From Armatimonadota bacterium (GTDB lineage: Bacteria; Armatimonadota; Fimbriimonadia; Fimbriimonadales; Fimbriimonadaceae): 64,000 nt of DNA. The notes below the pieces were generated by a model. It was given only the letters and a program-made list of their open reading frames with translations, was not told the origin of the DNA and searched no databases. Position 1 is the stretch's first letter. Each line of letters begins with the position of its first letter. Made by a program: the position numbers and the translations under genes. Location: the NCBI GenBank assembly GCA_016789105.1, contig JAEURN010000008.1:496001-560000 (forward strand), in the 5' to 3' direction. Positions 1 to 64,000 of this stretch are shown here, piece by piece.

Positions 1-1
1 G

Positions 2-409
2 CCCTACAGCTGGGCGTTCTGGCTCTTGATCCTCTTCAACGGGCTCATCCCGCAATTGATGTGGGCCCCCAAGATGCGCCAAAACCTCAAAGCCCTGTTC
101 CTGGTCTCCATGAGCGTTTCCATCGGGATGTGGTTCGAACGGTACGTCATCATCCCCATTGGCCTCACCCGCGACTATGTGCCGGGCGCGTTCGGGTTCT
201 ACTCGCCAACCCTTTGGGATTTTGCGATGTTCTTTGGGACGATCGGGCTGTTCATCTTCCTGATGTTCCTGTTCGTGCGGTTCTTGCCGCTCATCAACAT
301 CTTTGAAATGAAGGAGTTGCTCCACCAAATGGAACACGATGAAAAGCATGCTAACGGGCATGCCGGCAACGGCAAGCTCGTTGCCGCAACCGAGGAGGCA
401 GGGCAATGA
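2..409 (+). CDS. actC: Alternative Complex III subunit ActC (NrfD-like), C-terminal part
   Basis: The reading frame is open from the window edge, so only the last 135 residues are seen. They contain three hydrophobic segments: one around FWLLILFNGLIPQ, one around LFLVSMSVSIGMWFERYVI, and a last one around FGTIGLFIFLMFLFVRFLP. A charged, histidine-rich cytoplasmic tail follows. This matches the end of NrfD/PsrC-type integral membrane quinol-oxidising subunits. Identification rests mainly on the next genes, which are ActD, ActE and ActF in canonical order. ActC is the quinol-binding membrane subunit of Alternative Complex III, which passes electrons to cytochrome c or directly to an oxidase. 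The stop overlaps the actD start (ATGA), implying translational coupling. ActA and ActB would be expected upstream of the window. Confidence 0.85.
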   Translation, partial: PYSWAFWLLILFNGLIPQLMWAPKMRQNLKALFLVSMSVSIGMWFERYVIIPIGLTRDYVPGAFGFYSPTLWDFAMFFGTIGLFIFLMFLFVRFLPLINIFEMKELLHQMEHDEKHANGHAGNGKLVAATEEAGQ

Positions 410-1011
410 GCCACGGCAGGGACACTTCCCCGAAACCGTACGGCGTCGTGGCCGAGTTCGAAACGCCGGACGCCTTGCTAGAAGCCGCCCAAAAGGTGCG
501 CGACGCCGGATACCGGGACATGGATGCCTATTCGCCGCTCCCCGTACACGGCCTGACCGACATCATGGGCTGGCGGGACGACAAACTCGGGTGGGTCGTC
601 TTCTTCCACGGCATTCTCGGCTTTGGGGCGGGCTATTTGCTGGAGTGGTGGACCGGCAGCGGGCCCAACATCAGCAGCACCGCCTTGCAGGTCAACGGCC
701 TGTTGCCATACACGCTGAACGTGGGGGGCAAGCCGGAATTCAGCATCCCCGCCTTCTTCCCACCGGCTTATGAACTCACCATCTTGTTGTCGGCCTTCGG
801 CGCAACGTTTGGGATGCTCGCCTTCAACGGGTTGCCCAAACCGCACCACCCGATCCACAACGCGGCCAGCATGGCCCGCGCCACCAGCGACCGGTTCGTG
901 CTCTGCGTCGAAGCGACGGATCCCCGATATGACGAAGACGAAGTCTACGATTTCATGAACGGCCTCAACGCCCTTTCGGTCGAGCGGGTCATGACCACGG
1001 AGGGCTACTGA
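406..1011 (+). CDS. actD: Alternative Complex III subunit ActD (DUF3341)
   Basis: This 201-residue protein has an N-terminal soluble segment opening with YGVVAEFETPDALLEAAQKV, the recognisable DUF3341/ActD start. It carries two transmembrane helices, at about residues 62-82 and 122-142, and a short soluble C-terminus. ActD is a membrane subunit of Alternative Complex III thought to be structural. The start overlaps the actC stop by 4 nt and the stop overlaps the next start by 1 nt, so it lies in a tight operon with the cytochrome subunit. Length and helix count fit the family. Confidence 0.9.
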   Translation: MSHGRDTSPKPYGVVAEFETPDALLEAAQKVRDAGYRDMDAYSPLPVHGLTDIMGWRDDKLGWVVFFHGILGFGAGYLLEWWTGSGPNISSTALQVNGLLPYTLNVGGKPEFSIPAFFPPAYELTILLSAFGATFGMLAFNGLPKPHHPIHNAASMARATSDRFVLCVEATDPRYDEDEVYDFMNGLNALSVERVMTTEGY

Positions 1012-1730
1012 TGAACTTGCGTCGCATCGCCCCGATCGGACTCGCTTCGCTTCTCCTGCTCGCCGGGTGCCACTTGGACATGTATCAACAGCCCAAGATC
1101 AAATCCCAAAGCGAAAACCTGCTCTTCAGCGATAGCCGGGGGACGAGGATGCCGGTCATGGGCACCATCGAATTCGGTAAACCGCGTGAAGACACCGTGT
1201 TCTACACCGGCTATTCAGAAGACGGCAAACTTGCCCGGCAATTCCCGATCGTAATCGATGAAAAGGTCATGGCCCGCGGACGGGAACGGTTCAACATCTA
1301 CTGCCAACACTGCCACGGCGCGGCCGGCGACGGCAAAGGGATGATCGCCCAACGCGGTTTCGCCCTTGTCCGCCCAATCGGCAACTACCACACAGACCGG
1401 CTCCGCCAAATGCCGGTGGGCCACTTCTTCGATGTGATCACCAACGGCTACGGCACCATGTACGGCCATGCCAGCCGGATCAAACCCGAAGACCGCTGGG
1501 CTATCGTGGCCTACATCCGGGCCCTCCAATTCAGCCAGTCTGCCGATGCCGGCGACCTCGATGCCGAATCAAGGGCCAAATTCAACTTGGCCGGTGGCCC
1601 CGTGAACACCGGACCGATGTTTGTTCCGGCGCCTAACGCACCGGGGACAGTCCCCAACCCAGGCCCTGTCGAAGGCCGGACTATTCCCCAAAACCAACCG
1701 CCCGCCAACGGGCAAGGGGGCAACGAATGA
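1011..1730 (+). CDS. actE: Alternative Complex III subunit ActE, monohaem cytochrome c lipoprotein
   Basis: The 239-residue protein begins with a lipoprotein signal ending in LLAGC (lipid-modified Cys20 predicted). It has one haem c motif, CQHCH, at residues 98-102. A likely axial Met lies in the GYGTMYGH stretch, with typical class I cytochrome features (RWAIVAYIRALQ) near the end of the fold. The last 50 or so residues are Pro/Gly/Asn-rich and look disordered. ActE is the periplasmic electron-carrying subunit of Alternative Complex III, anchored by its lipid. It overlaps actF by 4 nt. The family and operon context agree. Confidence 0.9.
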   Translation: MNLRRIAPIGLASLLLLAGCHLDMYQQPKIKSQSENLLFSDSRGTRMPVMGTIEFGKPREDTVFYTGYSEDGKLARQFPIVIDEKVMARGRERFNIYCQHCHGAAGDGKGMIAQRGFALVRPIGNYHTDRLRQMPVGHFFDVITNGYGTMYGHASRIKPEDRWAIVAYIRALQFSQSADAGDLDAESRAKFNLAGGPVNTGPMFVPAPNAPGTVPNPGPVEGRTIPQNQPPANGQGGNE

Positions 1731-2941
1731 GCGAAACCGTCACCGCAAAACCCAACAATGCGGCCGCAATGGCCCAAACCGCCGGAATTGGCATGCTGGT
1801 CTTGGGAGCCGTGCTGGCGGGGGCAGGCTTGGCCCAAGGTTTCTCGGTTGAAAAGCTCGCCCCGTCTTTTCTGTTTGGGGCTACGTTCTGGATCATGCTC
1901 ACCATGGGCTGCTTTGGGCTCATGTTGCTGTTCCATGTCACAAGGGGCCGCTGGGGCACCCCCGTCCTCCGCATTTTCGAAGCAGGCGCAAGCCCCATCA
2001 ATCTGGTGTTCTGCTTCGTCTTGGTGATGCTTGCCGCCACGGTCTTTAAAGAACCGCTCTATGGGGCTTGGCTGCATCCGGCACCCGGCGATACCGTTGT
2101 CACCAACAAATCGGCCTACCTTAACGAGGGATTCTTCCTCGCCCGGCAAGTCCTGTACTTCGTCATCCTGCTGGCATTCCGCATTGTCCTAGGGAACTGG
2201 ACCCGCAAGGAAGAGCAAACGGGCGACAAATCCTATAGTGACAAGCGGAACAACCTGGCCGCCCCCGGGATCGTTGTCTTCATCCTGACCATGACGTTCT
2301 TCATCACCGACTACCTGATGTCGGTGGAACCGCACTGGTACAGCACAGTTTGGGGCTTCTTGTTCACAATCGGCGCCTGCCTGAGCGCACTCGCCCTCGC
2401 CGCAACGGTCGTTGTGACTCAAAAAGACAAGGCCCCCTATGCTGGCAAGATCGACCGCCTGATGATGAACGATTTCGGCAACCTGCTCTTGATGCTCACG
2501 ATGTTGTGGGCCTACCTGAGCTTCAGCCAACTCCTCATCATCTGGTCCGGGAACCTCCGGGAATTCATCCCCTACTACCTGAAGCGGATCGTTGGCAACT
2601 ACAGCATCCTGGGCTACATGCTTGTCTTCGGTCAGTTCCTCGGGCCATTTCTGCTGCTTCTTTCGCCCCGGCTTAAGCGGACAAGCTGGCTCTTGGTGCC
2701 CACGGCTTTCCTGATCATGGGAATGCGGGTTGTGGACATGTACTGGCTCGTTATGCCGTACTTCCGGGAATCGATCGACCTTGCCGCGCTCCCCGGAGAC
2801 CTTGGCGTCCTTTTGGCCTTTGGCGGCGTTTGGGCAACGATCTTCGCTATCGGACTCCGGGCCGCCCCGCTGGTGACCCCGGCCCACCCTTACCAACACC
2901 ACAATCACGAACACATGGAGGAGGCAACCGCAAATGTCTGA
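1727..2941 (+). CDS. actF: Alternative Complex III subunit ActF, polytopic membrane protein
   Basis: The 404-residue protein has about ten hydrophobic segments, including the conserved TMTFFITDYLMSVEPHWYST region and a late VVDMYWLVMPYF segment, both typical of ActF. ActF is related to ActC and forms a second NrfD-like membrane subunit that may take part in proton movement. The C-terminus is a short His-rich tail. The start overlaps actE by 4 nt and the stop overlaps the next small gene by 8 nt, so the order is ActC-D-E-F followed by a small membrane protein. Confidence 0.9.
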   Translation: MSETVTAKPNNAAAMAQTAGIGMLVLGAVLAGAGLAQGFSVEKLAPSFLFGATFWIMLTMGCFGLMLLFHVTRGRWGTPVLRIFEAGASPINLVFCFVLVMLAATVFKEPLYGAWLHPAPGDTVVTNKSAYLNEGFFLARQVLYFVILLAFRIVLGNWTRKEEQTGDKSYSDKRNNLAAPGIVVFILTMTFFITDYLMSVEPHWYSTVWGFLFTIGACLSALALAATVVVTQKDKAPYAGKIDRLMMNDFGNLLLMLTMLWAYLSFSQLLIIWSGNLREFIPYYLKRIVGNYSILGYMLVFGQFLGPFLLLLSPRLKRTSWLLVPTAFLIMGMRVVDMYWLVMPYFRESIDLAALPGDLGVLLAFGGVWATIFAIGLRAAPLVTPAHPYQHHNHEHMEEATANV

Positions 2942-3374
2942 CCTGCACGAAGGCGACCGCATGGAGGGCCGGGACCTCGACCTCCTCGAGGAACTCGGCT
3001 ACGAACCGACTGACGAAGCGGTTGGAAGCCCCGTCGGAAAATTCACCGTTTGGTTCTTCGTGTTCTTTGCCGTCATGGTTGCTGGGTCTTGGATCTTCTT
3101 CACCGTGTTTGGCCGGGTCAACGGTTTTAAAGGGTCTTCCACGGCCGCCGCGCGGGTGATGCCGCCAGAAGGCACCCCGCTGCTCCAAGGCAACATCGCG
3201 GCCCATGCAGATATGGAAGAACTCCGCAAAGCCGAGCATGACAAGCTCGAATCGTATAAAGAAGACCCGCAAACTGGCAAATACCGGATTCCCATCCAAA
3301 AGGCAATGGAAATCGTGGTGGAACGCGGATTGCCCACGCGGAATGCCCCTGGGGTGCCGGAGGACGCGAAGTGA
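2934..3374 (+). CDS. Small single-pass membrane protein of the ACIII/cox operon, unknown
   Basis: This is a 146-residue protein with an acidic N-terminus, one transmembrane helix (about residues 38-62, FTVWFFVFFAVMVAGSWIFF) and a soluble C-terminal part of about 80 residues. I do not recognise a named family. A protein of this kind between ActF and Sco may be an accessory ACIII subunit or an oxidase assembly factor. That is inferred only from its position: it overlaps actF by 8 nt and the sco gene by 4 nt. No haem or metal motif is seen. Confidence 0.7.
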   Translation: MSDLHEGDRMEGRDLDLLEELGYEPTDEAVGSPVGKFTVWFFVFFAVMVAGSWIFFTVFGRVNGFKGSSTAAARVMPPEGTPLLQGNIAAHADMEELRKAEHDKLESYKEDPQTGKYRIPIQKAMEIVVERGLPTRNAPGVPEDAK

Positions 3375-4246
3375 AAGGCCTTCGCTCCGTCGCCGTCGCT
3401 GCCGCCGCCATGGCCGCAGGGCTCGCGGCTGCTCAATTCTATTCGCCGCCCAGTCGGGACATCACCCCGTCCACCAGCCGGATCCCGGCCCAAGCCCCTA
3501 GCGGCATCAAAGTCGATCAAAAGCTGGGCACCGTGATCTCGCCCGATTGGACCTTTACCGACCAGGACGGCAAAACCACCACGACCGGTGAATTGTTCAC
3601 GGGCCGGCCCTCCCTGTTGCTTCTGGTTTTCTACAAATGCACTGGGGTCTGCACCACCGAGATCGAAAGCGTCAAGAAGTTGATCCGGTCATTCAAAAAA
3701 GACAACGCGGGCGAACTCTACAACCTCACGATCGTGTCGATCGACCCGACCGAGACCCCCGAAATGGCCCAAGCCAAGCGGCAGGAAGTCATCCAGGCCT
3801 ACAACCGGCCCGGCACCGACAAGGGCCTCCGGTTCCTAGTCGGGGATGCCAAAAACATCGATGGGCTCGCCGACGAAGTCGGTTTCCGCTTCTACCGCGA
3901 CCCGGCCAACAACCGGATCACCCACCCCGCCGCGCTTATGGTCGTGTCGCCCAAACGCCGCATCACCCGCTATTTCATCAACGACGAATTCGAGGCCAAA
4001 CCCACGCTCTTGGCCCTGAAAGATGCCCGGGACGAGAAGATCGGCGAGCGAGACGACCGCCCCTTCTTCTTGGCCTGCGTCAACGTCGACCCGCTGACCG
4101 GCCAACGGTCGCTCAACATCCTCAACGTCGTCCGCACCGGCGGTGTCATCACCGTGCTCACCATCATCGGATGGATCTTCGGCATGAACCGCCAAGCCAA
4201 AAAGCAAATGAAGAACGCCTTTGAGCAACAAGAGGGGAAAGACTGA
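3371..4246 (+). CDS. Sco1/SenC/PrrC-family copper chaperone
   Basis: The 291-residue protein has a signal peptide or N-terminal anchor, then a thioredoxin-like Sco domain. The copper-binding residues are visible: the CTGVC motif gives Cys90 and Cys94, and the conserved His185 lies in NNRITHPAAL. Sco proteins deliver copper to the CuA centre of oxidase subunit II, and that gene follows directly. A hydrophobic helix near the C-terminus (VITVLTIIGWIFGM) is an additional membrane anchor. Translation starts at GTG, overlapping the previous stop by 4 nt; this is the only start that preserves the signal sequence and coupling. Confidence 0.9.
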   Translation: MKGLRSVAVAAAAMAAGLAAAQFYSPPSRDITPSTSRIPAQAPSGIKVDQKLGTVISPDWTFTDQDGKTTTTGELFTGRPSLLLLVFYKCTGVCTTEIESVKKLIRSFKKDNAGELYNLTIVSIDPTETPEMAQAKRQEVIQAYNRPGTDKGLRFLVGDAKNIDGLADEVGFRFYRDPANNRITHPAALMVVSPKRRITRYFINDEFEAKPTLLALKDARDEKIGERDDRPFFLACVNVDPLTGQRSLNILNVVRTGGVITVLTIIGWIFGMNRQAKKQMKNAFEQQEGKD

Positions 4247-5330
4247 TGGGTTGGGGGCCGTTCCAATTCCCGATCATGCCGGATAGCGCGTCAGAGCACG
4301 CGCCCTATTACGACACCCTGTTCATGACGATCACAGGGCTCACAATCTTCTTCATCATCATCGTCGTGGCGATGATCGTCTTTTTCGCCTCCCGCTACCG
4401 CAGAGGGACAAAAGTCGACCGCCGCAACCCGCTGACCCACCACACCGGGCTGGAATTGATTTGGATGGGGATCCCCCTTGTCCTCGCAATGGCGTTCTTT
4501 AGCTGGTCGGCCAAAAACTACATGGATGTCCGCACCATGCCCAAAGACGGGGTCGAAATCTTCTGCATCGGCAAGCAGTGGATGTGGCACTTCCAACATA
4601 TGAACGGCATCCGGGAGAACAACGAGCTCCATGTGGTTGTTGGCCAACCGGTCAAGATGACCATGATCAGCCAAGACGTGTTGCACGCCATGTACCTGCC
4701 CGAAATGAGGGCGCAATACCATGTGGTGCCCGGACGCTATACCGACCTCCACTTCACCCCGACTAAACCGGGCCGGTACAAAATCCTCTGCGCCATGCAT
4801 TGCGGAACCCAACACTCGGAAATGGTTGGGCAACTCTACGTCATGAACCCGACCGAATACGCGGATTGGATCGAAAAAGGCGGCAACCGCTATAAGGAAA
4901 AGCCGCTGACCATCGTGGAAGCCGGGCAACAGATCTACGCCGAAAAAGCATGCTCCAACTGTCACACCGGCAACGACACCCCGCGGGCCCCGACCCTTGC
5001 CGGGATATTCGGCAAACCCCGGACGATGGCCGACGGGAGCAAGCTCACGGCGGATCGTGATTACCTGAGGGAGGCCATTAAAAACCCCCACAACAACCTC
5101 ACCGCAGGGTACGAGGACACCATGCCGGTCTATGGCGGCACTCTAACCGAGCTGCAAGTGCTGCAACTCGTCGAATTCATCAAAACGCTGACCCCAGAAA
5201 AGGCCGAATACATGAGGCAAGACCTCAAACTCGGCACTCTGGGTTCGGATAGCGACAGTAGCCCTGTCGATATCGCCAACAAGGGGGCAAGCGCGGGCAA
5301 TGCCCAATTCCGCACCACGGAGGAGAGACG

Positions 5331-5334
<4 letters not shown>
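4246..5334 (+). CDS. ctaC: caa3 cytochrome oxidase subunit II (CuA domain fused to cytochrome c)
   Basis: The 362-residue protein has two N-terminal transmembrane helices and a cupredoxin CuA domain. It ends in a fused class I cytochrome c with CSNCH at residues 236-240, the hallmark of caa3 oxidases. CuA ligands are visible in [11 protein letters not shown] and in the C-x3-C-x3-H-x2-M loop [12 protein letters not shown]. In that loop the usual C-x-E-x-C glutamate, which ligates only through its backbone carbonyl, is Met. The gene overlaps sco (1 nt) and subunit I (4 nt). It accepts electrons from cytochrome c or ACIII and passes them to subunit I. Confidence 0.95.
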
Positions 5335-7018
<1,684 letters not shown>

Positions 7019-7019
<1 letters not shown>

Positions 7020-7759
7020 TGTCCGACCACGCACACCACGGCCCAAGCGACGGGCCAGAGGTCTACTTCCAGTACGAAGACATTGACCAGCAACAGGAAA
7101 CCTATGTCGTCGGTATGTGGTCGTTCCTGGCAACCGAAGTGATGTTCTTCGGGGCCCTGTTCCTGATCTACACTCTCTACCGGTGGAAGTTCCAAAGTGA
7201 CTTCTTTGGGGCCCATGAACAGCTCAACTGGAAAATGGGTGGGCTCAACACCTTGGTGCTGTTGTTCAGTTCGGTCATGGTGGCGTTTGCCGTCCATTTC
7301 GCCCAACTGGGCAAAAAAGGCCCTCAGCTCGCCTGCCTCGGGGTCACGCTCCTTTGCGCCTTCACATTCTTGGTCGTGAAAACCTATGAATACGGGGCCA
7401 AGTTCGACCACCATCTTTTCCCGAACGACACTTTCAGCTTTGCCGACCCCCACCACCCAGAAGCCGAAAGTCATTGGGAAAATGCCTTGCCGGCGTTCCT
7501 TAAAGTCGAAAAGAAGGAGCAAGAAGGGGATGCCAAGCACGCCCGCGTGTTCTATAGCCTCTACTTCACCATGACGGGCCTGCACGGGCTGCACGTTGTT
7601 ATCGGCATCATCGCCATCACCTCGTTGATGGTGCTCATCCAAATCAAGTCGTCGTTGATCACCGACTACGTTCCAACGGAAATGGTGGGCCTCTATTGGC
7701 ACTTTGTCGACTTGGTGTGGATCTTCCTCTACCCGCTCTTCTATCTCATCCCCAGGTGA
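7019..7759 (+). CDS. ctaE: Cytochrome c oxidase subunit III
   Basis: The 246-residue protein begins with a His-rich cytoplasmic segment and then has about five hydrophobic helices. Signature stretches of subunit III are present: GMWSFLATEVMFFGALF early, GLHGLHVVIGI, and YWHFVDLVWIFLYPLFYL at the end. It stabilises subunit I and is a standard member of the operon, starting at the subunit I stop (1 nt overlap). The hydrophilic stretch between helices 3 and 4 (about residues 125-180) is longer than in compact homologues. Confidence 0.95.
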
Positions 7760-7764
7760 CCACA

Positions 7765-8178
7765 ATGGCCAGCCACGCACACGAACACGCAGAACTCACA
7801 AAAGGCGGGGCCCACCCGCACCACGTGCTCACCCAACCCATGATTATCCGGGTGGCAGGGGCACTCTTCGCCCTGATGGCCATCACCATCATCGCCGCCA
7901 TCTACATGCCCGAGCCCTATAAGGGATACACCGTGCCCATGCAAGTCCTTGCCTTGGCAATCGCCATCGTCAAAGGGGGACTCGTCGTTTGGTATTACAT
8001 GGGTGTGCGATTTGGAACCCGACTCATCAAAATCTTCGCTTTCGGCGGATTCATCTGGTTCTTCACCCTGTTTGTCATGCTCTGCGACTACACCACAAGG
8101 CCATATGAGCCGGTCAAGGGCTGGGAGAAGGTCTCCAGTTCCGCCCTCCCGCGCTCAACCGCCAAAGAACCGGACTGA
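7765..8178 (+). CDS. ctaF: Cytochrome c oxidase subunit IV family protein
   Basis: The 137-residue protein starts MASHAHEHAELTKGG and has three transmembrane helices, typical of the bacterial subunit IV (CtaF/CyoD-like) family. An in-frame upstream GTG exists, but it would place extra residues over the end of subunit III. The ATG five bases after the previous stop is the natural start. It is the last gene of the ACIII-cox operon and is followed within 55 bp by a strong hairpin terminator. It is a small accessory subunit with no cofactor residues. Confidence 0.88.
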   Translation: MASHAHEHAELTKGGAHPHHVLTQPMIIRVAGALFALMAITIIAAIYMPEPYKGYTVPMQVLALAIAIVKGGLVVWYYMGVRFGTRLIKIFAFGGFIWFFTLFVMLCDYTTRPYEPVKGWEKVSSSALPRSTAKEPD

Positions 8179-8204
8179 GGGGTTTCCATCCACGAGGGTA
8201 ACGC

Positions 8205-8233
8205 GGGGTCGGCACTGGGAGCCGGCCCCTTTT
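8205..8233 (+). terminator. Intrinsic terminator of the ACIII-caa3 operon
   Basis: A 9-bp stem (GGGGTCGGC pairing with GCCGGCCCC, one G-T pair, 7-nt loop) is followed directly by TTTT. It lies 27 nt after the subunit IV stop and before the convergent acyltransferase stop, so it ends the plus-strand respiratory operon. Confidence 0.8.
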
Positions 8234-8235
8234 GC

Positions 8236-8865
8236 TTAGCTGGTTTGGCCACTAAGCCGCAAAAGTTCCGATTCAACCCAAGCCATGAATTCTTCGCGGG
8301 GGGTTTCCTTGGTGAACCGGCGGGGTTCGCCCCATGTTGCGGTCAGCCAAGAACCGGCCCACTGCGGAGTCATTTTGGGGTGCGGCATCAGGCGGTTTGT
8401 CCCCCGGATCCCCACGCAAATGCAAACCGGCTCCGCCCGGCGGACAATTACATGGGCCCCCGGCAATAAGTCGATCAACCGCCCGTCTGGGGATAGCTGG
8501 CCTTCCGGAAACAGGCAAACGGCGTTTCCGTCTTTGAGCAACTCCACCGCCCGCCGCAAGGCTTCCGTGTCGGCGCTGGATTGGGTGATCGGAAAGGCAC
8601 GCCACCACCTCAAGAACGATCCCAGGAACCGCCAACTGAACAGCTCGCGCCTTGCCATGAAGTGAAGGAGCCGGGGAGAGGCGAATTGCACCAGCACGGG
8701 ATCCGTGTTCGACATATGGTTGCTCAAAACCAAGAGCGGACCATCCATTGGAACATTGCGGGAGTATCGCCTCCTCATGAACGCACCGAAAACCGCAAAT
8801 ACCAGCCACGCAAAAGGGCGCACAAACAAATAGGCAATCCGAAAACTCAGGGGATGGCGGTTCAT
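8236..8865 (-). CDS. 1-acyl-sn-glycerol-3-phosphate acyltransferase-like (PlsC family)
   Basis: The 209-residue protein starts MNRHPLSF, has an N-terminal hydrophobic helix, and carries the acyltransferase block I motif NHMSNTD (H-x4-D) and block III FPEGQLSPDG. PlsC-type enzymes acylate lysophosphatidic acid or related acceptors at the inner membrane in phospholipid synthesis. The reading frame stays open much further upstream, but that part lies over purN. The ATG at 8865 overlaps the purN stop (ATGA), so I chose it. Specific acceptor unknown. Confidence 0.88.
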   Translation of the reverse strand: MNRHPLSFRIAYLFVRPFAWLVFAVFGAFMRRRYSRNVPMDGPLLVLSNHMSNTDPVLVQFASPRLLHFMARRELFSWRFLGSFLRWWRAFPITQSSADTEALRRAVELLKDGNAVCLFPEGQLSPDGRLIDLLPGAHVIVRRAEPVCICVGIRGTNRLMPHPKMTPQWAGSWLTATWGEPRRFTKETPREEFMAWVESELLRLSGQTS

Positions 8866-9446
8866 TTGGCCGTGAAGAGTTGGAAGACCGCCTCCGGATA
8901 GGCGATGTGCTCCTGTTCCAGAACCCTTGCCGCCAAAGTCTCGGGCGTGTCCCCAGGGAGCACCGGACACGTGCGCTGAAGGATCGTGTTGCCCTCGTCG
9001 TAGCGCTCCGAAACGTAATGAACGGTGCACCCGGTGAGGGCATCCCCAGAGGCGATAACGGCCTCGTGGACATGGTGCCCATACATCCCCTTGCCGCCAA
9101 ACTTGGGCAGGAGCGCAGGGTGGATGTTCACAATCTGCGTCGGGTGTTGGGCGACAATTTCTTTGGGGAAGAGCCGCGTGTACCCGGCTAAGCACACCAA
9201 ATCGATACCAAGCTCTTGGATCAGCGATTCGATCTGAACCGCGTAATCCTTAGAATCTGGGTTGAGGATGCGGGTTTCTACCCCCAAAGCCGTTGCCCGT
9301 TCCTCGGCCGGGGTTCCTGGACGCGGGGCGACCACGACCGCCACTTGGGCCGGGAAACGCGGATCTTGCGCTGCCTGCACCAATGCCGACATGTTCGACC
9401 CCCGACCGCGCGCCCCCGTGAATATCGCTATCTGAGGTCGGCTCAT
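8862..9446 (-). CDS. purN: Phosphoribosylglycinamide formyltransferase
   Basis: The protein of about 194 residues uses 10-formyltetrahydrofolate to formylate GAR in de novo purine synthesis. The N-terminal phosphate-binding region IAIFTGARGRGSNM is seen, along with the catalytic NIHPALLP (Asn and His) and the later YDEGNTI segment carrying the catalytic Asp. An alternative ATG at 9464 adds six residues; MSRPQIAIF fits the family better. It is translationally coupled to the downstream acyltransferase. Upstream is the terminator of the neighbouring PEP-CTERM gene, so its promoter must lie near or within 9447-9530. Confidence 0.92.
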   Translation of the reverse strand: MSRPQIAIFTGARGRGSNMSALVQAAQDPRFPAQVAVVVAPRPGTPAEERATALGVETRILNPDSKDYAVQIESLIQELGIDLVCLAGYTRLFPKEIVAQHPTQIVNIHPALLPKFGGKGMYGHHVHEAVIASGDALTGCTVHYVSERYDEGNTILQRTCPVLPGDTPETLAARVLEQEHIAYPEAVFQLFTAK

Positions 9447-9472
9447 CGGCCCTGGAGCATACATGATCTATG

Positions 9473-9504
9473 ACAAAGCCCCTCCGGTTGTTGGCCGAAG
9501 GGGC
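9473..9504 (-). terminator. Intrinsic terminator after PEP-CTERM gene
   Basis: On the minus strand a 10-bp stem (GCCCCTTCGG with CCGGAGGGGC, one T-G pair, 7-nt loop) is followed by TTTGTC. It sits 29 nt past the stop of the 9533-10219 gene. Confidence 0.75.
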
Positions 9505-9532
9505 GTTGGAAAGAGTCGCTAGCCGGACTGGC

Positions 9533-10219
9533 TTACTTCTTGCGTCGGCGCAGGGCCGCGAGGGCGGCCGCACCGGCGAAGAGAGTCATGGTTGCCGGTT
9601 CGGGAACCGCTTGGAGGACGTACGTGTTGCCGGTCATGTCGACCACCGTGCTCCATTCGGCTGGGGTTGCCCCAGTCAAGGAGTCGGTCATCGTGTCCGA
9701 ACCGCCGTTTGCCGTGGTCACAGCGTCAAAGATGATCGTGTCGCCCAAGGCCAAGCCGAGGTCGGACAAGTTCACCGTGATCGACGTGCCGAACTGGGAA
9801 AGGGTGGGAGCAATGGCCCCGTTGTTCAGGTTCCAGGCTCCGTTGTAGGTCCACGCTTGGGCGCCGCCGCCGCTATCGACCCAGCTGCCGATCCAACCGT
9901 TTGCGCCACCGCTCAAGTGGCCACTGCGGCCCCAAGCGTTGTTGTTCGCCCCGTTATCGACCGTTGCGTTGGACAGGTTGCGGAAGACGACGCCATATTT
10001 GCCCCAGTTGGTGGCGGCGATGTCGCCTTGCAGTGTGAACGCAAAGGTGATCGTGCTGGCCGTGTTGGTGACATTGACAGCCGTGATGTCGAGGTGGGGG
10101 AACCCTGCGCCGCCGCCGTTAGTCGGGCCTTGGTCGTTCATCGGGTCGGTGAAAAGGGTCGCATTGGCCGCTCCGGCGGCAACGACGGCAATGGCCGTCA
10201 ACAAGAATCGGTGCTTCAT
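9533..10219 (-). CDS. Secreted PEP-CTERM sorting-domain protein, unknown
   Basis: The 228-residue protein has a clear signal peptide (MKHRFLLTAIAVVAAGAANA). A beta-rich Asn/Gly/Thr body includes TITFAFTLQGDI and aromatic Gly-rich stretches. The C-terminus is VPEP followed by a hydrophobic stretch and RRRKK. That end is a PEP-CTERM signal, normally cleaved by an exosortase so the protein is anchored or released at the surface. No catalytic motif is seen. It is monocistronic, with a good promoter at 10279-10307 and a terminator after it. Role unknown; a surface or matrix protein is the usual inference. Confidence 0.85.
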   Translation of the reverse strand: MKHRFLLTAIAVVAAGAANATLFTDPMNDQGPTNGGGAGFPHLDITAVNVTNTASTITFAFTLQGDIAATNWGKYGVVFRNLSNATVDNGANNNAWGRSGHLSGGANGWIGSWVDSGGGAQAWTYNGAWNLNNGAIAPTLSQFGTSITVNLSDLGLALGDTIIFDAVTTANGGSDTMTDSLTGATPAEWSTVVDMTGNTYVLQAVPEPATMTLFAGAAALAALRRRKK

Positions 10220-10278
10220 CGGGGTGTTGGTCTCCTATGACTCGAAGAGGTGGGCCCATCTGGCCCAATCCACAGCCC

Positions 10279-10307
10279 ATCGTATCACGAAAAATACGTA
10301 TTCACAA
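10279..10307 (-). promoter_or_regulatory. Predicted sigma70-type promoter with CG-centred palindrome
   Basis: On the minus strand TTGTGA and TACGAT are separated by 17 bp, about 60 bp upstream of the PEP-CTERM start at 10219. The spacer contains the perfect 10-bp palindrome AATACGTATT (10293-10302). Its central CG resembles half-site centres bound by LacI-family repressors. Promoter call is by pattern; operator role is a guess. Confidence 0.5.
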
Positions 10308-10360
10308 GGGCGGACACCCCTTATTTTTGCTAGATTGGGACTATTCTCTGGTGTTTCCGA

Positions 10361-11497
10361 TCATGGTTGCCTCCCCGTCCCCCAATGCGGCCCCGGCCCC
10401 AGTGACTTCAGGTAGGCATCGCGCCACCGGTGGATGTCCGACGCCGTCGGGACAGGACGCGGGAGCCGCGCTTCCAGAGGGGGCAAAGCGGGGAGCGGCT
10501 CGGCGGACAGGGTTTGGTAGTAATAGGCCACAGTGGCCAATTCCAGGGTCAGGCAGTTGTCGTGCCCATGCTCGATCGAAAAGCTGAGGCTGTTTTGGTA
10601 ACGGATGGGATCCATGTGGTGAAACCGGTAAAGGTGGGTTCGCCCCAGCCAACCGATGCGGGGCTCCGCATTGCCGAAGCCGGGAACCCGAGCAATCCCA
10701 AAGCATGGGTGGTCATACCGTTCGTCGGGTGACCAGGATGTATTGAAATAGTCTTCCGTCCCCGTCCCGTGCAGCCCAGGCCACGGCTCACCATCCACCA
10801 GGATCATATCGTCGCCTTCGCCGTACCACATCGGGCCGGGGTTGTTGACATAGTAGTTGACCCCGACAAAATGGCCGGTGCCGGAAGTTTCTAAAACCAC
10901 AAAGTTGTTTTGAGTCCCCGGGTTTTTCCCATAGGGTCGGAGCAGGGCCCATTCGTTCTCGTCCCGTTCTGCATTTTCCGGCTGGGTGAGTTCTTGCCGG
11001 TATTGCGCATGGAAGTACGCCGTATCGGGAGGGAGCCCGTCCAGTTCTTCCCAATCGACGTAAAAGTAGAGGCGCTCCAGCGGGAACTCGGGCGATTCGT
11101 TCACCAATTCGATCTTTGCGCCAAGGGCGAACGGCATGGGGAAGTAGCAGACCAACGCCCGCCCGTCGCGAGGGGCACATGCTAGGTATGGGCTAGAAAA
11201 GTTGTATGTTTCCCCCCAGCCGTTGCCAAAAAAATCACCGACCGGGCATTCCACGCTCGCATGGGGGTGGCCGTCCCAAGTCATTCTGAGGACGAGGTTT
11301 TTCCGATACATCGGGTCGTGTGAGTGGAGCGTTATCCAGATATGTCGAATCACGCCCGCTCCACTACATTCTTGAAGTGTGCAAGTACTGCCAGCAGCGA
11401 CTTGGACATAGTCGTCGTTGCCGCCCGTGCGGTCATAGCTGGAACTGCGCCGGGACCGCGCACGGGAAATCGTCGTCAGGGCCTGCCAATCGTGCAT
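10361..11497 (-). CDS. DUF2961 / GH172-like protein
   Basis: The 378-residue protein shows the DUF2961 start (RSRRSSSYDRTGGNDDY), the early beta-strand region GAGVIRHIWITL, DFFGNGWG, the conserved GTGTEDYFNTSW, and a late SFSIEHGHDN motif. Members form the GH172 glycoside hydrolase family, in which some act on furanosides (fructofuranosides, arabinofuranosides), usually as multimers. Acidic residues in the TGTEDYF motif are candidate catalytic positions. No signal peptide is apparent, so it may act in the cytoplasm. It starts 6 nt after the cyclase stop and is probably the last gene of a three-gene operon. Substrate unknown. Confidence 0.85.
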   Translation of the reverse strand: MHDWQALTTISRARSRRSSSYDRTGGNDDYVQVAAGSTCTLQECSGAGVIRHIWITLHSHDPMYRKNLVLRMTWDGHPHASVECPVGDFFGNGWGETYNFSSPYLACAPRDGRALVCYFPMPFALGAKIELVNESPEFPLERLYFYVDWEELDGLPPDTAYFHAQYRQELTQPENAERDENEWALLRPYGKNPGTQNNFVVLETSGTGHFVGVNYYVNNPGPMWYGEGDDMILVDGEPWPGLHGTGTEDYFNTSWSPDERYDHPCFGIARVPGFGNAEPRIGWLGRTHLYRFHHMDPIRYQNSLSFSIEHGHDNCLTLELATVAYYYQTLSAEPLPALPPLEARLPRPVPTASDIHRWRDAYLKSLGPGPHWGTGRQP

Positions 11498-11503
11498 GAC
11501 CGC

Positions 11504-13633
11504 TTATTTTAGGCTCATGTGGAAGCTGCCATCCCAATCTTTTTCCGGCGGCTTGCGCATGAACTTGAGGCAACGCGCATGGAGGATCGCACTTGGCCCG
11601 TCGCGGGGGACCTTGGCCAAGATCTCTTCATAGGCTTTTGCAGCCTCTTGAAACCGGCGGTTTTGATAAAGCGCAAAGGCCTCGTTGCTCATCTGGGCCA
11701 GCTCCCGCGTTTCCGGCTTGGCCCCTTGGGCAAATCCCAACGGCTCATAGACGGCATCCGGTTCGAGCCGGCCCATCACCGCCACGGAATCGACGAGCCT
11801 CCAGACAAAGTTCTCCTCTGATTCCAAAAACGTCTTGTGGCTGGCAAGGATGTGGGTGCCATAAAATTTGTTGAGGCCCTGCAGGCGGCTGGCAAGGTTC
11901 ACGCTGTCGCCGATGACCGTGTAGGTCATCCGTTTTTTGCTGCCAACATTGCCGACAATGACATCTCCGGTCGCCACCCCAAAACTGGCACTGAGGGTCG
12001 GCATGTTGTTGTGCCGCAGCTCCACATGCAAATCGTTGATGGCTTGCAGGCTGCGCAGTGCCGCGCCGATGGCGGCAACCGCATGGTCGCCGGTGACTGT
12101 CGGTGCCCCCCAAAATGCCATGACGTCGTCACCATTGAATTTGTCGACCGTGCCTCCGTTATCCAAGACGACATCGCTCAAAACATCCAAGTATTCGGCG
12201 AGGATCTCCACCAAATCCTCTGGGGGAAGTTCGTGGCTGAGCCGGGTGAACCCCACAATGTCCCCAAAGTAGGTGGTGATGTGTCGCCGCTCGCCCCCGA
12301 GTTTGGCTTCCTGTCCGCTGGCGATCAGAGACCGCGCATATTCGGCAGGGACGAGTTTTTCCATGGACCGGAGCCCGGACTTCAAAGTTTCGAAGGAAGC
12401 TGAGAGATTGTCGATTTCGCGGATCCGGCTTTCTAACGGTTTTCCTTCGCCCCACTCAAACCGCTTGATCCGCATCGTTTCTTCCACCAGCTGCTTCAAT
12501 GGTCGGACAACCCGGCCTGCGAGCAGGGTGGCCATCGTTGCCCCAACCGCCAGGGAGAGGGCGGTGAAGGTGGCGAAGAAAAGGGTGGTTTCGCGGGACC
12601 AGTCGACAAAGTCGTTCTGCGGCAGGGCCACCGCCAAAACCCATGGTGGCCTCTGGGCGCCGGCAATCCGGCGAAATCCCAAAAAGTAACGTTCCCGGTT
12701 GTATTTGAACTGGCCCAGCCGGGTTTCGTTGGAATCAAACCGCGGCAGCCCGCGGACTGTCTTGGCCACAATCCGCAGCCGGTCATCGGGGATCTCGTCG
12801 ATGGTCACAAGGCGCGGATTGCCGCCTTCGGTCGTCATAAGTCGCTGAGGCTGGGGGTCGGCGATCACCTTGGTCCGATCCGGAAGCACCTCGATCAAGG
12901 TGGCAAACCCGTGTTGGCTGACCTTGACCGTCTGCAGGAAACGGCTCAAATCGGTCAGGGTGATCGAAATCGAAACCACTCCAAAGAACCGGCCCTCGGC
13001 GTCGGTGATCGGGGCTGAACAGATTGTGCCGAGTTGGGGCCCCGAGGGGAGGTTCTGCAGGACGTCGGCCGTGGTCCAAGAAACCAATTTGGATTCTTTG
13101 GTGATGGAATAGGCGTTGGATGTCCGTTGATCTGCGGCGGTTTCGGAAACCTGTCCGGCTGGCTCCAACCGGTTGCCAAACGGGGTGAACTTCTTCAAGA
13201 CGGTTTTGCCGCCGGCAATGGCCTGGGTTGTCCGCACGACAACGCCGCCGCTGGGGGACTGCGCGACCTGTAGGAATTCGCCCGTTTTATCCAGCGTTAC
13301 GGTGACGGCCGCATATTGGGGCTTCACGCGGATCAGCTCGACCAATTGGGGGGCGAAATGGAGGAAATTTTCGGAATTAAGCGGTTTGGATCCTGGCCCG
13401 ACAATGTTTGGGCTAACCAGGCCGGCGGCGACTCGGGCCTCATTTTCCGTGTCAGAAAGGAGGGCGTCGACCCGTTGGTCGATCAGCCGGCTCGATTGCA
13501 GAATGACCCGGTCGCTCAGCTCGTTCGCCATTTTGCCGACCTTGAGGGATGTGTAAGCCGCCGCCGCGCCAAGGGCGATGAGCAAAACAATAGAAATCCG
13601 GATCAGGAGGGCGGTTTGGAACGAGATGGTCAT
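11504..13633 (-). CDS. Membrane sensor class III adenylate/guanylate cyclase
   Basis: The 709-residue protein has an N-terminal helix, then a periplasmic sensor of about 310 residues resembling a double CACHE domain. A second helix (about 343-365, FFATFTALSLAVGATMATLL) and a HAMP-like linker follow. The cyclase catalytic domain spans about 450-620 and carries metal-binding Asp in FGDIVGFT (about 457) and NGDDVMAF, plus the Asn/Arg transition-state segment VIGDSVNLASRL (about 574-585). The last 65 residues look like a TPR-type helical pair. It should make cAMP or cGMP in response to an extracytoplasmic ligand. It is tightly spaced (6 nt) with both neighbours. Confidence 0.9.
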   Translation of the reverse strand: MTISFQTALLIRISIVLLIALGAAAAYTSLKVGKMANELSDRVILQSSRLIDQRVDALLSDTENEARVAAGLVSPNIVGPGSKPLNSENFLHFAPQLVELIRVKPQYAAVTVTLDKTGEFLQVAQSPSGGVVVRTTQAIAGGKTVLKKFTPFGNRLEPAGQVSETAADQRTSNAYSITKESKLVSWTTADVLQNLPSGPQLGTICSAPITDAEGRFFGVVSISITLTDLSRFLQTVKVSQHGFATLIEVLPDRTKVIADPQPQRLMTTEGGNPRLVTIDEIPDDRLRIVAKTVRGLPRFDSNETRLGQFKYNRERYFLGFRRIAGAQRPPWVLAVALPQNDFVDWSRETTLFFATFTALSLAVGATMATLLAGRVVRPLKQLVEETMRIKRFEWGEGKPLESRIREIDNLSASFETLKSGLRSMEKLVPAEYARSLIASGQEAKLGGERRHITTYFGDIVGFTRLSHELPPEDLVEILAEYLDVLSDVVLDNGGTVDKFNGDDVMAFWGAPTVTGDHAVAAIGAALRSLQAINDLHVELRHNNMPTLSASFGVATGDVIVGNVGSKKRMTYTVIGDSVNLASRLQGLNKFYGTHILASHKTFLESEENFVWRLVDSVAVMGRLEPDAVYEPLGFAQGAKPETRELAQMSNEAFALYQNRRFQEAAKAYEEILAKVPRDGPSAILHARCLKFMRKPPEKDWDGSFHMSLK

Positions 13634-13639
13634 CCGTGG

Positions 13640-15961
13640 CTAGTCGCCGGCGTGATACCTCTCAAAGAGCAAAGCCGCAACCAAAAACGATTCTGGCACA
13701 GCAAACGCCGCCCAGGTTTCAAACCGCTTCCGGTCGAATTCGGCCAAAGCATGCAAGGCGCCCCGCTCGTCGCCAGACGAGTACTTTTCCAAGGCAACCG
13801 AAAATTGGGGCACGCGGCGGCTGAGTCCCCGGTACCGTCGCAGCAGTTCGGTGTCTCTGACCACTTCGCCAAGGGCAAACAGCCGGTAAAGGTCGCGGTC
13901 TAGGTCAAAAAGTTTGGCTGCCCCCAGCAGGCATCTCCGGCGTTTTGTCGAACCAACTGAGGCTTGGGCGGCTTGCAGGATCAGCGGAAGGTCGCCCTCA
14001 TCCCCGACAGTGCCGAGAGCATAGGCCGTCTCGGAGGTGGCTTCATGCGGATACCACTCCAGGGCCGTTCTCAAGCTTGGGGCCAAGTCTTTGATGGCAA
14101 GCTCGGAAATCGCCTCGGCGGCAGCCGTCCGGATGCTGGGGTGTGCTTCCAACAGGGCATCGGCAAAAAGGCTGGGGTCGTTGGCACCCAGATTCCGGAG
14201 GGCTTGCAGGGCGGCCCGCCGAATGTCGGCATCGCCAGGTTGGGTGGCGGCTGCACGCAGCGATTCGATCGCCCGGGGGTCGCCAAGTCGGCCCAAAGCC
14301 TTGGCCGCGGCCCGGCGGAGGATGCTGCTGGGGTTTTCCAACATTTCGACAAGGAACGAAAGCGCCACCGGCTGGCCCGAATCCCCGAGGGCTTCGATCG
14401 TCTCCTCCTCGACTGATTCGGGATGGGCCCGGGCGTGTTCCATCAGGGCTTCGGCCGCCCCCAATGTGCGCAAACGCCCAAGGGCAAAGGTCGCTTCCCG
14501 CCGGATTTGCGGCGACGGGTCGTACAGCGCCTCGTGAAGTTCGTTAGTCCCCAGGCTCATCTTGGTTTCCCCCATGGACCGGATCGCCCCGAGACGGGTG
14601 CGTTCGTCGGTGCCCCGCCGCACCGTACGCAATGCGGCAAACGACCGGGGGGTCACGCCCGTAATCTGCCGGACGGTTTCCGAAAGCGGGGATGCCCCCC
14701 GCTCCTTGACACGGGTCAGAAGCAGCAATGCGATCACCCGCTCCACCGTAACGGCGGCAAAGACGAGTTTGTAGGCCCACTCAGCCCCCTGCAAGGGGCG
14801 GAGCGCGGCCAGCATCCAACTGCCCGCCAACGGCGAGACGGCCAGCGCAATGCTGTTGACCGTCAATGCCGTTGCCAAATAGTTGGCGCGGTTCGATTCG
14901 TTGGAAGAGGCCAGATATAGGTTCATCTGCCCAACCCCGACCCCCGACCAAAAAATTCCGACAAAAACATGACCGATCCCCAAGATCAACATGTTTTGCA
15001 AGGGGTTGCCGGCCTGGCAGGCCACCCACATCAAGGGCGTCAACGTCACGCCCCCGGCGGTCAAGAGCAGGAGCGGCTTGTTGCCATACCGGTCTGCCAG
15101 AAATCCGCTGACTTTGACCGTCAACAGAGTGCCGACCGCTGAGGCCACACTGGTCACCTGCAGGACAGTGAAGTCCAATTTTAAGGTCTCGAAAGCAAAG
15201 GCCGAGAACAGGTTCCCGGCAAACCCCTGGCTGATGGCGATCCAGGCGCCAAAGGCCATGATGCGGCGGAAGTTCGGATCCCGCAAAGGCTCGCGGACTA
15301 CCCCCACCACCTCCCGCAAATCGGGCTTAACGACCTCTTCCCGGTTGGAATCGGTCATCCGGTAGTAATAAAGCATGCTCAAAGCGGCAAAAACCCACCC
15401 GAGCCCAAAAACAATCGTGAAACCCACGCCTTCATTTGGGGTTCCTTTGAACAAGTCGAGCAGGCGGGCACCGACCAAGCCGACCACCATGCCGGTGACC
15501 GTGGCGATCATGGTTCTTTGGCTGAAATACCAACCCCGCGCGCGTTCGGGGACGATTTTGCCGAGCCACTCGTTGTAGATGGGGTTGACCAGGTTCACGC
15601 AAAACGCGGCCAACGTGAGGCAGAACAACAAGATGGCCAATTTGGCCGGGTTGGGGAGAGGAGCCAGCGGCAACAGGATGATGGGGAGGAACAAGAGCCT
15701 CCAGGCCAGACCGCCCCGGGCCACATAACTCTTGAAACTGGAAGACGCCCGGCCGAGTGCCGCCCCCGGGATCTGCATCAGCCCCATGGCTGCGGGCAGT
15801 GCGCCCAACAGGCCGATGGCGAAATCTCCGCCGCCCAAATACTGGACGAAACCGACCATCAACGATCCCCCAAAAAGGGTGATGAACGCCGTGGCGTAAG
15901 CCCCGTCCCAATTGGCGACACGGAGCGTATCGAGGGTTTCGAGCCGCGATGGGGCCGCCAT
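13640..15961 (-). CDS. MFS transporter fused to C-terminal HEAT-repeat domain
   Basis: The 773-residue protein starts MAAPSRLETLDTLR; an upstream in-frame start would run towards the neighbouring terminator. Residues 1 to about 440 form a 12-helix major facilitator transporter with the usual charged loop after helix 2 and another after helix 6. From about residue 460 to 720 there are tandem HEAT/PBS-lyase-like repeats (e.g. REATFALGRL, RRAAAKALGRLGDPRAIESL, RRAALQALRNLG). These form a soluble solenoid, probably cytoplasmic, for protein contacts. The fusion is unusual. It heads a run with the cyclase and the GH172-like gene (6-nt gaps). Substrate unknown. Confidence 0.88.
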   Translation of the reverse strand: MAAPSRLETLDTLRVANWDGAYATAFITLFGGSLMVGFVQYLGGGDFAIGLLGALPAAMGLMQIPGAALGRASSSFKSYVARGGLAWRLLFLPIILLPLAPLPNPAKLAILLFCLTLAAFCVNLVNPIYNEWLGKIVPERARGWYFSQRTMIATVTGMVVGLVGARLLDLFKGTPNEGVGFTIVFGLGWVFAALSMLYYYRMTDSNREEVVKPDLREVVGVVREPLRDPNFRRIMAFGAWIAISQGFAGNLFSAFAFETLKLDFTVLQVTSVASAVGTLLTVKVSGFLADRYGNKPLLLLTAGGVTLTPLMWVACQAGNPLQNMLILGIGHVFVGIFWSGVGVGQMNLYLASSNESNRANYLATALTVNSIALAVSPLAGSWMLAALRPLQGAEWAYKLVFAAVTVERVIALLLLTRVKERGASPLSETVRQITGVTPRSFAALRTVRRGTDERTRLGAIRSMGETKMSLGTNELHEALYDPSPQIRREATFALGRLRTLGAAEALMEHARAHPESVEEETIEALGDSGQPVALSFLVEMLENPSSILRRAAAKALGRLGDPRAIESLRAAATQPGDADIRRAALQALRNLGANDPSLFADALLEAHPSIRTAAAEAISELAIKDLAPSLRTALEWYPHEATSETAYALGTVGDEGDLPLILQAAQASVGSTKRRRCLLGAAKLFDLDRDLYRLFALGEVVRDTELLRRYRGLSRRVPQFSVALEKYSSGDERGALHALAEFDRKRFETWAAFAVPESFLVAALLFERYHAGD

Positions 15962-16013
15962 CCATTGATTTTGAAGGCGGCAGGGGGGGTGACCTAGGGG
16001 CTTTTTAAAGAGC

Positions 16014-16037
16014 AAAAGGCCCCCCAAATGGAGGGCC
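16014..16037 (-). terminator. Intrinsic terminator after spondin-domain gene
   Basis: On the minus strand GGCCCTCC pairs with GGGGGGCC (8 bp, one T-G pair, 4-nt loop) and is followed by TTTT. It lies 25 nt past the stop of the 16063-16797 gene. Confidence 0.75.
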
Positions 16038-16062
16038 AGGTGAGGTTTGGGGTGAAAAGGGC

Positions 16063-16797
16063 TTACTTCTTGCGGCGGCGGAATGCGGCGGCAATCCCAA
16101 GGCCGAGGACGGCGAACGTGGCCGGTTCGGGAACCGGGGTCACCGTGACGCGGGCCAAGTTGCTATTCAATGTCCAATCCTCTTGCTGTTGCCAGCTGTC
16201 GCCGACGTTCGGGATGATCGTGTCGTGGATCCGGATGCGGTTGTTGGAATCCGCCGGGTTGCCGGATCCACCCAAGAATCCGAGATCGGCAGCGTTTTGG
16301 GTGTTTTGCTCAGTTCCGGCATCCCAGGCGCGGAGCCCGGTGATGACGGTTGAGAAGCTGCGCGCCGTGCCATCTTGCTGGAACAGGAAGATGCCCGCGC
16401 TGCTGACGCTTTCCCCTAAGAACCCGTCGTTGGTGTGGCCGAGCATCGTCGCAAAACTCAAGTAGCCGTGGGCCATGTCCGCCGTGAAGGTTGATGTGCT
16501 GGAGTTCCCCGTTGTCAAAGGGCTGCCCGGCAAGCGCCCAAAGGACATCACGGCGCTGCCGGCGGCAGTGGCGATGCTAAACATCGGGGTGGTGTTGCCC
16601 CCTTCGGCGATGGCTTTGATCCCGGCTGAGCTGGTGCCGTTGATGTCAAAGATGTTGAATGTCGAGTCACTAGCGGAAAAGAAGGCCGGGCTCAAAGGCT
16701 GCGGGCCCAGGTTTTCCACGGTGATTTGGAACGTTTGTTGGGCGTTGGCGCCCACGGCAACCGCGGCCAAAGCGGCAAGGGTCAAGATTCGGTTCAT
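16063..16797 (-). CDS. Spondin-domain PEP-CTERM protein
   Basis: The 244-residue protein has the signal peptide MNRILTLAALAAVAVGANA. Most of the mature part resembles a spondin-N domain: the opening FQITVENLGPQPLSPAFF, then AGIKAIAEGG and later GFLGESVSSAGIF. The C-terminus is a PEP-CTERM signal (VPEPATFAVLGLGIAAAFRR and a Lys tail). Spondin-N domains are extracellular adhesive folds. The frame is open for another 92 codons upstream without a signal peptide; the chosen ATG has AGAGGA about 9 nt before it. It is monocistronic with its own terminator. Function unknown; cell-surface role inferred. Confidence 0.85.
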   Translation of the reverse strand: MNRILTLAALAAVAVGANAQQTFQITVENLGPQPLSPAFFSASDSTFNIFDINGTSSAGIKAIAEGGNTTPMFSIATAAGSAVMSFGRLPGSPLTTGNSSTSTFTADMAHGYLSFATMLGHTNDGFLGESVSSAGIFLFQQDGTARSFSTVITGLRAWDAGTEQNTQNAADLGFLGGSGNPADSNNRIRIHDTIIPNVGDSWQQQEDWTLNSNLARVTVTPVPEPATFAVLGLGIAAAFRRRKK

Positions 16798-17014
16798 TTG
16801 GTTGTTTCCTCTTGTAAGTGCAACTGGGCAAATACATGAGGAGAAGAACCAGGCCCCCGTTTGTGTTCCAAGTTTTTTCCCAAAAGGGGCCGCTGGGTCT
16901 GGTCTCGGGCGTTTTGTAGCTTGGCCAGTTGGGGCAAATGGGCCGGATACAGTCAAAAAGACGCCAATGTGGACAGAAAGGCCGCACTTTTTGCCAGAAA
17001 CTGCCCGGGACCCC

Positions 17015-17043
17015 TTGACCCTGCCTTGGGGACCGCCTATAAT
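17015..17043 (+). promoter_or_regulatory. Promoter of the 16S rRNA unit
   Basis: TTGACC (17015-17020) and a perfect TATAAT (17038-17043) are separated by exactly 17 bp. They lie 188 bp upstream of the mature 16S 5' end and just upstream of the processing-stem arm. This is the best consensus promoter in the window. Confidence 0.8.
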
Positions 17044-17075
17044 TTCACTCGCCCCTCTTGAGGTGGCCAGCAAAT

Positions 17076-17097
17076 TGACAGTTCAATAAAGTGTGAA
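17076..17097 (+). other. 5' arm of pre-16S processing stem
   Basis: TGACAGTTCA and GTGTGAA, separated by a 5-nt bulge (ATAAA), are complementary to TTCACAC and TGAACTGTCA at 18805-18821 beyond the 3' end of 16S. Such long-range pairing flanks rRNA and is the normal RNase III substrate. Confidence 0.75.
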
Positions 17098-17230
17098 GAC
17101 GCAGCATTCAGTAGCAACGAACCGGGCTTCGGCCCAGTTCCGAGCAACATGCAAATACTCCACAAGAGTTTTGTGTGTCCTGTAAAGAACAATTCAGAAA
17201 GCCAAAAAGCTTCTCTGTAAGAAAACCATT
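17098..17230 (+). other. 16S rRNA leader
   Basis: This leader of about 130 nt lies between the processing-stem arm and mature 16S. It contains a small GGGC-TTCG-GCCC hairpin near 17121-17134 and is otherwise non-coding. I see no protein gene or tRNA in it. Confidence 0.6.
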
Positions 17231-18742
<1,512 letters not shown>

Positions 18743-18804
18743 AAGAGTAAGAACTGAGAACCTCAAGTTTAGGATCTCTCACATACTCAGGTCGAACTGC
18801 GCTT

Positions 18805-18821
18805 TTCACACTGAACTGTCA
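18805..18821 (+). other. 3' arm of pre-16S processing stem
   Basis: TTCACAC plus TGAACTGTCA pair with 17076-17097 to give 17 bp interrupted by one 5-nt bulge. The arm lies between the 16S end and the terminator, so the precursor contains only 16S. Confidence 0.75.
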
Positions 18822-18824
18822 TCA

Positions 18825-18865
18825 GCCGCCAGGATCTGCAAAGAACCTGGCGGCTTTGCTGTTTT
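18825..18865 (+). terminator. Intrinsic terminator of the 16S unit
   Basis: A perfect 9-bp stem (GCCGCCAGG with CCTGGCGGC, 12-nt loop) is followed by TTTGCTGTTTT. It ends transcription 83-123 nt after 16S. Confidence 0.8.
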
Positions 18866-18900
18866 GTTAAAGTCTCTATCGAAGACTTGATTACCACGCC

Positions 18901-18909
18901 GGGGGGGGG
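18901..18909 (+). repeat. G9 homopolymer tract upstream of a secreted-protein gene
   Basis: Nine consecutive G residues end 12 nt before the ATG at 18922, in the ribosome-binding region. Tracts of this length are prone to slippage. Confidence 0.9.
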
Positions 18910-18921
18910 TAGCGTCGCACC

Positions 18922-19410
18922 ATGAGGCACCTCTACTTGCTCTCGTCAACTCTGTTTCTTGCGACAACCGCCGCCATGGCTCACGCCCAATGGAGCGAGA
19001 CTCTATATAGCCAAAACACTGGAAATATCCAAGACACACGCACTCCCGTATCAAACACCACCGGCAACGAGGTGTATTCGTTTGGGGGATATGTAAACTT
19101 CACAGTAACTCAGAAGGTGATCGGCGATTGGTGGAGCGTGAGTGGGCAACCCTTTTCTACAGTTCCGCAATGGAGGTCAGGGTACGAGACTGAAGAGGAT
19201 CTCAGCACAGATATGTACACTATTGAGTATGGCCCTTGCGAATTGCCAAACGGATATCGCGTCAAAATTACATTGTCAAAGACAATCATCGAGGGTGATA
19301 ATACTTGGTACTGTACGAGCGACCCCACAGCCTATGCAGGCGCAAAACACCGGAAGCGAACCTGGGAAACACCAGGAACGCCGACGATGGATGTGGAGTT
19401 GATCCCATGA
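18922..19410 (+). CDS. Hypothetical secreted protein
   Basis: The 162-residue protein has a signal peptide ending around TAAMAHAQ, then a beta-rich body with no family I recognise. Two cysteines (in YGPCELP and WYCTSD) could form a disulfide. Codon use and base composition are clearly AT-richer than the rest of the window, as in the next gene. The two genes overlap by 4 nt (ATGA) and so are coupled. The only candidate ribosome-binding sequence is the G-rich tract before the ATG. Possible recent acquisition; function unknown. Confidence 0.75.
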   Translation: MRHLYLLSSTLFLATTAAMAHAQWSETLYSQNTGNIQDTRTPVSNTTGNEVYSFGGYVNFTVTQKVIGDWWSVSGQPFSTVPQWRSGYETEEDLSTDMYTIEYGPCELPNGYRVKITLSKTIIEGDNTWYCTSDPTAYAGAKHRKRTWETPGTPTMDVELIP

Positions 19411-20378
19411 TTGCCGGTCTTTTGGCATTTCAACTTATTGCAAATAATGCCTGTCGGACGGTTCAAACAAAGGTCGTAGACCTTGTCGTCGTCACCTCAT
19501 CAGCCCAGGTTGTCGATACTGCAAAACTATTCAGAGCAATTATTGATAAGGACGAGGCGGAAAAAGCACTAAAGAAACTGGGATTCTACTACCGTGATTT
19601 TGGTCATGTTGGAGTTCTTTGGGATAATGGTGTTTTCGACCTCGACGCCTCCAATGCGAGAGTAGAGCTATGGCAAGAAATCGCTCAAGGGAAAATAAAA
19701 CCTAGGGACACTGTGTTGCTGGGCGACACAGTTGACGCATTTTCCAATTCGGCAGCAAGGCTTTGCCGTGATTGGGGAGTCACTCCTGAAAATTGCCAAA
19801 ATCTCAAGATGCAATTCAATATCTATCGCAAGGTTACCGTCGAGAATGAAACCGGCCAAAGGATGACAAGAGTTCTTTTGGCCGGAAATCCAAATGGCAG
19901 TACAGGGCCAACAAACGATCTGTTGGAAAAGCCTGATAAAAACGCTGACGTCTTGGAAGGAACTGGTGCTGCATCCAAATTTGCCGTAGAATTTTTTGGC
20001 TTTTCGGAATATCCTCAAAGGAGACTTGACGCGCTTGGCGGATTTTTTGATTGGATTGCAACCAAGCAGGCACAGGAGCTTTCACTGATAGATCAAGCCA
20101 TCAAACAGTTTGAATCAATTTTTGAGTCCGAGCATCCCGAGTGGGTTAAAGGAAGCACTGTCCTCAATGAGCAGGAACTGATGGCACTACAACAGGAGAT
20201 GTCTGGATATGTTCAATTGGATCCTTCTTGGGCAAAATTCAGAGTTGCTTCTACTGAGCCGATTGCGGCATTCCACTTAAAGTTTCTCATCAAGAAGAAT
20301 GGCAATCTGACAATGTACGGTGGCCCTGTTTTGGAACCTGATCGTCCAAAAGAGCCCAAGCCGATTATCAAGCCATAA
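19407..20378 (+). CDS. Hypothetical protein, AT-rich two-gene unit
   Basis: The protein of about 323 residues starts MIAGLLAFQLIANNACR at an ATG overlapping the previous stop. A longer in-frame version would lie on the upstream gene and is unlikely. The hydrophobic first 15 residues may be a short signal or anchor. The body is mixed alpha/beta with segments such as KLFRAIIDKDEAEKALKKLG and DTVLLGDTVDAFSNSAARL, and ends in a Pro/Lys-rich tail. I recognise no domain. Composition is AT-richer than neighbours. It is followed by a strong bidirectional terminator. Confidence 0.75.
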   Translation: MIAGLLAFQLIANNACRTVQTKVVDLVVVTSSAQVVDTAKLFRAIIDKDEAEKALKKLGFYYRDFGHVGVLWDNGVFDLDASNARVELWQEIAQGKIKPRDTVLLGDTVDAFSNSAARLCRDWGVTPENCQNLKMQFNIYRKVTVENETGQRMTRVLLAGNPNGSTGPTNDLLEKPDKNADVLEGTGAASKFAVEFFGFSEYPQRRLDALGGFFDWIATKQAQELSLIDQAIKQFESIFESEHPEWVKGSTVLNEQELMALQQEMSGYVQLDPSWAKFRVASTEPIAAFHLKFLIKKNGNLTMYGGPVLEPDRPKEPKPIIKP

Positions 20379-20381
20379 ACT

Positions 20382-20413
20382 GATTTGGCCCCGGAGTAAA
20401 CCGGGGCCAAATC
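20382..20413. terminator. Bidirectional hairpin between convergent genes
   Basis: A perfect 13-bp stem (GATTTGGCCCCGG with CCGGGGCCAAATC, 6-nt loop) lies between the convergent stops at 20378 (+) and 20431 (-). It can serve both strands; T-runs are short (GTTTG on plus). Confidence 0.75.
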
Positions 20414-20430
20414 GTTTGTCATCGATGATT

Positions 20431-21594
20431 TCAAGCCTTTCGCTTTCGGCGGATGAGCGCGGCAGCGCCCAACCCAGCCAGGGCGAATGTGCCGGGTTCC
20501 GGAACCGGGGTCAGGTCGATGTAAAACGAAGTCGTCGTCGGCGCGGTCAACAAGCCGCCAATCCCCACAAACTTCATGCCATCGTCGGACATCCCGGTGA
20601 TCGTCCCCAGGTGGAAGCCTTGACGGTTGATCCCGGCCGCATCGGCCAAGTCATCCAGCGTGGCAAAGGTGTTGGTCACGGTGTCATAGCGGAACGCTTT
20701 GGCATCCACATAGGGGCTGAAACCAGATTTCAGGTAACGGCCGCCAACATACCGCCCGTCAGACGAAATGCTTGCCATCGTCGCAATCTCAGAATTGGAA
20801 AGGTACGGGTTGGGGCCAAAAGTGTAGGTGTCGGCAATTCGGTCGTAAATGTAGAACGAGCCGGAAGTCACCGAGCTGCCATCACCCAAAGCAAAGCGGC
20901 CATTGTTACTGATATCTTCAATCGAACCCAGGCTCACCGTGCCGGAACCGAGGTCGGTTTGCATCAGTTTTTCAACGCCGTTCACCCAAATGGCGCCGGG
21001 AGCGGTGCCAACCGCGAACCCGCCAACCACCGTCCCATCAAAGTTCGATGCCTGCACCCGGCCGTTGTTGGTGGTGTTGGGGTGGAGGTTCACCGGCGGG
21101 CCACCGGGAATTGTGCCCACCGTCGGGTTGACCCGGGCAGCCGTCCCGCCGACCGCGGTCGTGTTGTAATAAGCCTGGCCAACAACCGTGTTGCCGTCGC
21201 CCGATAGGCCCCAGCCGCTGCTCGCCGTTGTCCCGCTGTGGTAGCCCAGGTTGCCGTAGCTTGTCCATGCCCCGCCGGCAATGCTGTAAATGGACATCTG
21301 GTTGTAGTTGTTTGAGGTGAAGCTGTCAATCGCCAAAGACGTGCCACCAAAACGCGTGCCATCGTTGCTGGCTTGCACGCGGCCAGTGCTGTTGCCGCCA
21401 ACAAACGTCAAAGCCCCGCCACTGACCGAAGTATCCCAATAGCCCACCGATGCCCCGTTGCCAACAACAAGGTTGCCGCTCCCGCTGATGCCGGAAGGGA
21501 TGAAAGTGCCGACCGTCCAAAGTTGGATCCCGGCGGCCGAAGATTGAGATGCCAGGGCGGTCACGGCGAAGGCCGCAATGAGGGTTTTGTTCAT
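20431..21594 (-). CDS. PEP-CTERM protein with HAF-like repeats
   Basis: The 387-residue protein has the signal peptide MNKTLIAAFAVTALASQSSA. Recurring units of the form S-x-D/N-G-x-x-V-V/A-G (e.g. GLSGDGNTVVGQAY, SSDGRYVGGRYL, MSDDGMKFVG) resemble extracellular HAF repeats or a propeller-like fold. A PEP-CTERM end follows (VPEPGTFALAGLGAAALIRR and basic residues). An ATG 18 nt upstream is possible but would add residues before the signal. A promoter with an overlapping CG-centred palindrome lies at 21628-21665, and a LacI-type regulator gene sits directly upstream. Surface protein of unknown role. Confidence 0.82.
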   Translation of the reverse strand: MNKTLIAAFAVTALASQSSAAGIQLWTVGTFIPSGISGSGNLVVGNGASVGYWDTSVSGGALTFVGGNSTGRVQASNDGTRFGGTSLAIDSFTSNNYNQMSIYSIAGGAWTSYGNLGYHSGTTASSGWGLSGDGNTVVGQAYYNTTAVGGTAARVNPTVGTIPGGPPVNLHPNTTNNGRVQASNFDGTVVGGFAVGTAPGAIWVNGVEKLMQTDLGSGTVSLGSIEDISNNGRFALGDGSSVTSGSFYIYDRIADTYTFGPNPYLSNSEIATMASISSDGRYVGGRYLKSGFSPYVDAKAFRYDTVTNTFATLDDLADAAGINRQGFHLGTITGMSDDGMKFVGIGGLLTAPTTTSFYIDLTPVPEPGTFALAGLGAAALIRRKRKA

Positions 21595-21627
21595 AAGTGT
21601 CTCCAAGGTCAAAGGATTTTTCTTGCA

Positions 21628-21665
21628 ATAACGTTATCATAAAAGTCTTTCGCGTTGTGCTGTAA
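21628..21665 (-). promoter_or_regulatory. Predicted promoter with overlapping palindromic operator
   Basis: On the minus strand TTACAG (21660-21665) and TATGAT (21636-21641) are 18 bp apart. The perfect palindrome ATAACGTTAT (21628-21637) overlaps the end of the -10 element. Its central CG is typical of LacI-family operators, and a LacI-type gene lies just upstream. The site would block the PEP-CTERM gene at 20431-21594. Pattern-based. Confidence 0.45.
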
Positions 21666-21690
21666 TAAATGCCAGGTTGGGCCGGAGTCC

Positions 21691-22719
21691 CTAGCTATCT
21701 CGGCGGGTTGTCGAAGCCCGGTGGACCACCGACATGTCCAAAACCGTCATCCGCGGCGGGATTGTGGGGTCGGCAATGCGTTGCATCAGCCACTCCCAAG
21801 ATTGGTCGATCACGGCGTCCACGTCCAGCCGGATGGTGCTGATCGGGACGGCATAATCTTCGGCTTCCGGATAATTGCCCGTCCCAATTACCATGGTATC
21901 GGCCGGAACGCCCAACCCCTGCTCGGTCAAAACCCGCGCAACGGCCAAGGCATAGGTGTCGGTGACGCAAAAAACCGCGTCGTACCGGTTTTTGGCAAAA
22001 TGCGCCCGGAGCGATTCCGCCGCTTCGGTGCTAGTGTCGCCGGCGGCCGGGATCAAAACGGGCTCCAAGCCAGCGGATTCCATTGCCTCCACATAGCCCC
22101 GGCGGCGGCGTTCCCGCGGAAAATCCGCCAATATCCAGTCCAACGTGACATGGGCGATTTTGCGCGCCCCCCGTTCGATCAAATCATAGACCGCCCGCTT
22201 GGAAGCCCCATCCAAATCCCAAGAGATTGAATCGCCATAAGCCACTTGCTCAAATCCAAGGATGGATACCGGGATGTGGTCGTTCCCTTTCACTTTCCGG
22301 AATTCTTGGATCGCCTTGCCCGAGTCGATGCTGACGATGCCGTCCACCGGGTAAAGGGTCGGCGGTCGGCCACCTTCATTCAGCGCATCGTCCCTTTGCA
22401 GGCAGTTCACCATCAATTCATAGCCGTCACGACGTGCCAGAGAGCTGATGCGTTTGAGGAACCGCATGTAGGTGACGATCGGCCGATCCACCGGCATCCA
22501 AACCGAAATCAAATTGGTTTTGCCGCCCCGGATTGCTTGGGCATGCCGGTTTGGCTGGTAGCCGACTTTTTCTGCCGCCGCCCGCACTTTGCACCTGGTG
22601 CTTTCTGGCAGCGAAACGGTTGGGTTCCCGCTTAAAACATGGCTGACCGTTTGGATGGAAACCCCGGCCTCTTTGGCGACGTCGCGCAGGGTGATCCGCT
22701 TAGGCTTTTGGGGGGACAA
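21691..22719 (-). CDS. LacI-family transcriptional regulator
   Basis: The 342-residue protein starts at TTG, preceded by GGAGGAAGGA. The frame continues upstream to an ATG at 22833, but the TTG gives the usual family length and places the helix-turn-helix at the N-terminus (ITLRDVAKEAGVSIQTVSHVLSGN). A periplasmic-binding-protein-like ligand domain follows, including the FAKNRYDAVFCVTDTYALAVAR and LGVPADTMVIGTGNY segments. It probably senses a sugar and represses nearby genes. Candidate sites are the palindromes at 21628-21637 and 22797-22811. Ligand unknown. Confidence 0.9.
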   Translation of the reverse strand: MSPQKPKRITLRDVAKEAGVSIQTVSHVLSGNPTVSLPESTRCKVRAAAEKVGYQPNRHAQAIRGGKTNLISVWMPVDRPIVTYMRFLKRISSLARRDGYELMVNCLQRDDALNEGGRPPTLYPVDGIVSIDSGKAIQEFRKVKGNDHIPVSILGFEQVAYGDSISWDLDGASKRAVYDLIERGARKIAHVTLDWILADFPRERRRRGYVEAMESAGLEPVLIPAAGDTSTEAAESLRAHFAKNRYDAVFCVTDTYALAVARVLTEQGLGVPADTMVIGTGNYPEAEDYAVPISTIRLDVDAVIDQSWEWLMQRIADPTIPPRMTVLDMSVVHRASTTRRDS

Positions 22720-22796
22720 AGTCGATCCTTCCTCCGCAGGGCGCGGCTCTGGAGCTTTATACCTGGCAACCGACTTGGTGGCCCAAAGAAGTACAG

Positions 22797-22811
22797 TTAT
22801 TTCAGAAATAA
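22797..22811. promoter_or_regulatory. Perfect 7+1+7 inverted repeat
   Basis: TTATTTC-A-GAAATAA lies between the LacI gene and the divergent DAHP synthase gene. It could be a regulator site (autoregulation), but it lacks the CG centre usual for LacI proteins. No ligand or protein evidence. Confidence 0.3.
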
Positions 22812-22899
22812 TTGAAAAATGAAATCTAGTCAAGCGGATCCGCGGTGTGCCGCCTTACTCCCTGGGCTGCCATCACAGGTACAACCTTGTCATCCGACC

Positions 22900-23958
22900 A
22901 TGCCGGAACCCCGTATCGACGACACCCGCATCCGACAAACGCGGCCCCTGATCCAGCCGGCGATCCTCACTGAGGAAATCTCCCGGACGGCGGAGCAATC
23001 TGGCCGCATCGCGGAATGGCGGAGGCAAGTCGAATCGGTAGTCCGCGGGGACGACCGGCGCATATTGGTCATTGCCGGGCCATGCAGCGTCCACGACCCG
23101 GTGGCCTGCTTGGAATTTGCCGAAGGCCTCAAATCAATTTCGGAGCGCTATTCGGACGATTTGCTTGTTTTGATGCGCGCCTACTTTGAAAAGCCTCGGA
23201 CGGTCGGAGGTTGGAAGGGGCTCATCAACGACCCCGAGCTCGACGGGACGCACAAAATCAACAAAGGGCTCCGGTTGGCCCGGGGATTCCTCCGCGACCT
23301 TGCTGAACTAGGCATGCCCGCCGCCACCGAATTCTTGGACACCACGGTGCCCCAGCATATTGCCGATTTCATCTCCTGGGGGGCAATCGGTGCGCGCACC
23401 GTGGAAAGCCAGACCCACCGCGAACTCGCCAGCGGCCTGAGCATGCCCATCGGATTCAAAAATGCCACCGATGGGAGGATCCAACCGGCCGTCGATGCCG
23501 TTTTGGCGGCCGCCCGAAGCCATTGGTTCCCAAGCACGACCAAAGATGGGGTTGCCGCCTTGAGCGAAACGACGGGCAACGATTCGTGCCACGTAATTCT
23601 GCGCGGGGGATCCGCGGGGCCGAACTACCAGACGTTCCACGTCGCCGAAGCTTGCGAGCGGCTGCGGGCCGCGGGACTCCGGCCTTCCGTCATGGTGGAT
23701 TGCAGCCACGGAAACTCCGGCAAAGACCACCGGAACCAGCCCAAAGTCAACGAGGCGCTGGCGGAACAAATTGCCACGGCGGAAGGCAAGGTGTTCGGCG
23801 TGATGGTCGAAGCCCACTTGTGTGACGGCCGCCAAGACTATCAGCCGGGCCGGGAACTCCTTTATGGCCAAAGCATCACCGATAGCTGCGTCGACCTGAA
23901 AACATGCGAAGGCATGTTGGAAAGACTGGCAACGGCCCGGGCGTCCGCAAAGACTTAA
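22900..23958 (+). CDS. aroG: 3-deoxy-7-phosphoheptulonate synthase (DAHP synthase, class I)
   Basis: The 352-residue protein makes DAHP from phosphoenolpyruvate and erythrose-4-phosphate, the first shikimate-pathway step. Family motifs are intact: VIAGPCSVHDP (metal Cys), FEKPRTVGGWKGL, GARTVESQTHRELASGLSMP, GFKNATDG, VDCSHGNSGKDH (metal His) and EAHLCDGRQD (metal acid). The start MPEPRIDD matches the E. coli AroG/F/H-type length. No good Shine-Dalgarno precedes the ATG, and frames run open upstream to 22819 with unrelated residues. Feedback specificity cannot be told by eye. Confidence 0.95.
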   Translation: MPEPRIDDTRIRQTRPLIQPAILTEEISRTAEQSGRIAEWRRQVESVVRGDDRRILVIAGPCSVHDPVACLEFAEGLKSISERYSDDLLVLMRAYFEKPRTVGGWKGLINDPELDGTHKINKGLRLARGFLRDLAELGMPAATEFLDTTVPQHIADFISWGAIGARTVESQTHRELASGLSMPIGFKNATDGRIQPAVDAVLAAARSHWFPSTTKDGVAALSETTGNDSCHVILRGGSAGPNYQTFHVAEACERLRAAGLRPSVMVDCSHGNSGKDHRNQPKVNEALAEQIATAEGKVFGVMVEAHLCDGRQDYQPGRELLYGQSITDSCVDLKTCEGMLERLATARASAKT

Positions 23959-23977
23959 GTGCGGATACAATCATCGC

Positions 23978-24559
23978 GTGGTTGTCACCCTCAAGCCAGA
24001 TTTCGAGATCAACGACCAATCGTGCCGCGACAGCACGGGTAAGACACTTGGCGAATGGTTCGCTTGGATCGAATCCGAATGCGGGGGGCAGGGCCGGCGG
24101 GATACGGTCCAGGCTATCTACAACGCCACCGGTCGCGGCCCAAACATGTGGTGGCCAACAACGTTGTGGGTCGAGTACGAAGCCCACAAGGGGATCGTCA
24201 AAAAGGACGGCACAGCTGAGGGGTACACCATCTGTTCGACCAAAACCATCGGGGCATCCGTCGGCGACCTTTACCACGCCATGGTGGGGGCGGCTTCGGA
24301 AGGGGAACCATATTCCGATGACGGCGGCAACTCGGGTATGTGGTTGCGGCTCCGGCCAGGAAAAGACCTTCGATTATCGTGGCAGACCGCGGGCGTCGAT
24401 ACCCCGACTCTGGTCGATTGCACCTTTGTGGACAAGGGCAAAGGCAAAACATTGGTGACCCTGACCCATTCCAAAATCCAAACTCGGGCAGAAGCGGATG
24501 GCCTCCGCAATGCCTGGGCGGACTTTTTTGACCGCCTTAAAGCGCAGGCCGAGGGCTAA
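23978..24559 (+). CDS. SRPBCC-domain protein with DUF4287-like N-terminus
   Basis: The 193-residue protein starts at GTG, 19 nt after aroG. The first 65 or so residues (TGKTLGEWFAWIESE, then PNMWWPTTLWVEYE) resemble the short DUF4287 helical module often placed before a lipid- or ligand-binding fold. Residues 75-193 look like an SRPBCC/AHSA1-type domain (MWLRLRPGKDLRLSW, then VTLTHSKIQTRAEADGLRNAW with a late helix). Such proteins bind hydrophobic ligands; the actual ligand is unknown. It converges on the small zinc-ribbon gene (2-nt gap). Confidence 0.7.
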   Translation: MVVTLKPDFEINDQSCRDSTGKTLGEWFAWIESECGGQGRRDTVQAIYNATGRGPNMWWPTTLWVEYEAHKGIVKKDGTAEGYTICSTKTIGASVGDLYHAMVGAASEGEPYSDDGGNSGMWLRLRPGKDLRLSWQTAGVDTPTLVDCTFVDKGKGKTLVTLTHSKIQTRAEADGLRNAWADFFDRLKAQAEG

Positions 24560-24561
24560 CG

Positions 24562-24831
24562 CTACCGGGTGAGCCTGGGGAGGATGGCGGCGGCAATCGG
24601 CAGGGCGATCGCCATAAAGATGGCGATCATGGTGCCCTTTTGCAAAGTGGGCGACGATTGTGAAGTCACCCAGCCGAGACCAAGCGAACTGGCCCGACCC
24701 GCTTTGTCGGCATCTTCGCCGGCTTTGTTGAGGGCGTCCCTCGCGCTTTCGTCGGTGCGGCCACAGTTGGGGCAGGCCGGGCCCTTGTTCACCTGACCAC
24801 ATCGACACAGCCACGGTTCGCCTTGAACCAC
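24562..24831 (-). CDS. Small zinc-ribbon membrane protein
   Basis: The 89-residue protein has a rubredoxin-like zinc ribbon at the N-terminus (Cys9, Cys11, Cys20, Cys23: CRC then CPNC) and a single C-terminal transmembrane helix (about 67-84, MIAIFMAIALPIAAAIL). The linker is charged and helical. Proteins of this plan are often tail-anchored; function unknown. It is transcribed towards the SRPBCC gene and away from the SPFH operon. Confidence 0.65.
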   Translation of the reverse strand: MVQGEPWLCRCGQVNKGPACPNCGRTDESARDALNKAGEDADKAGRASSLGLGWVTSQSSPTLQKGTMIAIFMAIALPIAAAILPRLTR

Positions 24832-24902
24832 TGCAACTAGAACAACGGGACTTGCTAGGCCCAGGCTGCAACCTGGCCAAAATGTTGCCGTAATATCAAA
24901 GT

Positions 24903-24919
24903 GATATCATCATGATATC
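24903..24919. promoter_or_regulatory. Perfect palindrome at the head of the SPFH-Arc-Doc-like operon
   Basis: GATATCAT-C-ATGATATC is an 8+1+8 inverted repeat 10 nt before the SPFH start. A TAATAT -10-like element lies at 24891-24896, and another ATATCA copy lies just upstream of the palindrome. It is a probable operator; the small Arc-like protein encoded downstream is the obvious candidate binder. Inference. Confidence 0.55.
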
Positions 24920-24929
24920 GGGATCGCAT

Positions 24930-25790
24930 ATGAAAGAGAAACCAATCCGCCCGGTTCCGGGCATGCCGATGCTCCTGCTCGCAATCTTGTTCATCGTCGG
25001 AGTGGTCGCCACATTCATCCGCAGTGTTTCCACGGACAACGCCCTGATGGCAGTTGGCGGGGTTGTGGGGATCCTTGTTTGGACCCTCATGATCAGCGGC
25101 TTCTTTGTTGTCGAGCCCAACGGTAGCAAAGTCATGCTCCTGTTCGGGAAATACGTGGGGACGGTCAAAGACGACGGATTCCATTGGGCCAACCCGTTCT
25201 TCTCCAAACGCAACTTGAGCCTTAGGGTCCGGACGCTGAACGGCGAAAAGCTCAAAGTTAACGACGCGAGCGGCAACCCGATCGAAATCGCAATCGTGCT
25301 TGTCTGGAAGGTCGTGGACACCTTTGCCGCCAGCTTTGATGTCGACGACTACGAAAACTACGTCAACCTTCAAAGCGAAACGGCCCTCCGCCATTCGGCC
25401 GGCGCCTACCCCTACGATGGCGAAGACCACGAGGTGAGCTTGCGGCAAAACGGGGACGAAGTCAGCGAGCACATCCGACAAGAACTGCAGAGCAAACTCA
25501 AGCTGGCCGGGGTCGAAGTCTTGGAGGCCAAGATCTCCCACCTCGCCTATGCCCAAGAAATCGCCGGAGCCATGCTCCGCCGCCAACAAGCCCATGCCGT
25601 GATCTCGGCCCGGCAAAAAATCGTCGACGGCGCAGTCGGCATGGTCGAAATGGCTTTGGAACGGATGGATCGCGAAAAGATGATTAGCCTGGACGAAGAG
25701 CGCAAGGCTCAAATGGTCAGCAACCTCATGGTCGTCTTGTGCAGCGAGCATCCCGCAAACCCCGTGGTCAACGCCGGATCCATCTACTGA
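24930..25790 (+). CDS. SPFH/band-7 domain membrane protein
   Basis: The 286-residue protein has two N-terminal hydrophobic helices (about 10-31 and 39-61), then an SPFH domain. The domain includes [51 protein letters not shown] and [21 protein letters not shown], with a heptad-like region after it. SPFH proteins form membrane-associated oligomeric scaffolds. The ATG at 24930 follows GGGAT by 6 nt; an ATG at 24912 lies inside the palindrome. The Arc-like gene follows after 9 nt. Confidence 0.85.
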
Positions 25791-25799
25791 GGGGCCCTC

Positions 25800-25955
25800 A
25801 TGGCTGAGAAGAAAGCGTTCCCGCTCCGGCTTCCGCCAGAACTGCACACCGCCGTGCAGCGTCTGGCGGATGCCGAACTGCGCAGTGTGAACGCCCAGAT
25901 CGAAGTGCTCTTGCGGGAAGCCCTCAAAAGGCGGGGGATTGAGCCCAAAAAGTAA
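25800..25955 (+). CDS. Arc-like ribbon-helix-helix protein
   Basis: The 51-residue protein opens MAEKKAFPLRLPPELH, the ribbon strand with alternating DNA-contact residues. Two helices follow, the second carrying RSVNAQIEVLLREALKRRG, as in Arc/MetJ-type RHH regulators. The stop is TAA. It begins 9 nt after the SPFH stop and ends 34 nt before the Doc-like gene, so the three are probably one transcript. RHH proteins commonly bind palindromes in their own promoter, and 24903-24919 fits. Confidence 0.8.
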   Translation: MAEKKAFPLRLPPELHTAVQRLADAELRSVNAQIEVLLREALKRRGIEPKK

Positions 25956-25989
25956 GGCACCCCTTTCCCGACAAGGCATAATCACCCCC

Positions 25990-26472
25990 ATGAAGACGAT
26001 CCACACCCTCACAGTCCCCGACATGATGTGGGTCAACGCCCAAGTCTGTGGCGGACAGCAACCGTGGGACTATGCAACGCTGGAGGAAGCCGTTTTCAAC
26101 CAGTACGCTCACGGCGGAAACCACGACCTGGCCGGGCAGGCTGCCCGGTTCCTCATCGGTTTCGGGAAACTCCGGCCATTCAAAATGGGCAACGAGGCCA
26201 CGGCGTTCGTCGGGTTGGTCGCATTCTTGGCTATGAACGGCAAAGGCCTCCACCTTGAGGATGCGGATGCGGCGGCTTGGGTCGAAAACCTGATGGCCGA
26301 GCAGGCTCACGACGGGGCCAAGGCCAAAATCGAGGTCATTTTGGAAGAACATGGCCAGCACGGGCACCACGGGGTTCCTGATGTCCAGGGCATTCTGCGA
26401 GAAGCGCTTGCCACCTACCCCAAGGCCGTTTCGGAGCTCAAGGCCAAAGGCCACGTCGCCGCAATCGCCTAG
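25990..26472 (+). CDS. Doc/Fic-like protein with altered active-site motif
   Basis: The 160-residue protein follows the Doc layout: an N-terminal helix with VNAQVCGG, a middle region QAARFLIGFGKL, and the signature helix with the following hydrophobic helix (AFVGLVAFLAMNG). The catalytic HPF-x-D/E-GN-K/G-R motif reads RPFKMGNEAT here. The His is Arg, the acidic position is Met, and the Arg is replaced. The protein is therefore unlikely to perform AMP transfer or phosphorylation. It follows the RHH gene as a toxin would follow an antitoxin. The C-terminal region is His/Glu-rich. Its stop shares CTAG with the convergent acetyltransferase gene. Confidence 0.7.
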   Translation: MKTIHTLTVPDMMWVNAQVCGGQQPWDYATLEEAVFNQYAHGGNHDLAGQAARFLIGFGKLRPFKMGNEATAFVGLVAFLAMNGKGLHLEDADAAAWVENLMAEQAHDGAKAKIEVILEEHGQHGHHGVPDVQGILREALATYPKAVSELKAKGHVAAIA

Positions 26473-27080
26473 GGCAGGTATTTAGCGGGGACCCCGCCCC
26501 ACTTTTCGCCTTGGTGAATGTCTTCTAAAGCGACCCCGCCAGCTCCCAGCACGGCCCGGGAAAAGAGTTCCACCCCGGGGATGACCGTGGCACCGGCACC
26601 GACTAGCACGAGGTCTTGCAGCGTCACGTTGCCACACAGGGTTGCCCCAGGGGCGACGTGCGCAAAATCGCCGATCCGGCAGTCGTGGTCAATCCGCGAG
26701 CCGGTGTTGATGATGCAATGCCGGCCGATGGTCGTCCCGGTTTGGATGATGGCCCCAGCGCACACGAGCGACCCCTCGCCGATCTCAACACCCGGCGCGA
26801 TGATCGCTGACGGGTGGATCAAGGTTGCGAATCCGCCAAGGACACGGTCAGCCGCCGCCATCCGCGCGGCGTTGTCCCCGATGGCGATAAAGGCGTCGGC
26901 ATCCCGACGCAGGGGGTCGCTGGGGGAAACCGGTTTGCCAAAAAGGGACTGGATCGAGGCAAAGGGGTCGAAGAATCCCACAACGATCCGCCCTGATGAC
27001 TCGGCCACCGTATAGGCAACCTTGGCATGGCCCCCGGCCCCGTGGATCAAAATCGGCCGCACTTCCGACATCACCGCCAT
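26469..27080 (-). CDS. PglD/NeuD-family sugar O/N-acetyltransferase
   Basis: The 203-residue protein has an N-terminal Rossmann-like segment (ILIHGAGGHAKVAYTVAE) and then a left-handed parallel beta-helix of hexapeptide repeats. It includes HPSAIIAPGVEIGEGSLVCAG, INTGSRIDHDC with the conserved catalytic His, and GAGATVIPGV. PglD acetylates UDP-4-amino sugars and NeuD-type enzymes act in sialic acid loci. In this glycan locus it is the best candidate for the N-acetyl step missing from the legionaminic operon, or for bacillosamine synthesis. It lies 6 nt after the flippase gene. Confidence 0.85.
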   Translation of the reverse strand: MAVMSEVRPILIHGAGGHAKVAYTVAESSGRIVVGFFDPFASIQSLFGKPVSPSDPLRRDADAFIAIGDNAARMAAADRVLGGFATLIHPSAIIAPGVEIGEGSLVCAGAIIQTGTTIGRHCIINTGSRIDHDCRIGDFAHVAPGATLCGNVTLQDLVLVGAGATVIPGVELFSRAVLGAGGVALEDIHQGEKWGGVPAKYLP

Positions 27081-27086
27081 TCTGCC

Positions 27087-28412
27087 CTAAGTCGCGGCGC
27101 GCCGCGCAAAAAACCGCGTGCGGATGAGCATCGGCACCCCGTAAATCAAGCCCAGGCAAGCCACCGAACTCCAAACGATCCCGTTATAGCCGAATTGGGG
27201 GGCCAGGGCAAACTTGGCAGCGGTGGCGGCAACCGTTGCCGCCAACAGCCAGATAAAGTGACTTTTGAGATAATGCCCCGCGGATGCGTAGGCCGTCATC
27301 CCGTCCACCAAGGTCCACACCACGATCCAAACAACAAACCCGCCGACCAAATCCCAACCCGGAGCGGCGTATTCCGGCCCAAGGTACCAGGGCAAAAAGA
27401 TCCGGATCGCCGGGGCAAGGATCAATCCTAGCAAAAGGGTTCCGCCCAGGAACTTGAAGAGTTGCTTGCGGAAGAAACCCAGAGCCTTGTCTTCCTCGTT
27501 CCGGGCAAACGACCCCGCCAATGCCGGGGTCCACGCATTGGCCACATACTGCCCCATTGAGCAGATGAAAAAGAACCGCTGGGTCTGACCATAAAGGGCG
27601 GCGGCGCCCGCCGAAATCGTCAATCCGATAATGATGGTGTCGGAGAGTAGGAACACTCGGAAGGTTTGGCTCCCAAGGAATTTCAGACCCATCCGGAGGA
27701 GATCCTTGGCCAGTTCGGGGTCCCAGTCGGTGCGCCGCAAAGGCCAAAGTTCCTTTTTGCGGAGTTTGAGTTCGACAATATCGTTGGCGAGCCACACAAT
27801 CCCGGGCATTCCCGCAGCGGCAAAGGCGATCCAGGGCAATGGCAGTTTGAGGGCGACGAAAACAACCGTGAAGACCAGGTTCGTGACATAGCCGAGCGAT
27901 GTCACCAGAGAGTTGCGGACATTTTCTTGGTAAGCGATCAAGATCTGCTGGCCCACATTCAGGGGGACTAACAGGCAATAGCTGACAAACATAACGAAGG
28001 CCGTCGGCATCGCCACGGCCGCCGTAGATTCCTTTTTCACATGCAGCATTTCGGCCCAAGGGATCAACGGGATCACGGCAGCACACAGGGCAGCCATGGC
28101 AAGGCCCAAAAGGATCTGCAAAAACAATCCGGCGGCCACCACGCGGCGAGCCTCTCCGGTTTTGCCCTTGCCCAATGCCTGGGCCAGGCGGACGGTGAGG
28201 GCCGCCCCTACGCCGAGGTCGCCGACCGGCACGACGGCGACGATCCCCATGACAATCGTCCAATAGCCGAAGGCGTCCTTATCGAGGTAGCGAGTGAGAA
28301 TCGGGGCCGTGACAAGGCCGACGAGTATGGGGGCGGCCCTCCCGATATAGCCGCCGATCACGTTCCGGCGAACATGGCGTTCATCGATATGCAGGGCCGG
28401 GTCAGAACTCAT
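27087..28412 (-). CDS. Polysaccharide flippase (Wzx/MOP family)
   Basis: The 441-residue polytopic protein has about 12-14 helices. A family-typical start (RNVIGGYIGRAAPILVGLVTAPILTRYLDKDAFGYW) and regularly spaced Gly/Pro in helices place it in the polysaccharide transporter branch of the MOP superfamily. It should flip a lipid-linked oligosaccharide across the inner membrane. It forms a two-gene unit with the acetyltransferase and is divergent from the GT4 gene. A second flippase of the MurJ branch is in the same locus. Confidence 0.85.
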   Translation of the reverse strand: MSSDPALHIDERHVRRNVIGGYIGRAAPILVGLVTAPILTRYLDKDAFGYWTIVMGIVAVVPVGDLGVGAALTVRLAQALGKGKTGEARRVVAAGLFLQILLGLAMAALCAAVIPLIPWAEMLHVKKESTAAVAMPTAFVMFVSYCLLVPLNVGQQILIAYQENVRNSLVTSLGYVTNLVFTVVFVALKLPLPWIAFAAAGMPGIVWLANDIVELKLRKKELWPLRRTDWDPELAKDLLRMGLKFLGSQTFRVFLLSDTIIIGLTISAGAAALYGQTQRFFFICSMGQYVANAWTPALAGSFARNEEDKALGFFRKQLFKFLGGTLLLGLILAPAIRIFLPWYLGPEYAAPGWDLVGGFVVWIVVWTLVDGMTAYASAGHYLKSHFIWLLAATVAATAAKFALAPQFGYNGIVWSSVACLGLIYGVPMLIRTRFFARRAAT

Positions 28413-28545
28413 GGGCGGCGAAGGGGCATGCGCATATTCCGCGCCGGCCGGTTAGGGCGGCCTTGAACCGGGCCAATGGTACCTGCAGGCTCAAACTGGT
28501 AACCTATCGCCCAGCCATGTCTCGTGGGACGGCCGGAGGGTGCCG

Positions 28546-29820
28546 ATGCGCATATTGACCGTCGTCGGGAACCTGGGGCTTGGCGGAACCCAGCGGACGG
28601 CCGTCCAATATTCCGTGATGGCGCGCCAACTCGGCCACGAATGCGCCGTTTTCACCTACCATCCTGGGTTGGAACGGGCTCCCGAGCTGGCCGCGGCGGG
28701 GATCGACCTCTTCCCCCAGCCAGACCCATTTTCGCGGGCTATGGGCTGGAAGCCGGACCTTGTCCATTTCCACCGGGCCGGCGAGGCGGGGGCCCGGTAT
28801 TCGCTCATGATCCGCGCCGCAAAAAACGCGGGTGCCAAAGTGGTCGAGACCAACATCTTCTCCCGTCCGGACTATTCAGCGGAAGGCCGGTTGATCGATC
28901 TCCATTGCCAATTGAGCAAATGGTGTTGGCTTCGGTACCGGATGCGCGCGTGGTTCCTTTTTGGAGACGGACCGAGCGTGGAAATGCCCAACCCCGCCGA
29001 CGATTTTTGGGCGGGGAGCCAAGATTCGGGATCCCGGAAGCGGGGCCGCGAACTGCTCGGCCTGCCGGAAGACGCCTTTGTTTTCGGGCGGATCGCCCAA
29101 CCCATCGCCAGCAAATGGATGGAATCTGTCCTTGCCGCCTTCCGGCAGGTTGCCGAGCGCCATCCCCACGCATGGCTTGGCCTGATTGGCCCAACCCCGG
29201 AATTCATGGCCGCCGCCGACCGGCTACCAGAACCCGTCCGTGCGAGGATTGCCGCCCGGCCCCAGATCAAAGGCGACCAGTTGCTGGCCGACGCCTACGG
29301 TGCTTTTGACTGCTTCCTCCATTCCGCATACGGCGGCGAGAGCTTTGGCAATGTCCTGGTGGAATCGATGTTGTGCGGGATCCCGGTCATCACCGAAGCG
29401 ACTTTGCCTCGGGACAACTCCCAGGGGTTGGTGGTGGGCCACCGCCGGGGAGGTTTGGTCTGCGTCGGGGAATCTGGATTGGCCGAAGCGATGCAAACCG
29501 TCATCGCCGAACCCAGCCTTCTGATCCAATTCGGCGAACAGGGCAAAGCCTTTTGCCAAGCCAACTTTTCCTCGTCGGCAATTCTGCCCAAGCTCGAAAG
29601 GCTCTACCACCTCGTGGGCCAGTCAACCGGGAAAGTAGACCTTGCCAACCGGCTCCGGTCAAGCGGTGACCTGTTGGAACCCCAAGATGCGCGAGCAGCA
29701 TGGGAATCGCGCCGCGAGGTCTTGGGCAGTTACCCCAAAAAGGACTTCGTCGAATTCAGGCTCCGCAACAGCGGGCTCATTTATTGGCTGGACTATCAGA
29801 AAAACCGGATCCGCCGGTAA
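28546..29820 (+). CDS. Glycosyltransferase, GT4-like
   Basis: The 424-residue protein has a GT-B architecture. The N-terminal domain has the Gly-rich loop MRILTVVGNLGLGGTQRTAV. The C-terminal domain has the donor-site segment FLHSAYGGESFGNVLVESMLCGIPVIT with the E-x7-E pattern of retaining GT4 enzymes. The last 75 or so residues are a basic extension. I chose ATG 28546 because GGAGGG precedes it by 5 nt; a GTG at 28540 is too close. It probably transfers a sugar onto the lipid-linked glycan. Donor unknown. Confidence 0.85.
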   Translation: MRILTVVGNLGLGGTQRTAVQYSVMARQLGHECAVFTYHPGLERAPELAAAGIDLFPQPDPFSRAMGWKPDLVHFHRAGEAGARYSLMIRAAKNAGAKVVETNIFSRPDYSAEGRLIDLHCQLSKWCWLRYRMRAWFLFGDGPSVEMPNPADDFWAGSQDSGSRKRGRELLGLPEDAFVFGRIAQPIASKWMESVLAAFRQVAERHPHAWLGLIGPTPEFMAAADRLPEPVRARIAARPQIKGDQLLADAYGAFDCFLHSAYGGESFGNVLVESMLCGIPVITEATLPRDNSQGLVVGHRRGGLVCVGESGLAEAMQTVIAEPSLLIQFGEQGKAFCQANFSSSAILPKLERLYHLVGQSTGKVDLANRLRSSGDLLEPQDARAAWESRREVLGSYPKKDFVEFRLRNSGLIYWLDYQKNRIRR

Positions 29821-29823
29821 ATT

Positions 29824-29898
29824 TGGAGCGGGAGACGAGAATCGAACTCGCTACATTCAGCTTGGGAAGCTGACGTTCTACCAGTGAACTACTCCCGC
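29824..29898 (-). tRNA. tRNA-Gly (CCC)
   Basis: The minus strand folds as a cloverleaf: acceptor GCGGGAG with CTCCCGC, D-arm GTTC/GAAC, anticodon loop TTCCCAA (anticodon CCC), T-loop TTCGATT, and an encoded CCA after discriminator T. It shares a 28-nt identical 3' half with the next tRNA gene. Confidence 0.93.
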
Positions 29899-29915
29899 AC
29901 GAACCACTATTCTAC

Positions 29916-29989
29916 TGGAGCGGGAGACGAGAATCGAACTCGCATCCCCAGCTTGGAAGGCTGACGCTTTACCACTAAGCTACTCCCGC
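29916..29989 (-). tRNA. tRNA-Gly (TCC)
   Basis: Cloverleaf on the minus strand: acceptor GCGGGAG/CTCCCGC, D-arm GCTT/AAGC, anticodon loop CTTCCAA (anticodon TCC), T-loop TTCGATT, and encoded CCA. It lies 17 nt upstream (in transcription order) of the tRNA-Gly(CCC) gene, so the two are likely co-transcribed. Confidence 0.93.
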
Positions 29990-30034
29990 CCGCTCCAACC
30001 GATTCTACCCATGGAGGGGAAGCGGGCCCGACCC

Positions 30035-30817
30035 TCAAAACGAGACCATGAGCGCCCACCCGGCATATCGCCCCGCCTGCGTGCCGAGGGTTGCGGTGAA
30101 GTGGGCGGGGCCAACCCGCCCGCAATCATAAGCCAGCATCTGGTTCCAATGGAACGAGTCGTACTCCAAAAGGGCCTTGAGCCGAGGCGTGACGAGCCTC
30201 CCCACGCTACCGAAAACGCCTCGAAATCGCGTGTTGCCATAACCCAGGCTGAAGAATGTGCCCGGTGAGGCTTCCCAAGTCCCCACGACATAAGGGCTCC
30301 GCGAGGAATCTGAGTCACCGGAGTTCCCGAACCCCGAAGAACCCCCCGAGCCGCTGACATCCATCACGCCGACGGCAAAGACGACCGGGCCCGATTGTCG
30401 AGGGGTGAATTGAGCCGAGCCAATGTTGTCCCCCCGGGAAGACAGCACGGAAAATCCGTAGCAGAAATCGCCCCATTCCCCCAACCTCGTGCCGATTTGC
30501 AACACGGCCGTGCCGTTCGCCGAATCCGACCCCCCGGACCGTGAGTTATCGGCAAAACTCGGCCTCAACGTGTCGGACACAAAAGTCCCGCCGATGACCC
30601 AATGCCAGTCGCTCAAAGAATAGGCAACCGGGGTGCTGTAGCTAAAAGCACCCCGGAAATCGGGCGCACCATCTCGGTTGATCCCATACCCCTGGCCGGG
30701 TAGTCCGTTGAAGTTGCGCAAGGAAGGATATTGCCCCGGACGGTAGAACGAGGATTGCCCCAGCGAAATCCCAACAACCGCCAAAAACACGCCAAGAGCG
30801 GGAATCCGAAGCACCAT
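30035..30817 (-). CDS. Predicted outer-membrane beta-barrel protein
   Basis: The 260-residue protein has a signal peptide (VLRIPALGVFLAVVGISLG), then many alternating amphipathic strands separated by Gly/Ser/Asn turns. It ends in ALMVSF with a terminal Phe, the usual barrel-assembly signal. No named family is recognised. It is divergent from the co-polymerase gene (59 bp between starts) and sits in the polysaccharide locus. It could be an export-related porin or a general surface protein. That link is positional only. Confidence 0.65.
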   Translation of the reverse strand: MVLRIPALGVFLAVVGISLGQSSFYRPGQYPSLRNFNGLPGQGYGINRDGAPDFRGAFSYSTPVAYSLSDWHWVIGGTFVSDTLRPSFADNSRSGGSDSANGTAVLQIGTRLGEWGDFCYGFSVLSSRGDNIGSAQFTPRQSGPVVFAVGVMDVSGSGGSSGFGNSGDSDSSRSPYVVGTWEASPGTFFSLGYGNTRFRGVFGSVGRLVTPRLKALLEYDSFHWNQMLAYDCGRVGPAHFTATLGTQAGRYAGWALMVSF

Positions 30818-30876
30818 AACCGCAAAGATACCGGGTGGGAGCCTTGGCCCCGCATTAACTGCTAAACTTGCCTGGA

Positions 30877-32124
30877 ATGGGAGAAGACGCCCAAAGAGGC
30901 GAATTGGATCTTGCCGCGGTTTTTGGGCGGGTCGCCCGGCGCTGGCCCATAGCCCTTGGCATGGCCCTGGGCGGCGGAGTCTTGGGACTTGGAATCACGG
31001 CGGCCCTCACGCCCGAATACGAAGCCAAGGCAACCCTTATCTTTCCCAACGCCACGCCGAGTTTCGGACTCCAAAGCCTGGGATTGCAAAACGCCGTCGG
31101 TTCCGAAAACATGGAGCTCGTCGAAGGGATCATCACCAGCCGCGAAGTCGAAGACGGGCTGGTTCAAGCGACGGGTTTGAAACGTAGGGATCTCCGCGAA
31201 AATCTGCGGGTCTCCCAAATTCCCGGTCGCCGGCTTGTCACCATCAGCTATGCGTCGCCCGACAAATCACAAGGCCTGAAAGTGGTCACGGAGTCGCTTA
31301 GCCGATTGAACCAGGTGCAAGAATCCATCGGGGTCAACACCAGCAAAAAAAGACTGACCGGGTATCGCGAAGCCTATGACGAAAAAGCCCAGACGGTGCG
31401 CGAAATCGAGCAGCAGATCGAAAATTTCCAACGACGCTCGGCCACCGTGCCCACGGCGGAAGACGGGTTTACCGGTTCGGATTACCTCAAAAACCAACAA
31501 GAGGCATTGCTGAAGTTGCAGGTCGCCACACGCAAAGTCGAAGCAAAACGGGCGGCTGCCCAACGGGTAGGATCAGCGGCGGTCGGCGGGTTGCCGACCG
31601 GGCTTGAACGCGAAACCAAATGGCGGGACGAACTCCTGAAAGCCTCGATTGAACTGGACCAGTTGCGGGCCAAATACCAACCCGGCACGGCCCAGGTCAA
31701 AGAAGCTGAAGAAAAGCTTGCGACAACAAAGTCCAACTTGACCAAGGAGATCGCCCAGTATGTCAAAAGTGTCCAATCCGGGGCAGACTTGGAAACCGCC
31801 GAGCTCATTGCCGACCAAGTCGTTGCCAAATGGGAATACGCCCGGGCCCAAGAACTTGCCCGCGTCGCCCCGCAAGAAGCCGCGGAATACCGGGGCCTCA
31901 TCGGCAGGCTTCAACAAGAAAGCAAAGCCCGCGACGAGCTCAAAACCGAAGCCGATGCCGAAGCCGTGAGGAACAAAGTCGAAGCCAAAATCTGGCAGGT
32001 GCTTGACGAACCCTATGTCGAAGAAGAAGCCGTCAACAAGAAGTTTGGGATGAACACGGGGTTGGGGCTGGTGCTTGGCGGCCTGCTCGGCGCGCTGGCC
32101 GCCAACCGGGCCGCTAAAAAATGA
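30877..32124 (+). CDS. Wzz-type chain-length / polysaccharide co-polymerase
   Basis: The 415-residue protein has an N-terminal transmembrane helix (about 18-43), a long periplasmic region with the Wzz start (PEYEAKATLIFP) and coiled coils (about 150-350, rich in Glu/Lys/Gln heptads), and a C-terminal helix (GLGLVLGGLLGALAAN). There is no tyrosine-kinase domain, so it is the kinase-less form that sets glycan chain length with a Wzy polymerase. A TTG 9 nt upstream is an alternative start. It heads a plus-strand run of six genes, nearly all overlapping by 4 nt. Confidence 0.85.
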   Translation: MGEDAQRGELDLAAVFGRVARRWPIALGMALGGGVLGLGITAALTPEYEAKATLIFPNATPSFGLQSLGLQNAVGSENMELVEGIITSREVEDGLVQATGLKRRDLRENLRVSQIPGRRLVTISYASPDKSQGLKVVTESLSRLNQVQESIGVNTSKKRLTGYREAYDEKAQTVREIEQQIENFQRRSATVPTAEDGFTGSDYLKNQQEALLKLQVATRKVEAKRAAAQRVGSAAVGGLPTGLERETKWRDELLKASIELDQLRAKYQPGTAQVKEAEEKLATTKSNLTKEIAQYVKSVQSGADLETAELIADQVVAKWEYARAQELARVAPQEAAEYRGLIGRLQQESKARDELKTEADAEAVRNKVEAKIWQVLDEPYVEEEAVNKKFGMNTGLGLVLGGLLGALAANRAAKK

Positions 32125-33290
32125 GCCGGATCCTTGCGGTCACATACGGGGCGGGGCACGTCAACATGGTCTTGCCCGTCATTTCGGTGTTAAAACGGTC
32201 CGGCCATGACGTCTTGATCCTTGCCCTTACCACCGCCCACGGCCCCGCGGCACGGGCGGGATTCACCCCACTCGGGTTCCGCAACTTCCTCAGGGCGAGT
32301 GATACGCTGGCTCACGAATGGGGCCCGCGGTTAAGCGGGGGGACGTCCTCCAATCCAGATGTGCACCCCGACGAGACTTCGGCCTACTTGGGACTCAACT
32401 ACGCCGAGCTAATCGCAACGCACGGGCAAGAAGGCGCCGCGCAAGCCTATGCGGATCGGGGCCGGCAAGCCTTTTTCCCAATCCAAACCGTTGGCCGCAT
32501 CATCGACGACATCCAACCGGACTTGGTTGTCGCCACCAGCAGCCCCAGAGCCGAACGGGCCGCCGTGACCGCGGCGGCCGCCCGCGGGATCCCCGCCCTC
32601 GTCCTCTGCGACTTCATGCCCCAAAGCGAATTGGAATGGCTTGCCGTCCCCGGATATGGAAACCGGCTTTGCGTTATGAGTCAGGGCGTCAAGCATCGGA
32701 TGGTCGAATCTGGCCGCCATGTCGATGAAATCGTGGTGACCGGGAACCCGGCTTTCGATACCGTCTTCGAACTCGACGCCGAGTCTCTCCGCCAGGACTG
32801 GCGTAATCGGCACGGCTTGGGGCCAAATTGCCGTGTCGCCTTGTTTGCCAGTCAGCCGGATCGGGAAGAGAACCTGGGTGCCCTGGCCGCTGTCCGGCTC
32901 GCTGAGGCAGGCCGCAGCAAGGGGTGGCTGGTCGTCTACCGACCCCATCCGAACGAACTGTTTGACCCCTCCATCCTTCCGGATTGGATCCCGGTCAGCG
33001 GTGGTGACGATTCGATTTGGGAAAGCCTTTGCGGTTGTGATGGGTGCCTTGTCATCAGCTCCACGGTCGGGATCCAAGCTTTGCTCGTTGGTCGGCCAAT
33101 GGCCGTCTACGACATCCCGGTGAACGCGGACCCCGCCCCATACCCGGCCATGGGATTGGGCGGTTATGGAACCACTCCCGAAGCGGTTTTCGATGCTTTG
33201 GAGGCACAAAGTCGTCCCGATGGGTGCGGCATGCCTCGGCGTCCCGCCGCACCTGCCGTTGCCGCCGAGGTGGAGCGGCTCTTGACATGA
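32121..33290 (+). CDS. GT-B fold glycosyltransferase-like protein
   Basis: The 389-residue protein starts MSRILAVTYGAGHVNMVLPV, a GT-B N-terminal loop. It has a C-terminal domain with VYRPHPNE and LVISSTVGIQALLVGRPMAVY, similar to CDP-glycerol-type transferases and the UDP-GlcNAc 2-epimerase/sialyl-transfer-like superfamily. The ISSTVGIQAL segment is the nucleotide-binding helix. It may add a sugar or nonulosonate during glycan assembly; the donor cannot be told. It overlaps both neighbours by 4 nt. Confidence 0.75.
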   Translation: MSRILAVTYGAGHVNMVLPVISVLKRSGHDVLILALTTAHGPAARAGFTPLGFRNFLRASDTLAHEWGPRLSGGTSSNPDVHPDETSAYLGLNYAELIATHGQEGAAQAYADRGRQAFFPIQTVGRIIDDIQPDLVVATSSPRAERAAVTAAAARGIPALVLCDFMPQSELEWLAVPGYGNRLCVMSQGVKHRMVESGRHVDEIVVTGNPAFDTVFELDAESLRQDWRNRHGLGPNCRVALFASQPDREENLGALAAVRLAEAGRSKGWLVVYRPHPNELFDPSILPDWIPVSGGDDSIWESLCGCDGCLVISSTVGIQALLVGRPMAVYDIPVNADPAPYPAMGLGGYGTTPEAVFDALEAQSRPDGCGMPRRPAAPAVAAEVERLLT

Positions 33291-34801
33291 AGCGGTTCCT
33301 CGGATCCAGCATGTGGCTGTTTGCCGGCATCATGCTCGGCCGGATCCTGGGTTTGGTGCGGGACCTCGTGATTGCCAACCAGCTCGGCCAAGGTGTGGAC
33401 GCCGACCGGGCGATCTTCGTCGTCACGATCCCGGACGTGATGGTCAACATCCTGATCGGCGGGGCGATGGGCGCTGCGTTGATCCCCGAGTTCAAGCGGC
33501 GCGGGCCCGGCGACAATTGGGCCCTATTCCGGCAGTCCGGATGGGCGGTCTTCGGCGTGATGGCCGCCGCCACGGCGGCCCTGGCCGTTTTTGCCGGGCC
33601 GATCACCCGGATGCTGGTCAGCGGGCTCCCAGAAGAGGCGGTTCCGGGCACGGCGCGGCTCGTGCAAATATGCCTTTGGGCGGTTCCGTTCACCGCGGCT
33701 TCGGCGGTGGTGCGGGCCAAACTGCAAAGCCACGAACGGTTTGCCGTTCCTTCGTTTGCGGGGTTTGTCTATAACCTGGCGATCGTTTTGGGCTTGGTTG
33801 CGGCCGGATTCTTTGCCGACCTCCGGTGGTTAGCGGTTTCGGCGGTCGGCGGCGCCGTGCTCAGCTTGGGAATGCAAGTCGCCGATTCGTGGAAGTTCCG
33901 CGAGACCGGCGGAGCCAAGCCGGGTTTGCAGATCGACCACCGCTTGACGGGCCGGTACATCGGGGCCCTTTTGGCCGGATCGGCCGTCTTGGTGTTACCG
34001 GTGGCGATGCGGGCTTTTGCTTCGACCAATGGCCCGGGAGGGCAGGCCGTGGTGTATTACGCCTCCAAACTAGTTGACTTGCCCATGGGGACGGTGCTCA
34101 CCATTGTCAGCATTGCCATGTTCCCCGCGATCGCCGACGCATTTGCCAAAGCCGAAAGCCATCCAGAAGGTGTCCGACTGGCCCAAAACGGCTTGCGGGC
34201 CGTGCTTGCCCTGGCTCTGCCGGTGGCCCTGGGGATGGGCGTGTTCAGCCTGGCTTTTTCTAACCTTTTGTACCGCCACGGGGAAATGGGTTCCGATGGC
34301 GCGCGGCATGTCGGCGCACTCGCCGCCGTCATGATGGTGGGTTTGGTGCCGCAAGCCCTAAATTCGATGCTCCTCGTCGTCTTCGATGCCTTGCGAGATA
34401 TGGTCACCCCGTTCATCTTGAGCCTCGTTGCGATCTTGGGCTTTTTGGCGGCCGGATTCTTGGGTGTGCGGGGACTGTTGCCTTTGGCTTGGCTCTACGC
34501 GGGGTTCCACTGGTGTTTGATGGTGGCTCTGGCGGCCGGGCTGGCGATCCGACACAAACTCAGATTGTTCGAACCCGGGTTTGCCACCAAAGCCCTTGCT
34601 GGGATCGCTGGTTCTGGGGTCGCGTTCGGGATCTTTTGCTTGGCCGCCTACCGGGCGGCCACCGATTTGCCGCCGGCGGCCGGGGTTTGCCTCGCCATTT
34701 TGGGAGGTATTGCCAGCCTCGCCGGCGGGCTCGCCGCCGATCCCGAAACGAGGCGTAGCCTCTCCGGAGCGGTATTGCGCAAACTAAGGAAAGCGGCATG
34801 A
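33287..34801 (+). CDS. MurJ/MviN-family lipid flippase
   Basis: The 504-residue protein has 13-14 helices and starts MKRFLGSSMWLFAGIMLGRI at an ATG overlapping the previous stop. The frame is open for 81 further codons over the GT gene. The conserved MurJ features GLVRDLVIANQLG, DVMVNILIGGAMGAALIPEF and the amphipathic FSLAFSNLLYRHG are present. MurJ itself flips lipid II; copies inside glycan operons are generally thought to flip other lipid-linked oligosaccharides. Here it sits between a glycosyltransferase and an aldolase, so a glycan-specific flippase is likely. Confidence 0.85.
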   Translation: MKRFLGSSMWLFAGIMLGRILGLVRDLVIANQLGQGVDADRAIFVVTIPDVMVNILIGGAMGAALIPEFKRRGPGDNWALFRQSGWAVFGVMAAATAALAVFAGPITRMLVSGLPEEAVPGTARLVQICLWAVPFTAASAVVRAKLQSHERFAVPSFAGFVYNLAIVLGLVAAGFFADLRWLAVSAVGGAVLSLGMQVADSWKFRETGGAKPGLQIDHRLTGRYIGALLAGSAVLVLPVAMRAFASTNGPGGQAVVYYASKLVDLPMGTVLTIVSIAMFPAIADAFAKAESHPEGVRLAQNGLRAVLALALPVALGMGVFSLAFSNLLYRHGEMGSDGARHVGALAAVMMVGLVPQALNSMLLVVFDALRDMVTPFILSLVAILGFLAAGFLGVRGLLPLAWLYAGFHWCLMVALAAGLAIRHKLRLFEPGFATKALAGIAGSGVAFGIFCLAAYRAATDLPPAAGVCLAILGGIASLAGGLAADPETRRSLSGAVLRKLRKAA

Positions 34802-35622
34802 CGCTCTACTTGATCACCGCCTGCCCAGATCTTGCCCGGGCCGCAACCGCTGCCGGGGTGGATCGCATTTTCGTCGACCTGGAAATCGCCGGGAAAGAAG
34901 CCCGCCAAGGGCACAAGGACACGGTGATCAGCCGCCATACCCTCGAGGATGTCCACGCCATCCGGCAAGTGGTTCCCCAGGGATCGCTCTTGGTGCGCAT
35001 CGACCCGTGGGGAGACGGGTCGCCTGGCCAAGTCGAAGCGGTTTTGGATGCCGGTGCCGATGCCCTGATGCTCCCGATGTTTTCCAACGCCCAAGAAGTG
35101 GCCGCCTTCACGCATTGTGTGGCAGGGCGGGCCACCACTGTCGGACTTTGCGAAACCGCGGCCGGGCTTGCCCGGCTTGGCCCAATCCTCACCTCGGGGC
35201 AGCTGGATGAAATCCACTTTGGGCTCAACGACCTTCACTTGGATATGGGGCTGGACTTCTTGTTCGAAGTATTGGCGGGCGGATTCATGGATTTGGCCGC
35301 AAGCCGCTGTCTGGAAGCCGGGGTGCCGTTCGGTTTTGGCGGCGTGGCGCGGGTTGGGGGCGGGGAACTCCCGGCCCGCCTCATCTTGGGCGAACATGAG
35401 CGCCTGGGGAGCACCGCGGTCATCCTTTCCCGGGCGTTCACCGGCGGGGCCAAAACTTTGTCGGACATGCCGGCCGACCTGGACCTGAAAGCAGAGGTCG
35501 CCCGCGTCCAGGAATGTTTGGAAAGCCTGGCCGAACGCGATGACGACCAGCGCGAAGCCGACCGCCTGGAACTCGCCGGAATCACCCAGGCCATTGCCGA
35601 CCGCATAGGTGGTCGGGCTTGA
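34798..35622 (+). CDS. HpcH/HpaI-type aldolase/lyase in glycan operon
   Basis: The 274-residue protein is a TIM-barrel of the class II pyruvate-aldolase/citrate lyase beta superfamily. Metal-site residues are in GLCETAAG (Glu) and GLNDLHLDMG (Asp); an early DRIFVDLE and LLVRIDPWG (Arg near the substrate) are also conserved. Family members cleave or form C-C bonds between pyruvate or acetyl-CoA units and aldehydes. Finding one between a flippase and the phosphoglycosyltransferase, coupled by 4-nt overlaps, suggests that it makes or trims an unusual sugar acid or glycan substituent. That role is inference. Confidence 0.82.
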   Translation: MTLYLITACPDLARAATAAGVDRIFVDLEIAGKEARQGHKDTVISRHTLEDVHAIRQVVPQGSLLVRIDPWGDGSPGQVEAVLDAGADALMLPMFSNAQEVAAFTHCVAGRATTVGLCETAAGLARLGPILTSGQLDEIHFGLNDLHLDMGLDFLFEVLAGGFMDLAASRCLEAGVPFGFGGVARVGGGELPARLILGEHERLGSTAVILSRAFTGGAKTLSDMPADLDLKAEVARVQECLESLAERDDDQREADRLELAGITQAIADRIGGRA

Positions 35623-36173
35623 AGCGGGCGTTCGACCTGGCTGCTTCGCTGGTGCTGCTGGCCGTGCTGTGGCCCTTGATGCTGGCGGTGGCGATTTGGA
35701 TCGCCCTCGATTCCCCGGGAGGGGCCGTGTACCGGCAAAAGCGGGTGGGCAAGGGCGGCAAACTCTTCGAGCTTTACAAATTTCGGAGCATGGTGGCCGA
35801 GGCGGATCGCATCGGCGGGTATGCAACCGCGGATGGGGATCCCCGGATCACCAAGCCTGGCCGGTTGGTGCGCAAAACCTCGATCGACGAATTGCCCCAA
35901 TTGGTCAACGTGCTCAAAGGCGATATGAGCCTTGTCGGCCCAAGGCCGGATACACCCATGCAAGAAGCTAACTACTCCCCGCAAGATTGGGCCAAGCGCT
36001 GTTCCGTGCGACCCGGCATCACCGGTTTGGCCCAAGCCACGTTGCGGAGCGATGCCACACCGGAAGAGCGGACGCGGCTCGACCTCGACTACGTTGATCG
36101 GGCCGGATTGGGATTCGACCTGCGGATCCTGGCCATGACCCTGCGACAGGTACTCTTCCGCGGCGGGAACTGA
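35619..36173 (+). CDS. Small phosphoglycosyl transferase (PglC/bacterial sugar transferase family)
   Basis: The 184-residue protein starts at TTG, overlapping the aldolase stop. One N-terminal re-entrant helix (KRAFDLAASLVLLAVLWPLM) is followed by the conserved RQKRVGKGGKLFELYKFRSM, the catalytic Asp-Glu of TSIDELPQL and GDMSLVGPRP. It is the minimal monotopic type that transfers a sugar-1-phosphate to undecaprenyl phosphate, the first committed step of glycan assembly. PglC uses UDP-di-N-acetylbacillosamine and others use FucNAc or glucose; specificity cannot be read here. Confidence 0.9.
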   Translation: MKRAFDLAASLVLLAVLWPLMLAVAIWIALDSPGGAVYRQKRVGKGGKLFELYKFRSMVAEADRIGGYATADGDPRITKPGRLVRKTSIDELPQLVNVLKGDMSLVGPRPDTPMQEANYSPQDWAKRCSVRPGITGLAQATLRSDATPEERTRLDLDYVDRAGLGFDLRILAMTLRQVLFRGGN

Positions 36174-36176
36174 GCG

Positions 36177-37994
36177 ATGTGCGGCATCCAAGGCTTTTTC
36201 GACCACTCAGGGTCGGCACCAGAAGGGCTCTGTTCGACCATGGGGTTTTGCCAATGGCACCGCGGCCCCGATGACCACGGCGTCTTTGAATCCGGCTTTG
36301 CGGCCATCGGCAACATGCGCCTTTCGATCATTGACTTGGAATCGGGCCACCAGCCGGTCGTTTCGGCGGACGGCCAAGTCGCCCTCGTCCAAAACGGCGA
36401 AATCTACAACTACATCGAACTTCGCGACGAGCTGATTGGGAAGGGTTGCCGGTTCGAGACTGAAAGCGATACCGAAGTGCTGCTGCACGGCTACCTGACG
36501 TGGGGAAAATCCTTTGTCTCCCGCCTGACCGGCATGTTTGGGATCGCCATTTGGGACGCCAGGTCGAAGGAGTTGCATTTGTTCCGGGATGCCCTGGGAG
36601 TCAAACCCCTGTTCCTTTGCGACCAGGGTGGACGAACCTATTTTGCCAGCGAGATCAAGGCAATCTTGGCGGCCGGGGTGCCAAGGTCGGTTGACCACGA
36701 AGCTCTCCATCACTTTTTAAGTTATGGTTTTGTTCCTCCACCCTACACACTCTTTGCTGGAATCAGACATTTAATGCCGGGGTGGATGGCAACTGTTTCG
36801 CAACGGGGAACCGAGCTCGCCCAATGGTGGCACCCGGCCGACACCGAACCCGTCCCGATTGGTGAAAGTGATTTTGCCGAACAGTTCTTGAGCCTGCTCG
36901 AAGAATCTGTGCGGCTCCGCATGCGCGCGGATGTCCCCTTTGGGGCCTTCCTCAGCGGGGGCTTGGATTCTAGTACGGTGGTCGGGCTGATGGGCCGCTT
37001 CACGGACGAACCAGTTAAGACGTTTTCTATAGGTTTTCACGATGAAAGATTTGACGAATCGGAGTGGGGGAAAATGGCGGCGGCCCGGTTTGGAACCGAC
37101 CACCGCTTGGAATTCGTGGGGCCGGAAATTGTCCACAAATGGGTTCGTGCCGTCTATCATTGCGACCAGCCCCACAGCGATGTCAGCTTTTTGCCCACCA
37201 TGCGGTTGAGCGAACTAGCCGTCCAACATGTGAAAATGGTGCTCACCGGGGACGGCGGCGACGAACTGTTTGGCGGCTATACAAAATATTCAAGTTATTT
37301 TGAAAAACATGGTTTCAACCAATCGACCAAGAATTTTTGTGACGCCTATCACCGGCACATCACGCTCTTCGATGAGGGCGAAAAGCGCGCCATCTACACG
37401 TCTTCTCAATCGGACCGCGTCGTGGGGCTCGATTCCTGCTCGGTCACAGAAAGCTGGCTTAAGAAGGTGCCCCAGTTCGATCGGGTCAATCAAGCGTTGT
37501 GGCTAGATGTTGCCCTTCTGCTCCCCGGGAACAACTTGGTGAAGCCGGATCGAATGGCCATGGCGGTTTCTCTGGAAGCGCGTGACCCCTATTTGGATAA
37601 GCATCTGGCGGAGTTCGCGCTCTCCGTCCCGGGCGACCTTAAAGTCCGCGGCGAAGTCACCCGGTATGCCTACAAAATGGCGGTGGCCCCATTGCTTGGC
37701 GATGAACTCACCTACCGGCCCAAGCGGATGTTCACCGTGCCGATCGGAGAATGGTTCAAAGATGTTTTGGCCGGGTTCACGCGCGGGCTGCTTCACTCGG
37801 ATCGGTTCTTGGAGCGGGGATTGTTTGAACCTGAAGTTGTCAACCGTTTGTTGGAGGAGCACGAGTCCGGGCAGGTTGACCACACCCGGCAGATCCGCTT
37901 GCTCTTGGCGTTAGAAATCTGGTTCCGGCTTTTCATCGACCGGGAGGAACTCTCACCTCACCTGGACGAAGAGTCGCTGATCGCGACGGTTTGA
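36177..37994 (+). CDS. asnB: Asparagine synthetase (glutamine-hydrolysing) family amidotransferase
   Basis: The 605-residue protein has an N-terminal class II glutaminase domain (catalytic Cys2 in MCGIQGFF, glutamine-binding VQNGEIYNY) and a C-terminal synthetase domain with the PPi loop FLSGGLDSST and TGDGGDELFGGY. It makes asparagine or, as in many exopolysaccharide loci, may amidate a sugar acid. It is the last gene of the plus-strand glycan run, 3 nt after the phosphoglycosyl transferase, which favours the second role. Its 3' end overlaps the convergent acyltransferase gene by 37 nt. Confidence 0.88.
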   Translation: MCGIQGFFDHSGSAPEGLCSTMGFCQWHRGPDDHGVFESGFAAIGNMRLSIIDLESGHQPVVSADGQVALVQNGEIYNYIELRDELIGKGCRFETESDTEVLLHGYLTWGKSFVSRLTGMFGIAIWDARSKELHLFRDALGVKPLFLCDQGGRTYFASEIKAILAAGVPRSVDHEALHHFLSYGFVPPPYTLFAGIRHLMPGWMATVSQRGTELAQWWHPADTEPVPIGESDFAEQFLSLLEESVRLRMRADVPFGAFLSGGLDSSTVVGLMGRFTDEPVKTFSIGFHDERFDESEWGKMAAARFGTDHRLEFVGPEIVHKWVRAVYHCDQPHSDVSFLPTMRLSELAVQHVKMVLTGDGGDELFGGYTKYSSYFEKHGFNQSTKNFCDAYHRHITLFDEGEKRAIYTSSQSDRVVGLDSCSVTESWLKKVPQFDRVNQALWLDVALLLPGNNLVKPDRMAMAVSLEARDPYLDKHLAEFALSVPGDLKVRGEVTRYAYKMAVAPLLGDELTYRPKRMFTVPIGEWFKDVLAGFTRGLLHSDRFLERGLFEPEVVNRLLEEHESGQVDHTRQIRLLLALEIWFRLFIDREELSPHLDEESLIATV

Positions 37995-39079
37995 ACGCCC
38001 GGGGCGAACCACTCGGCCGATTTTCGGCGGGCCCATTCAACGCTCGGCCTTTCAAGGAACTTGTAACTTAGGGCCGAGAGGCCAAGCGTTCCTGCAATGG
38101 TCAAAACCGCATGCACGGCAGGGAAGTTGCCTAGCCCGACCAATTTGAGGGCTTGGAAGGCAAAGGGGTGGAGCAGGTAAATGCTGTAGCTCCACAGCCC
38201 AATAGGGTTAAAAACCCGGTCGAACGGTTTGGGCGTTTCCACTTGGGCAATGCTGATCCAGGCCATCCATGCGGCCAAAAGCACGAAAACCAACCGGCCA
38301 ACCCCGGTGACGGTGGCCGTGTCGGTGGCGGCAAGGGGCGAACAGACCGCTATGGCCAACAGCACCGCGAGTCCAGCCCGCGAGACCCATGCCGGGCGTG
38401 CTGGCTGGTGGCACTGGAAATGCACCGCCAAGTACATCCCCACCGCGAACAAAAACAGGTGGTTCACGGGACTGACGTATTCCGCCCACTGTGGAGCCAG
38501 CAGGGCGCGGGAATCCAACTGCCAGGCCGTCCACGCCACCGATCCGGTCGCTAACACGGATACGGCCGCCATCCGCGGCCACGGCCGACCCATGGCACCC
38601 ATAAGCAACGGGAACGCGGCATAACACACCACCTCAACGCCGATCGACCACCCCCCGATGATCCCCTTGATGCTGGGATCAATGAACCCGAACAAGAGGC
38701 TGGTATGGAGCAGCGCGTTCCGCCAATTGACCCCTTCCATGTCGTGGGTGAGCATCCGGAATGCCGTCGCTACGGCGAACGCCGCAACATACAGCGGCCA
38801 GAGCCGCATGAACCGTTTCCAATAAAAGTCTTTGAGGCCGATGGCGGTCAAAAGCGGCTTGCCACTATAGACATAAGCCATGGAGAACCCCGAGATGACA
38901 AAGAACATCTCGACCCCATAGATTCCCAGCCAGTTCCAAAAATGCTGGAAGAGCCCGTCTTGCAAGATGCCGGTCCAGCCAGTCGTGTGGAACAGCATGA
39001 TGCCGCAAGCAAGCATCCCCCTCAGCGCGTCCACGCTTTCAATTCGGGGTTTGCCCGCCGGCGCGGCTGGAACCGTCAT
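37958..39079 (-). CDS. Acyltransferase 3 family (OafA/YrhL-like)
   Basis: The 373-residue protein has about ten helices and starts with the family signature RIESVDALRGMLACGIMLFHTTGW (R-x10-H type). The EMFFVISGFSMAYVY and FMRLWPLY motifs follow. Such enzymes acetylate or otherwise acylate cell-surface sugars from the cytoplasmic side. It is the last gene of the long minus-strand nonulosonate operon, coupled to the preceding polytopic gene by a 4-nt overlap. It probably decorates the glycan. Confidence 0.87.
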   Translation of the reverse strand: MTVPAAPAGKPRIESVDALRGMLACGIMLFHTTGWTGILQDGLFQHFWNWLGIYGVEMFFVISGFSMAYVYSGKPLLTAIGLKDFYWKRFMRLWPLYVAAFAVATAFRMLTHDMEGVNWRNALLHTSLLFGFIDPSIKGIIGGWSIGVEVVCYAAFPLLMGAMGRPWPRMAAVSVLATGSVAWTAWQLDSRALLAPQWAEYVSPVNHLFLFAVGMYLAVHFQCHQPARPAWVSRAGLAVLLAIAVCSPLAATDTATVTGVGRLVFVLLAAWMAWISIAQVETPKPFDRVFNPIGLWSYSIYLLHPFAFQALKLVGLGNFPAVHAVLTIAGTLGLSALSYKFLERPSVEWARRKSAEWFAPGVQTVAISDSSSR

Positions 39080-40053
39080 GCTGGTTCAGGCTCCGCAGGT
39101 CCAGTTTCGGGCAGGACGGCGCACCCGGCAAGGCACCAAAGCACCGGCATCAAAAAGGCGATCGCGCCTAGCCCTTCAAACAAAAAGGCGACCGCCGCCG
39201 CAGAAAAGAACCACATCAGCGGGCGGGCCGGCCGACCCAGGCTGTTCAGGGCCACCAAAAACCAAACGACCAAAGCTAAAATCCCGATGTAGAGGAAGAA
39301 CCGCATCTTGTCGTTCACCATGTAGCTGACCAAGATCGTGTTGCGTTCTAATGCGGCACTCAACCCGGTCCCCTTGGCGTAGTCGGCCGTTCCGCTGCCG
39401 AAAAACCCCAGCTTGTTCTTGACCGCCGCGACCAAGCCTGCAAATCCCAATGCAAGCGACATGTACAGGCCGATCCGCATTTTCTTCACGGCTTGCAGGT
39501 TCATCAAGACGATCATGAACCACGCTAAGGCCACCCCCGAAGACAGAAAACTCATTGCGGCGCTGACATAAAACTGCCAACCTCGGCGGTTGTCAGAAAA
39601 GAGATAGATATACAGGTTGGCAATGCCGACGATCACGAGAACCGTTCGATAACTCAGGGCAAACGGAAGCAAAAAAACCACCAACTGGATCAAATGGATC
39701 CGGCCGTGGAACCTGGCCGTGGCCACCGTCAACAATACCGGCGCCATCAACACCGCCTCGAACCAGGAGGGCATGCCTTGCAGCCAAGAGAAATACCAAG
39801 GCGAAACGATGGCGAACCGCAAGAAATGCACTCCCAAAACGGGCTCCGCGAGAATGTTCAGCTTTCCGGTTGCCAAAAGGATGGAAACGTATTTGATTTG
39901 GGAAAAGAATCCATCGGTGTCATCGCCGTTGAACAAGTGGAGACCCCGAACCTGGGAAAGCACGATGAACAACAGGCTGGCCATGGCAACCGCCAGTTGG
40001 GAATGCGAAACCACCCAGCGGCGCGGTGGACTGGGCGTCGCGGTGGTGGCCAT
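39076..40053 (-). CDS. Polytopic membrane protein, Wzy/EpsG-like candidate polymerase
   Basis: The 325-residue protein has around nine to ten helices. An N-terminal periplasmic loop (LFNGDDTDGFFSQIKYV) and a large periplasmic loop after the middle helices are present. No strong family motif is seen, but size, topology and position (glycan locus, no other Wzy candidate) suggest an O-antigen-type polymerase. Acidic and Arg residues in loops would carry catalysis. Overlaps the acyltransferase (4 nt). Confidence in membrane topology is high, in function low. Confidence 0.6.
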   Translation of the reverse strand: MATTATPSPPRRWVVSHSQLAVAMASLLFIVLSQVRGLHLFNGDDTDGFFSQIKYVSILLATGKLNILAEPVLGVHFLRFAIVSPWYFSWLQGMPSWFEAVLMAPVLLTVATARFHGRIHLIQLVVFLLPFALSYRTVLVIVGIANLYIYLFSDNRRGWQFYVSAAMSFLSSGVALAWFMIVLMNLQAVKKMRIGLYMSLALGFAGLVAAVKNKLGFFGSGTADYAKGTGLSAALERNTILVSYMVNDKMRFFLYIGILALVVWFLVALNSLGRPARPLMWFFSAAAVAFLFEGLGAIAFLMPVLWCLAGCAVLPETGPAEPEPA

Positions 40054-40062
40054 CAGGTGAGT

Positions 40063-40692
40063 TTACAGGGCCAAGAACGAGCGGATGACCGTCAAACCGG
40101 CTTCACCGCTCTTTTCGGGGTGGAATTGGGTGCCAAACACATTGTCCTTCCGCACGGCGGCCACCACCGGGTACCCGTCATAGTCGCACTCTGCCAAAAC
40201 GTGCCCAGGATCGTTGGGAATCACACTGAAACTGTGGACGAAATAGAACTGGGCCGAGGGGTTGCTTCCCTCCAGAATTGAGCCTTCCCAGGGGTTGGTC
40301 TGGCGCAATGGAGCCCAACCAATGTGGGGGCGCTTGCGAACAGTCCCTTGGTCAGTGCGGCCCGGGATCTCTTGCACAACCCCGGGGATGATGCCGAGGC
40401 CGCCATGTTCGCCAAACTCAAAGCTCTTGTCCATCAGCATTTGCATCCCGACGCAGATCCCAAGGAATGGCCGGCCCGTTTGGATGAACCCCTGCACGGT
40501 CTCGCGGAAGTGGAGGCGGTTCAACTCCGTGATGCAATTGCCAAAGGCCCCCACTCCGGGCACGATTAGGCGGTCGGCGTTTTCCGCTTCGTCGGGGTGG
40601 GCGGCCACGGTGACATCCGCCCCACACGCCTTGAGCGCATTGTGCACGCTGAACAGGTTGCCTGTCCCATAGTTGACAAGGGTGGCTTTCAT
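40063..40692 (-). CDS. HisH-like glutaminase of a sugar amidotransferase (WbuY type)
   Basis: The 209-residue class I glutaminase has Cys80 in FLGICVGMQML and the His191/Glu193 pair in FHPEKSG. It matches imidazole-glycerol phosphate synthase subunit HisH, which supplies ammonia to HisF. In this operon it sits with a HisF-like gene and an N-acetyl-sugar amidotransferase, the arrangement of WbuX/Y/Z and of PseA/LegZ sets. There it makes acetamidino groups on sugars, so a role in histidine synthesis is unlikely. It starts overlapping the HisF-like stop by 4 nt. Confidence 0.85.
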   Translation of the reverse strand: MKATLVNYGTGNLFSVHNALKACGADVTVAAHPDEAENADRLIVPGVGAFGNCITELNRLHFRETVQGFIQTGRPFLGICVGMQMLMDKSFEFGEHGGLGIIPGVVQEIPGRTDQGTVRKRPHIGWAPLRQTNPWEGSILEGSNPSAQFYFVHSFSVIPNDPGHVLAECDYDGYPVVAAVRKDNVFGTQFHPEKSGEAGLTVIRSFLAL

Positions 40693-41435
40693 GATTGGGC
40701 CTCTCGGACGGCTGTTTTGATTTCGGCGACCGAAAATGATTTGTAATGGAGGGCGTGGGCCACCGCCACGGCATCGGCACCGCCCAACCGGACGGCCTGC
40801 TGGGCGTGCTCCAGAGTGCCCATGCCCCCGCTCAGGATCACCGGCACTTCCACCCGGCTCGTCACCGCCCGGCACAATTCGACATCAAAGCCTTGCTGTG
40901 TGCCTTCGTTGTCGACTGAAGTCAGCAGGATTTCCCCCACACCGAGTTCGACCGCTTCGCAAACCCATTCCACCACGTCGCGACCCGTGTGCTCCCGCCC
41001 ATTGTCGGTGAAGGCTTCCCATTTGCCTTCCCCAGCCGATTTGGCCTCGATGGAAAGCACCATGCACTGCGTTCCAAATCGTTCACTGACTTCGCGGATC
41101 AAATCCGGATTCTTGGTCGCCGCCGTGTTGATGGCGACCTTATCCGCCCCTGAATGCAGGAGCTTGGCGGCGTCATCAGCACTCCTGATCCCGCCGCCGA
41201 CGGTGAGCGGCACAAAGATGTTGCCGGCGGTCTTTTGCAGGAGGTCTTCCAAAGAATTGCGGTTATATAGGCTGGCGACGATATCCATGTAACAAATCTC
41301 GTCGATTCCTTGCCGGTAGTAGTCTTCGACGAACTCTTGGGGGTCGCCCAACTTGCGCAGGCCCTCCAGCCGGATGCCTTTGATCAGGTTCGGGCTCTTG
41401 ATGTCGAGCCGCGCAATCACACGGACGTCGCGCAT
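40689..41435 (-). CDS. HisF-like ammonia-channel subunit (WbuZ type)
   Basis: The 248-residue (beta/alpha)8 barrel starts MRDVRVIARLDIKSPNLIKG, with the first catalytic Asp of HisF present. The second catalytic aspartate of true HisF (IDAK) is Glu here (LSIEAKSAG). The substrate phosphate loops VGGGIR and ILSGGMG are kept. This partial loss fits the view that such proteins only channel ammonia from HisH to the sugar amidotransferase. An upstream in-frame start at 41477 is less natural. It is followed by the HisH-like gene. Confidence 0.85.
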   Translation of the reverse strand: MRDVRVIARLDIKSPNLIKGIRLEGLRKLGDPQEFVEDYYRQGIDEICYMDIVASLYNRNSLEDLLQKTAGNIFVPLTVGGGIRSADDAAKLLHSGADKVAINTAATKNPDLIREVSERFGTQCMVLSIEAKSAGEGKWEAFTDNGREHTGRDVVEWVCEAVELGVGEILLTSVDNEGTQQGFDVELCRAVTSRVEVPVILSGGMGTLEHAQQAVRLGGADAVAVAHALHYKSFSVAEIKTAVREAQS

Positions 41436-41442
41436 TTCCGGT

Positions 41443-42789
41443 TCAAGCGTAGTGGGCCGGCAAGGCCTCGGCCTCAAAGACGGTGTTCCTCAGTTTCCAA
41501 ACGCCGTTTTCTCGCTTCCACAAGTGCGGCGACCGGAACGAGTCGGCCAAGTTGTCGAAATATTCCCGATCCATGATCGGTTGTTCGAACATCTGGCTGG
41601 CTTCCGGGAATTCTTTTTCCGGAATGCTGAGGTAGCGGAAGATCTCGTCGGCAAACCTTTCCGGCCATTCGCCGTCATACTTTTTGACCAAGGCGATGCC
41701 TTCCTCCCGCTCGATGTCTTGAGACCGGATCTCTTGGGCGGCATCGTATGTGGCCCGCCCGATCCCAAATTTGATGTAGGTGGTGTAGTAGTGGTAGTCG
41801 TCGATCCGGTCGTCGATCGAGTTGTATTTGCTATAGGTGCCAGGGGTTCGCTCGGGACTCGCTTCAAACCCTCCATGCTCAACGCTGTAGTAGTAGCAGC
41901 TTTGGGGGTGCCACTTTAGATAGTAGCCGGTGTAGTGGACTTCAATCTTCTTGCGTTCAAGCTCATCGGGGTCAGCCGGGAGATAGGGGTTCAGGTCGGC
42001 TTGTTCAAAGCCAAAGTGATCGATCAAGTCTTGCACGCTGGTGCCGCCGATGAAGATTTGCGAGTTGTCTTGCTCGGCAAAATAGGCGTAGTCGCGCTTG
42101 GCGCTTGAGGTGTCGGCGATCGGGTTGCCGTATTCAGCCTCGTTTTCACCGTAAAAAACCAGCGGCAAGTTGAACAAGGCCGCCATTTTGGGGGCCAACA
42201 ACTTTTGCCCGAAAATGAAAGGTTGGAACGGGTGGAACAGGTTTTCCACGGCCAAGCGGGTCAGCAAGCGGTGGGCCCGGCCGTTGGGGGTGCACAAGTA
42301 GTTGTCGAACCCGGCATGGATCCACCGCTGGAAGTTGCGCCAGCCCCATTCCGTGTAGACGTGGGGGGCCCAAGTCACCGTCAGCGGGTGCATCCCATAT
42401 TTTTCTTTTAGGATGTGGGCGGCATAAAAGCTGTCTTTGCCGCCGGAGCCGGGCACCAGACAGTCATAGGAGCCGTCAGTCTTGCGGAACCGGTCGCACA
42501 GGTCCACGAGCTCGCGTTCCCGTTCGGCCCAGTCGATCCGGCCGTCGTGCTTTTGTTCTGCCAACCGGCAGGCGTCGCAGACCCCGTTTTCGTCAAAGTT
42601 GATCGTGGCTTTTTTGCTGTCGCGTGTGTGTTTGAACTCGACCGCCGAGTTTGGCCGCTGGTTGGATATGACGCACTTCTTGCAGAACTTGATCTCCCGA
42701 GGCAAACCGTAATAGATTTCAAGTTGGTCTTCCGGTCGGTCGTACTTGGAGTAGTCGATTTCGCGTCTTGCCGGATACTTTGTCGCCAT
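41443..42789 (-). CDS. N-acetyl-sugar amidotransferase (WbuX/PseA family)
   Basis: The 448-residue protein has a zinc-like cysteine set (FCKKCVISNQRP, then VCDACRLAEQ) and an N-type ATP-pyrophosphatase loop, VPGSGGKDSFYAAHIL. Family members activate an N-acetyl group with ATP and add ammonia to give N-acetamidino sugars, as in pseudaminic or legionaminic acid variants. The following HisF- and HisH-like genes (7-nt gap) supply ammonia. It implies that this organism's nonulosonate or another sugar carries an acetamidino group; the acceptor is inferred. Confidence 0.88.
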   Translation of the reverse strand: MATKYPARREIDYSKYDRPEDQLEIYYGLPREIKFCKKCVISNQRPNSAVEFKHTRDSKKATINFDENGVCDACRLAEQKHDGRIDWAERERELVDLCDRFRKTDGSYDCLVPGSGGKDSFYAAHILKEKYGMHPLTVTWAPHVYTEWGWRNFQRWIHAGFDNYLCTPNGRAHRLLTRLAVENLFHPFQPFIFGQKLLAPKMAALFNLPLVFYGENEAEYGNPIADTSSAKRDYAYFAEQDNSQIFIGGTSVQDLIDHFGFEQADLNPYLPADPDELERKKIEVHYTGYYLKWHPQSCYYYSVEHGGFEASPERTPGTYSKYNSIDDRIDDYHYYTTYIKFGIGRATYDAAQEIRSQDIEREEGIALVKKYDGEWPERFADEIFRYLSIPEKEFPEASQMFEQPIMDREYFDNLADSFRSPHLWKRENGVWKLRNTVFEAEALPAHYA

Positions 42790-42817
42790 GGGTTGAGCCG
42801 CCGCAATGGGGTGCCCG

Positions 42818-43978
42818 CTATTCTACTTGTTTCAGGGCGGCTCCGAGTTGGGCCGCCACCCGCGCGGCATCGGCGCGCGTCAAGCCGACCGAGCAGGGCA
42901 AGCTCAGGCATTCGCGTTGGAGCTGATCCGCCACCGGGCAATCCCGAGGTGCCAAATGAGAATAGGCCGGCGAACGGTGCAGGCATTGCCACAAGGGTCT
43001 TGTTTGAATCCCGGCGGATTCCAGAAACGTGCAAACCGGGCGCCAATGCCGGCCCCGCATGCGGATTGTGTAAAGCCACTTGGCCCCGGTACCGTAGCCA
43101 GGCTCGGGCATGGGCTCTATTGGGAGGTCGGCCAACAACTCGGCATACCAGTCGGCAATCTCGGCTTTTTTGGCCAGGAATGCCGGCAGCTGTTCCAATT
43201 GCGCCACGCCCATTGCCGCCAGAACATTCACCAATCGGTAGTTGTATCCGACCTCGTCATGGATGAATTCGACCGGTTCGATTTTTGCCGTAGTCGTGAG
43301 GTGCTTGGCTTGTTTGGCCAGAGCTTCGTGATTTGTGCAAACCATCCCACCTCCGCCAGTTGTGATGAGTTTGTTACCATTAAAGCTGAACACACCGCAA
43401 TCGCCGATGCTCCCAACGAGTCGCCCTTGCCACGTGGCGCCCAGCGATTCGGTCGCATCCTCCACAACCTTCAACCCATGGCGTTCCGCCATTGCGGAGA
43501 TAGGGGCCATGTCGCACGAGATCCCCAAAATATGGACGGGCATGATGGCGGCTACCCGCTGGCCAGTAGCCCGCTCTACGGTTTGCCCGCCCACCATCTC
43601 GCATTCATCGGTCAAAAACCTTTCAACCGAACATGGATTCAATTGCCAGGTCTCTTCATCGACATCCAGAAAAATGGGGACAGCGCCAGCATGGGAAACC
43701 GCATTGGCACTCGCGATAAAGGTTAGCGCTGGAACCAGGACACGATCGCCGGGCTTGACACCGGCGGCCATGAGCGCGGTGTGCAAGGCGGTTGTTCCGT
43801 TGGAACAGGCGACAGCAAACCGCGTTCCCACGGCGGCCGCGAATTCCTGTTCGAACCGTGTCACATAGCTGCCTACGCTGCTGACCCACCCGGTGTCCAG
43901 GCATTCTTTGATGTAAACCCACTCGTTGCCCGCCAGATGGGGCACGCAGAGCGGGATGAACGGCGGGTCAGACGGCAT
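42818..43978 (-). CDS. legC: LegC-type PLP aminotransferase (DegT/DnrJ/EryC1)
   Basis: The 386-residue protein starts MPSDPPFIPLCVPHLAGNEW, overlapping the dehydratase stop by 11 nt. The PLP-binding Lys is in FSFNGNKLITTGGGG, with the phosphate site ACSNGTTALH and EDATESLGA. It matches the LegC/PglE branch, which aminates the 4-keto sugar made by the dehydratase (GDP-linked in legionaminate loci). An open frame reaches 44185, but it would run over the dehydratase gene. Operon order supports the assignment. Confidence 0.88.
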   Translation of the reverse strand: MPSDPPFIPLCVPHLAGNEWVYIKECLDTGWVSSVGSYVTRFEQEFAAAVGTRFAVACSNGTTALHTALMAAGVKPGDRVLVPALTFIASANAVSHAGAVPIFLDVDEETWQLNPCSVERFLTDECEMVGGQTVERATGQRVAAIMPVHILGISCDMAPISAMAERHGLKVVEDATESLGATWQGRLVGSIGDCGVFSFNGNKLITTGGGGMVCTNHEALAKQAKHLTTTAKIEPVEFIHDEVGYNYRLVNVLAAMGVAQLEQLPAFLAKKAEIADWYAELLADLPIEPMPEPGYGTGAKWLYTIRMRGRHWRPVCTFLESAGIQTRPLWQCLHRSPAYSHLAPRDCPVADQLQRECLSLPCSVGLTRADAARVAAQLGAALKQVE

Positions 43979-44951
43979 AAGTCCCCGGACGGTAATGCCC
44001 GATGTGGCCAACAACCCACTCGATGGTCTGGGCGAGCCCCTCCTCCAGGCTGACCCGGGGTTCCCATCCCAGGAGCCGCTTGGCTTTGGAACTGTCGGCC
44101 AGCAGTCGTTCGACCTCTGAGTTTCCCGGCCGAACCCGCAGACCATCGGTGACAATTTGAATCGGCTTGCCCATCGTTTCGGCAATCAGCTCCGCCAAGT
44201 CGCCGATGGAAATCTCCCGGTTGCTGCCCAAATTGACGACTTCGCCCACCACTTCGTCGGGCCCTGCGGCGGACAGGAACCCTTCAACGGTGTTTGCCAC
44301 GTAATTCAAATCCCGGGTCGGGGTGAGCGAACCCAACTTGACTTCGGGGCCGTTGCACAGTTGGGAAATGATGGTGGGGATCACTGCTCGGGCCGATTGG
44401 CGCGGGCCGAACGTGTTGAACGGCCGGACAGTCACCACGGGAACGCCGAAAGACCGCTGATAGCTTTCGGCCATCATGTCGGCCCCGATCTTGGATGCCG
44501 AATAAGGGGATTGCCCCTGCAGCGGGTGGGTCTCGGCGATTGGGACTGTGATCGCCGTACCGTAAGTTTCGCTGGTGCTTGTGTGGATCACGCGGCGCGT
44601 GCCGGCTTCGCGGGCGGCTTGCAGCACATTCAAAGTGCCTTCGACATTGGTGCGGACGTAGCTGCGCGGGGCGGAATAGCTGTAAGGGATAGCGATCAGC
44701 GCCGCCAAGTGGAACAAGGTGTCTTGCCCTTGCACCGCTTCTTTGACCGATTCGTTGTCGGCGATGTCGCCCGCGTGGATCCGCATCTCGGAAGCGAGAG
44801 GACTGTCGTCCAGCCATCCCCACCGCCCGGCTCCGTTGTAATGCACAAACGCCGTGACTTCCGCACCCTGGCGAACCAGCTCTTCGGCCAAGTGGCTGCC
44901 GATGAAACCCCCGGCACCCGTGACGAGCACCTTGCGGCCACTCCAATCCAT
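43968..44951 (-). CDS. legB: LegB-type NAD-dependent 4,6-dehydratase
   Basis: The 327-residue extended SDR has the NAD loop VTGAGGFIGSHLAEEL, active-site Thr/Ser region HTSTSETYG, and the Y-x3-K pair in PYSASKIGADMM. Family members remove water from nucleotide-HexNAc to give the 4-keto-6-deoxy sugar. Closest by sequence pattern is LegB of the legionaminic acid pathway (GDP-GlcNAc). It lies 27 nt after the guanylyltransferase gene and is coupled to LegC, which fits GDP-linked intermediates. Confidence 0.88.
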   Translation of the reverse strand: MDWSGRKVLVTGAGGFIGSHLAEELVRQGAEVTAFVHYNGAGRWGWLDDSPLASEMRIHAGDIADNESVKEAVQGQDTLFHLAALIAIPYSYSAPRSYVRTNVEGTLNVLQAAREAGTRRVIHTSTSETYGTAITVPIAETHPLQGQSPYSASKIGADMMAESYQRSFGVPVVTVRPFNTFGPRQSARAVIPTIISQLCNGPEVKLGSLTPTRDLNYVANTVEGFLSAAGPDEVVGEVVNLGSNREISIGDLAELIAETMGKPIQIVTDGLRVRPGNSEVERLLADSSKAKRLLGWEPRVSLEEGLAQTIEWVVGHIGHYRPGTYAV

Positions 44952-44978
44952 TTGGCTATTTAAGCACGATCCGGGGTT

Positions 44979-46046
44979 CTAAACCAGCCCCTCGGCCGCA
45001 TCCCGCTGGGCGCGGTTGTAGTCGTCGATGTGGCCGATGTCCAACCAATATTCCGCGACCGGGAACGTGGCCACTGTGCGGCCAGCCCGGACCAGGCGCT
45101 CGACCAACTGGGTCATATCCAAACGACCGTCGGTTCCCAAATAGTCGAACGCTGCCGGGCTCAAAAGGTAGATCCCAGCGTTGACGAAATGCGTATACGT
45201 CGGCTTTTCCACCAACTTGCGGAGATAAGGCCCTTCGGTTTCGACCACTCCGTAAGGAACATAAACATCATATCCCCGGACGGCAAGGGTCAAATCTGCA
45301 TCGTGCTCGTTGTGGAACGCCGTCATGTTCCGAAAGTCGATGTTGGTCAGGATGTCGCCGTTGATCACGAGTGCCGGTCCGGCGGGCCGCTCGATCATCC
45401 GCAGGGCTCCGGCCGTCCCCAGCGGGGTCTCTTCGTGCACATAGCTGATGTTGACCCCAAAGTCCTTCCCGTCGCCAAAGTGCTGCTTGATCACTTCCGG
45501 CATGAAGTGGGTTGTGACGCTCACCCCGCAAATCCCGGCCGAGGAGAGTTGGCCGATGATCCGTTCCAATAACGGGCGGTCGCCGACGGGCAGCATGGGC
45601 TTGGGCGTGTCTTCGGTCAGCGGCCGGAGCCGCGACCCGAATCCACCGGCCATCACCACCGCGTTTACCGGAGGTTCAGTATTCAAAAGGAGGTCATCCA
45701 AAAGTACGACGTCGACAACCCGGCAGTCATCATCGACAAGCGGGATTTGGCGCACCGTGTCGCGAACCATCATCTGTCGGATTTGCGCAACCGGCGTGCC
45801 CTGGGCCGCAAAGGTGGGGGGGCGGCCAGAAAACGATTCGCCCATGCAGGTGATGGTGGACTCGAGCGAAAAGCCAGAAAGGATGGCCCGCCGGATGTCG
45901 CCATCGGTGATCACGCGGATCAACCGACCGTCCGGCTCGGTCAAAAAGACGGCGCCGCAGTTGTTTTCGTTGATCGCCCGCAAAACGTCGCGGAGGGTAG
46001 CGGATGGAGTGCAGAGGTATTTGGCAATATCTTTTGTTTTTGGCAT
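44979..46046 (-). CDS. ptmE: PtmE-type sugar-1-phosphate guanylyltransferase with CBS domains
   Basis: The 355-residue protein has two CBS domains (about 1-120) and then a nucleotidyltransferase domain with the signature AVVMAGGFGSRLRPLTEDTP and PKPMLPVGDRP. A later NAGIYLLSP and DIGHIDDY complete the fold. PtmE makes GDP-GlcNAc/GlcN in Campylobacter legionaminic acid synthesis. CBS domains suggest nucleotide regulation. It has the strongest Shine-Dalgarno in the operon (AAGGAGG 5 nt upstream) and a 93-bp gap after the previous gene, possibly with an internal promoter. Confidence 0.87.
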   Translation of the reverse strand: MPKTKDIAKYLCTPSATLRDVLRAINENNCGAVFLTEPDGRLIRVITDGDIRRAILSGFSLESTITCMGESFSGRPPTFAAQGTPVAQIRQMMVRDTVRQIPLVDDDCRVVDVVLLDDLLLNTEPPVNAVVMAGGFGSRLRPLTEDTPKPMLPVGDRPLLERIIGQLSSAGICGVSVTTHFMPEVIKQHFGDGKDFGVNISYVHEETPLGTAGALRMIERPAGPALVINGDILTNIDFRNMTAFHNEHDADLTLAVRGYDVYVPYGVVETEGPYLRKLVEKPTYTHFVNAGIYLLSPAAFDYLGTDGRLDMTQLVERLVRAGRTVATFPVAEYWLDIGHIDDYNRAQRDAAEGLV

Positions 46047-46139
46047 TTTTCCTCCTTATTACCTCGTCCTGGCGGCCACCGCCGGCACTATCGCCAAATC
46101 CAGCAACCGGAAACCTCGCCGGTGTCAGTTGGACGCAAT

Positions 46140-47306
46140 TTACCCTCTTAATATTGCTTGATCCTGGAACGTCTTTCGAATAAACCCCGGCGTAAGCACT
46201 AGGCCCTCTAGGACTTCGACTATGCGGCGGGCGGCATTCCCATCGCCATAAATGTTTGGGACTTTCTTGCAATGGGCCAAGAATCCTTCGGAAAGGGCTT
46301 CAGTTATCGCTTCGAGAATGCTTGCTTCGCCCGCACCACAATCCAAAACGTTGCCTGACCTTGCCCGCCCGGCTTGCCGATCGCCGACGTTGACGACCGG
46401 CAGGCCAAAGCTGGCCGCCTCGATGATTCCGCTGCTGCTGTTTCCGGCAACCAGACACGCGTTGGCCATCGCTGTCAAATAAAGTCTCGCGCCAAGATTT
46501 TCCACCGCGACGAGCTCGCCAGGCTTTGCCCGGAAATCGGCAATGGCCCGGCGGACCTCAAGCCCCCCGGTATCGGCATTGGGCATGGTGAGCAATGTGG
46601 GCATTCCGGATTTTGAAACCGCCCGCAAGAACGCCGTTGCCTGAAAATAGGCTTCCCCTGGCTCGGTCGTCACCGGGTGGAACGTCGCCAAAATGTAGGG
46701 TCGGCTAAGGGGCGAAGGGAGCGCGGCCAGCAATTCCGAGAACGGGGGGACAGGGCTCTTTTTGATCCGGTCGATTCCTGGGGCTCCGGTCACAAACACC
46801 CTTTCCGCGGCCTCGCCCATCTGCCTGATCCGCTGGGCATGGAGCTCGGTGCTGGCAAAGTGGATGTGGCTGAGCTTGGTCAATGAATGCCGCAGGACGT
46901 TGTCGATCGCTCCTTCCGACTCTTCGCCCCCGTGGATGTGGGCGACTGGCAGTAAGTGGGGGACGGCGGCAAGCCCGGCCGCATGCATCTCGTACCGATC
47001 CCCCAAAAGCAACAGGATATCGGGGCGGAGTTGCGAATAGGCCGCGCTAAATCCGTTTATCCCGAGCGCGGTGGCGCGGTTGACCGCTTCTGGCCCATCG
47101 TCCTCTTGCGTCATCTCCACCGTTGCCGCAAGGGGATAGCCGTCGGCCTGGATTTGATCCACCGTTTTGCCAAACCGGGTGCTCAGGTGGGAAGCGGCAG
47201 CAATGATCTGGAGTTCAAGGCCGGAGCGGGAGAGGATCTCGTCGAAAATCGGGGTGTAGAGACCGTAGTCGCTGCGCGCCACGGTGACGACGGCAATCTT
47301 CCTCAA
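46140..47306 (-). CDS. legG: LegG/NeuC-type hydrolysing sugar 2-epimerase
   Basis: The 388-residue protein starts MRKIAVVTVARSDYGLYTPI, the hallmark of hydrolysing UDP-GlcNAc 2-epimerases. It has LLLGDRYEMHAAG, HIHGGEESEGAIDNVLRHSLTKLSH and VAGNSSSGIIEAASFGLPVVN. In legionaminic synthesis LegG releases 2,4-diacetamido-2,4,6-trideoxymannose from the nucleotide sugar. It overlaps the synthase gene by 4 nt. Confidence 0.92.
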   Translation of the reverse strand: MRKIAVVTVARSDYGLYTPIFDEILSRSGLELQIIAAASHLSTRFGKTVDQIQADGYPLAATVEMTQEDDGPEAVNRATALGINGFSAAYSQLRPDILLLLGDRYEMHAAGLAAVPHLLPVAHIHGGEESEGAIDNVLRHSLTKLSHIHFASTELHAQRIRQMGEAAERVFVTGAPGIDRIKKSPVPPFSELLAALPSPLSRPYILATFHPVTTEPGEAYFQATAFLRAVSKSGMPTLLTMPNADTGGLEVRRAIADFRAKPGELVAVENLGARLYLTAMANACLVAGNSSSGIIEAASFGLPVVNVGDRQAGRARSGNVLDCGAGEASILEAITEALSEGFLAHCKKVPNIYGDGNAARRIVEVLEGLVLTPGFIRKTFQDQAILRG

Positions 47307-48322
47307 TCTTCCAGATCCTCCAGGGCCAGCAAGCTGAGCCGGGGAACTGCCCTGACCACCTTTTTGCCTAGGAGCATCGGCAGATTGGACGGTGGGATTC
47401 CCGTCCCCGGCCGGCGCAAGGCTAAATCACCGGGGGCTAGCCGGTGTCCTGCGGGCAGATCCCGAGCCGCGACAACTGACCTCCGGGCCACCGACGCGGT
47501 TAGGATTTCGGCTTCAGTCGGTGCCTTGATTCCGTTACCGAACGCCGATTCCACATCGCGGATCTGCTCCACCATCCGTGCGAGCTCGGCGGTGTCTAGC
47601 GAGGCTTGGTGGTCTGGCCCCGGCAAGGATTTGTCGAGCGTGAAATGCTTTTCGATGCAAGAAGCCCCCATCGCCACCGCCGCGATGGGGATGTGCGTGC
47701 CCAACGTGTGGTCGCTCAAGCCCACCGGCACCTGGAACCGCTCCCGCATGGTCTGCATGGCGCGCAGGTTCACGGTTTTGGGGTCTGCGGGGTAGTCGCT
47801 GACGCAGTGCAGCAGTTGAAAATCGGTGTTCCCCGTGGAGCGGATGACCGCGACCGCCTCTTCGACCTCCCGCAAGGTCGCCATGCCCGTGCTTTGGATC
47901 ACGGGTTTTCCCTTGGCTGCAACATGCCGGACGAGGGGGTGGTTGGTGAGCTCGCCGCTTGGTATTTTGAACACGCCCATCCCCAGCCGCTCCAACATGT
48001 CGGCCGACCCTTCGTCAAATGGCGTGGACATGAAGAGGATCCCCCGTTCACGGCAACGGTGGGCAATAGTTTCGAAAGCCGGCCAATCCAGTTCCAAATC
48101 CTTGAGCATTTGGAACTGAGATTGCTGCTCGCCGGTCGCCCGTTTTTGGTATTCGGCTTTGGGGGCGTCTTCGGTGACCAAGTCTTCGGCGCGGAAGGTC
48201 TGGAACTTGACGGCATCGGCGCCGGAATCCGCTGCCGCATCCACCAGATCCAAGGCCATGGGCAGCGAACCGTTGTGGTTCACACCCGCTTCGGCAATGA
48301 TGAAGCAACGCTTGTTCACCAC
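47303..48322 (-). CDS. legI: LegI/NeuB-type nonulosonate synthase
   Basis: The 339-residue protein condenses phosphoenolpyruvate with the hexosamine to form the nine-carbon acid. Signatures are FIIAEAGVNHNGS, DAVKFQTFRAEDLVT and FKIPSGELTN, with a C-terminal SAF (antifreeze-like) domain from about residue 280 (RSVVAARDLPAGHRLAPGDL). It is the defining enzyme of the locus. Whether the product is legionaminic, pseudaminic or neuraminic acid depends on neighbours; LegB/LegC/PtmE favour legionaminic. Confidence 0.93.
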   Translation of the reverse strand: MVNKRCFIIAEAGVNHNGSLPMALDLVDAAADSGADAVKFQTFRAEDLVTEDAPKAEYQKRATGEQQSQFQMLKDLELDWPAFETIAHRCRERGILFMSTPFDEGSADMLERLGMGVFKIPSGELTNHPLVRHVAAKGKPVIQSTGMATLREVEEAVAVIRSTGNTDFQLLHCVSDYPADPKTVNLRAMQTMRERFQVPVGLSDHTLGTHIPIAAVAMGASCIEKHFTLDKSLPGPDHQASLDTAELARMVEQIRDVESAFGNGIKAPTEAEILTASVARRSVVAARDLPAGHRLAPGDLALRRPGTGIPPSNLPMLLGKKVVRAVPRLSLLALEDLED

Positions 48323-49092
48323 GCGGTGAACCCCCCGTCGACCGCAAGGTCTTGTCCAGACACATAAAGGCTCAGGTCGGTGGCAAAGTAGGCGACCGCC
48401 CCGGCGAGGTCGGCTTCTGTCGCCATGCGCCGCATCGGGGTTTTGGAATTGTATTTCGCCACAAAGTCAGGGTGTTGCCCCCTTGCCACCCCGCCCGGGC
48501 TAATGAGGTTTGTGCGGATCTCCGGAGTGTAGGTGGTGGTCAGGTAGCGGCAAAGCTGGATCAACCCACCTTTGGCCACCCCGTAACCGACCGGGTTGCC
48601 CATGCCAGTGCCTTCATACAGGCCGAAATCAGGCCCGACCTGGCCATAAATGCTGGAAAAAAGGATGATCGAGCCGCGTCCGTTGGCCGCCATGGATGGT
48701 CGGAGGCCCTGGGCAAGTTCAAAGGCGCTGGCGACCCCCACGTTCAAGGCCTTGGGCCAAATCTCGGCCGATTGATTTTGGATTTCTTCAGCCCAGCCCG
48801 GAATCCGGGTGGTGCCAACCAAGCTGGCCGTGTGGACCAAAATTTCGATTTGTTCGCTTTGCAACCGATCCGCCAAATTGCGCACAGCATCGAGGTCGGC
48901 AAGGTCAACCGGCGCGGGCATGGCCCCCAGTTGTGCCGCAACGCCTTCCAGGTTGCCGCCGGGCAAATCCGCGAGGATGACGTTTGCCCCCAGCCCGCCC
49001 AGGGTTTCGGCGCACATCCGGCCGATATGGCCAGCCCCCCCAGTGACCAATGCCGTGCGCCCGTCGAGCCTGATGGAGTCGAGGATGTTCAT
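48316..49092 (-). CDS. Short-chain dehydrogenase, PtmA-like
   Basis: The 258-residue SDR has the NAD(P) loop ALVTGGAGHIGRMCA, Ser in SSIYGQVG, and the Y-x3-K of YGVAKGG, ending with the typical YVSGQDLAVDGGF. The ATG at 49092 overlaps the cytidylyltransferase stop (ATGA) and was chosen over one 15 nt upstream. An SDR of this type (PtmA) co-occurs with the legionaminate genes in Campylobacter and contributes to sugar precursor supply. Its exact substrate here is unknown. Confidence 0.8.
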   Translation of the reverse strand: MNILDSIRLDGRTALVTGGAGHIGRMCAETLGGLGANVILADLPGGNLEGVAAQLGAMPAPVDLADLDAVRNLADRLQSEQIEILVHTASLVGTTRIPGWAEEIQNQSAEIWPKALNVGVASAFELAQGLRPSMAANGRGSIILFSSIYGQVGPDFGLYEGTGMGNPVGYGVAKGGLIQLCRYLTTTYTPEIRTNLISPGGVARGQHPDFVAKYNSKTPMRRMATEADLAGAVAYFATDLSLYVSGQDLAVDGGFTAW

Positions 49093-49814
49093 CGGGGTGG
49101 TTGCCAAATCAGCCCTTTGCCGAGCGCTTCCTCGGCGTGGGCGAAGTCTTCGGGCGTGTCGACGTGCACCGCCCGGGATTCAGAGATGATGTGGAGCAAA
49201 GACTTTCCGTCCCGCCAATTCTCCGCCGATCGCACAAACGCCGCCCGCCACAGGTACAGGCTGGCATTGATGCGATACACGCTGGGCAGGTCTTGCCTCC
49301 GGGTGTATGTCCGGCCTTCTGGCACCAAATCTCGCATATAGCCCCCGGATTCCACAACACAATGCCAAATGGGGTTGAACTCGGGCTCGCTGACCCCGAC
49401 AACGGCATCCGCTCCAGGATCGGCCTCCAACGACCGGATCGCGGTCTCGACATCCTCTGGGGTGCGGCCCGGGCTGGTTGGGTCCAACAGCAAGACGCTT
49501 TGGAAATCCACTCCGTAATGGGAACAGGCGCAATCCAAGGCGTGGCGGACAACGGGCCACATCGCGCTGGTGTCGGACGCAAGTTCGGCCGGACGCATGA
49601 ATGGGAGTTCGGCCCCCATTTCCCGCGCCACATCGGCGATTTCCATGCTGTCAGTGCTGCAAACCACCTTTGCTACGCTAGGCGAATTCAATGCGCATTT
49701 GATGGCATAGCCAATCAGAGGCAAGTCGCCGAGCGGACGGATGTTCTTGCCGGGGAGTCCCTTGCTCCCGCCCCGGGCGGGCACAACGGCGAGGACAGGG
49801 TGGACAGAGCTCAT
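49089..49814 (-). CDS. legF: CMP-nonulosonate cytidylyltransferase (LegF/NeuA)
   Basis: The 241-residue protein starts MSSVHPVLAVVPARGGSKGL, giving the CTP-binding motif ARGGSKGLPGKN. It has STDSMEIADVARE, the LLDPTSPGRTPEDV segment and a metal-site Asp near the C-terminus (HVDTPEDF). It activates the nine-carbon acid as the CMP sugar for transfer. The ATG overlaps the oxidoreductase stop by 4 nt. It is placed upstream of the SDR and synthase in transcription order. Confidence 0.92.
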   Translation of the reverse strand: MSSVHPVLAVVPARGGSKGLPGKNIRPLGDLPLIGYAIKCALNSPSVAKVVCSTDSMEIADVAREMGAELPFMRPAELASDTSAMWPVVRHALDCACSHYGVDFQSVLLLDPTSPGRTPEDVETAIRSLEADPGADAVVGVSEPEFNPIWHCVVESGGYMRDLVPEGRTYTRRQDLPSVYRINASLYLWRAAFVRSAENWRDGKSLLHIISESRAVHVDTPEDFAHAEEALGKGLIWQPPR

Positions 49815-50758
49815 AGGGTGACCGGCTGCCCGGTCTGGCTGCTCAAGCGTACCGCCTGGCACACGTCCAACGCCTTCTGACCTTCGCAGGCGGTGGCCAA
49901 GGGGCCGGGGTTGCCCCCCTGGATGGCGCGGACAAAAGCCTCGGCCTGGCGGATGTACATGCCGTCGAGCTCTTCGTTAAAGCGTTGGTTTTGGTCTGGC
50001 CGACCCTCGACCGCGAGCTCTTGGCGGATGAGGTCGGCGGTGACCGTTTCGCCCGCGTATATGGCGGTCGCCCGCCTCGCCCCGATTTTTGAGCTCAAAC
50101 TAAAGTTGAACCTGGCCTTCACACCTTGGGATTCTGTGCGGAAAACCGCGCGGTCTTCATCAGCGACCTCGATTTTGCCGGTGGAGGCGACCCGCCCGTG
50201 CACGGTTTCGGGCCAGCCGAATATCCAGCCGGCATAGTCGATCTCGTGGATCAATTCACGGAGGGCACCCCCTTGCCCAGGTTGGGCACTATACAGGGTG
50301 CGGTAATCCCGACCTGGCCGCCAATCCGGCAAGAAGCTGTGGCATTTGATAAAGACTTCCTGGGGCCGGTCGGGCCCGGCGTCGATCAAGTCCTTGAACG
50401 CCGACAACGTCTTATGAAACCGTAACACGCATGCGGTGAAAGCCCGGCCCTGCGTTTGGCGCACCAGCTCGGCGAGGCCGGGGGAAGGATCTCCGGCCAG
50501 CGGCTTTTCTACCAGGCAAAAGCGGTCGGCAAATTGGGCCCAATCCGCCAAATGCCGGGCGGTGTCCGTGGCAATGACCACACCGGAGGCGTCGCTAGGA
50601 ACAGCATCGGCCGCTTCCACTCCATCCCCCCGGAGTTCGCGAACGCGCTCGGGCCGGGCCGGCACGGCAACGGCTTCTACCCCGTCAAGCCCGGAAAAAC
50701 AATGGTAATGCCGCAACCCGATGCTGCCCGTGCCGAGGATCGCGACTTTGACCGCCAT
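49811..50758 (-). CDS. Gfo/Idh/MocA-family oxidoreductase
   Basis: The 315-residue protein starts MAVKVAILGTGSIGLRHYHC, with the NAD(P) loop GTGSIGLRH and the CLVEKPLAGD segment typical of the family (E-K-P). A large substrate domain follows. It is the first gene of the 13-gene nonulosonate operon, transcribed away from the Wza-like gene. Similar oxidoreductases recur in nonulosonate loci but their step is unclear. In-frame sequence extends upstream to 50890, past the divergent gene start, and is unlikely to be translated. Confidence 0.82.
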   Translation of the reverse strand: MAVKVAILGTGSIGLRHYHCFSGLDGVEAVAVPARPERVRELRGDGVEAADAVPSDASGVVIATDTARHLADWAQFADRFCLVEKPLAGDPSPGLAELVRQTQGRAFTACVLRFHKTLSAFKDLIDAGPDRPQEVFIKCHSFLPDWRPGRDYRTLYSAQPGQGGALRELIHEIDYAGWIFGWPETVHGRVASTGKIEVADEDRAVFRTESQGVKARFNFSLSSKIGARRATAIYAGETVTADLIRQELAVEGRPDQNQRFNEELDGMYIRQAEAFVRAIQGGNPGPLATACEGQKALDVCQAVRLSSQTGQPVTL

Positions 50759-50829
50759 GGCGGATAAGTTACCCAGGTGCCGGCAACTCTGCGACTCGGT
50801 GGAAAGGGGCCTTTGGTATCCTCGCAAAT

Positions 50830-52176
50830 ATGGCGGCCCTTTCGGCGTTCCTCCTGGCGTGCCTGGCGTCCCAAGTGCCCGCGCCGGCAACGATCCATGT
50901 GGGCGACAAGCTCAGCGTCGTCGTTGCTGAGGATGAGAAATTGAACGGGGAGTACACGGTCCTCGACGACGGGGCAATCACCGGCGTCGGATTTGGCCGG
51001 GTCGTGGTGGCGGGAAAAACAGTCGAACAAGCCCGGCTGCTCATCCGCGATGCCTTCAAAAAGGTACTCAAATCGCCGACCGTCTCGTTGGTCGTTAAGG
51101 AACAAAAGAAGCGCTTTGTCTTCGTCACCAGCCTCACAGGCGCCGCCCCGGGGCCTTTGGAGTTCCAAGACGGATTGGATGTACGCCGGGTGATGACGGG
51201 GATCGTCGTCCCCGAGCAAGCGGATCAATATGAAGTCCGGCTGTTCCGGAAGGGCCAGCTTGCCGGCAAAGATTTCCTCGACCGCATCCTGACTGGGGTC
51301 GGCGAATTTGGTTCCACCGGCCTGAAACCCGACGACGTGGTCACCCTTGCCGAAGTCGCCAAATACCGGGTGTACGTCAGCGGCAAAGTCAAGGCCCCGG
51401 GCGAGTTCCGGGTCCGGGAGGGTACCGATGCCCTGCAAGCCGTCGCATTAGCCGGGGGAACCGACGAAGCCGCCGTTGGGGAAGTCTCAACCTCGGTTCA
51501 GGTGAGGCGGGGGGCAACGCTCTTTGAAGTTGCGCCAAATGAACGGTTCCCCCTCGAAGCCGGAGACACGGTCATCGTCGCGGTGCCGGAACAAATCAAA
51601 GTCAGCGTCGGCGGCGACGTCCAGACGCCAGGGCTGTGGACGGTGCGCAAAGGAACCGAACTTCTCGCCGCGATCCAACGGTCCGGCGGGCTGGACCCCG
51701 ATGGCTCTCTCCGCGATGTGCTGGTCATCCGCAAGGGCGAGGCTTACTTGGTCGACCTCTCGCCCGCCCAAGATGGCAAACTCGTTAACCCGTTCCCCGT
51801 GGAAGACGGCGACACGGTTTATGTCCAACGGAATGAAGACCGGTTGACCATCCTCGGGTTTGTGAAGGAACCAAAAACCGTCACCATGAAAGAGGGCCGA
51901 GAATACCGGTTGGCCGAAGCGGTCAGCGAAGGCGGCGGGCCTGATGCCCGGGGAAGCTACCACCGCGTCTACTTGGGCCGCAAAGACCAAAATGGAAAGA
52001 TCCAAGTTGAGGAATACCGACTGGATGCCTTTTTGAAGGACGGGGACATCACCCAGAACCCGGTTCTGCAAGCCGGCGACGTGGTGATGGTCGGTGAACC
52101 AAAAGGGTTCAAATTGGCGGATGTCACGACCGTCCTCTCCAACGCCCTGCTCATCAACACCCTCTTCAAAAAATGA
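50830..52176 (+). CDS. Polysaccharide export protein, Wza-like with SLBB domains
   Basis: The 448-residue protein has a signal sequence that may be a lipoprotein signal (Cys11 in AFLLAC). It then has the polysaccharide-export domain (IHVGDKLSVVVAED, VLDDGAITGVGFGRVVVAGKTVEQA) followed by three SLBB-type modules (VYVSGKVKAPGEFRVREGTD, VSVGGDVQTPGLWTVRKGTE, LTILGFVKEPKTVTMKEGRE). It forms the outer-membrane/periplasmic export pore. It is divergent from the nonulosonate operon with 71 bp between starts and overlaps the dehydratase gene by 4 nt. Confidence 0.9.
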   Translation: MAALSAFLLACLASQVPAPATIHVGDKLSVVVAEDEKLNGEYTVLDDGAITGVGFGRVVVAGKTVEQARLLIRDAFKKVLKSPTVSLVVKEQKKRFVFVTSLTGAAPGPLEFQDGLDVRRVMTGIVVPEQADQYEVRLFRKGQLAGKDFLDRILTGVGEFGSTGLKPDDVVTLAEVAKYRVYVSGKVKAPGEFRVREGTDALQAVALAGGTDEAAVGEVSTSVQVRRGATLFEVAPNERFPLEAGDTVIVAVPEQIKVSVGGDVQTPGLWTVRKGTELLAAIQRSGGLDPDGSLRDVLVIRKGEAYLVDLSPAQDGKLVNPFPVEDGDTVYVQRNEDRLTILGFVKEPKTVTMKEGREYRLAEAVSEGGGPDARGSYHRVYLGRKDQNGKIQVEEYRLDAFLKDGDITQNPVLQAGDVVMVGEPKGFKLADVTTVLSNALLINTLFKK

Positions 52177-54008
52177 GCCCGGCGCCACAGACATGGGCCG
52201 GACGCCCGGCCGTGCAGCGGTTTGCGCTGGACTTGGGGTGGGTGCTGGCCGGGGCTTGGCTCTCTTCGGTGCTCACGGGCCAAAACCCGGTGTTTTGGCG
52301 GATGCACCTTGCCCAGGGGGCCTTGGCCGCAGTTTGTGGCGGGCTGTTCCTTCGGTTCTTGGAATTCCACCGGATGCGACGGTTCCCATCGGCGGCCGGC
52401 GAGTGGCGGCTGGTCACACGATTGGGCCTCGGCATTTTCGGGGCCTCCACCCTGATCGCCGTGGCCTTGCGGAATAACACCCCGGCCGCTTACGGACTGC
52501 TGACGGCGGCTCTGGCCCTTTGCGGTTTGCTGGGCGAGCGGTTTGTCCGCTACCGGCCCGAGCCGACTACGGTGCCCACCGCACCTGGGGGCGGGCAACG
52601 GGTTTTGGTCATCGGCGCGGGCGCCGCCGCCGAGATGCTGATCCAAGACCTGCGGCGAAGCCATCCCCATGCCGAGATCGCCGGCTTGCTGGACGACGAT
52701 CCCCAGAAAATCGGCAGCACCGTGCTTGGGATCCCGGTCCTCGGCCGGGTCGAACAGCTTGGCGAACTTGTCCAAGCCCACCAACCCACAGAAGTCATCA
52801 TCGCCATTCCCAGCCTCGACCGGGATGGACAAAGCCGAATCTTGGGGCTGTGCAAAGGGCTGAATGCGAAAATCAGGATGATGCCGGCCATCAGCCGGCA
52901 ACTCGCCGAAGCTGGGTATGGGTTGCCCCAGCTCCGCAACGTCGCGCCCGAGGAGCTCCTGCGCCGGGATGCCATCGAAACCGATATGTCTGGGGCTACC
53001 GGCTACATCGAAGGCAAAACGGTGCTCATCACCGGCGGGGGCGGTTCGATCGGCAGCGAACTTGCCCGCCAGGTTTCCAGCCTTCGGCCCGCAAAACTGA
53101 TCCTGCTGGGCAAAGGGGAAAACTCGATTTTCGAAGTCGAGCAAGAGTTCCGCGACACGGGAGTTGCCGATGTCGTGCCCATCATTGCCGGGGTGAGGGA
53201 TGCCCAAGCCATCGGCCGGATCATGGCTGAACACAAACCCGATGTCGTGTTCCATGCGGCCGCCCACAAGCATGTCCCGCTCATGGAGCGCGTGCCCATC
53301 GAGGCCGTGCGGAACAATGTTCTGGGCACGCTCACGGTTGCCCAGGCCGCCATGGCCCACGGCGTCAAAAAATTTATCTTGATCTCAACTGATAAAGCGG
53401 TCAACCCCACCAACGTGATGGGGGCGACCAAACGAGTGGCCGAAATGGTTGTGATGGCTCTTTCGGGGAGGTCGGAGACGCAATTTGCCGCCGTCCGGTT
53501 CGGCAACGTGCTGGGGAGCCGGGGGAGTTTGATTCCGATTTTGAAAAGGCAAATCGCCAAAGGCGGGCCGATCACGATCACCGACGAGCGCATGACCCGG
53601 TTTTTCATGACGATTCCCGAAGCGGCACAACTTGTCGTCCAGGCCGGATCGCACGGGGGTGCCGGGGAAATTTTCATCCTCGATATGGGTGAGCCCGTCA
53701 AGATCGTGGATGTCGCCCGCGGTTTGATCCGACTTTACGGGTTGGAGGAGGGGAAAGATATCGACTTGGTCTTCATCGGGGCGAGGCCGGGAGAAAAGAT
53801 CCACGAGGAACTGAGTTGGGAAAGCGAGGATCTCGAACGGCTGGACGGCGGCAAGATCTTGCGGCTCAAGTCCCCCGGCATGACGGATTGGGAGAGGTTG
53901 GAACCGCAAATTGCCGACCTGTTGGATCTATGCGAAGCGGGCGACCAAGAAGCCGTCCGAAAAGCCCTCATGGCCCTTGTGGCCGGAGACGGAACCATAC
54001 GTTGCTGA
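52173..54008 (+). CDS. PglF/WbpM/CapD-type nucleotide-sugar 4,6-dehydratase
   Basis: The 611-residue protein has four N-terminal helices (about 1-125), then a Rossmann-like domain (RVLVIGAGAAAEMLIQDL) and the catalytic extended SDR domain. That domain has the NAD loop VLITGGGGSIGSELARQV, HAAAHKHVPLMER, and the altered triad ISTDKAVNPTNVMGATKR (Thr/Asp and Met-x3-Lys), typical of the membrane-bound branch. It acts on UDP-GlcNAc to form the 4-keto sugar leading to bacillosamine or FucNAc-type sugars. It is coupled to the Wza-like gene. Confidence 0.9.
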   Translation: MSPAPQTWAGRPAVQRFALDLGWVLAGAWLSSVLTGQNPVFWRMHLAQGALAAVCGGLFLRFLEFHRMRRFPSAAGEWRLVTRLGLGIFGASTLIAVALRNNTPAAYGLLTAALALCGLLGERFVRYRPEPTTVPTAPGGGQRVLVIGAGAAAEMLIQDLRRSHPHAEIAGLLDDDPQKIGSTVLGIPVLGRVEQLGELVQAHQPTEVIIAIPSLDRDGQSRILGLCKGLNAKIRMMPAISRQLAEAGYGLPQLRNVAPEELLRRDAIETDMSGATGYIEGKTVLITGGGGSIGSELARQVSSLRPAKLILLGKGENSIFEVEQEFRDTGVADVVPIIAGVRDAQAIGRIMAEHKPDVVFHAAAHKHVPLMERVPIEAVRNNVLGTLTVAQAAMAHGVKKFILISTDKAVNPTNVMGATKRVAEMVVMALSGRSETQFAAVRFGNVLGSRGSLIPILKRQIAKGGPITITDERMTRFFMTIPEAAQLVVQAGSHGGAGEIFILDMGEPVKIVDVARGLIRLYGLEEGKDIDLVFIGARPGEKIHEELSWESEDLERLDGGKILRLKSPGMTDWERLEPQIADLLDLCEAGDQEAVRKALMALVAGDGTIRC

Positions 54009-54078
54009 CCGGCCCTTAATCCCCGAACTTTCCAAAACCGCCCCGAAACCCTTTCCCCGGTGGGTAGGGTGGAGTTTC

Positions 54079-56256
54079 ATGCTTTCGGCTGACCAGGATA
54101 ATTCGGTCCGCGAGCCGAAAGGAGTGCTCGCGGAGCTAACCGCCGACCTCACCGAGGACGGGCGGTACGGGGAGCGTATTGTCCGGGTGACCAAACAGGC
54201 GGTCACCGTTTCCGACCCCAATGGGGCTGTTTTGGCCACCTACCCGGTTTCTGATCTGGAAAGTGCCAAAAACGATTCGCTCGTCAGCGGAGGGCGGCTG
54301 ATCCTGAGAACAAAAAACCACGAGGACGTGGTCGCCGCCTCCTATTCGTTGACCCACGCCAACCAATTCGGCGAACTCGCGCGGGGTATCGAACAGCTTG
54401 CCAAAGGAAGTGAGTTGGAAATCAACCTCTTGGTTGAAAAAATCCGTTGCCCCAAGTGTGGCAAGCTCCTCCCCGAAAAGGATGGGGTGTGCCCCAGCTG
54501 CATCAACCGAGGAAAGACCCTCCTGCGTCTCGGGGCATTCCTCAAACCGTACAAAGCCAAAGGGGTTTTACTCGCCCTTTTTGCTACTTGCTCCACGCTG
54601 TTGGCCTTGGTCCCGCCCAAGATCCAGGGCACAATCCTGGACAATTTCAATGCCGGGACACGGGACACCGGGTTCCTTTTGAAAATGGTCGGTTTGTGGG
54701 CGCTGGTTTTGGTCGCCCTCGCCGGGCTACAGGTCCTCAGCGGACGGCTCAACACGTGGCTGGGCGCGCACTTGGCCAGCGATTTGCGGACCAAAACCTA
54801 CCGCTCCATCGAATTCCTCACGCTCAACTATTTCGATAAGAAGCCGGTCGGCGCCATCGCCAGCCGCGTCACGCAAGATACCGACCGGGTGTGGTTCTTC
54901 CTCGTCGATGGCTTGCCGTTCTTGGTCATCAACGGATTCATGCTGTGTGCGGTTGCGGCCGTGATTTTTGCCATCAAACCGATGTTGGCGCTCATGATCC
55001 TGGCGCCGATCCCCCTTGTCGGGTTCATCAGCGTCAAGGTTTGGAAGCCGATCTCCAACCTCTTCTTCCGGGCCAGCCAAAAAATGGCCCGTGTCCACAT
55101 GCACCTCAACGAGAGCCTGATGGGGATCAGGGTCGTCAAGGCGTTCGCCAAAGAAGACGACGAGTTCCAGAGATTTAAAACCAGGAGCGAAGAACTCCGG
55201 AACGCCAATGTCCGGGCCGACCAAACCTGGCACACCGCCTTTGGGGTTATGACGCTCGCCGTGAGCCTGGGGACTGTCATCCATTGGCTGGTGGGCGGCA
55301 CCATGCTGTTCAAAGGGGAGCTCACCTTTGGCCAGTTCTATATGATCCACGCTTACCTGGGCATGGTCTATGGCCCGCTGCAATGGTTTGCCAGCGTGAA
55401 CAACTGGTTTAGCCGCGCCATGGCCGGGGCTGAGCGCATCTTCGAGATCATGGACATGAAGCAAGAGCCAGCCTTTGAAGGGGGCAAAGAGTTGGCCATC
55501 AGCGGGGCCGTCGAATTCAAAGATGTCCGGTTCGGGTACGACAAATCCAACCCCGTCATTAACGGGGTCAGTTTTAACGTCAAAGCCGGCGAAATGATTG
55601 GGCTTGTCGGCCATTCCGGGGCCGGGAAGTCGACGACGATCAATTTGGTCAGCCGGTTCTATGAACCGGATCAAGGTCAAATCCTCATCGACGGCGTGGA
55701 TTACCGTGAACTCGACCTCCGCCACTACCGCAACCAAATCGGGATCGTCCTGCAAGAGCCGTTCTTGTTTGCGGGCACGATTGCGGACAACATCAAATAC
55801 GGCAATGCCGATGCCTCCATGGAAGAAGTGATGGAGGCGGCCAAAGCCGCCAATGCCCACGATTTCATCCTGGGCAAAAGCGACGGTTACGACACCGTTG
55901 TGGGAGAAAGAGGGTCGCGGCTGAGCGGCGGAGAAAAGCAACGGATCTCCATCGCCCGGGCCATCCTGCACAACCCGCGGATATTGATCCTGGACGAGGC
56001 GACCTCCAGCGTGGATGTCGAAACCGAACGAAAAATTCAAGAAGCCATCCTGAACCTTATCAAAGGGCGCACAACCTTTGCCATCGCCCACCGGCTCAGC
56101 ACCCTGCGCAATGCCGACCGCCTCTTCGTCCTCGACCGGGGGCAAGTCGTTGAGGAAGGGACGCACGAAGAACTCATGGATAAAAAAGGCAAGTTCTACG
56201 ACCTTGTCCAAACCCAGAGTGCCGTTAACGAGATCATCGGAATCGGGACGGTCTGA
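54079..56256 (+). CDS. ABC exporter with N-terminal zinc-ribbon extension
   Basis: The 725-residue protein starts MLSADQDNS after a GGTGGAG site. Residues 1 to about 115 form a soluble beta-rich domain (IVRVTKQAVTVSDPNGAVLA), followed by a zinc ribbon (Cys124, Cys127, Cys138, Cys141). Six helices then precede an ATP-binding domain with Walker A GHSGAGKST, signature LSGGEKQRISIARAI, Walker B ILILDEATSS and the switch His in IAHRLST. The transporter core is a standard half-exporter; the extra N-terminus is not. The next genes include a DUF1854 protein, a partner reported for similar transporters in cyanophycin-linked gene sets. Substrate unknown. Confidence 0.88.
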   Translation: MLSADQDNSVREPKGVLAELTADLTEDGRYGERIVRVTKQAVTVSDPNGAVLATYPVSDLESAKNDSLVSGGRLILRTKNHEDVVAASYSLTHANQFGELARGIEQLAKGSELEINLLVEKIRCPKCGKLLPEKDGVCPSCINRGKTLLRLGAFLKPYKAKGVLLALFATCSTLLALVPPKIQGTILDNFNAGTRDTGFLLKMVGLWALVLVALAGLQVLSGRLNTWLGAHLASDLRTKTYRSIEFLTLNYFDKKPVGAIASRVTQDTDRVWFFLVDGLPFLVINGFMLCAVAAVIFAIKPMLALMILAPIPLVGFISVKVWKPISNLFFRASQKMARVHMHLNESLMGIRVVKAFAKEDDEFQRFKTRSEELRNANVRADQTWHTAFGVMTLAVSLGTVIHWLVGGTMLFKGELTFGQFYMIHAYLGMVYGPLQWFASVNNWFSRAMAGAERIFEIMDMKQEPAFEGGKELAISGAVEFKDVRFGYDKSNPVINGVSFNVKAGEMIGLVGHSGAGKSTTINLVSRFYEPDQGQILIDGVDYRELDLRHYRNQIGIVLQEPFLFAGTIADNIKYGNADASMEEVMEAAKAANAHDFILGKSDGYDTVVGERGSRLSGGEKQRISIARAILHNPRILILDEATSSVDVETERKIQEAILNLIKGRTTFAIAHRLSTLRNADRLFVLDRGQVVEEGTHEELMDKKGKFYDLVQTQSAVNEIIGIGTV

Positions 56257-56257
56257 A

Positions 56258-57187
56258 GTGGTTGCCATCCGTCCAACCGAACCGGACCGCGACGCCCGGC
56301 GGATTGCCGAAATCCACAACCAGTACGACCCGGAGCCGATCGTCGCCGAATCCTACGCGGACAAGATCAAATCAACCCCGCCCCAGTGGTCGGTTCTCCG
56401 GCTCACGGCCGAGGACGGCGGGGAGACCGTGGGTTTTGCCTATGCCCGCAACAACCCGAGCATGAAACCAGGGCTCCATTTGCTCACAATCGGCGTGGAT
56501 GGCCGCCGGCAAGGCCAAGGGATCGGCACGCGGCTCCTTGCGGCGGTCAGGGCGGAACTTAGCCGTGTGGAGGGCGCGCGCCTTGTGGCCATGGCCAGGG
56601 AAGAACACCCGTTTGCCACGACATTTTTCGCTCAATCGGGTTTCAATCTGGCCATGACGCTGAGGGAAGGGATTTTGGACGTTTCCAGCGCTTTCTTGAA
56701 GTCCAGCCAACTCCCAGATGGCTTCCGGTTGGTTCGGTGGAGCGAAATCGACGACACCCCGGAAAACCGCAGCCGGTTCGTGACCATGTTGCAGACAATG
56801 GATAACGATGAGCCGGGAACCCAGTTCTTTGGCGGATTCGACGCGGCCACAATCGAACGCGACGCCTTTGACCCCGATCTCAGCGACGGCCAGTACTGCT
56901 ACCTGGTCGAGCACCAGGGGCAGTGGGTGGCCCACCACCAGTTCAAAAGAGTTGAGCCTGACAATTGGAATGAGGCCGCAGTCACATTCACAGGGACTCT
57001 GCCAGAATTCCGGCGGCGGGGGCTGGCCACCGCCCTCAAAAACCTGGCGGTCAAAGAAATGAAGGAACTGGGAGTGCAAAAAGCGATCACCCACAACGAT
57101 TCGACAAACACCCGCATGCTCTCGATCAACGCGGCCCAAGGATTTGTCGAAAAGCAAGGCTGGGCCATGATGGAGGGCACCGTTTGA
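56258..57187 (+). CDS. Tandem GNAT acetyltransferase
   Basis: The 309-residue protein starts at GTG immediately after the ABC stop. Two GNAT folds are visible: one with acetyl-CoA loop VDGRRQGQGIGTRL (about residues 80-95), the second with LPEFRRRGLATALKNLAV (about 245-262) and a late AQGFVEKQGW. Such two-domain GNATs are known, but the acyl acceptor here is unknown. It lies between the ABC exporter and the DUF1854 gene, overlapping the latter by 4 nt, so co-transcription is very likely. Confidence 0.85.
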   Translation: MVAIRPTEPDRDARRIAEIHNQYDPEPIVAESYADKIKSTPPQWSVLRLTAEDGGETVGFAYARNNPSMKPGLHLLTIGVDGRRQGQGIGTRLLAAVRAELSRVEGARLVAMAREEHPFATTFFAQSGFNLAMTLREGILDVSSAFLKSSQLPDGFRLVRWSEIDDTPENRSRFVTMLQTMDNDEPGTQFFGGFDAATIERDAFDPDLSDGQYCYLVEHQGQWVAHHQFKRVEPDNWNEAAVTFTGTLPEFRRRGLATALKNLAVKEMKELGVQKAITHNDSTNTRMLSINAAQGFVEKQGWAMMEGTV

Positions 57188-57642
57188 ACCTTTTTTACCA
57201 ACCCGAAGGTCGGTTGAGGATGACCACCGAAGACCGGAGTTACCTTGAAGTCAAGCTCGCCTGGGCTTCTCCGCTCAGCTATCCAAACCGCTACCTAGCC
57301 TTTTTGGATGGCCGCGGCCACGAGATCTTCATGGTCACCGAGCCGGCACAAGAACTCCCCCCCGATGTGTGGGAATTAGCCCAAACTGAACTCCGGCGGC
57401 GCTACCTGAACGGGGTCATCCAAAAAATCGTCTCCCTCAAGACCGAATTCGGCTCCACCTATTGGCGCGTGCTCACCGACCGTGGCGAAAAGGAGTTCTT
57501 GACCCAAAGCCTGCAAGAAAACGCCCAGTGGCTGACGCCGACCTACCTAATGCTCGTTGATGTGGACGGCAACCGGTATGAAATCACCGACACCAATGCG
57601 CTGGATCAACGGAGCCAAGACCTGCTTTCGGTGACGGTATGA
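57184..57642 (+). CDS. DUF1854 protein
   Basis: The 152-residue soluble protein has the pattern of DUF1854: YLEVKLAWASPLSYPNRYLAF, ELRRRYLNGVIQKI, FGSTYWRVLTDRGEKEF and the end VDGNRYEITDTNALDQRSQD. The start is TTG overlapping the GNAT stop, or ATG 57220 if the leader is not translated. I recall DUF1854 proteins with ABC transporters near cyanophycin-related genes, but no cyanophycin synthetase lies in this window. Function unknown. Confidence 0.75.
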   Translation: MNLFYQPEGRLRMTTEDRSYLEVKLAWASPLSYPNRYLAFLDGRGHEIFMVTEPAQELPPDVWELAQTELRRRYLNGVIQKIVSLKTEFGSTYWRVLTDRGEKEFLTQSLQENAQWLTPTYLMLVDVDGNRYEITDTNALDQRSQDLLSVTV

Positions 57643-58820
57643 GCGGCGTTGCCACCGGTCTCGACCTCTGCATCTACGATGGGTTTTCCCGGTTCCACGG
57701 CAAATCCATCGGCGTCGTGTGCCACCAGGCCAGCATCGCCGGCGACCTGCGCCACCTCCTCGACCATTTGGTTCCGCAACACCAAGCGGGCAAGCTCAAA
57801 ATCGCCGCCTGTTTTGGCCCCCAACACGGCATTTGGGGACACACCCAAGACAACATGGTCGAATGGGAGGGGTACACCGACCCGAGGACAGGTTTGCCTT
57901 TCTTTTCGCTTTATGGCGAACACCGCAAGCCGACCGCCGCGATGCTGGAAGGGGTGGAAGAATTGGTCTTCGACGTCCAAGATGTCGGTTCGCGGTACTA
58001 CACGTTCATTTGGACATTGGCCCATTGCATGGAAGCGTGTGCCGCACTCGGAATCCCGGTCACTGTGCTCGACCGGCCCAATCCGATTGGTGGAACCCTC
58101 CGCGAAGGCCCGGGGTTTGACCCCGAATACAAAAGTTTCGTCGGGCTCTATCCGTTGCCCGTCCGGCACGGCATGACGGTCGGCGAAGTCGCCCTCTCCC
58201 TCCGCGACCGGTTCATCCCGGATTGCCAAATCTCGGTGGTGGCAATGCAAGGGTGGGAGCGGGAGATGGCCTTTGGCGATACCGGCTTAGCTTGGGGGAT
58301 GCCCAGCCCCAACATGCCGAGCCAAGAAACCGCCCTCGTCTATCCCGGGCAATGCCTGGTGGAGGGGACCAAACTCAGCGAGGGGCGGGGGACGACCCGT
58401 CCGTTTGAGTACTTTGGCGCGCCATTCATCGATGCGTGGGAGTATTGCGAAGCTGTGAACCGGCTAGGTTTGCCCGGCGTTGTGTTCCGGCCCGTCCACT
58501 TTCAGCCGACCTTCCAAAAATTCCAGGGGCAGATTTGCGGCGGCGCGTTCATCCACGTGACGGAAAAGGGGTCGTTCCGGCCCGTCCTCACCACCATGGC
58601 GGCACTCGGCGAGATCCGGAGATTGTATGGTGACCAGTTCGAATGGCTCGAACCGCCATATGAATATGAGCCGGTTAAGTTGCCAATCGACATTTTGGCA
58701 GGCGGGCCAGATTTCCGCGAAATGGTCGACCGGGGCGAGCCGGTTCCTGCCATGCGGGAATGGATCGACAGCTCCAGCAGGGATCTTTGCGCCAAAACGG
58801 CATCCCCCCGGCTTTACTGA
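57639..58820 (+). CDS. DUF1343 / NamZ-like exo-beta-N-acetylmuramidase
   Basis: The 393-residue protein has the DUF1343 motifs ACFGPQHGIWGHTQDNM, FDVQDVGSRYYTFIWTL, VLDRPNPIGG and GTKLSEGRGTTRPFE (the conserved acidic patch). NamZ members (GH171) remove non-reducing terminal MurNAc from peptidoglycan fragments. No signal peptide is obvious at the start MSGVATGLDLCIYDG, so it may be cytoplasmic or use a non-classical route. It overlaps the DUF1854 gene by 4 nt. Confidence 0.85.
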   Translation: MSGVATGLDLCIYDGFSRFHGKSIGVVCHQASIAGDLRHLLDHLVPQHQAGKLKIAACFGPQHGIWGHTQDNMVEWEGYTDPRTGLPFFSLYGEHRKPTAAMLEGVEELVFDVQDVGSRYYTFIWTLAHCMEACAALGIPVTVLDRPNPIGGTLREGPGFDPEYKSFVGLYPLPVRHGMTVGEVALSLRDRFIPDCQISVVAMQGWEREMAFGDTGLAWGMPSPNMPSQETALVYPGQCLVEGTKLSEGRGTTRPFEYFGAPFIDAWEYCEAVNRLGLPGVVFRPVHFQPTFQKFQGQICGGAFIHVTEKGSFRPVLTTMAALGEIRRLYGDQFEWLEPPYEYEPVKLPIDILAGGPDFREMVDRGEPVPAMREWIDSSSRDLCAKTASPRLY

Positions 58821-58864
58821 CGGGGTTTCTTGGGTGGATGGGTGAACCGCACTATACTGAGGCG

Positions 58865-59194
58865 ATGAAACTGGTGGTTTGCGTCGTGCACAACCGGGAT
58901 CGCAACCGGGTCACCGACGAGATGGTCAAACTTGGATTCAAGTTCACGGTCATCGGGTCGAGCGGGGGGTTCTTGCGCGAGGGGAACACGACCATGCTGA
59001 TCGGGGTCGAACCGGATCGCCTGCCAGAGCTGATGCGCGTCGTCCAAGACAACTGCGAGCAGCGGGAGCAGATGGTCAATGTCGCGCCGTTCGATTCTGG
59101 TGCCCCGGGCGGATTTTTGCCCACACCCGTAAAGGTGCCGGTTGGCGGGGCGGTGATGTTCGTTTTGGATGTGGAGCAATTCCAACGGTTTTGA
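58865..59194 (+). CDS. darA: Cyclic-di-AMP receptor, DarA/PstA family
   Basis: The 109-residue PII-like protein starts MKLVVCVVHNRDRNRVTDEM and contains the nucleotide-binding loop IGSSGGFLREGNTTMLIGVE. In Firmicutes the trimer binds c-di-AMP and signals its level. The length equals that of B. subtilis DarA. It is directly followed by the DNA polymerase III delta-prime gene (1-nt overlap), the same neighbour as in Bacillus (yaaQ-holB). A longer frame upstream is out of family. A diadenylate cyclase is not in the window. Confidence 0.88.
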   Translation: MKLVVCVVHNRDRNRVTDEMVKLGFKFTVIGSSGGFLREGNTTMLIGVEPDRLPELMRVVQDNCEQREQMVNVAPFDSGAPGGFLPTPVKVPVGGAVMFVLDVEQFQRF

Positions 59195-60087
59195 TGGGCA
59201 CGTTGATCGACCGAATTGTGGGTGGGGGATGCGACCCCCAGGCCGTCCTGCTTTATGGCCCCGACCGCCAAGGGTTGGAATCCTCGGCTTACCGCCTTGC
59301 CACCCATTGGTCGGGGATATCGGCCGACCGCATTGGCCGATGTGTCGATTTTCAAAGGATCTCCCCGGATGGCAAGGGGATGCAGATCCGGCTGCGGGCC
59401 ATTGAGGAAACTAAGCGCACCGAACCGGATAAGGAACCTCCGAAGTGGATCCCCGCCAAAGTGTTCTTCCGCACCAGCCCTTTGACAGCAAAGTGCAAAG
59501 TCATCTGGTTTGAGCAGGCAGACCGGCTGAATGGCGATGCGGCCAACGCCTTCCTCAAAACTTTGGAAGAGCTCCCCAACCATGCGCGGGTTGTGCTCAC
59601 GACTACCGAAATCTCGAAGATCATCCCGACCGTCCGGTCGCGGTGCCTGTGCGTGCCTTGCGGTGCAGACAGCTGGCCAGACGGGCCGCCGGAGGGCGCC
59701 ATGGAATCCGCTTGGGCCCGGAATGCCGGGGAGTTGGCCGCCATCCGCGAAACCGCCGAACTCCACACCCGCTACTGGGAAAACTTGACTCTGCTGCCTA
59801 CGGCGCCAGTCGGGGCGGCGATCTGGTTCAGCGAACAAGCGCAGGCCATCGCCGCCGAACATGCGGCCACCACAGGTGGCGGGTTGCGGGAATCCCAAGT
59901 CCACTTTTTGGATCTTGCCGCCCGTTGGTGGCTATCGCACTATCCCGAAAGGCCCGAAATCCCCATCCGGTGCGCCGCCGTTGCAAGGGAGATTTTGGGC
60001 TACGCCAGCGGTCAGATCGGATACGATACACTTTTTGCGGCGATGTTGATTCAACTAAGGGAACCGGAACAAGGATTGCGGAAGTAG
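59194..60087 (+). CDS. holB: DNA polymerase III delta-prime subunit
   Basis: The 297-residue protein starts MGTLIDRIVGGGCDPQAVLLYGPD. The Walker A is degenerate (GPDRQGLES), as in clamp-loader delta-prime. VIWFEQADRLNGDAANAFLKTLEELP is the Walker B/helix region, and the SRC motif occurs in IIPTVRSRCLCV. The delta-prime subunit helps load the sliding clamp. It follows the c-di-AMP receptor gene, a conserved pairing, and precedes the sigma factor by 3 nt. Confidence 0.85.
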   Translation: MGTLIDRIVGGGCDPQAVLLYGPDRQGLESSAYRLATHWSGISADRIGRCVDFQRISPDGKGMQIRLRAIEETKRTEPDKEPPKWIPAKVFFRTSPLTAKCKVIWFEQADRLNGDAANAFLKTLEELPNHARVVLTTTEISKIIPTVRSRCLCVPCGADSWPDGPPEGAMESAWARNAGELAAIRETAELHTRYWENLTLLPTAPVGAAIWFSEQAQAIAAEHAATTGGGLRESQVHFLDLAARWWLSHYPERPEIPIRCAAVAREILGYASGQIGYDTLFAAMLIQLREPEQGLRK

Positions 60088-60090
60088 GCC

Positions 60091-60702
60091 ATGGGTAAAG
60101 GAGTTGTTGGAGTGATCGTGTCGTGGGCCAAATCCACTGGGAAAGGTGCAGAAGAGCGCCGGCCCCTCTTTGAAAAGCTGATGGCGAACAGTTACCACCA
60201 GGCATTCCAGATGGCGTACCGGTTCACGTCGAACCGGTCCGAAGCCGAAGACCTTTTGCAGGAATCGTACATTCGGGCTTACAGGTATTTTTACCGGTAT
60301 GACGAATCCATGCCCTTCACAGCATGGCTCTACCGGATCATGACCAACCTCCACATCGACACTGTAAGGCGACAGAGCCGGTTGAAAACCGTCAGCATCG
60401 ACCAACCGGCGAATGAAGGTGGCGGTACTTGGGATCTCCTCGATTCTGAAGCGGCCCGCGGGGACGCAAAGGTTGATGAAACCCTCGGGGAATCGCTGCA
60501 GCGCGCCCTGCAAGCCATGACACCAGAATTCAGGACTGCCGTCGTCCTTGCCGATATCGAAGGCATGAGTTACGAAGAAATAGCAGAAGTCATGGAGACT
60601 TCGGTTGGAACCGTCCGCTCGCGCATCCATCGCGGAAGGAAACAAATTAAGGAACACCTGCAGCATTTGGCGGCTCAGGGGTTCCGGGAGGCACAGCTTT
60701 GA
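60091..60702 (+). CDS. ECF sigma factor, RpoE-like
   Basis: The 203-residue sigma-70 family protein has region 2 (QMAYRFTSNRSEAEDLLQES and RYDESMPFTAWLYRIMTN) and region 4 (MTPEFRTAVVLADIEGMSYEEIAEVM, then GTVRSRIHRGRKQIKEHL). It should direct transcription of envelope-stress genes, and the anti-sigma gene follows with a 4-nt overlap. The start is ATG, 3 nt after holB. The first 24 residues are extra to the usual ECF length; a later start is possible. Confidence 0.92.
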   Translation: MGKGVVGVIVSWAKSTGKGAEERRPLFEKLMANSYHQAFQMAYRFTSNRSEAEDLLQESYIRAYRYFYRYDESMPFTAWLYRIMTNLHIDTVRRQSRLKTVSIDQPANEGGGTWDLLDSEAARGDAKVDETLGESLQRALQAMTPEFRTAVVLADIEGMSYEEIAEVMETSVGTVRSRIHRGRKQIKEHLQHLAAQGFREAQL

Positions 60703-61151
60703 ACAGTTGCTACCGTTGCAAATCGCTGCTTTCGGCCTATTTGGACCGGGAGCTGGGCGGGGAAGAAATGATCGCCCTGCGGGATCATATGGCCCAGTGC
60801 CCCGAGTGCGCCCTTGAGTTCGAAGAACTTCGGGCCGTCAAGGCGGCGCTCATCCGTGTGCCCCAGGTGGAACCCTCGGAGGACCTGCTTTCCCGCATCC
60901 AATCTGAAGTCTTTACCGATTCGGCACCGGTTCCCGTTTCAAAAACCCGCGTCGCCGCCGGGCTGGGAATGGCGGCCGCCATCGCCTTTCTGATGTTCGC
61001 GGTCTTGGGTTGGGTCGAAGCCCAGCGGCAGTCCCAAGCCATCCAACAGGGCCAAATCCCCGTTGCCGGCGCCAGCCCAGTTGTTGCCGGCGTCGATCAA
61101 GGAGAAGGGCCGGCGATCCGCCCGGCAATCTTGGTCAACGCCTCCGAATAA
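60699..61151 (+). CDS. Anti-sigma factor with zinc finger (ZAS)
   Basis: The 150-residue protein starts at TTG, overlapping the sigma stop. It has the H-x3-C-x2-C zinc motif HMAQCPEC with upstream Cys in SCYRC, and one transmembrane helix at about residues 88-105 (AGLGMAAAIAFLMFAVLGWV). The C-terminal periplasmic tail is short. It should hold the sigma factor at the membrane until it is cut or altered. Confidence 0.88.
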   Translation: MNSCYRCKSLLSAYLDRELGGEEMIALRDHMAQCPECALEFEELRAVKAALIRVPQVEPSEDLLSRIQSEVFTDSAPVPVSKTRVAAGLGMAAAIAFLMFAVLGWVEAQRQSQAIQQGQIPVAGASPVVAGVDQGEGPAIRPAILVNASE

Positions 61152-61157
61152 CGCACC

Positions 61158-62120
61158 GTGAACCCAATTTTCCTTTTCACTTGGTTGGGGCTGGCCGTTG
61201 CTCCGGCCCAGCCTCGGGCCGAACCCGCCTCCGACCCGCTCCGGTTGTTGCTCCCGGTCGTGCATGACGATTTTCTGTTCAACGGCGAAATCACGATGCG
61301 CATGGACAGTTGGTCCGACGAGCCGGCGACCGTGCAAATCGAGACGGTGAAAGGGAAGGGGGCCAAAGTCACCTGGATCCACCCCAGCACCATGCAAGGG
61401 GTGGCCTACTTTGATGATGGCAGGCAGATCCGTCAATACTTTCCCGACAAAAACCTGCTGAGGCTGCGAAAATCCTTCCAGAGTTTTTGGCCAGATGCCG
61501 AATCGCTCCTCAAGTTGACCGCCAAAAACTACAGCGTTAAGGATGCGGGCCGCACCACGAGGATTGGACGCGAGGCGAACATCGTCGTCGCGACGGCCAA
61601 ACACCAAGAATTGGGAATCCGCCGGTTCCTCATCGATAGCCGGCTCCCTGTCGTCTTAGAAGACAGGCACACGGCCGGGGGCGACACGATTTTCCGGTTG
61701 CAGGCAATCCAATTGCGTGAGATGCCGGCCGGAGACGTCGACCTCTCCTTGGGTGCGCCAGCCAATGCCGCCATTGCCGAAGGATGGGGGCCAAAGGACA
61801 TCACGGACATGAAGTTTGCGGCCGGGGTTCTGAAATTCACCCCCCGTATCCCCGAGAAAATCCCGTTTGGCTTCGCGGTGTTTGCCAAGCAATTGGTGGG
61901 ACGCGAAGAGCAGCCGTTCCTTGTCGTTCGCATCACCGATGGGCTCGCCACGGCCCACATCTATGAATGGCGCTATGGCTATGGGGCCAACAAGAGCATG
62001 GCGGAAATCCCCGCGACCCTGGTGGATTCCCGGTCCGATATCGCTTATTCGATCGTTGGCGACCTACCGCCCAAAGCCTCGGAAATTGTATTGCAGTCCT
62101 TTGTTTCAGCCTTGGATTAG
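61158..62120 (+). CDS. RseB/MucB-like periplasmic regulator
   Basis: The 320-residue protein starts at GTG 6 nt after the anti-sigma stop, with a signal sequence (IFLFTWLGLAVAPAQP). A LolA/RseB-like N-terminal domain (ITMRMDSWSDEPATVQIETV, VTWIHPSTMQGVAYFDDGR) is followed by a smaller C-terminal domain. RseB binds the anti-sigma factor and senses mislocalised envelope components. The order sigma / anti-sigma / RseB / HtrA fits. Sequence similarity is moderate. Confidence 0.8.
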   Translation: MNPIFLFTWLGLAVAPAQPRAEPASDPLRLLLPVVHDDFLFNGEITMRMDSWSDEPATVQIETVKGKGAKVTWIHPSTMQGVAYFDDGRQIRQYFPDKNLLRLRKSFQSFWPDAESLLKLTAKNYSVKDAGRTTRIGREANIVVATAKHQELGIRRFLIDSRLPVVLEDRHTAGGDTIFRLQAIQLREMPAGDVDLSLGAPANAAIAEGWGPKDITDMKFAAGVLKFTPRIPEKIPFGFAVFAKQLVGREEQPFLVVRITDGLATAHIYEWRYGYGANKSMAEIPATLVDSRSDIAYSIVGDLPPKASEIVLQSFVSALD

Positions 62121-62193
62121 GCCCTTGGAACGCCAATTGCCTAGACAAGGTTAGAAACGGTTACGCGATTCCAAGCATTCCAGAGAAAGACCC

Positions 62194-63708
62194 ATGACAA
62201 AACAACCGTTCCTCGTCATCGCCCTCGCAGCCCTGGTGGCCGCCGGTGCCCTCGTCTTTGGCATTGCCCAATCCCCGGCCAACTCGGCAAAGGCCCCGTG
62301 GTCGATCTTGGGCGGCAAGGTCAAGTTTTCAACCCCGGTCAGCAACGGGGCCCAGCCAACCGGAGTGACCAAGAACGGCATGGCCCTGCTCGCCGAACTT
62401 GATGACACCCTCGCGGGCATTTCGGAAGAAGCGGCCCGTAGTGTGGTCAGCATTTCCAACGGGCAAGGCTCGGGATCGGGGTTCATCTACCGGTCTGATG
62501 GTTGGATCGTCACCAACGACCATGTCGTGGGCAATGCCGACGAAGTCCAAGTCTTGCTGCCCGACGGCCGGACCATGAAAGGCAAGGTCACCCACAGCAA
62601 CGACGCCCAACTCGACCTGGCTGTCGTCAAAATTCCAGCCACCGACCTGGTGGCCCTGCCGATGGCGGATAGCGATACTGTGCGCGTCGGCGAATTCTCC
62701 ATTGCCGTCGGCTCGCCGTTCGGCCTCGACGACACTGTCACCATTGGCCATGTCAGCGCATTGGGACGGGGGAGCATGGTCAACGACCCCAATGCCCAAG
62801 TGTCGCGCGGTTATTCCGGCCTCATCCAAACCGATGCCTCCATCAACCCAGGCAACAGCGGCGGCCCGCTCCTCAACATCCACGGCGAAGTCATCGGCGT
62901 GAACAGCACGATTGTCTCGACCACCATGGCCAGCGCGGGCATCGGCTTCTCCATTCCCAGCAACGTCGTCCGGGCCGTTGCCGACGAACTGATTACCAAC
63001 GGGAAATTCGACCGCGGCGTCCTCGGAGCCTTCATCCGCGATCTCAAACCATTTGAAAAGAAAGACCTCAAACTAGGTGGCGGTGCCATGATCGATGATG
63101 TCGTCGGGACTTCGGCCGCCGGAAAAGCCGGGATCAAGAAGGGTGATGTGGTGGTGGCATTCAACGGCACCGAAATCCGGAGCGAACTGGGATTGCGGAT
63201 CGACCTATACAAAGCCGCACCGGGCGACACGGTCACGGTGGCCTACATCCGGGATGGCTCCCGCCGCGAAACCCAACTCAAACTCGATGAGCCGGAAAAG
63301 CAGACGGTTGCCCAAAACTTCCCGCAGGGTGCGAACCCGTTCCCCTTTGGCAATGGCGGCGGAGAGAACAACGGAGATGGCTTTGCCACCCCGCAACTCC
63401 CCCAAGGCCCCGTCAGGCTGGGTATCGGCATCCGGGAGCTTGACGAGACGTCGAGAAGCCAATTCAGCCTTCCCAAAGATGCCACGGGGCTCGTCATCAC
63501 CAGCGTGGATCCCGGTGGGTTCGCCGATGGGATTGGGGCCAAACCGGGTGACCTGTTGATTGAACTGAACGGAGAACCCATCTCCAAACTGTCCGACGTC
63601 CGGTCGGTGTTGGATCAAGTGACCTGGGGCGACAGGGTCACCATCGTCCTAAACCGCTACGAAAACGGCGTGATGACCCGCATCATGCAAACCCGGCGGA
63701 TCCGCTGA
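62194..63708 (+). CDS. HtrA/DegP-family serine protease
   Basis: The 504-residue protein has an N-terminal anchor (about 7-27). Its trypsin-like domain carries the catalytic triad His110 (TNDHVVGNA), Asp141 (LDLAVVK) and Ser222 (NPGNSGGP). Two PDZ domains follow, one in the LGAFIRDLKPFEKKDL to PEKQ region and one from VRLGIGIRELDE onward. It degrades or refolds misfolded envelope proteins. It ends the sigma operon; a 73-bp gap precedes it, so its own promoter is possible. A terminator follows. Confidence 0.95.
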   Translation: MTKQPFLVIALAALVAAGALVFGIAQSPANSAKAPWSILGGKVKFSTPVSNGAQPTGVTKNGMALLAELDDTLAGISEEAARSVVSISNGQGSGSGFIYRSDGWIVTNDHVVGNADEVQVLLPDGRTMKGKVTHSNDAQLDLAVVKIPATDLVALPMADSDTVRVGEFSIAVGSPFGLDDTVTIGHVSALGRGSMVNDPNAQVSRGYSGLIQTDASINPGNSGGPLLNIHGEVIGVNSTIVSTTMASAGIGFSIPSNVVRAVADELITNGKFDRGVLGAFIRDLKPFEKKDLKLGGGAMIDDVVGTSAAGKAGIKKGDVVVAFNGTEIRSELGLRIDLYKAAPGDTVTVAYIRDGSRRETQLKLDEPEKQTVAQNFPQGANPFPFGNGGGENNGDGFATPQLPQGPVRLGIGIRELDETSRSQFSLPKDATGLVITSVDPGGFADGIGAKPGDLLIELNGEPISKLSDVRSVLDQVTWGDRVTIVLNRYENGVMTRIMQTRRIR

Positions 63709-63713
63709 CGAGT

Positions 63714-63745
63714 CAAGGGGCTTGGGCGAGTGCTCAAGCCCCTTG
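63714..63745. terminator. Bidirectional hairpin between htrA and the Fur-family gene
   Basis: CAAGGGGCTTG and CAAGCCCCTTG form a perfect 11-bp stem with a 10-nt loop, followed by GCATTT on plus. It ends htrA transcription and lies over the stop of the convergent Fur-family gene. Confidence 0.7.
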
Positions 63746-64000
63746 GCATTTGCCGCAAACGCCGCCGACTTCGACCCGGATCTTTTTCGGCCTAAATCCC
63801 TGCGAATCGGCCTGTTGCCGCAAATCTTTGGTGGCACACTCGGGGATCGGGAGTTCCGAAACGTCGCCGCATTGCTCGCAAACCAAGTGTTCCGTCTGGA
63901 GGTCGTCTTTGCAGTCGGAGGTGCAGACCAAGTACCCCTGCTGGCTGGGAATGTAATGGATGATCCCGAGCTCTTGGAAGGCAGAAAGGGTTCGGTAAAT
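63734..64000 (-). CDS. Fur-family metal-responsive regulator, C-terminal part
   Basis: The 88 visible residues run in from the right edge, so the start is outside the window. They begin IYRTLSAFQELGIIHYI, the end of the winged helix, then HLVCEQCGDVSELPIPE (structural Cys pair), and finish with VEVGGVCGKCQ (second Cys pair). The two C-x2-C pairs form the Fur structural zinc site. Whether it is Fur, Zur or PerR cannot be decided from this part. It converges on htrA. Confidence 0.9.
   Translation of the reverse strand: MYRTLSAFQELGIIHYIPSQQGYLVCTSDCKDDLQTEHLVCEQCGDVSELPIPECATKDLRQQADSQGFRPKKIRVEVGGVCGKCQGA

What the first reader, a model, noticed from the sequence alone, without database searches (positions are those of the whole stretch)
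10361..15961. MFS-HEAT fusion / CACHE cyclase / GH172-like protein operon
The three genes are spaced by 6 nt each. A transporter carrying a cytoplasmic HEAT solenoid, a cyclase with a large external sensor, and a DUF2961 protein may form a nutrient-sensing unit: sugar uptake, second messenger, glycoside cleavage. The MFS-HEAT fusion itself is uncommon.
Basis: partly seen in the sequence, partly recalled or inferred. Interest (0 to 1): 0.52.

Follow-up and report, generated by a model that had tools for sequence, protein, structure and literature searches.

The report
Conserved transporter, cAMP cyclase, glycosidase operon
Three neighbouring genes, for a membrane transporter with a helical inner arm, an outward-looking enzyme that should make the signal cAMP, and a sugar-cleaving enzyme, have stayed together in related bacteria, so they probably work together, although what they carry and sense is unknown.

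Summary
In detail: three minus-strand genes at 10361-15961, 6 nt apart, encode MFS-HEAT (773 aa), a dCACHE-HAMP-class III cyclase (709 aa) and a cytosolic DUF2961/GH172 enzyme (378 aa). The genome is Fimbriimonadaceae (Armatimonadota).

Gene order is kept. All 8 genus genomes have the trio. In the family, MFS-HEAT directly precedes the cyclase in 20 of 26 genomes with the cyclase orthologue; GH172 follows the cyclase in 16 of 26. The cyclase is confined to one supported clade. Active-site residues are intact: 25 of 25 cyclases read, 56 of 56 GH172s.

MFS-HEAT is not uncommon here: 200 of 291 Armatimonadota genomes match (some partially). Nor is it dedicated to GH172: all 16 family genomes without GH172 still match, wholly or partly. 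Cargo, ligand and HEAT-cyclase contact remain unknown.

Closest precedent: NTT-HEAT-cNBD transporters. Verdict: a real, conserved transport-signalling operon; new variant of a known kind.

The parts
13640..15961 (-). MFS-HEAT fusion protein P0001, 773 aa (first gene of the operon)
   Evidence: ORF; Pfam MFS_1 and HEAT_2; AlphaFold pLDDT 84.5
14693..15961 (-). MFS transporter domain, residues 1-423
   Evidence: Pfam MFS_1 26-377; VIA-align to MFS structures over 5-423, best Z 34.1 (SotB), tied within 1 with others
13652..14650 (-). C-terminal HEAT solenoid, residues 438-770, presumed cytosolic (MFS proteins have both ends inside; recalled)
   Evidence: Pfam HEAT_2 97.2 bits; alpha-Rep/HEAT matches in PDB by sequence and fold
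11504..13633 (-). Receptor adenylate cyclase P0002, 709 aa
   Evidence: ORF; Pfam Guanylate_cyc; model
12599..13543 (-). Extracytoplasmic double CACHE sensor, residues 31-345, between membrane helices near 8-26 and 353-371
   Evidence: dCache_1 partial match (below cut-off); VIA-align PctD Z 21.5, rmsd 4.0, 278 aligned; McpX Z 20.5, 247 aligned; hydropathy
11738..12295 (-). Class III cyclase catalytic domain, residues 447-632; D458, K498, D502, T572, N579, R583
   Evidence: 3r5g CyaB 108.6 bits, VIA-align Z 22.3; six residues invariant in 25 of 25 orthologues read
11555..11716 (-). Short helical TPR-like tail of the cyclase, residues 640-693
   Evidence: TPR_2 E 6e-4, below cut-off; helices in model
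10361..11497 (-). DUF2961/GH172 protein P0003, 378 aa, without signal peptide or membrane helix; catalytic pair E227 and E248, plus D249
   Evidence: Pfam DUF2961 252.8 bits; PDB 4kq7 361 bits, 8ah3 355 bits; residues in 56 of 56; hydropathy
16018..16037 (-). Terminator-like hairpin after the upstream PEP-CTERM gene, about 57 nt before the operon's first ATG
   Evidence: consensus scan only

Best explanation
The three genes are one transcription unit that couples an ancient, phylum-wide inner-membrane transporter (MFS with a cytosolic HEAT arm) to a later-acquired, ligand-gated cAMP signal and a cytosolic furanosidase. Steps: (1) the MFS domain moves a small solute, direction and identity unknown, and its HEAT arm is a cytosolic docking or regulatory surface (inferred); (2) the cyclase reads a periplasmic ligand through its dCACHE domain and makes cAMP (architecture and catalytic residues shown; activity inferred); (3) cAMP acts on receptors encoded elsewhere, most likely the stand-alone cNBD protein of this genome (presence shown, link inferred); (4) GH172 hydrolyses an alpha-furanosidic bond in the cytosol (family and catalytic residues shown; substrate inferred from relatives). 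Shown: co-linearity, conservation of linkage, and confinement of the cyclase to one clade. Not shown: transport, ligand, physical contact, and whether the transported solute is the GH172 substrate.
For: 6-nt gaps. Trio in 8 of 8 genus genomes; MFS-HEAT then cyclase adjacent in 19 genomes of 8 genera, plus G050 across a contig break. Cyclase then GH172 in 13 genomes by strict count, 16 with G031, G033 and G054. No adjacency outside the trio recurs in more than 2 genera. Cyclase presence needs only 2 changes on the MFS-HEAT tree and lies in one 24-row clade with SH-aLRT 100. In the quick GH172 tree all 16 first-position cyclase-linked GH172s fall on one side of a branch with SH-aLRT 95, together with 4 unlinked ones, apart from the bulk of unlinked ones. 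Catalytic residues intact. GH172 nearest solved relatives are 4kq7 and 8ah3; 8ah3 is labelled DG02479, which I take to be HMPREF9455_02479 = DgGH172c, an alpha-D-arabinofuranosidase (PMC10115798, passages read). The own genome holds 2 cNBD proteins, one a stand-alone domain with a GE...RSAT signature (signature recalled) found at 66-83% identity in the 7 other genus genomes.
Against: MFS-HEAT occurs without this cyclase or GH172 beside it in most of the family and phylum, so its basic function needs neither. In 10 of the 26 cyclase genomes GH172 is not next to the cyclase. HEAT is no more conserved in cyclase genomes than elsewhere, and distance correlations do not favour HEAT over MFS as the cyclase's partner. 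Cyclase-GH172 co-occurrence (Fisher p 0.0002) is no independent evidence, because the cyclase changed state only twice on the tree. The genome has 4 PF00211 matches, so cAMP is probably not made only here.
Confidence: 0.5

Rival explanations
1. MFS-HEAT is a core housekeeping permease with a non-sugar cargo (nucleoside-like, or cell-wall fragments). Cyclase and GH172 were placed behind it in one clade and share its transcript, but there is no common nutrient route.
For: Phylum-wide distribution, including 1.5-Mb genomes without any GH172 match; changing neighbours: RodA/FtsW in G113 and G118, cdaA-GNAT in family f2, NamZ nearby in G011, G012, G020, G021, G023, G025. YegT, a nucleoside symporter, is the first MFS hit by Foldseek.
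Against: The linkage to the cyclase was held through wide divergence and rearrangement of the flanks, which argues for more than an accident. MFS fold matches do not tell the cargo: SotB, G6PT, MCT10 and VMAT2 lie within about 3 Z units.
Confidence: 0.3
2. One reading: sugar is imported by MFS-HEAT, cleaved by GH172, and sensed outside by the cyclase; the HEAT arm binds the cyclase to tune uptake.
For: Trio intact in the genus and in G032, G035 and G054, and with one extra ORF inside in G031 and G033; a cytosolic GH172 fits cleavage after uptake; two g11 genomes also have a 648-649-aa DUF2961-related protein with a hydrophobic N-terminus beside the locus.
Against: MFS-HEAT persists where GH172 is absent; no clear HEAT signature specific to the cyclase clade, only 3 group-specific positions, 2 of them in the MFS part; sensor pocket positions vary between genera.
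Confidence: 0.15
3. No functional link: the genes are merely co-transcribed by descent.
For: The cyclase entered once, so linkage could be inherited; purN, plsC and cox surroundings are also kept between genera g1 and g15.
Against: Flanking genes have been exchanged across 8-9 genera while this pair stayed; in G046 and G047 the cyclase-GH172 block is inverted relative to MFS-HEAT but intact, and in G029 it persists without MFS-HEAT.
Confidence: 0.05

Closest known systems
NTT-HEAT and NTT-HEAT-cNBD proteins (PMC5381601, passages read)
   Same: A transporter domain fused to a C-terminal HEAT solenoid, with a genetic link to cyclic-nucleotide signalling; function unknown in both
   Different: Transporter is MFS_1, not an NTT domain (no such Pfam hit). 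The linked gene makes cAMP rather than binds it, and no cNBD lies near it (the 2 cNBD genes are on other contigs)
Class III adenylate cyclase CyaB of Pseudomonas aeruginosa (PDB 3r5g)
   Same: Catalytic domain, 108.6 bits by sequence and Z 22.3 by fold; same kind of metal, adenine and transition-state residues (residue roles recalled)
   Different: Here a dCACHE-HAMP input and a short TPR-like tail
GH172 alpha-D-arabinofuranosidase DgGH172c (taken as PDB 8ah3) and BACUNI_00161 (4kq7)
   Same: Full-length match 355-361 bits, same catalytic Glu pair and neighbouring Asp
   Different: Cytosolic and in an operon with cyclase and transporter instead of a polysaccharide utilisation locus; substrate untested
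SLC5/STAC sensor kinases such as CbrA (PMC9100948, abstract start seen in the listing)
   Same: Transporter and signalling output tied together
   Different: There the transporter is fused to a histidine kinase; here the transporter is fused to HEAT and the cyclase is a separate protein with its own sensor

Membership tests
GH172 (DUF2961) | DUF2961 double jelly-roll domain | tested here: met
   PF11175 252.8 bits against cut-off 27, residues 66-328
GH172 (DUF2961) | Two catalytic Glu and the adjacent Asp (E233, E254, D255 of DgGH172c) | tested here: met
   E227, E248, D249 in 56 of 56 aligned; reference residues
GH172 (DUF2961) | Alpha-furanosidase activity and oligomeric assembly | not testable with these tools
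   needs purified enzyme
Class III adenylate cyclase, Thr subtype (IIIb; naming recalled) | Two metal Asp, adenine Lys and Thr, transition-state Asn and Arg | tested here: met
   D458, D502, K498, T572, N579, R583 in 25 of 25 orthologues read; residue roles recalled
Class III adenylate cyclase, Thr subtype (IIIb; naming recalled) | Makes cAMP from ATP | not testable with these tools
   needs assay
dCACHE_1 receptors | Two-lobed extracytoplasmic CACHE fold between two membrane helices | tested here: met
   fold matches PctD Z 21.5 and McpX Z 20.5; helices 8-26 and 353-371. Pfam score 27.2 is below the cut-off 45
Amino-acid or amine dCACHE sensor | Aromatic pair and final Asp of the ligand pocket (paper passages) | tested here: inconclusive
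   By my own reading of the alignment the window has A174-Y175 and S223 where several other genera have W/F-Y/F and D; positions were not placed by a structure superposition
NTT-HEAT | NTT (ATP/ADP translocase) transporter domain | tested here: not met
   Pfam lists MFS_1 and no NTT family at E up to 0.1
NTT-HEAT | C-terminal HEAT domain | tested here: met
   HEAT_2 97.2 bits
NTT-HEAT | cNBD fused or next door (in the NTT-HEAT-cNBD form) | tested here: not met
   No cNBD hit on P0001; the 2 PF00027 hits lie on contigs C6 and C11, the operon on C8

The most novel reading that the evidence does not exclude
MFS-HEAT is a phylum-wide transporter whose cytosolic HEAT arm is a receiver for adenine-based second-messenger systems: it is wired to a cAMP receptor-cyclase in one Fimbriimonadaceae clade and, in a sister family, to the c-di-AMP cyclase CdaA (its gene ends a cdaA-containing gene row in 4 of 5 f2 loci examined). 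Transport would then be gated by, or itself gate, nucleotide second messengers through a HEAT solenoid.
Probability: 0.18. Interest if true: 0.68.

Novelty: new variant of a known kind. Interest (0 to 1): 0.42.

Why it matters
Transporters fused to HEAT arms are widespread in bacteria, yet no function is known for the arm (PMC5381601 calls the interplay unknown; passages). A conserved operon that sets such a transporter beside a receptor cyclase gives a concrete, testable partner, and the phylum-wide distribution gives a natural experiment: the same transporter with and without the cyclase. It would also give GH172, tested so far in enzymes of a few bacteria, a regulatory context.

Tried and rejected
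Co-occurrence of cyclase and GH172 as evidence: Fisher p 0.0002 over 85 genomes (25/26 against 34/59, GH172 counted when E was below about 1e-110), but only 2 independent contrasts on the tree, so set aside.

HEAT-cyclase co-evolution: partial distance correlations HEAT given MFS 0.52 against MFS given HEAT 0.52 for the HAMP-cyclase part, 0.30 against 0.56 for dCACHE; no fixed group differences; no support for HEAT as the preferred partner (the 22 genomes that have both aligned; rows without both were dropped).

Cargo from fold: Foldseek ranks YegT first among MFS, VIA-align ranks SotB, G6PT and MCT10; near ties, no cargo call.

A constant partner of MFS-HEAT outside the cyclase clade: none. 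Within the family the commonest neighbour, a response regulator cluster, is within 2 genes in 9 of 56 genomes (Pfam of one member). Of 20 loci examined outside the family, none showed a hit to P0002 or P0003 among the printed neighbours.

Paper searches for MFS-HEAT or this operon listed nothing that names it in title or abstract start; listings only, full texts not read apart from PMC5381601 passages.

Rows dropped: five genomes with weaker cyclase matches (29-33% identity; G005, G027, G036, G043, G070) and a second weak hit in G048 were not counted as orthologues. G050's cyclase was left out's 25 rows. My ORF picker missed P0003's orthologue in G054 and the MFS-HEAT gene in G067 and G077; G054 was restored from the coordinates. 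MFS-HEAT trees used the 70 genomes whose picked protein exceeds 690 aa, with a quick search and a simple model; the GH172 tree was also a quick one and used a selection of family sequences (56 rows).
Full report
OBSERVATION. The three genes are present exactly as stated: minus strand, 15961..13640, 13633..11504 and 11497..10361, with 6 nt between each stop and the next start. Pfam gives MFS_1 and HEAT on the first, Guanylate_cyc with sub-threshold dCache_1, HAMP and TPR on the second, and DUF2961 on the third. A terminator-like hairpin follows the upstream PEP-CTERM gene about 57 nt before the first ATG, and the scan found no sigma-70-like site on the minus strand of 9400-17200. Consensus scans are weak evidence for this phylum. 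In G078, G079 and G082 my ORF calls place a divergent gene 85-138 nt before MFS-HEAT, so in those genomes the unit should start at MFS-HEAT.

ANATOMY. The MFS-HEAT model (pLDDT 84.5, 10-sequence alignment) has the MFS fold to about residue 423 and a helical solenoid to 770. The HEAT part is about as conserved as the MFS part among 70 family sequences. The cyclase model shows an extracytoplasmic two-lobed domain like PctD and McpX and a catalytic domain like CyaB. All six residues for metal, adenine and transition state are invariant in the 25 orthologues read (roles recalled), with Lys and Thr at the adenine positions, so ATP is the expected substrate. P0003 has no signal peptide or membrane helix by hydropathy. 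It matches PDB 4kq7 and 8ah3 over its whole length, and it keeps the catalytic pair E227 and E248 plus D249, as do 56 of 56 family sequences aligned. The solved entry 8ah3 is labelled DG02479; I take it to be HMPREF9455_02479, DgGH172c of PMC10115798, which is active on pNP-alpha-D-arabinofuranoside and inactive or nearly so when either Glu is changed (passages read). The difructose dianhydride I synthase/hydrolase of Bifidobacterium dentium, which founded the family (PMC8605356, passages read), is a more distant relative here (209 bits).

CONSERVATION. The window lies in a Fimbriimonadaceae genome; named close relatives include Armatimonadetes bacterium Uphvl-Ar1 and Fimbriimonadaceae ACE_ARM7 and ARM8. 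I searched 85 genomes of the family with each protein: GH172 matches in 69, MFS-HEAT in 84, cyclase (E up to 1e-30) in 31. I count 26 cyclase orthologues (38% identity or more) and set aside five genomes with 29-33% hits. Of the 26, MFS-HEAT lies directly upstream on the same strand in 19 genomes of 8 genera. G050 adds one more: its MFS-HEAT contig ends inside the start of the cyclase. In G030 and G051 other ORFs intervene; in G046 and G047 the cyclase-GH172 block points at MFS-HEAT; in G053 the two are 110 kb apart; in G029 there is no MFS-HEAT. The cyclase is followed by GH172 in 13 genomes by strict count; adding G031 and G033, where one ORF intervenes, and G054, which my ORF picker missed, gives 16 of 26. 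No adjacency outside the trio recurs around the locus in more than two genera. All 8 genomes of the window's genus have the trio.

HISTORY. On a quick tree of 70 MFS-HEAT proteins the rows with cyclase fall in one 24-row clade (SH-aLRT 100), with a single cyclase-less row, G052, a 77% complete genome; presence needs 2 changes. The cyclase was therefore probably gained once, at the base of that clade. In a quick GH172 tree of 56 rows, all 16 GH172s in first position after the cyclase lie on one side of a branch with SH-aLRT 95, together with unlinked copies from G004, G034, G048 and G072. The tandem second copies and the remaining unlinked ones lie on the other side. So a particular GH172 lineage seems to go with the cyclase and to have been relocated or lost in some genomes. 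The backbone of that tree is poorly resolved.

WHAT FAILS. MFS-HEAT is not uncommon: 200 of 291 Armatimonadota genomes match at E up to 1e-20 (some matches are fragments or do not reach the end of HEAT). It is present, whole or in part, in all 16 family genomes without a GH172 match. The transporter therefore does not exist for the sake of GH172. Co-occurrence of cyclase and GH172 is confounded by descent. HEAT shows no clear cyclase-specific signature: group mean distances 0.519 against 0.506, and only three group-specific positions, T150 and T278 in the MFS part and L626 in HEAT. The two MFS positions are most often Asn elsewhere, which may hint at a changed cargo in the cyclase clade; this is speculation.

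MECHANISM. I commit to a co-transcribed transport-and-signalling unit: a core MFS-HEAT transporter, to which one clade added a ligand-gated cAMP cyclase and, in most lineages, a cytosolic furanosidase. Candidate cAMP receptors exist: two cNBD proteins in the genome, one a stand-alone domain beside a pilus-type ATPase ORF (by eye) with a canonical-looking binding signature, found in all 8 genus genomes. Sensor pocket positions vary among genera, so the ligand probably differs between them. My confidence in a functional link between MFS-HEAT and cyclase is about 0.85, in GH172 as a third member about 0.6, and in direct HEAT-cyclase contact about 0.25.

COMPARISON AND NOVELTY. The nearest precedent is the NTT-HEAT and NTT-HEAT-cNBD family, for which cAMP control was proposed but not tested (PMC5381601, passages). 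P0001 is not a member, since its transporter domain is MFS_1, but it may work alike. A striking parallel is that in sister family f2, 4 of 5 loci examined have the MFS-HEAT gene at the end of a row with the c-di-AMP cyclase gene cdaA, a further gene that is YbbR-like in the two cases scanned (fused to cdaA in one of them, G150), and a gene that is a GNAT protein in the three cases scanned. This is the basis of the novel reading. It could be chance, since other families show other neighbours (RodA/FtsW, for example). My paper searches listed no description of MFS-HEAT or of this operon; only listings were seen.

Noticed in passing
L257, L258, L260, L261 (sister family f2): MFS-HEAT genes end a cdaA (c-di-AMP cyclase)-YbbR-GNAT gene row in 4 of 5 f2 loci examined.
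   Followed up: partly
L269, L270 (G118, G113): MFS-HEAT directly follows an FtsW/RodA gene in two genomes of another family.
   Followed up: no
L255:1399-2007 (G000 contig C6): Stand-alone cNBD protein with a GE...RSAT signature beside a MinD/CpaE-like ATPase ORF (by eye); candidate cAMP receptor, present in all 8 genus genomes.
   Followed up: partly
L201:15305-17254 and L204:843-2789: A 648-649-aa DUF2961-related protein with a hydrophobic N-terminus lies beside the tandem GH172 genes of two g11 genomes, suggesting secreted plus cytosolic GH172 work.
   Followed up: no
L223:4098-5783: In G031 an ORF that looks by eye like a glutaminyl-tRNA synthetase sits between cyclase and GH172.
   Followed up: no
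window 9533-10219 and 16063-17073: PEP-CTERM proteins flank the operon on both sides on the same strand; the downstream one is kept at this place in several genus relatives.
   Followed up: partly
window 5331-8178: Cytochrome oxidase gene row on the + strand, facing purN and an acyltransferase gene; similar surroundings occur in genus g15, where GH172 is missing between cyclase and purN.
   Followed up: partly
L183 and L185 (G058, G057): MFS-HEAT match ranges of two near-identical genomes contain one TAG.
   Followed up: no
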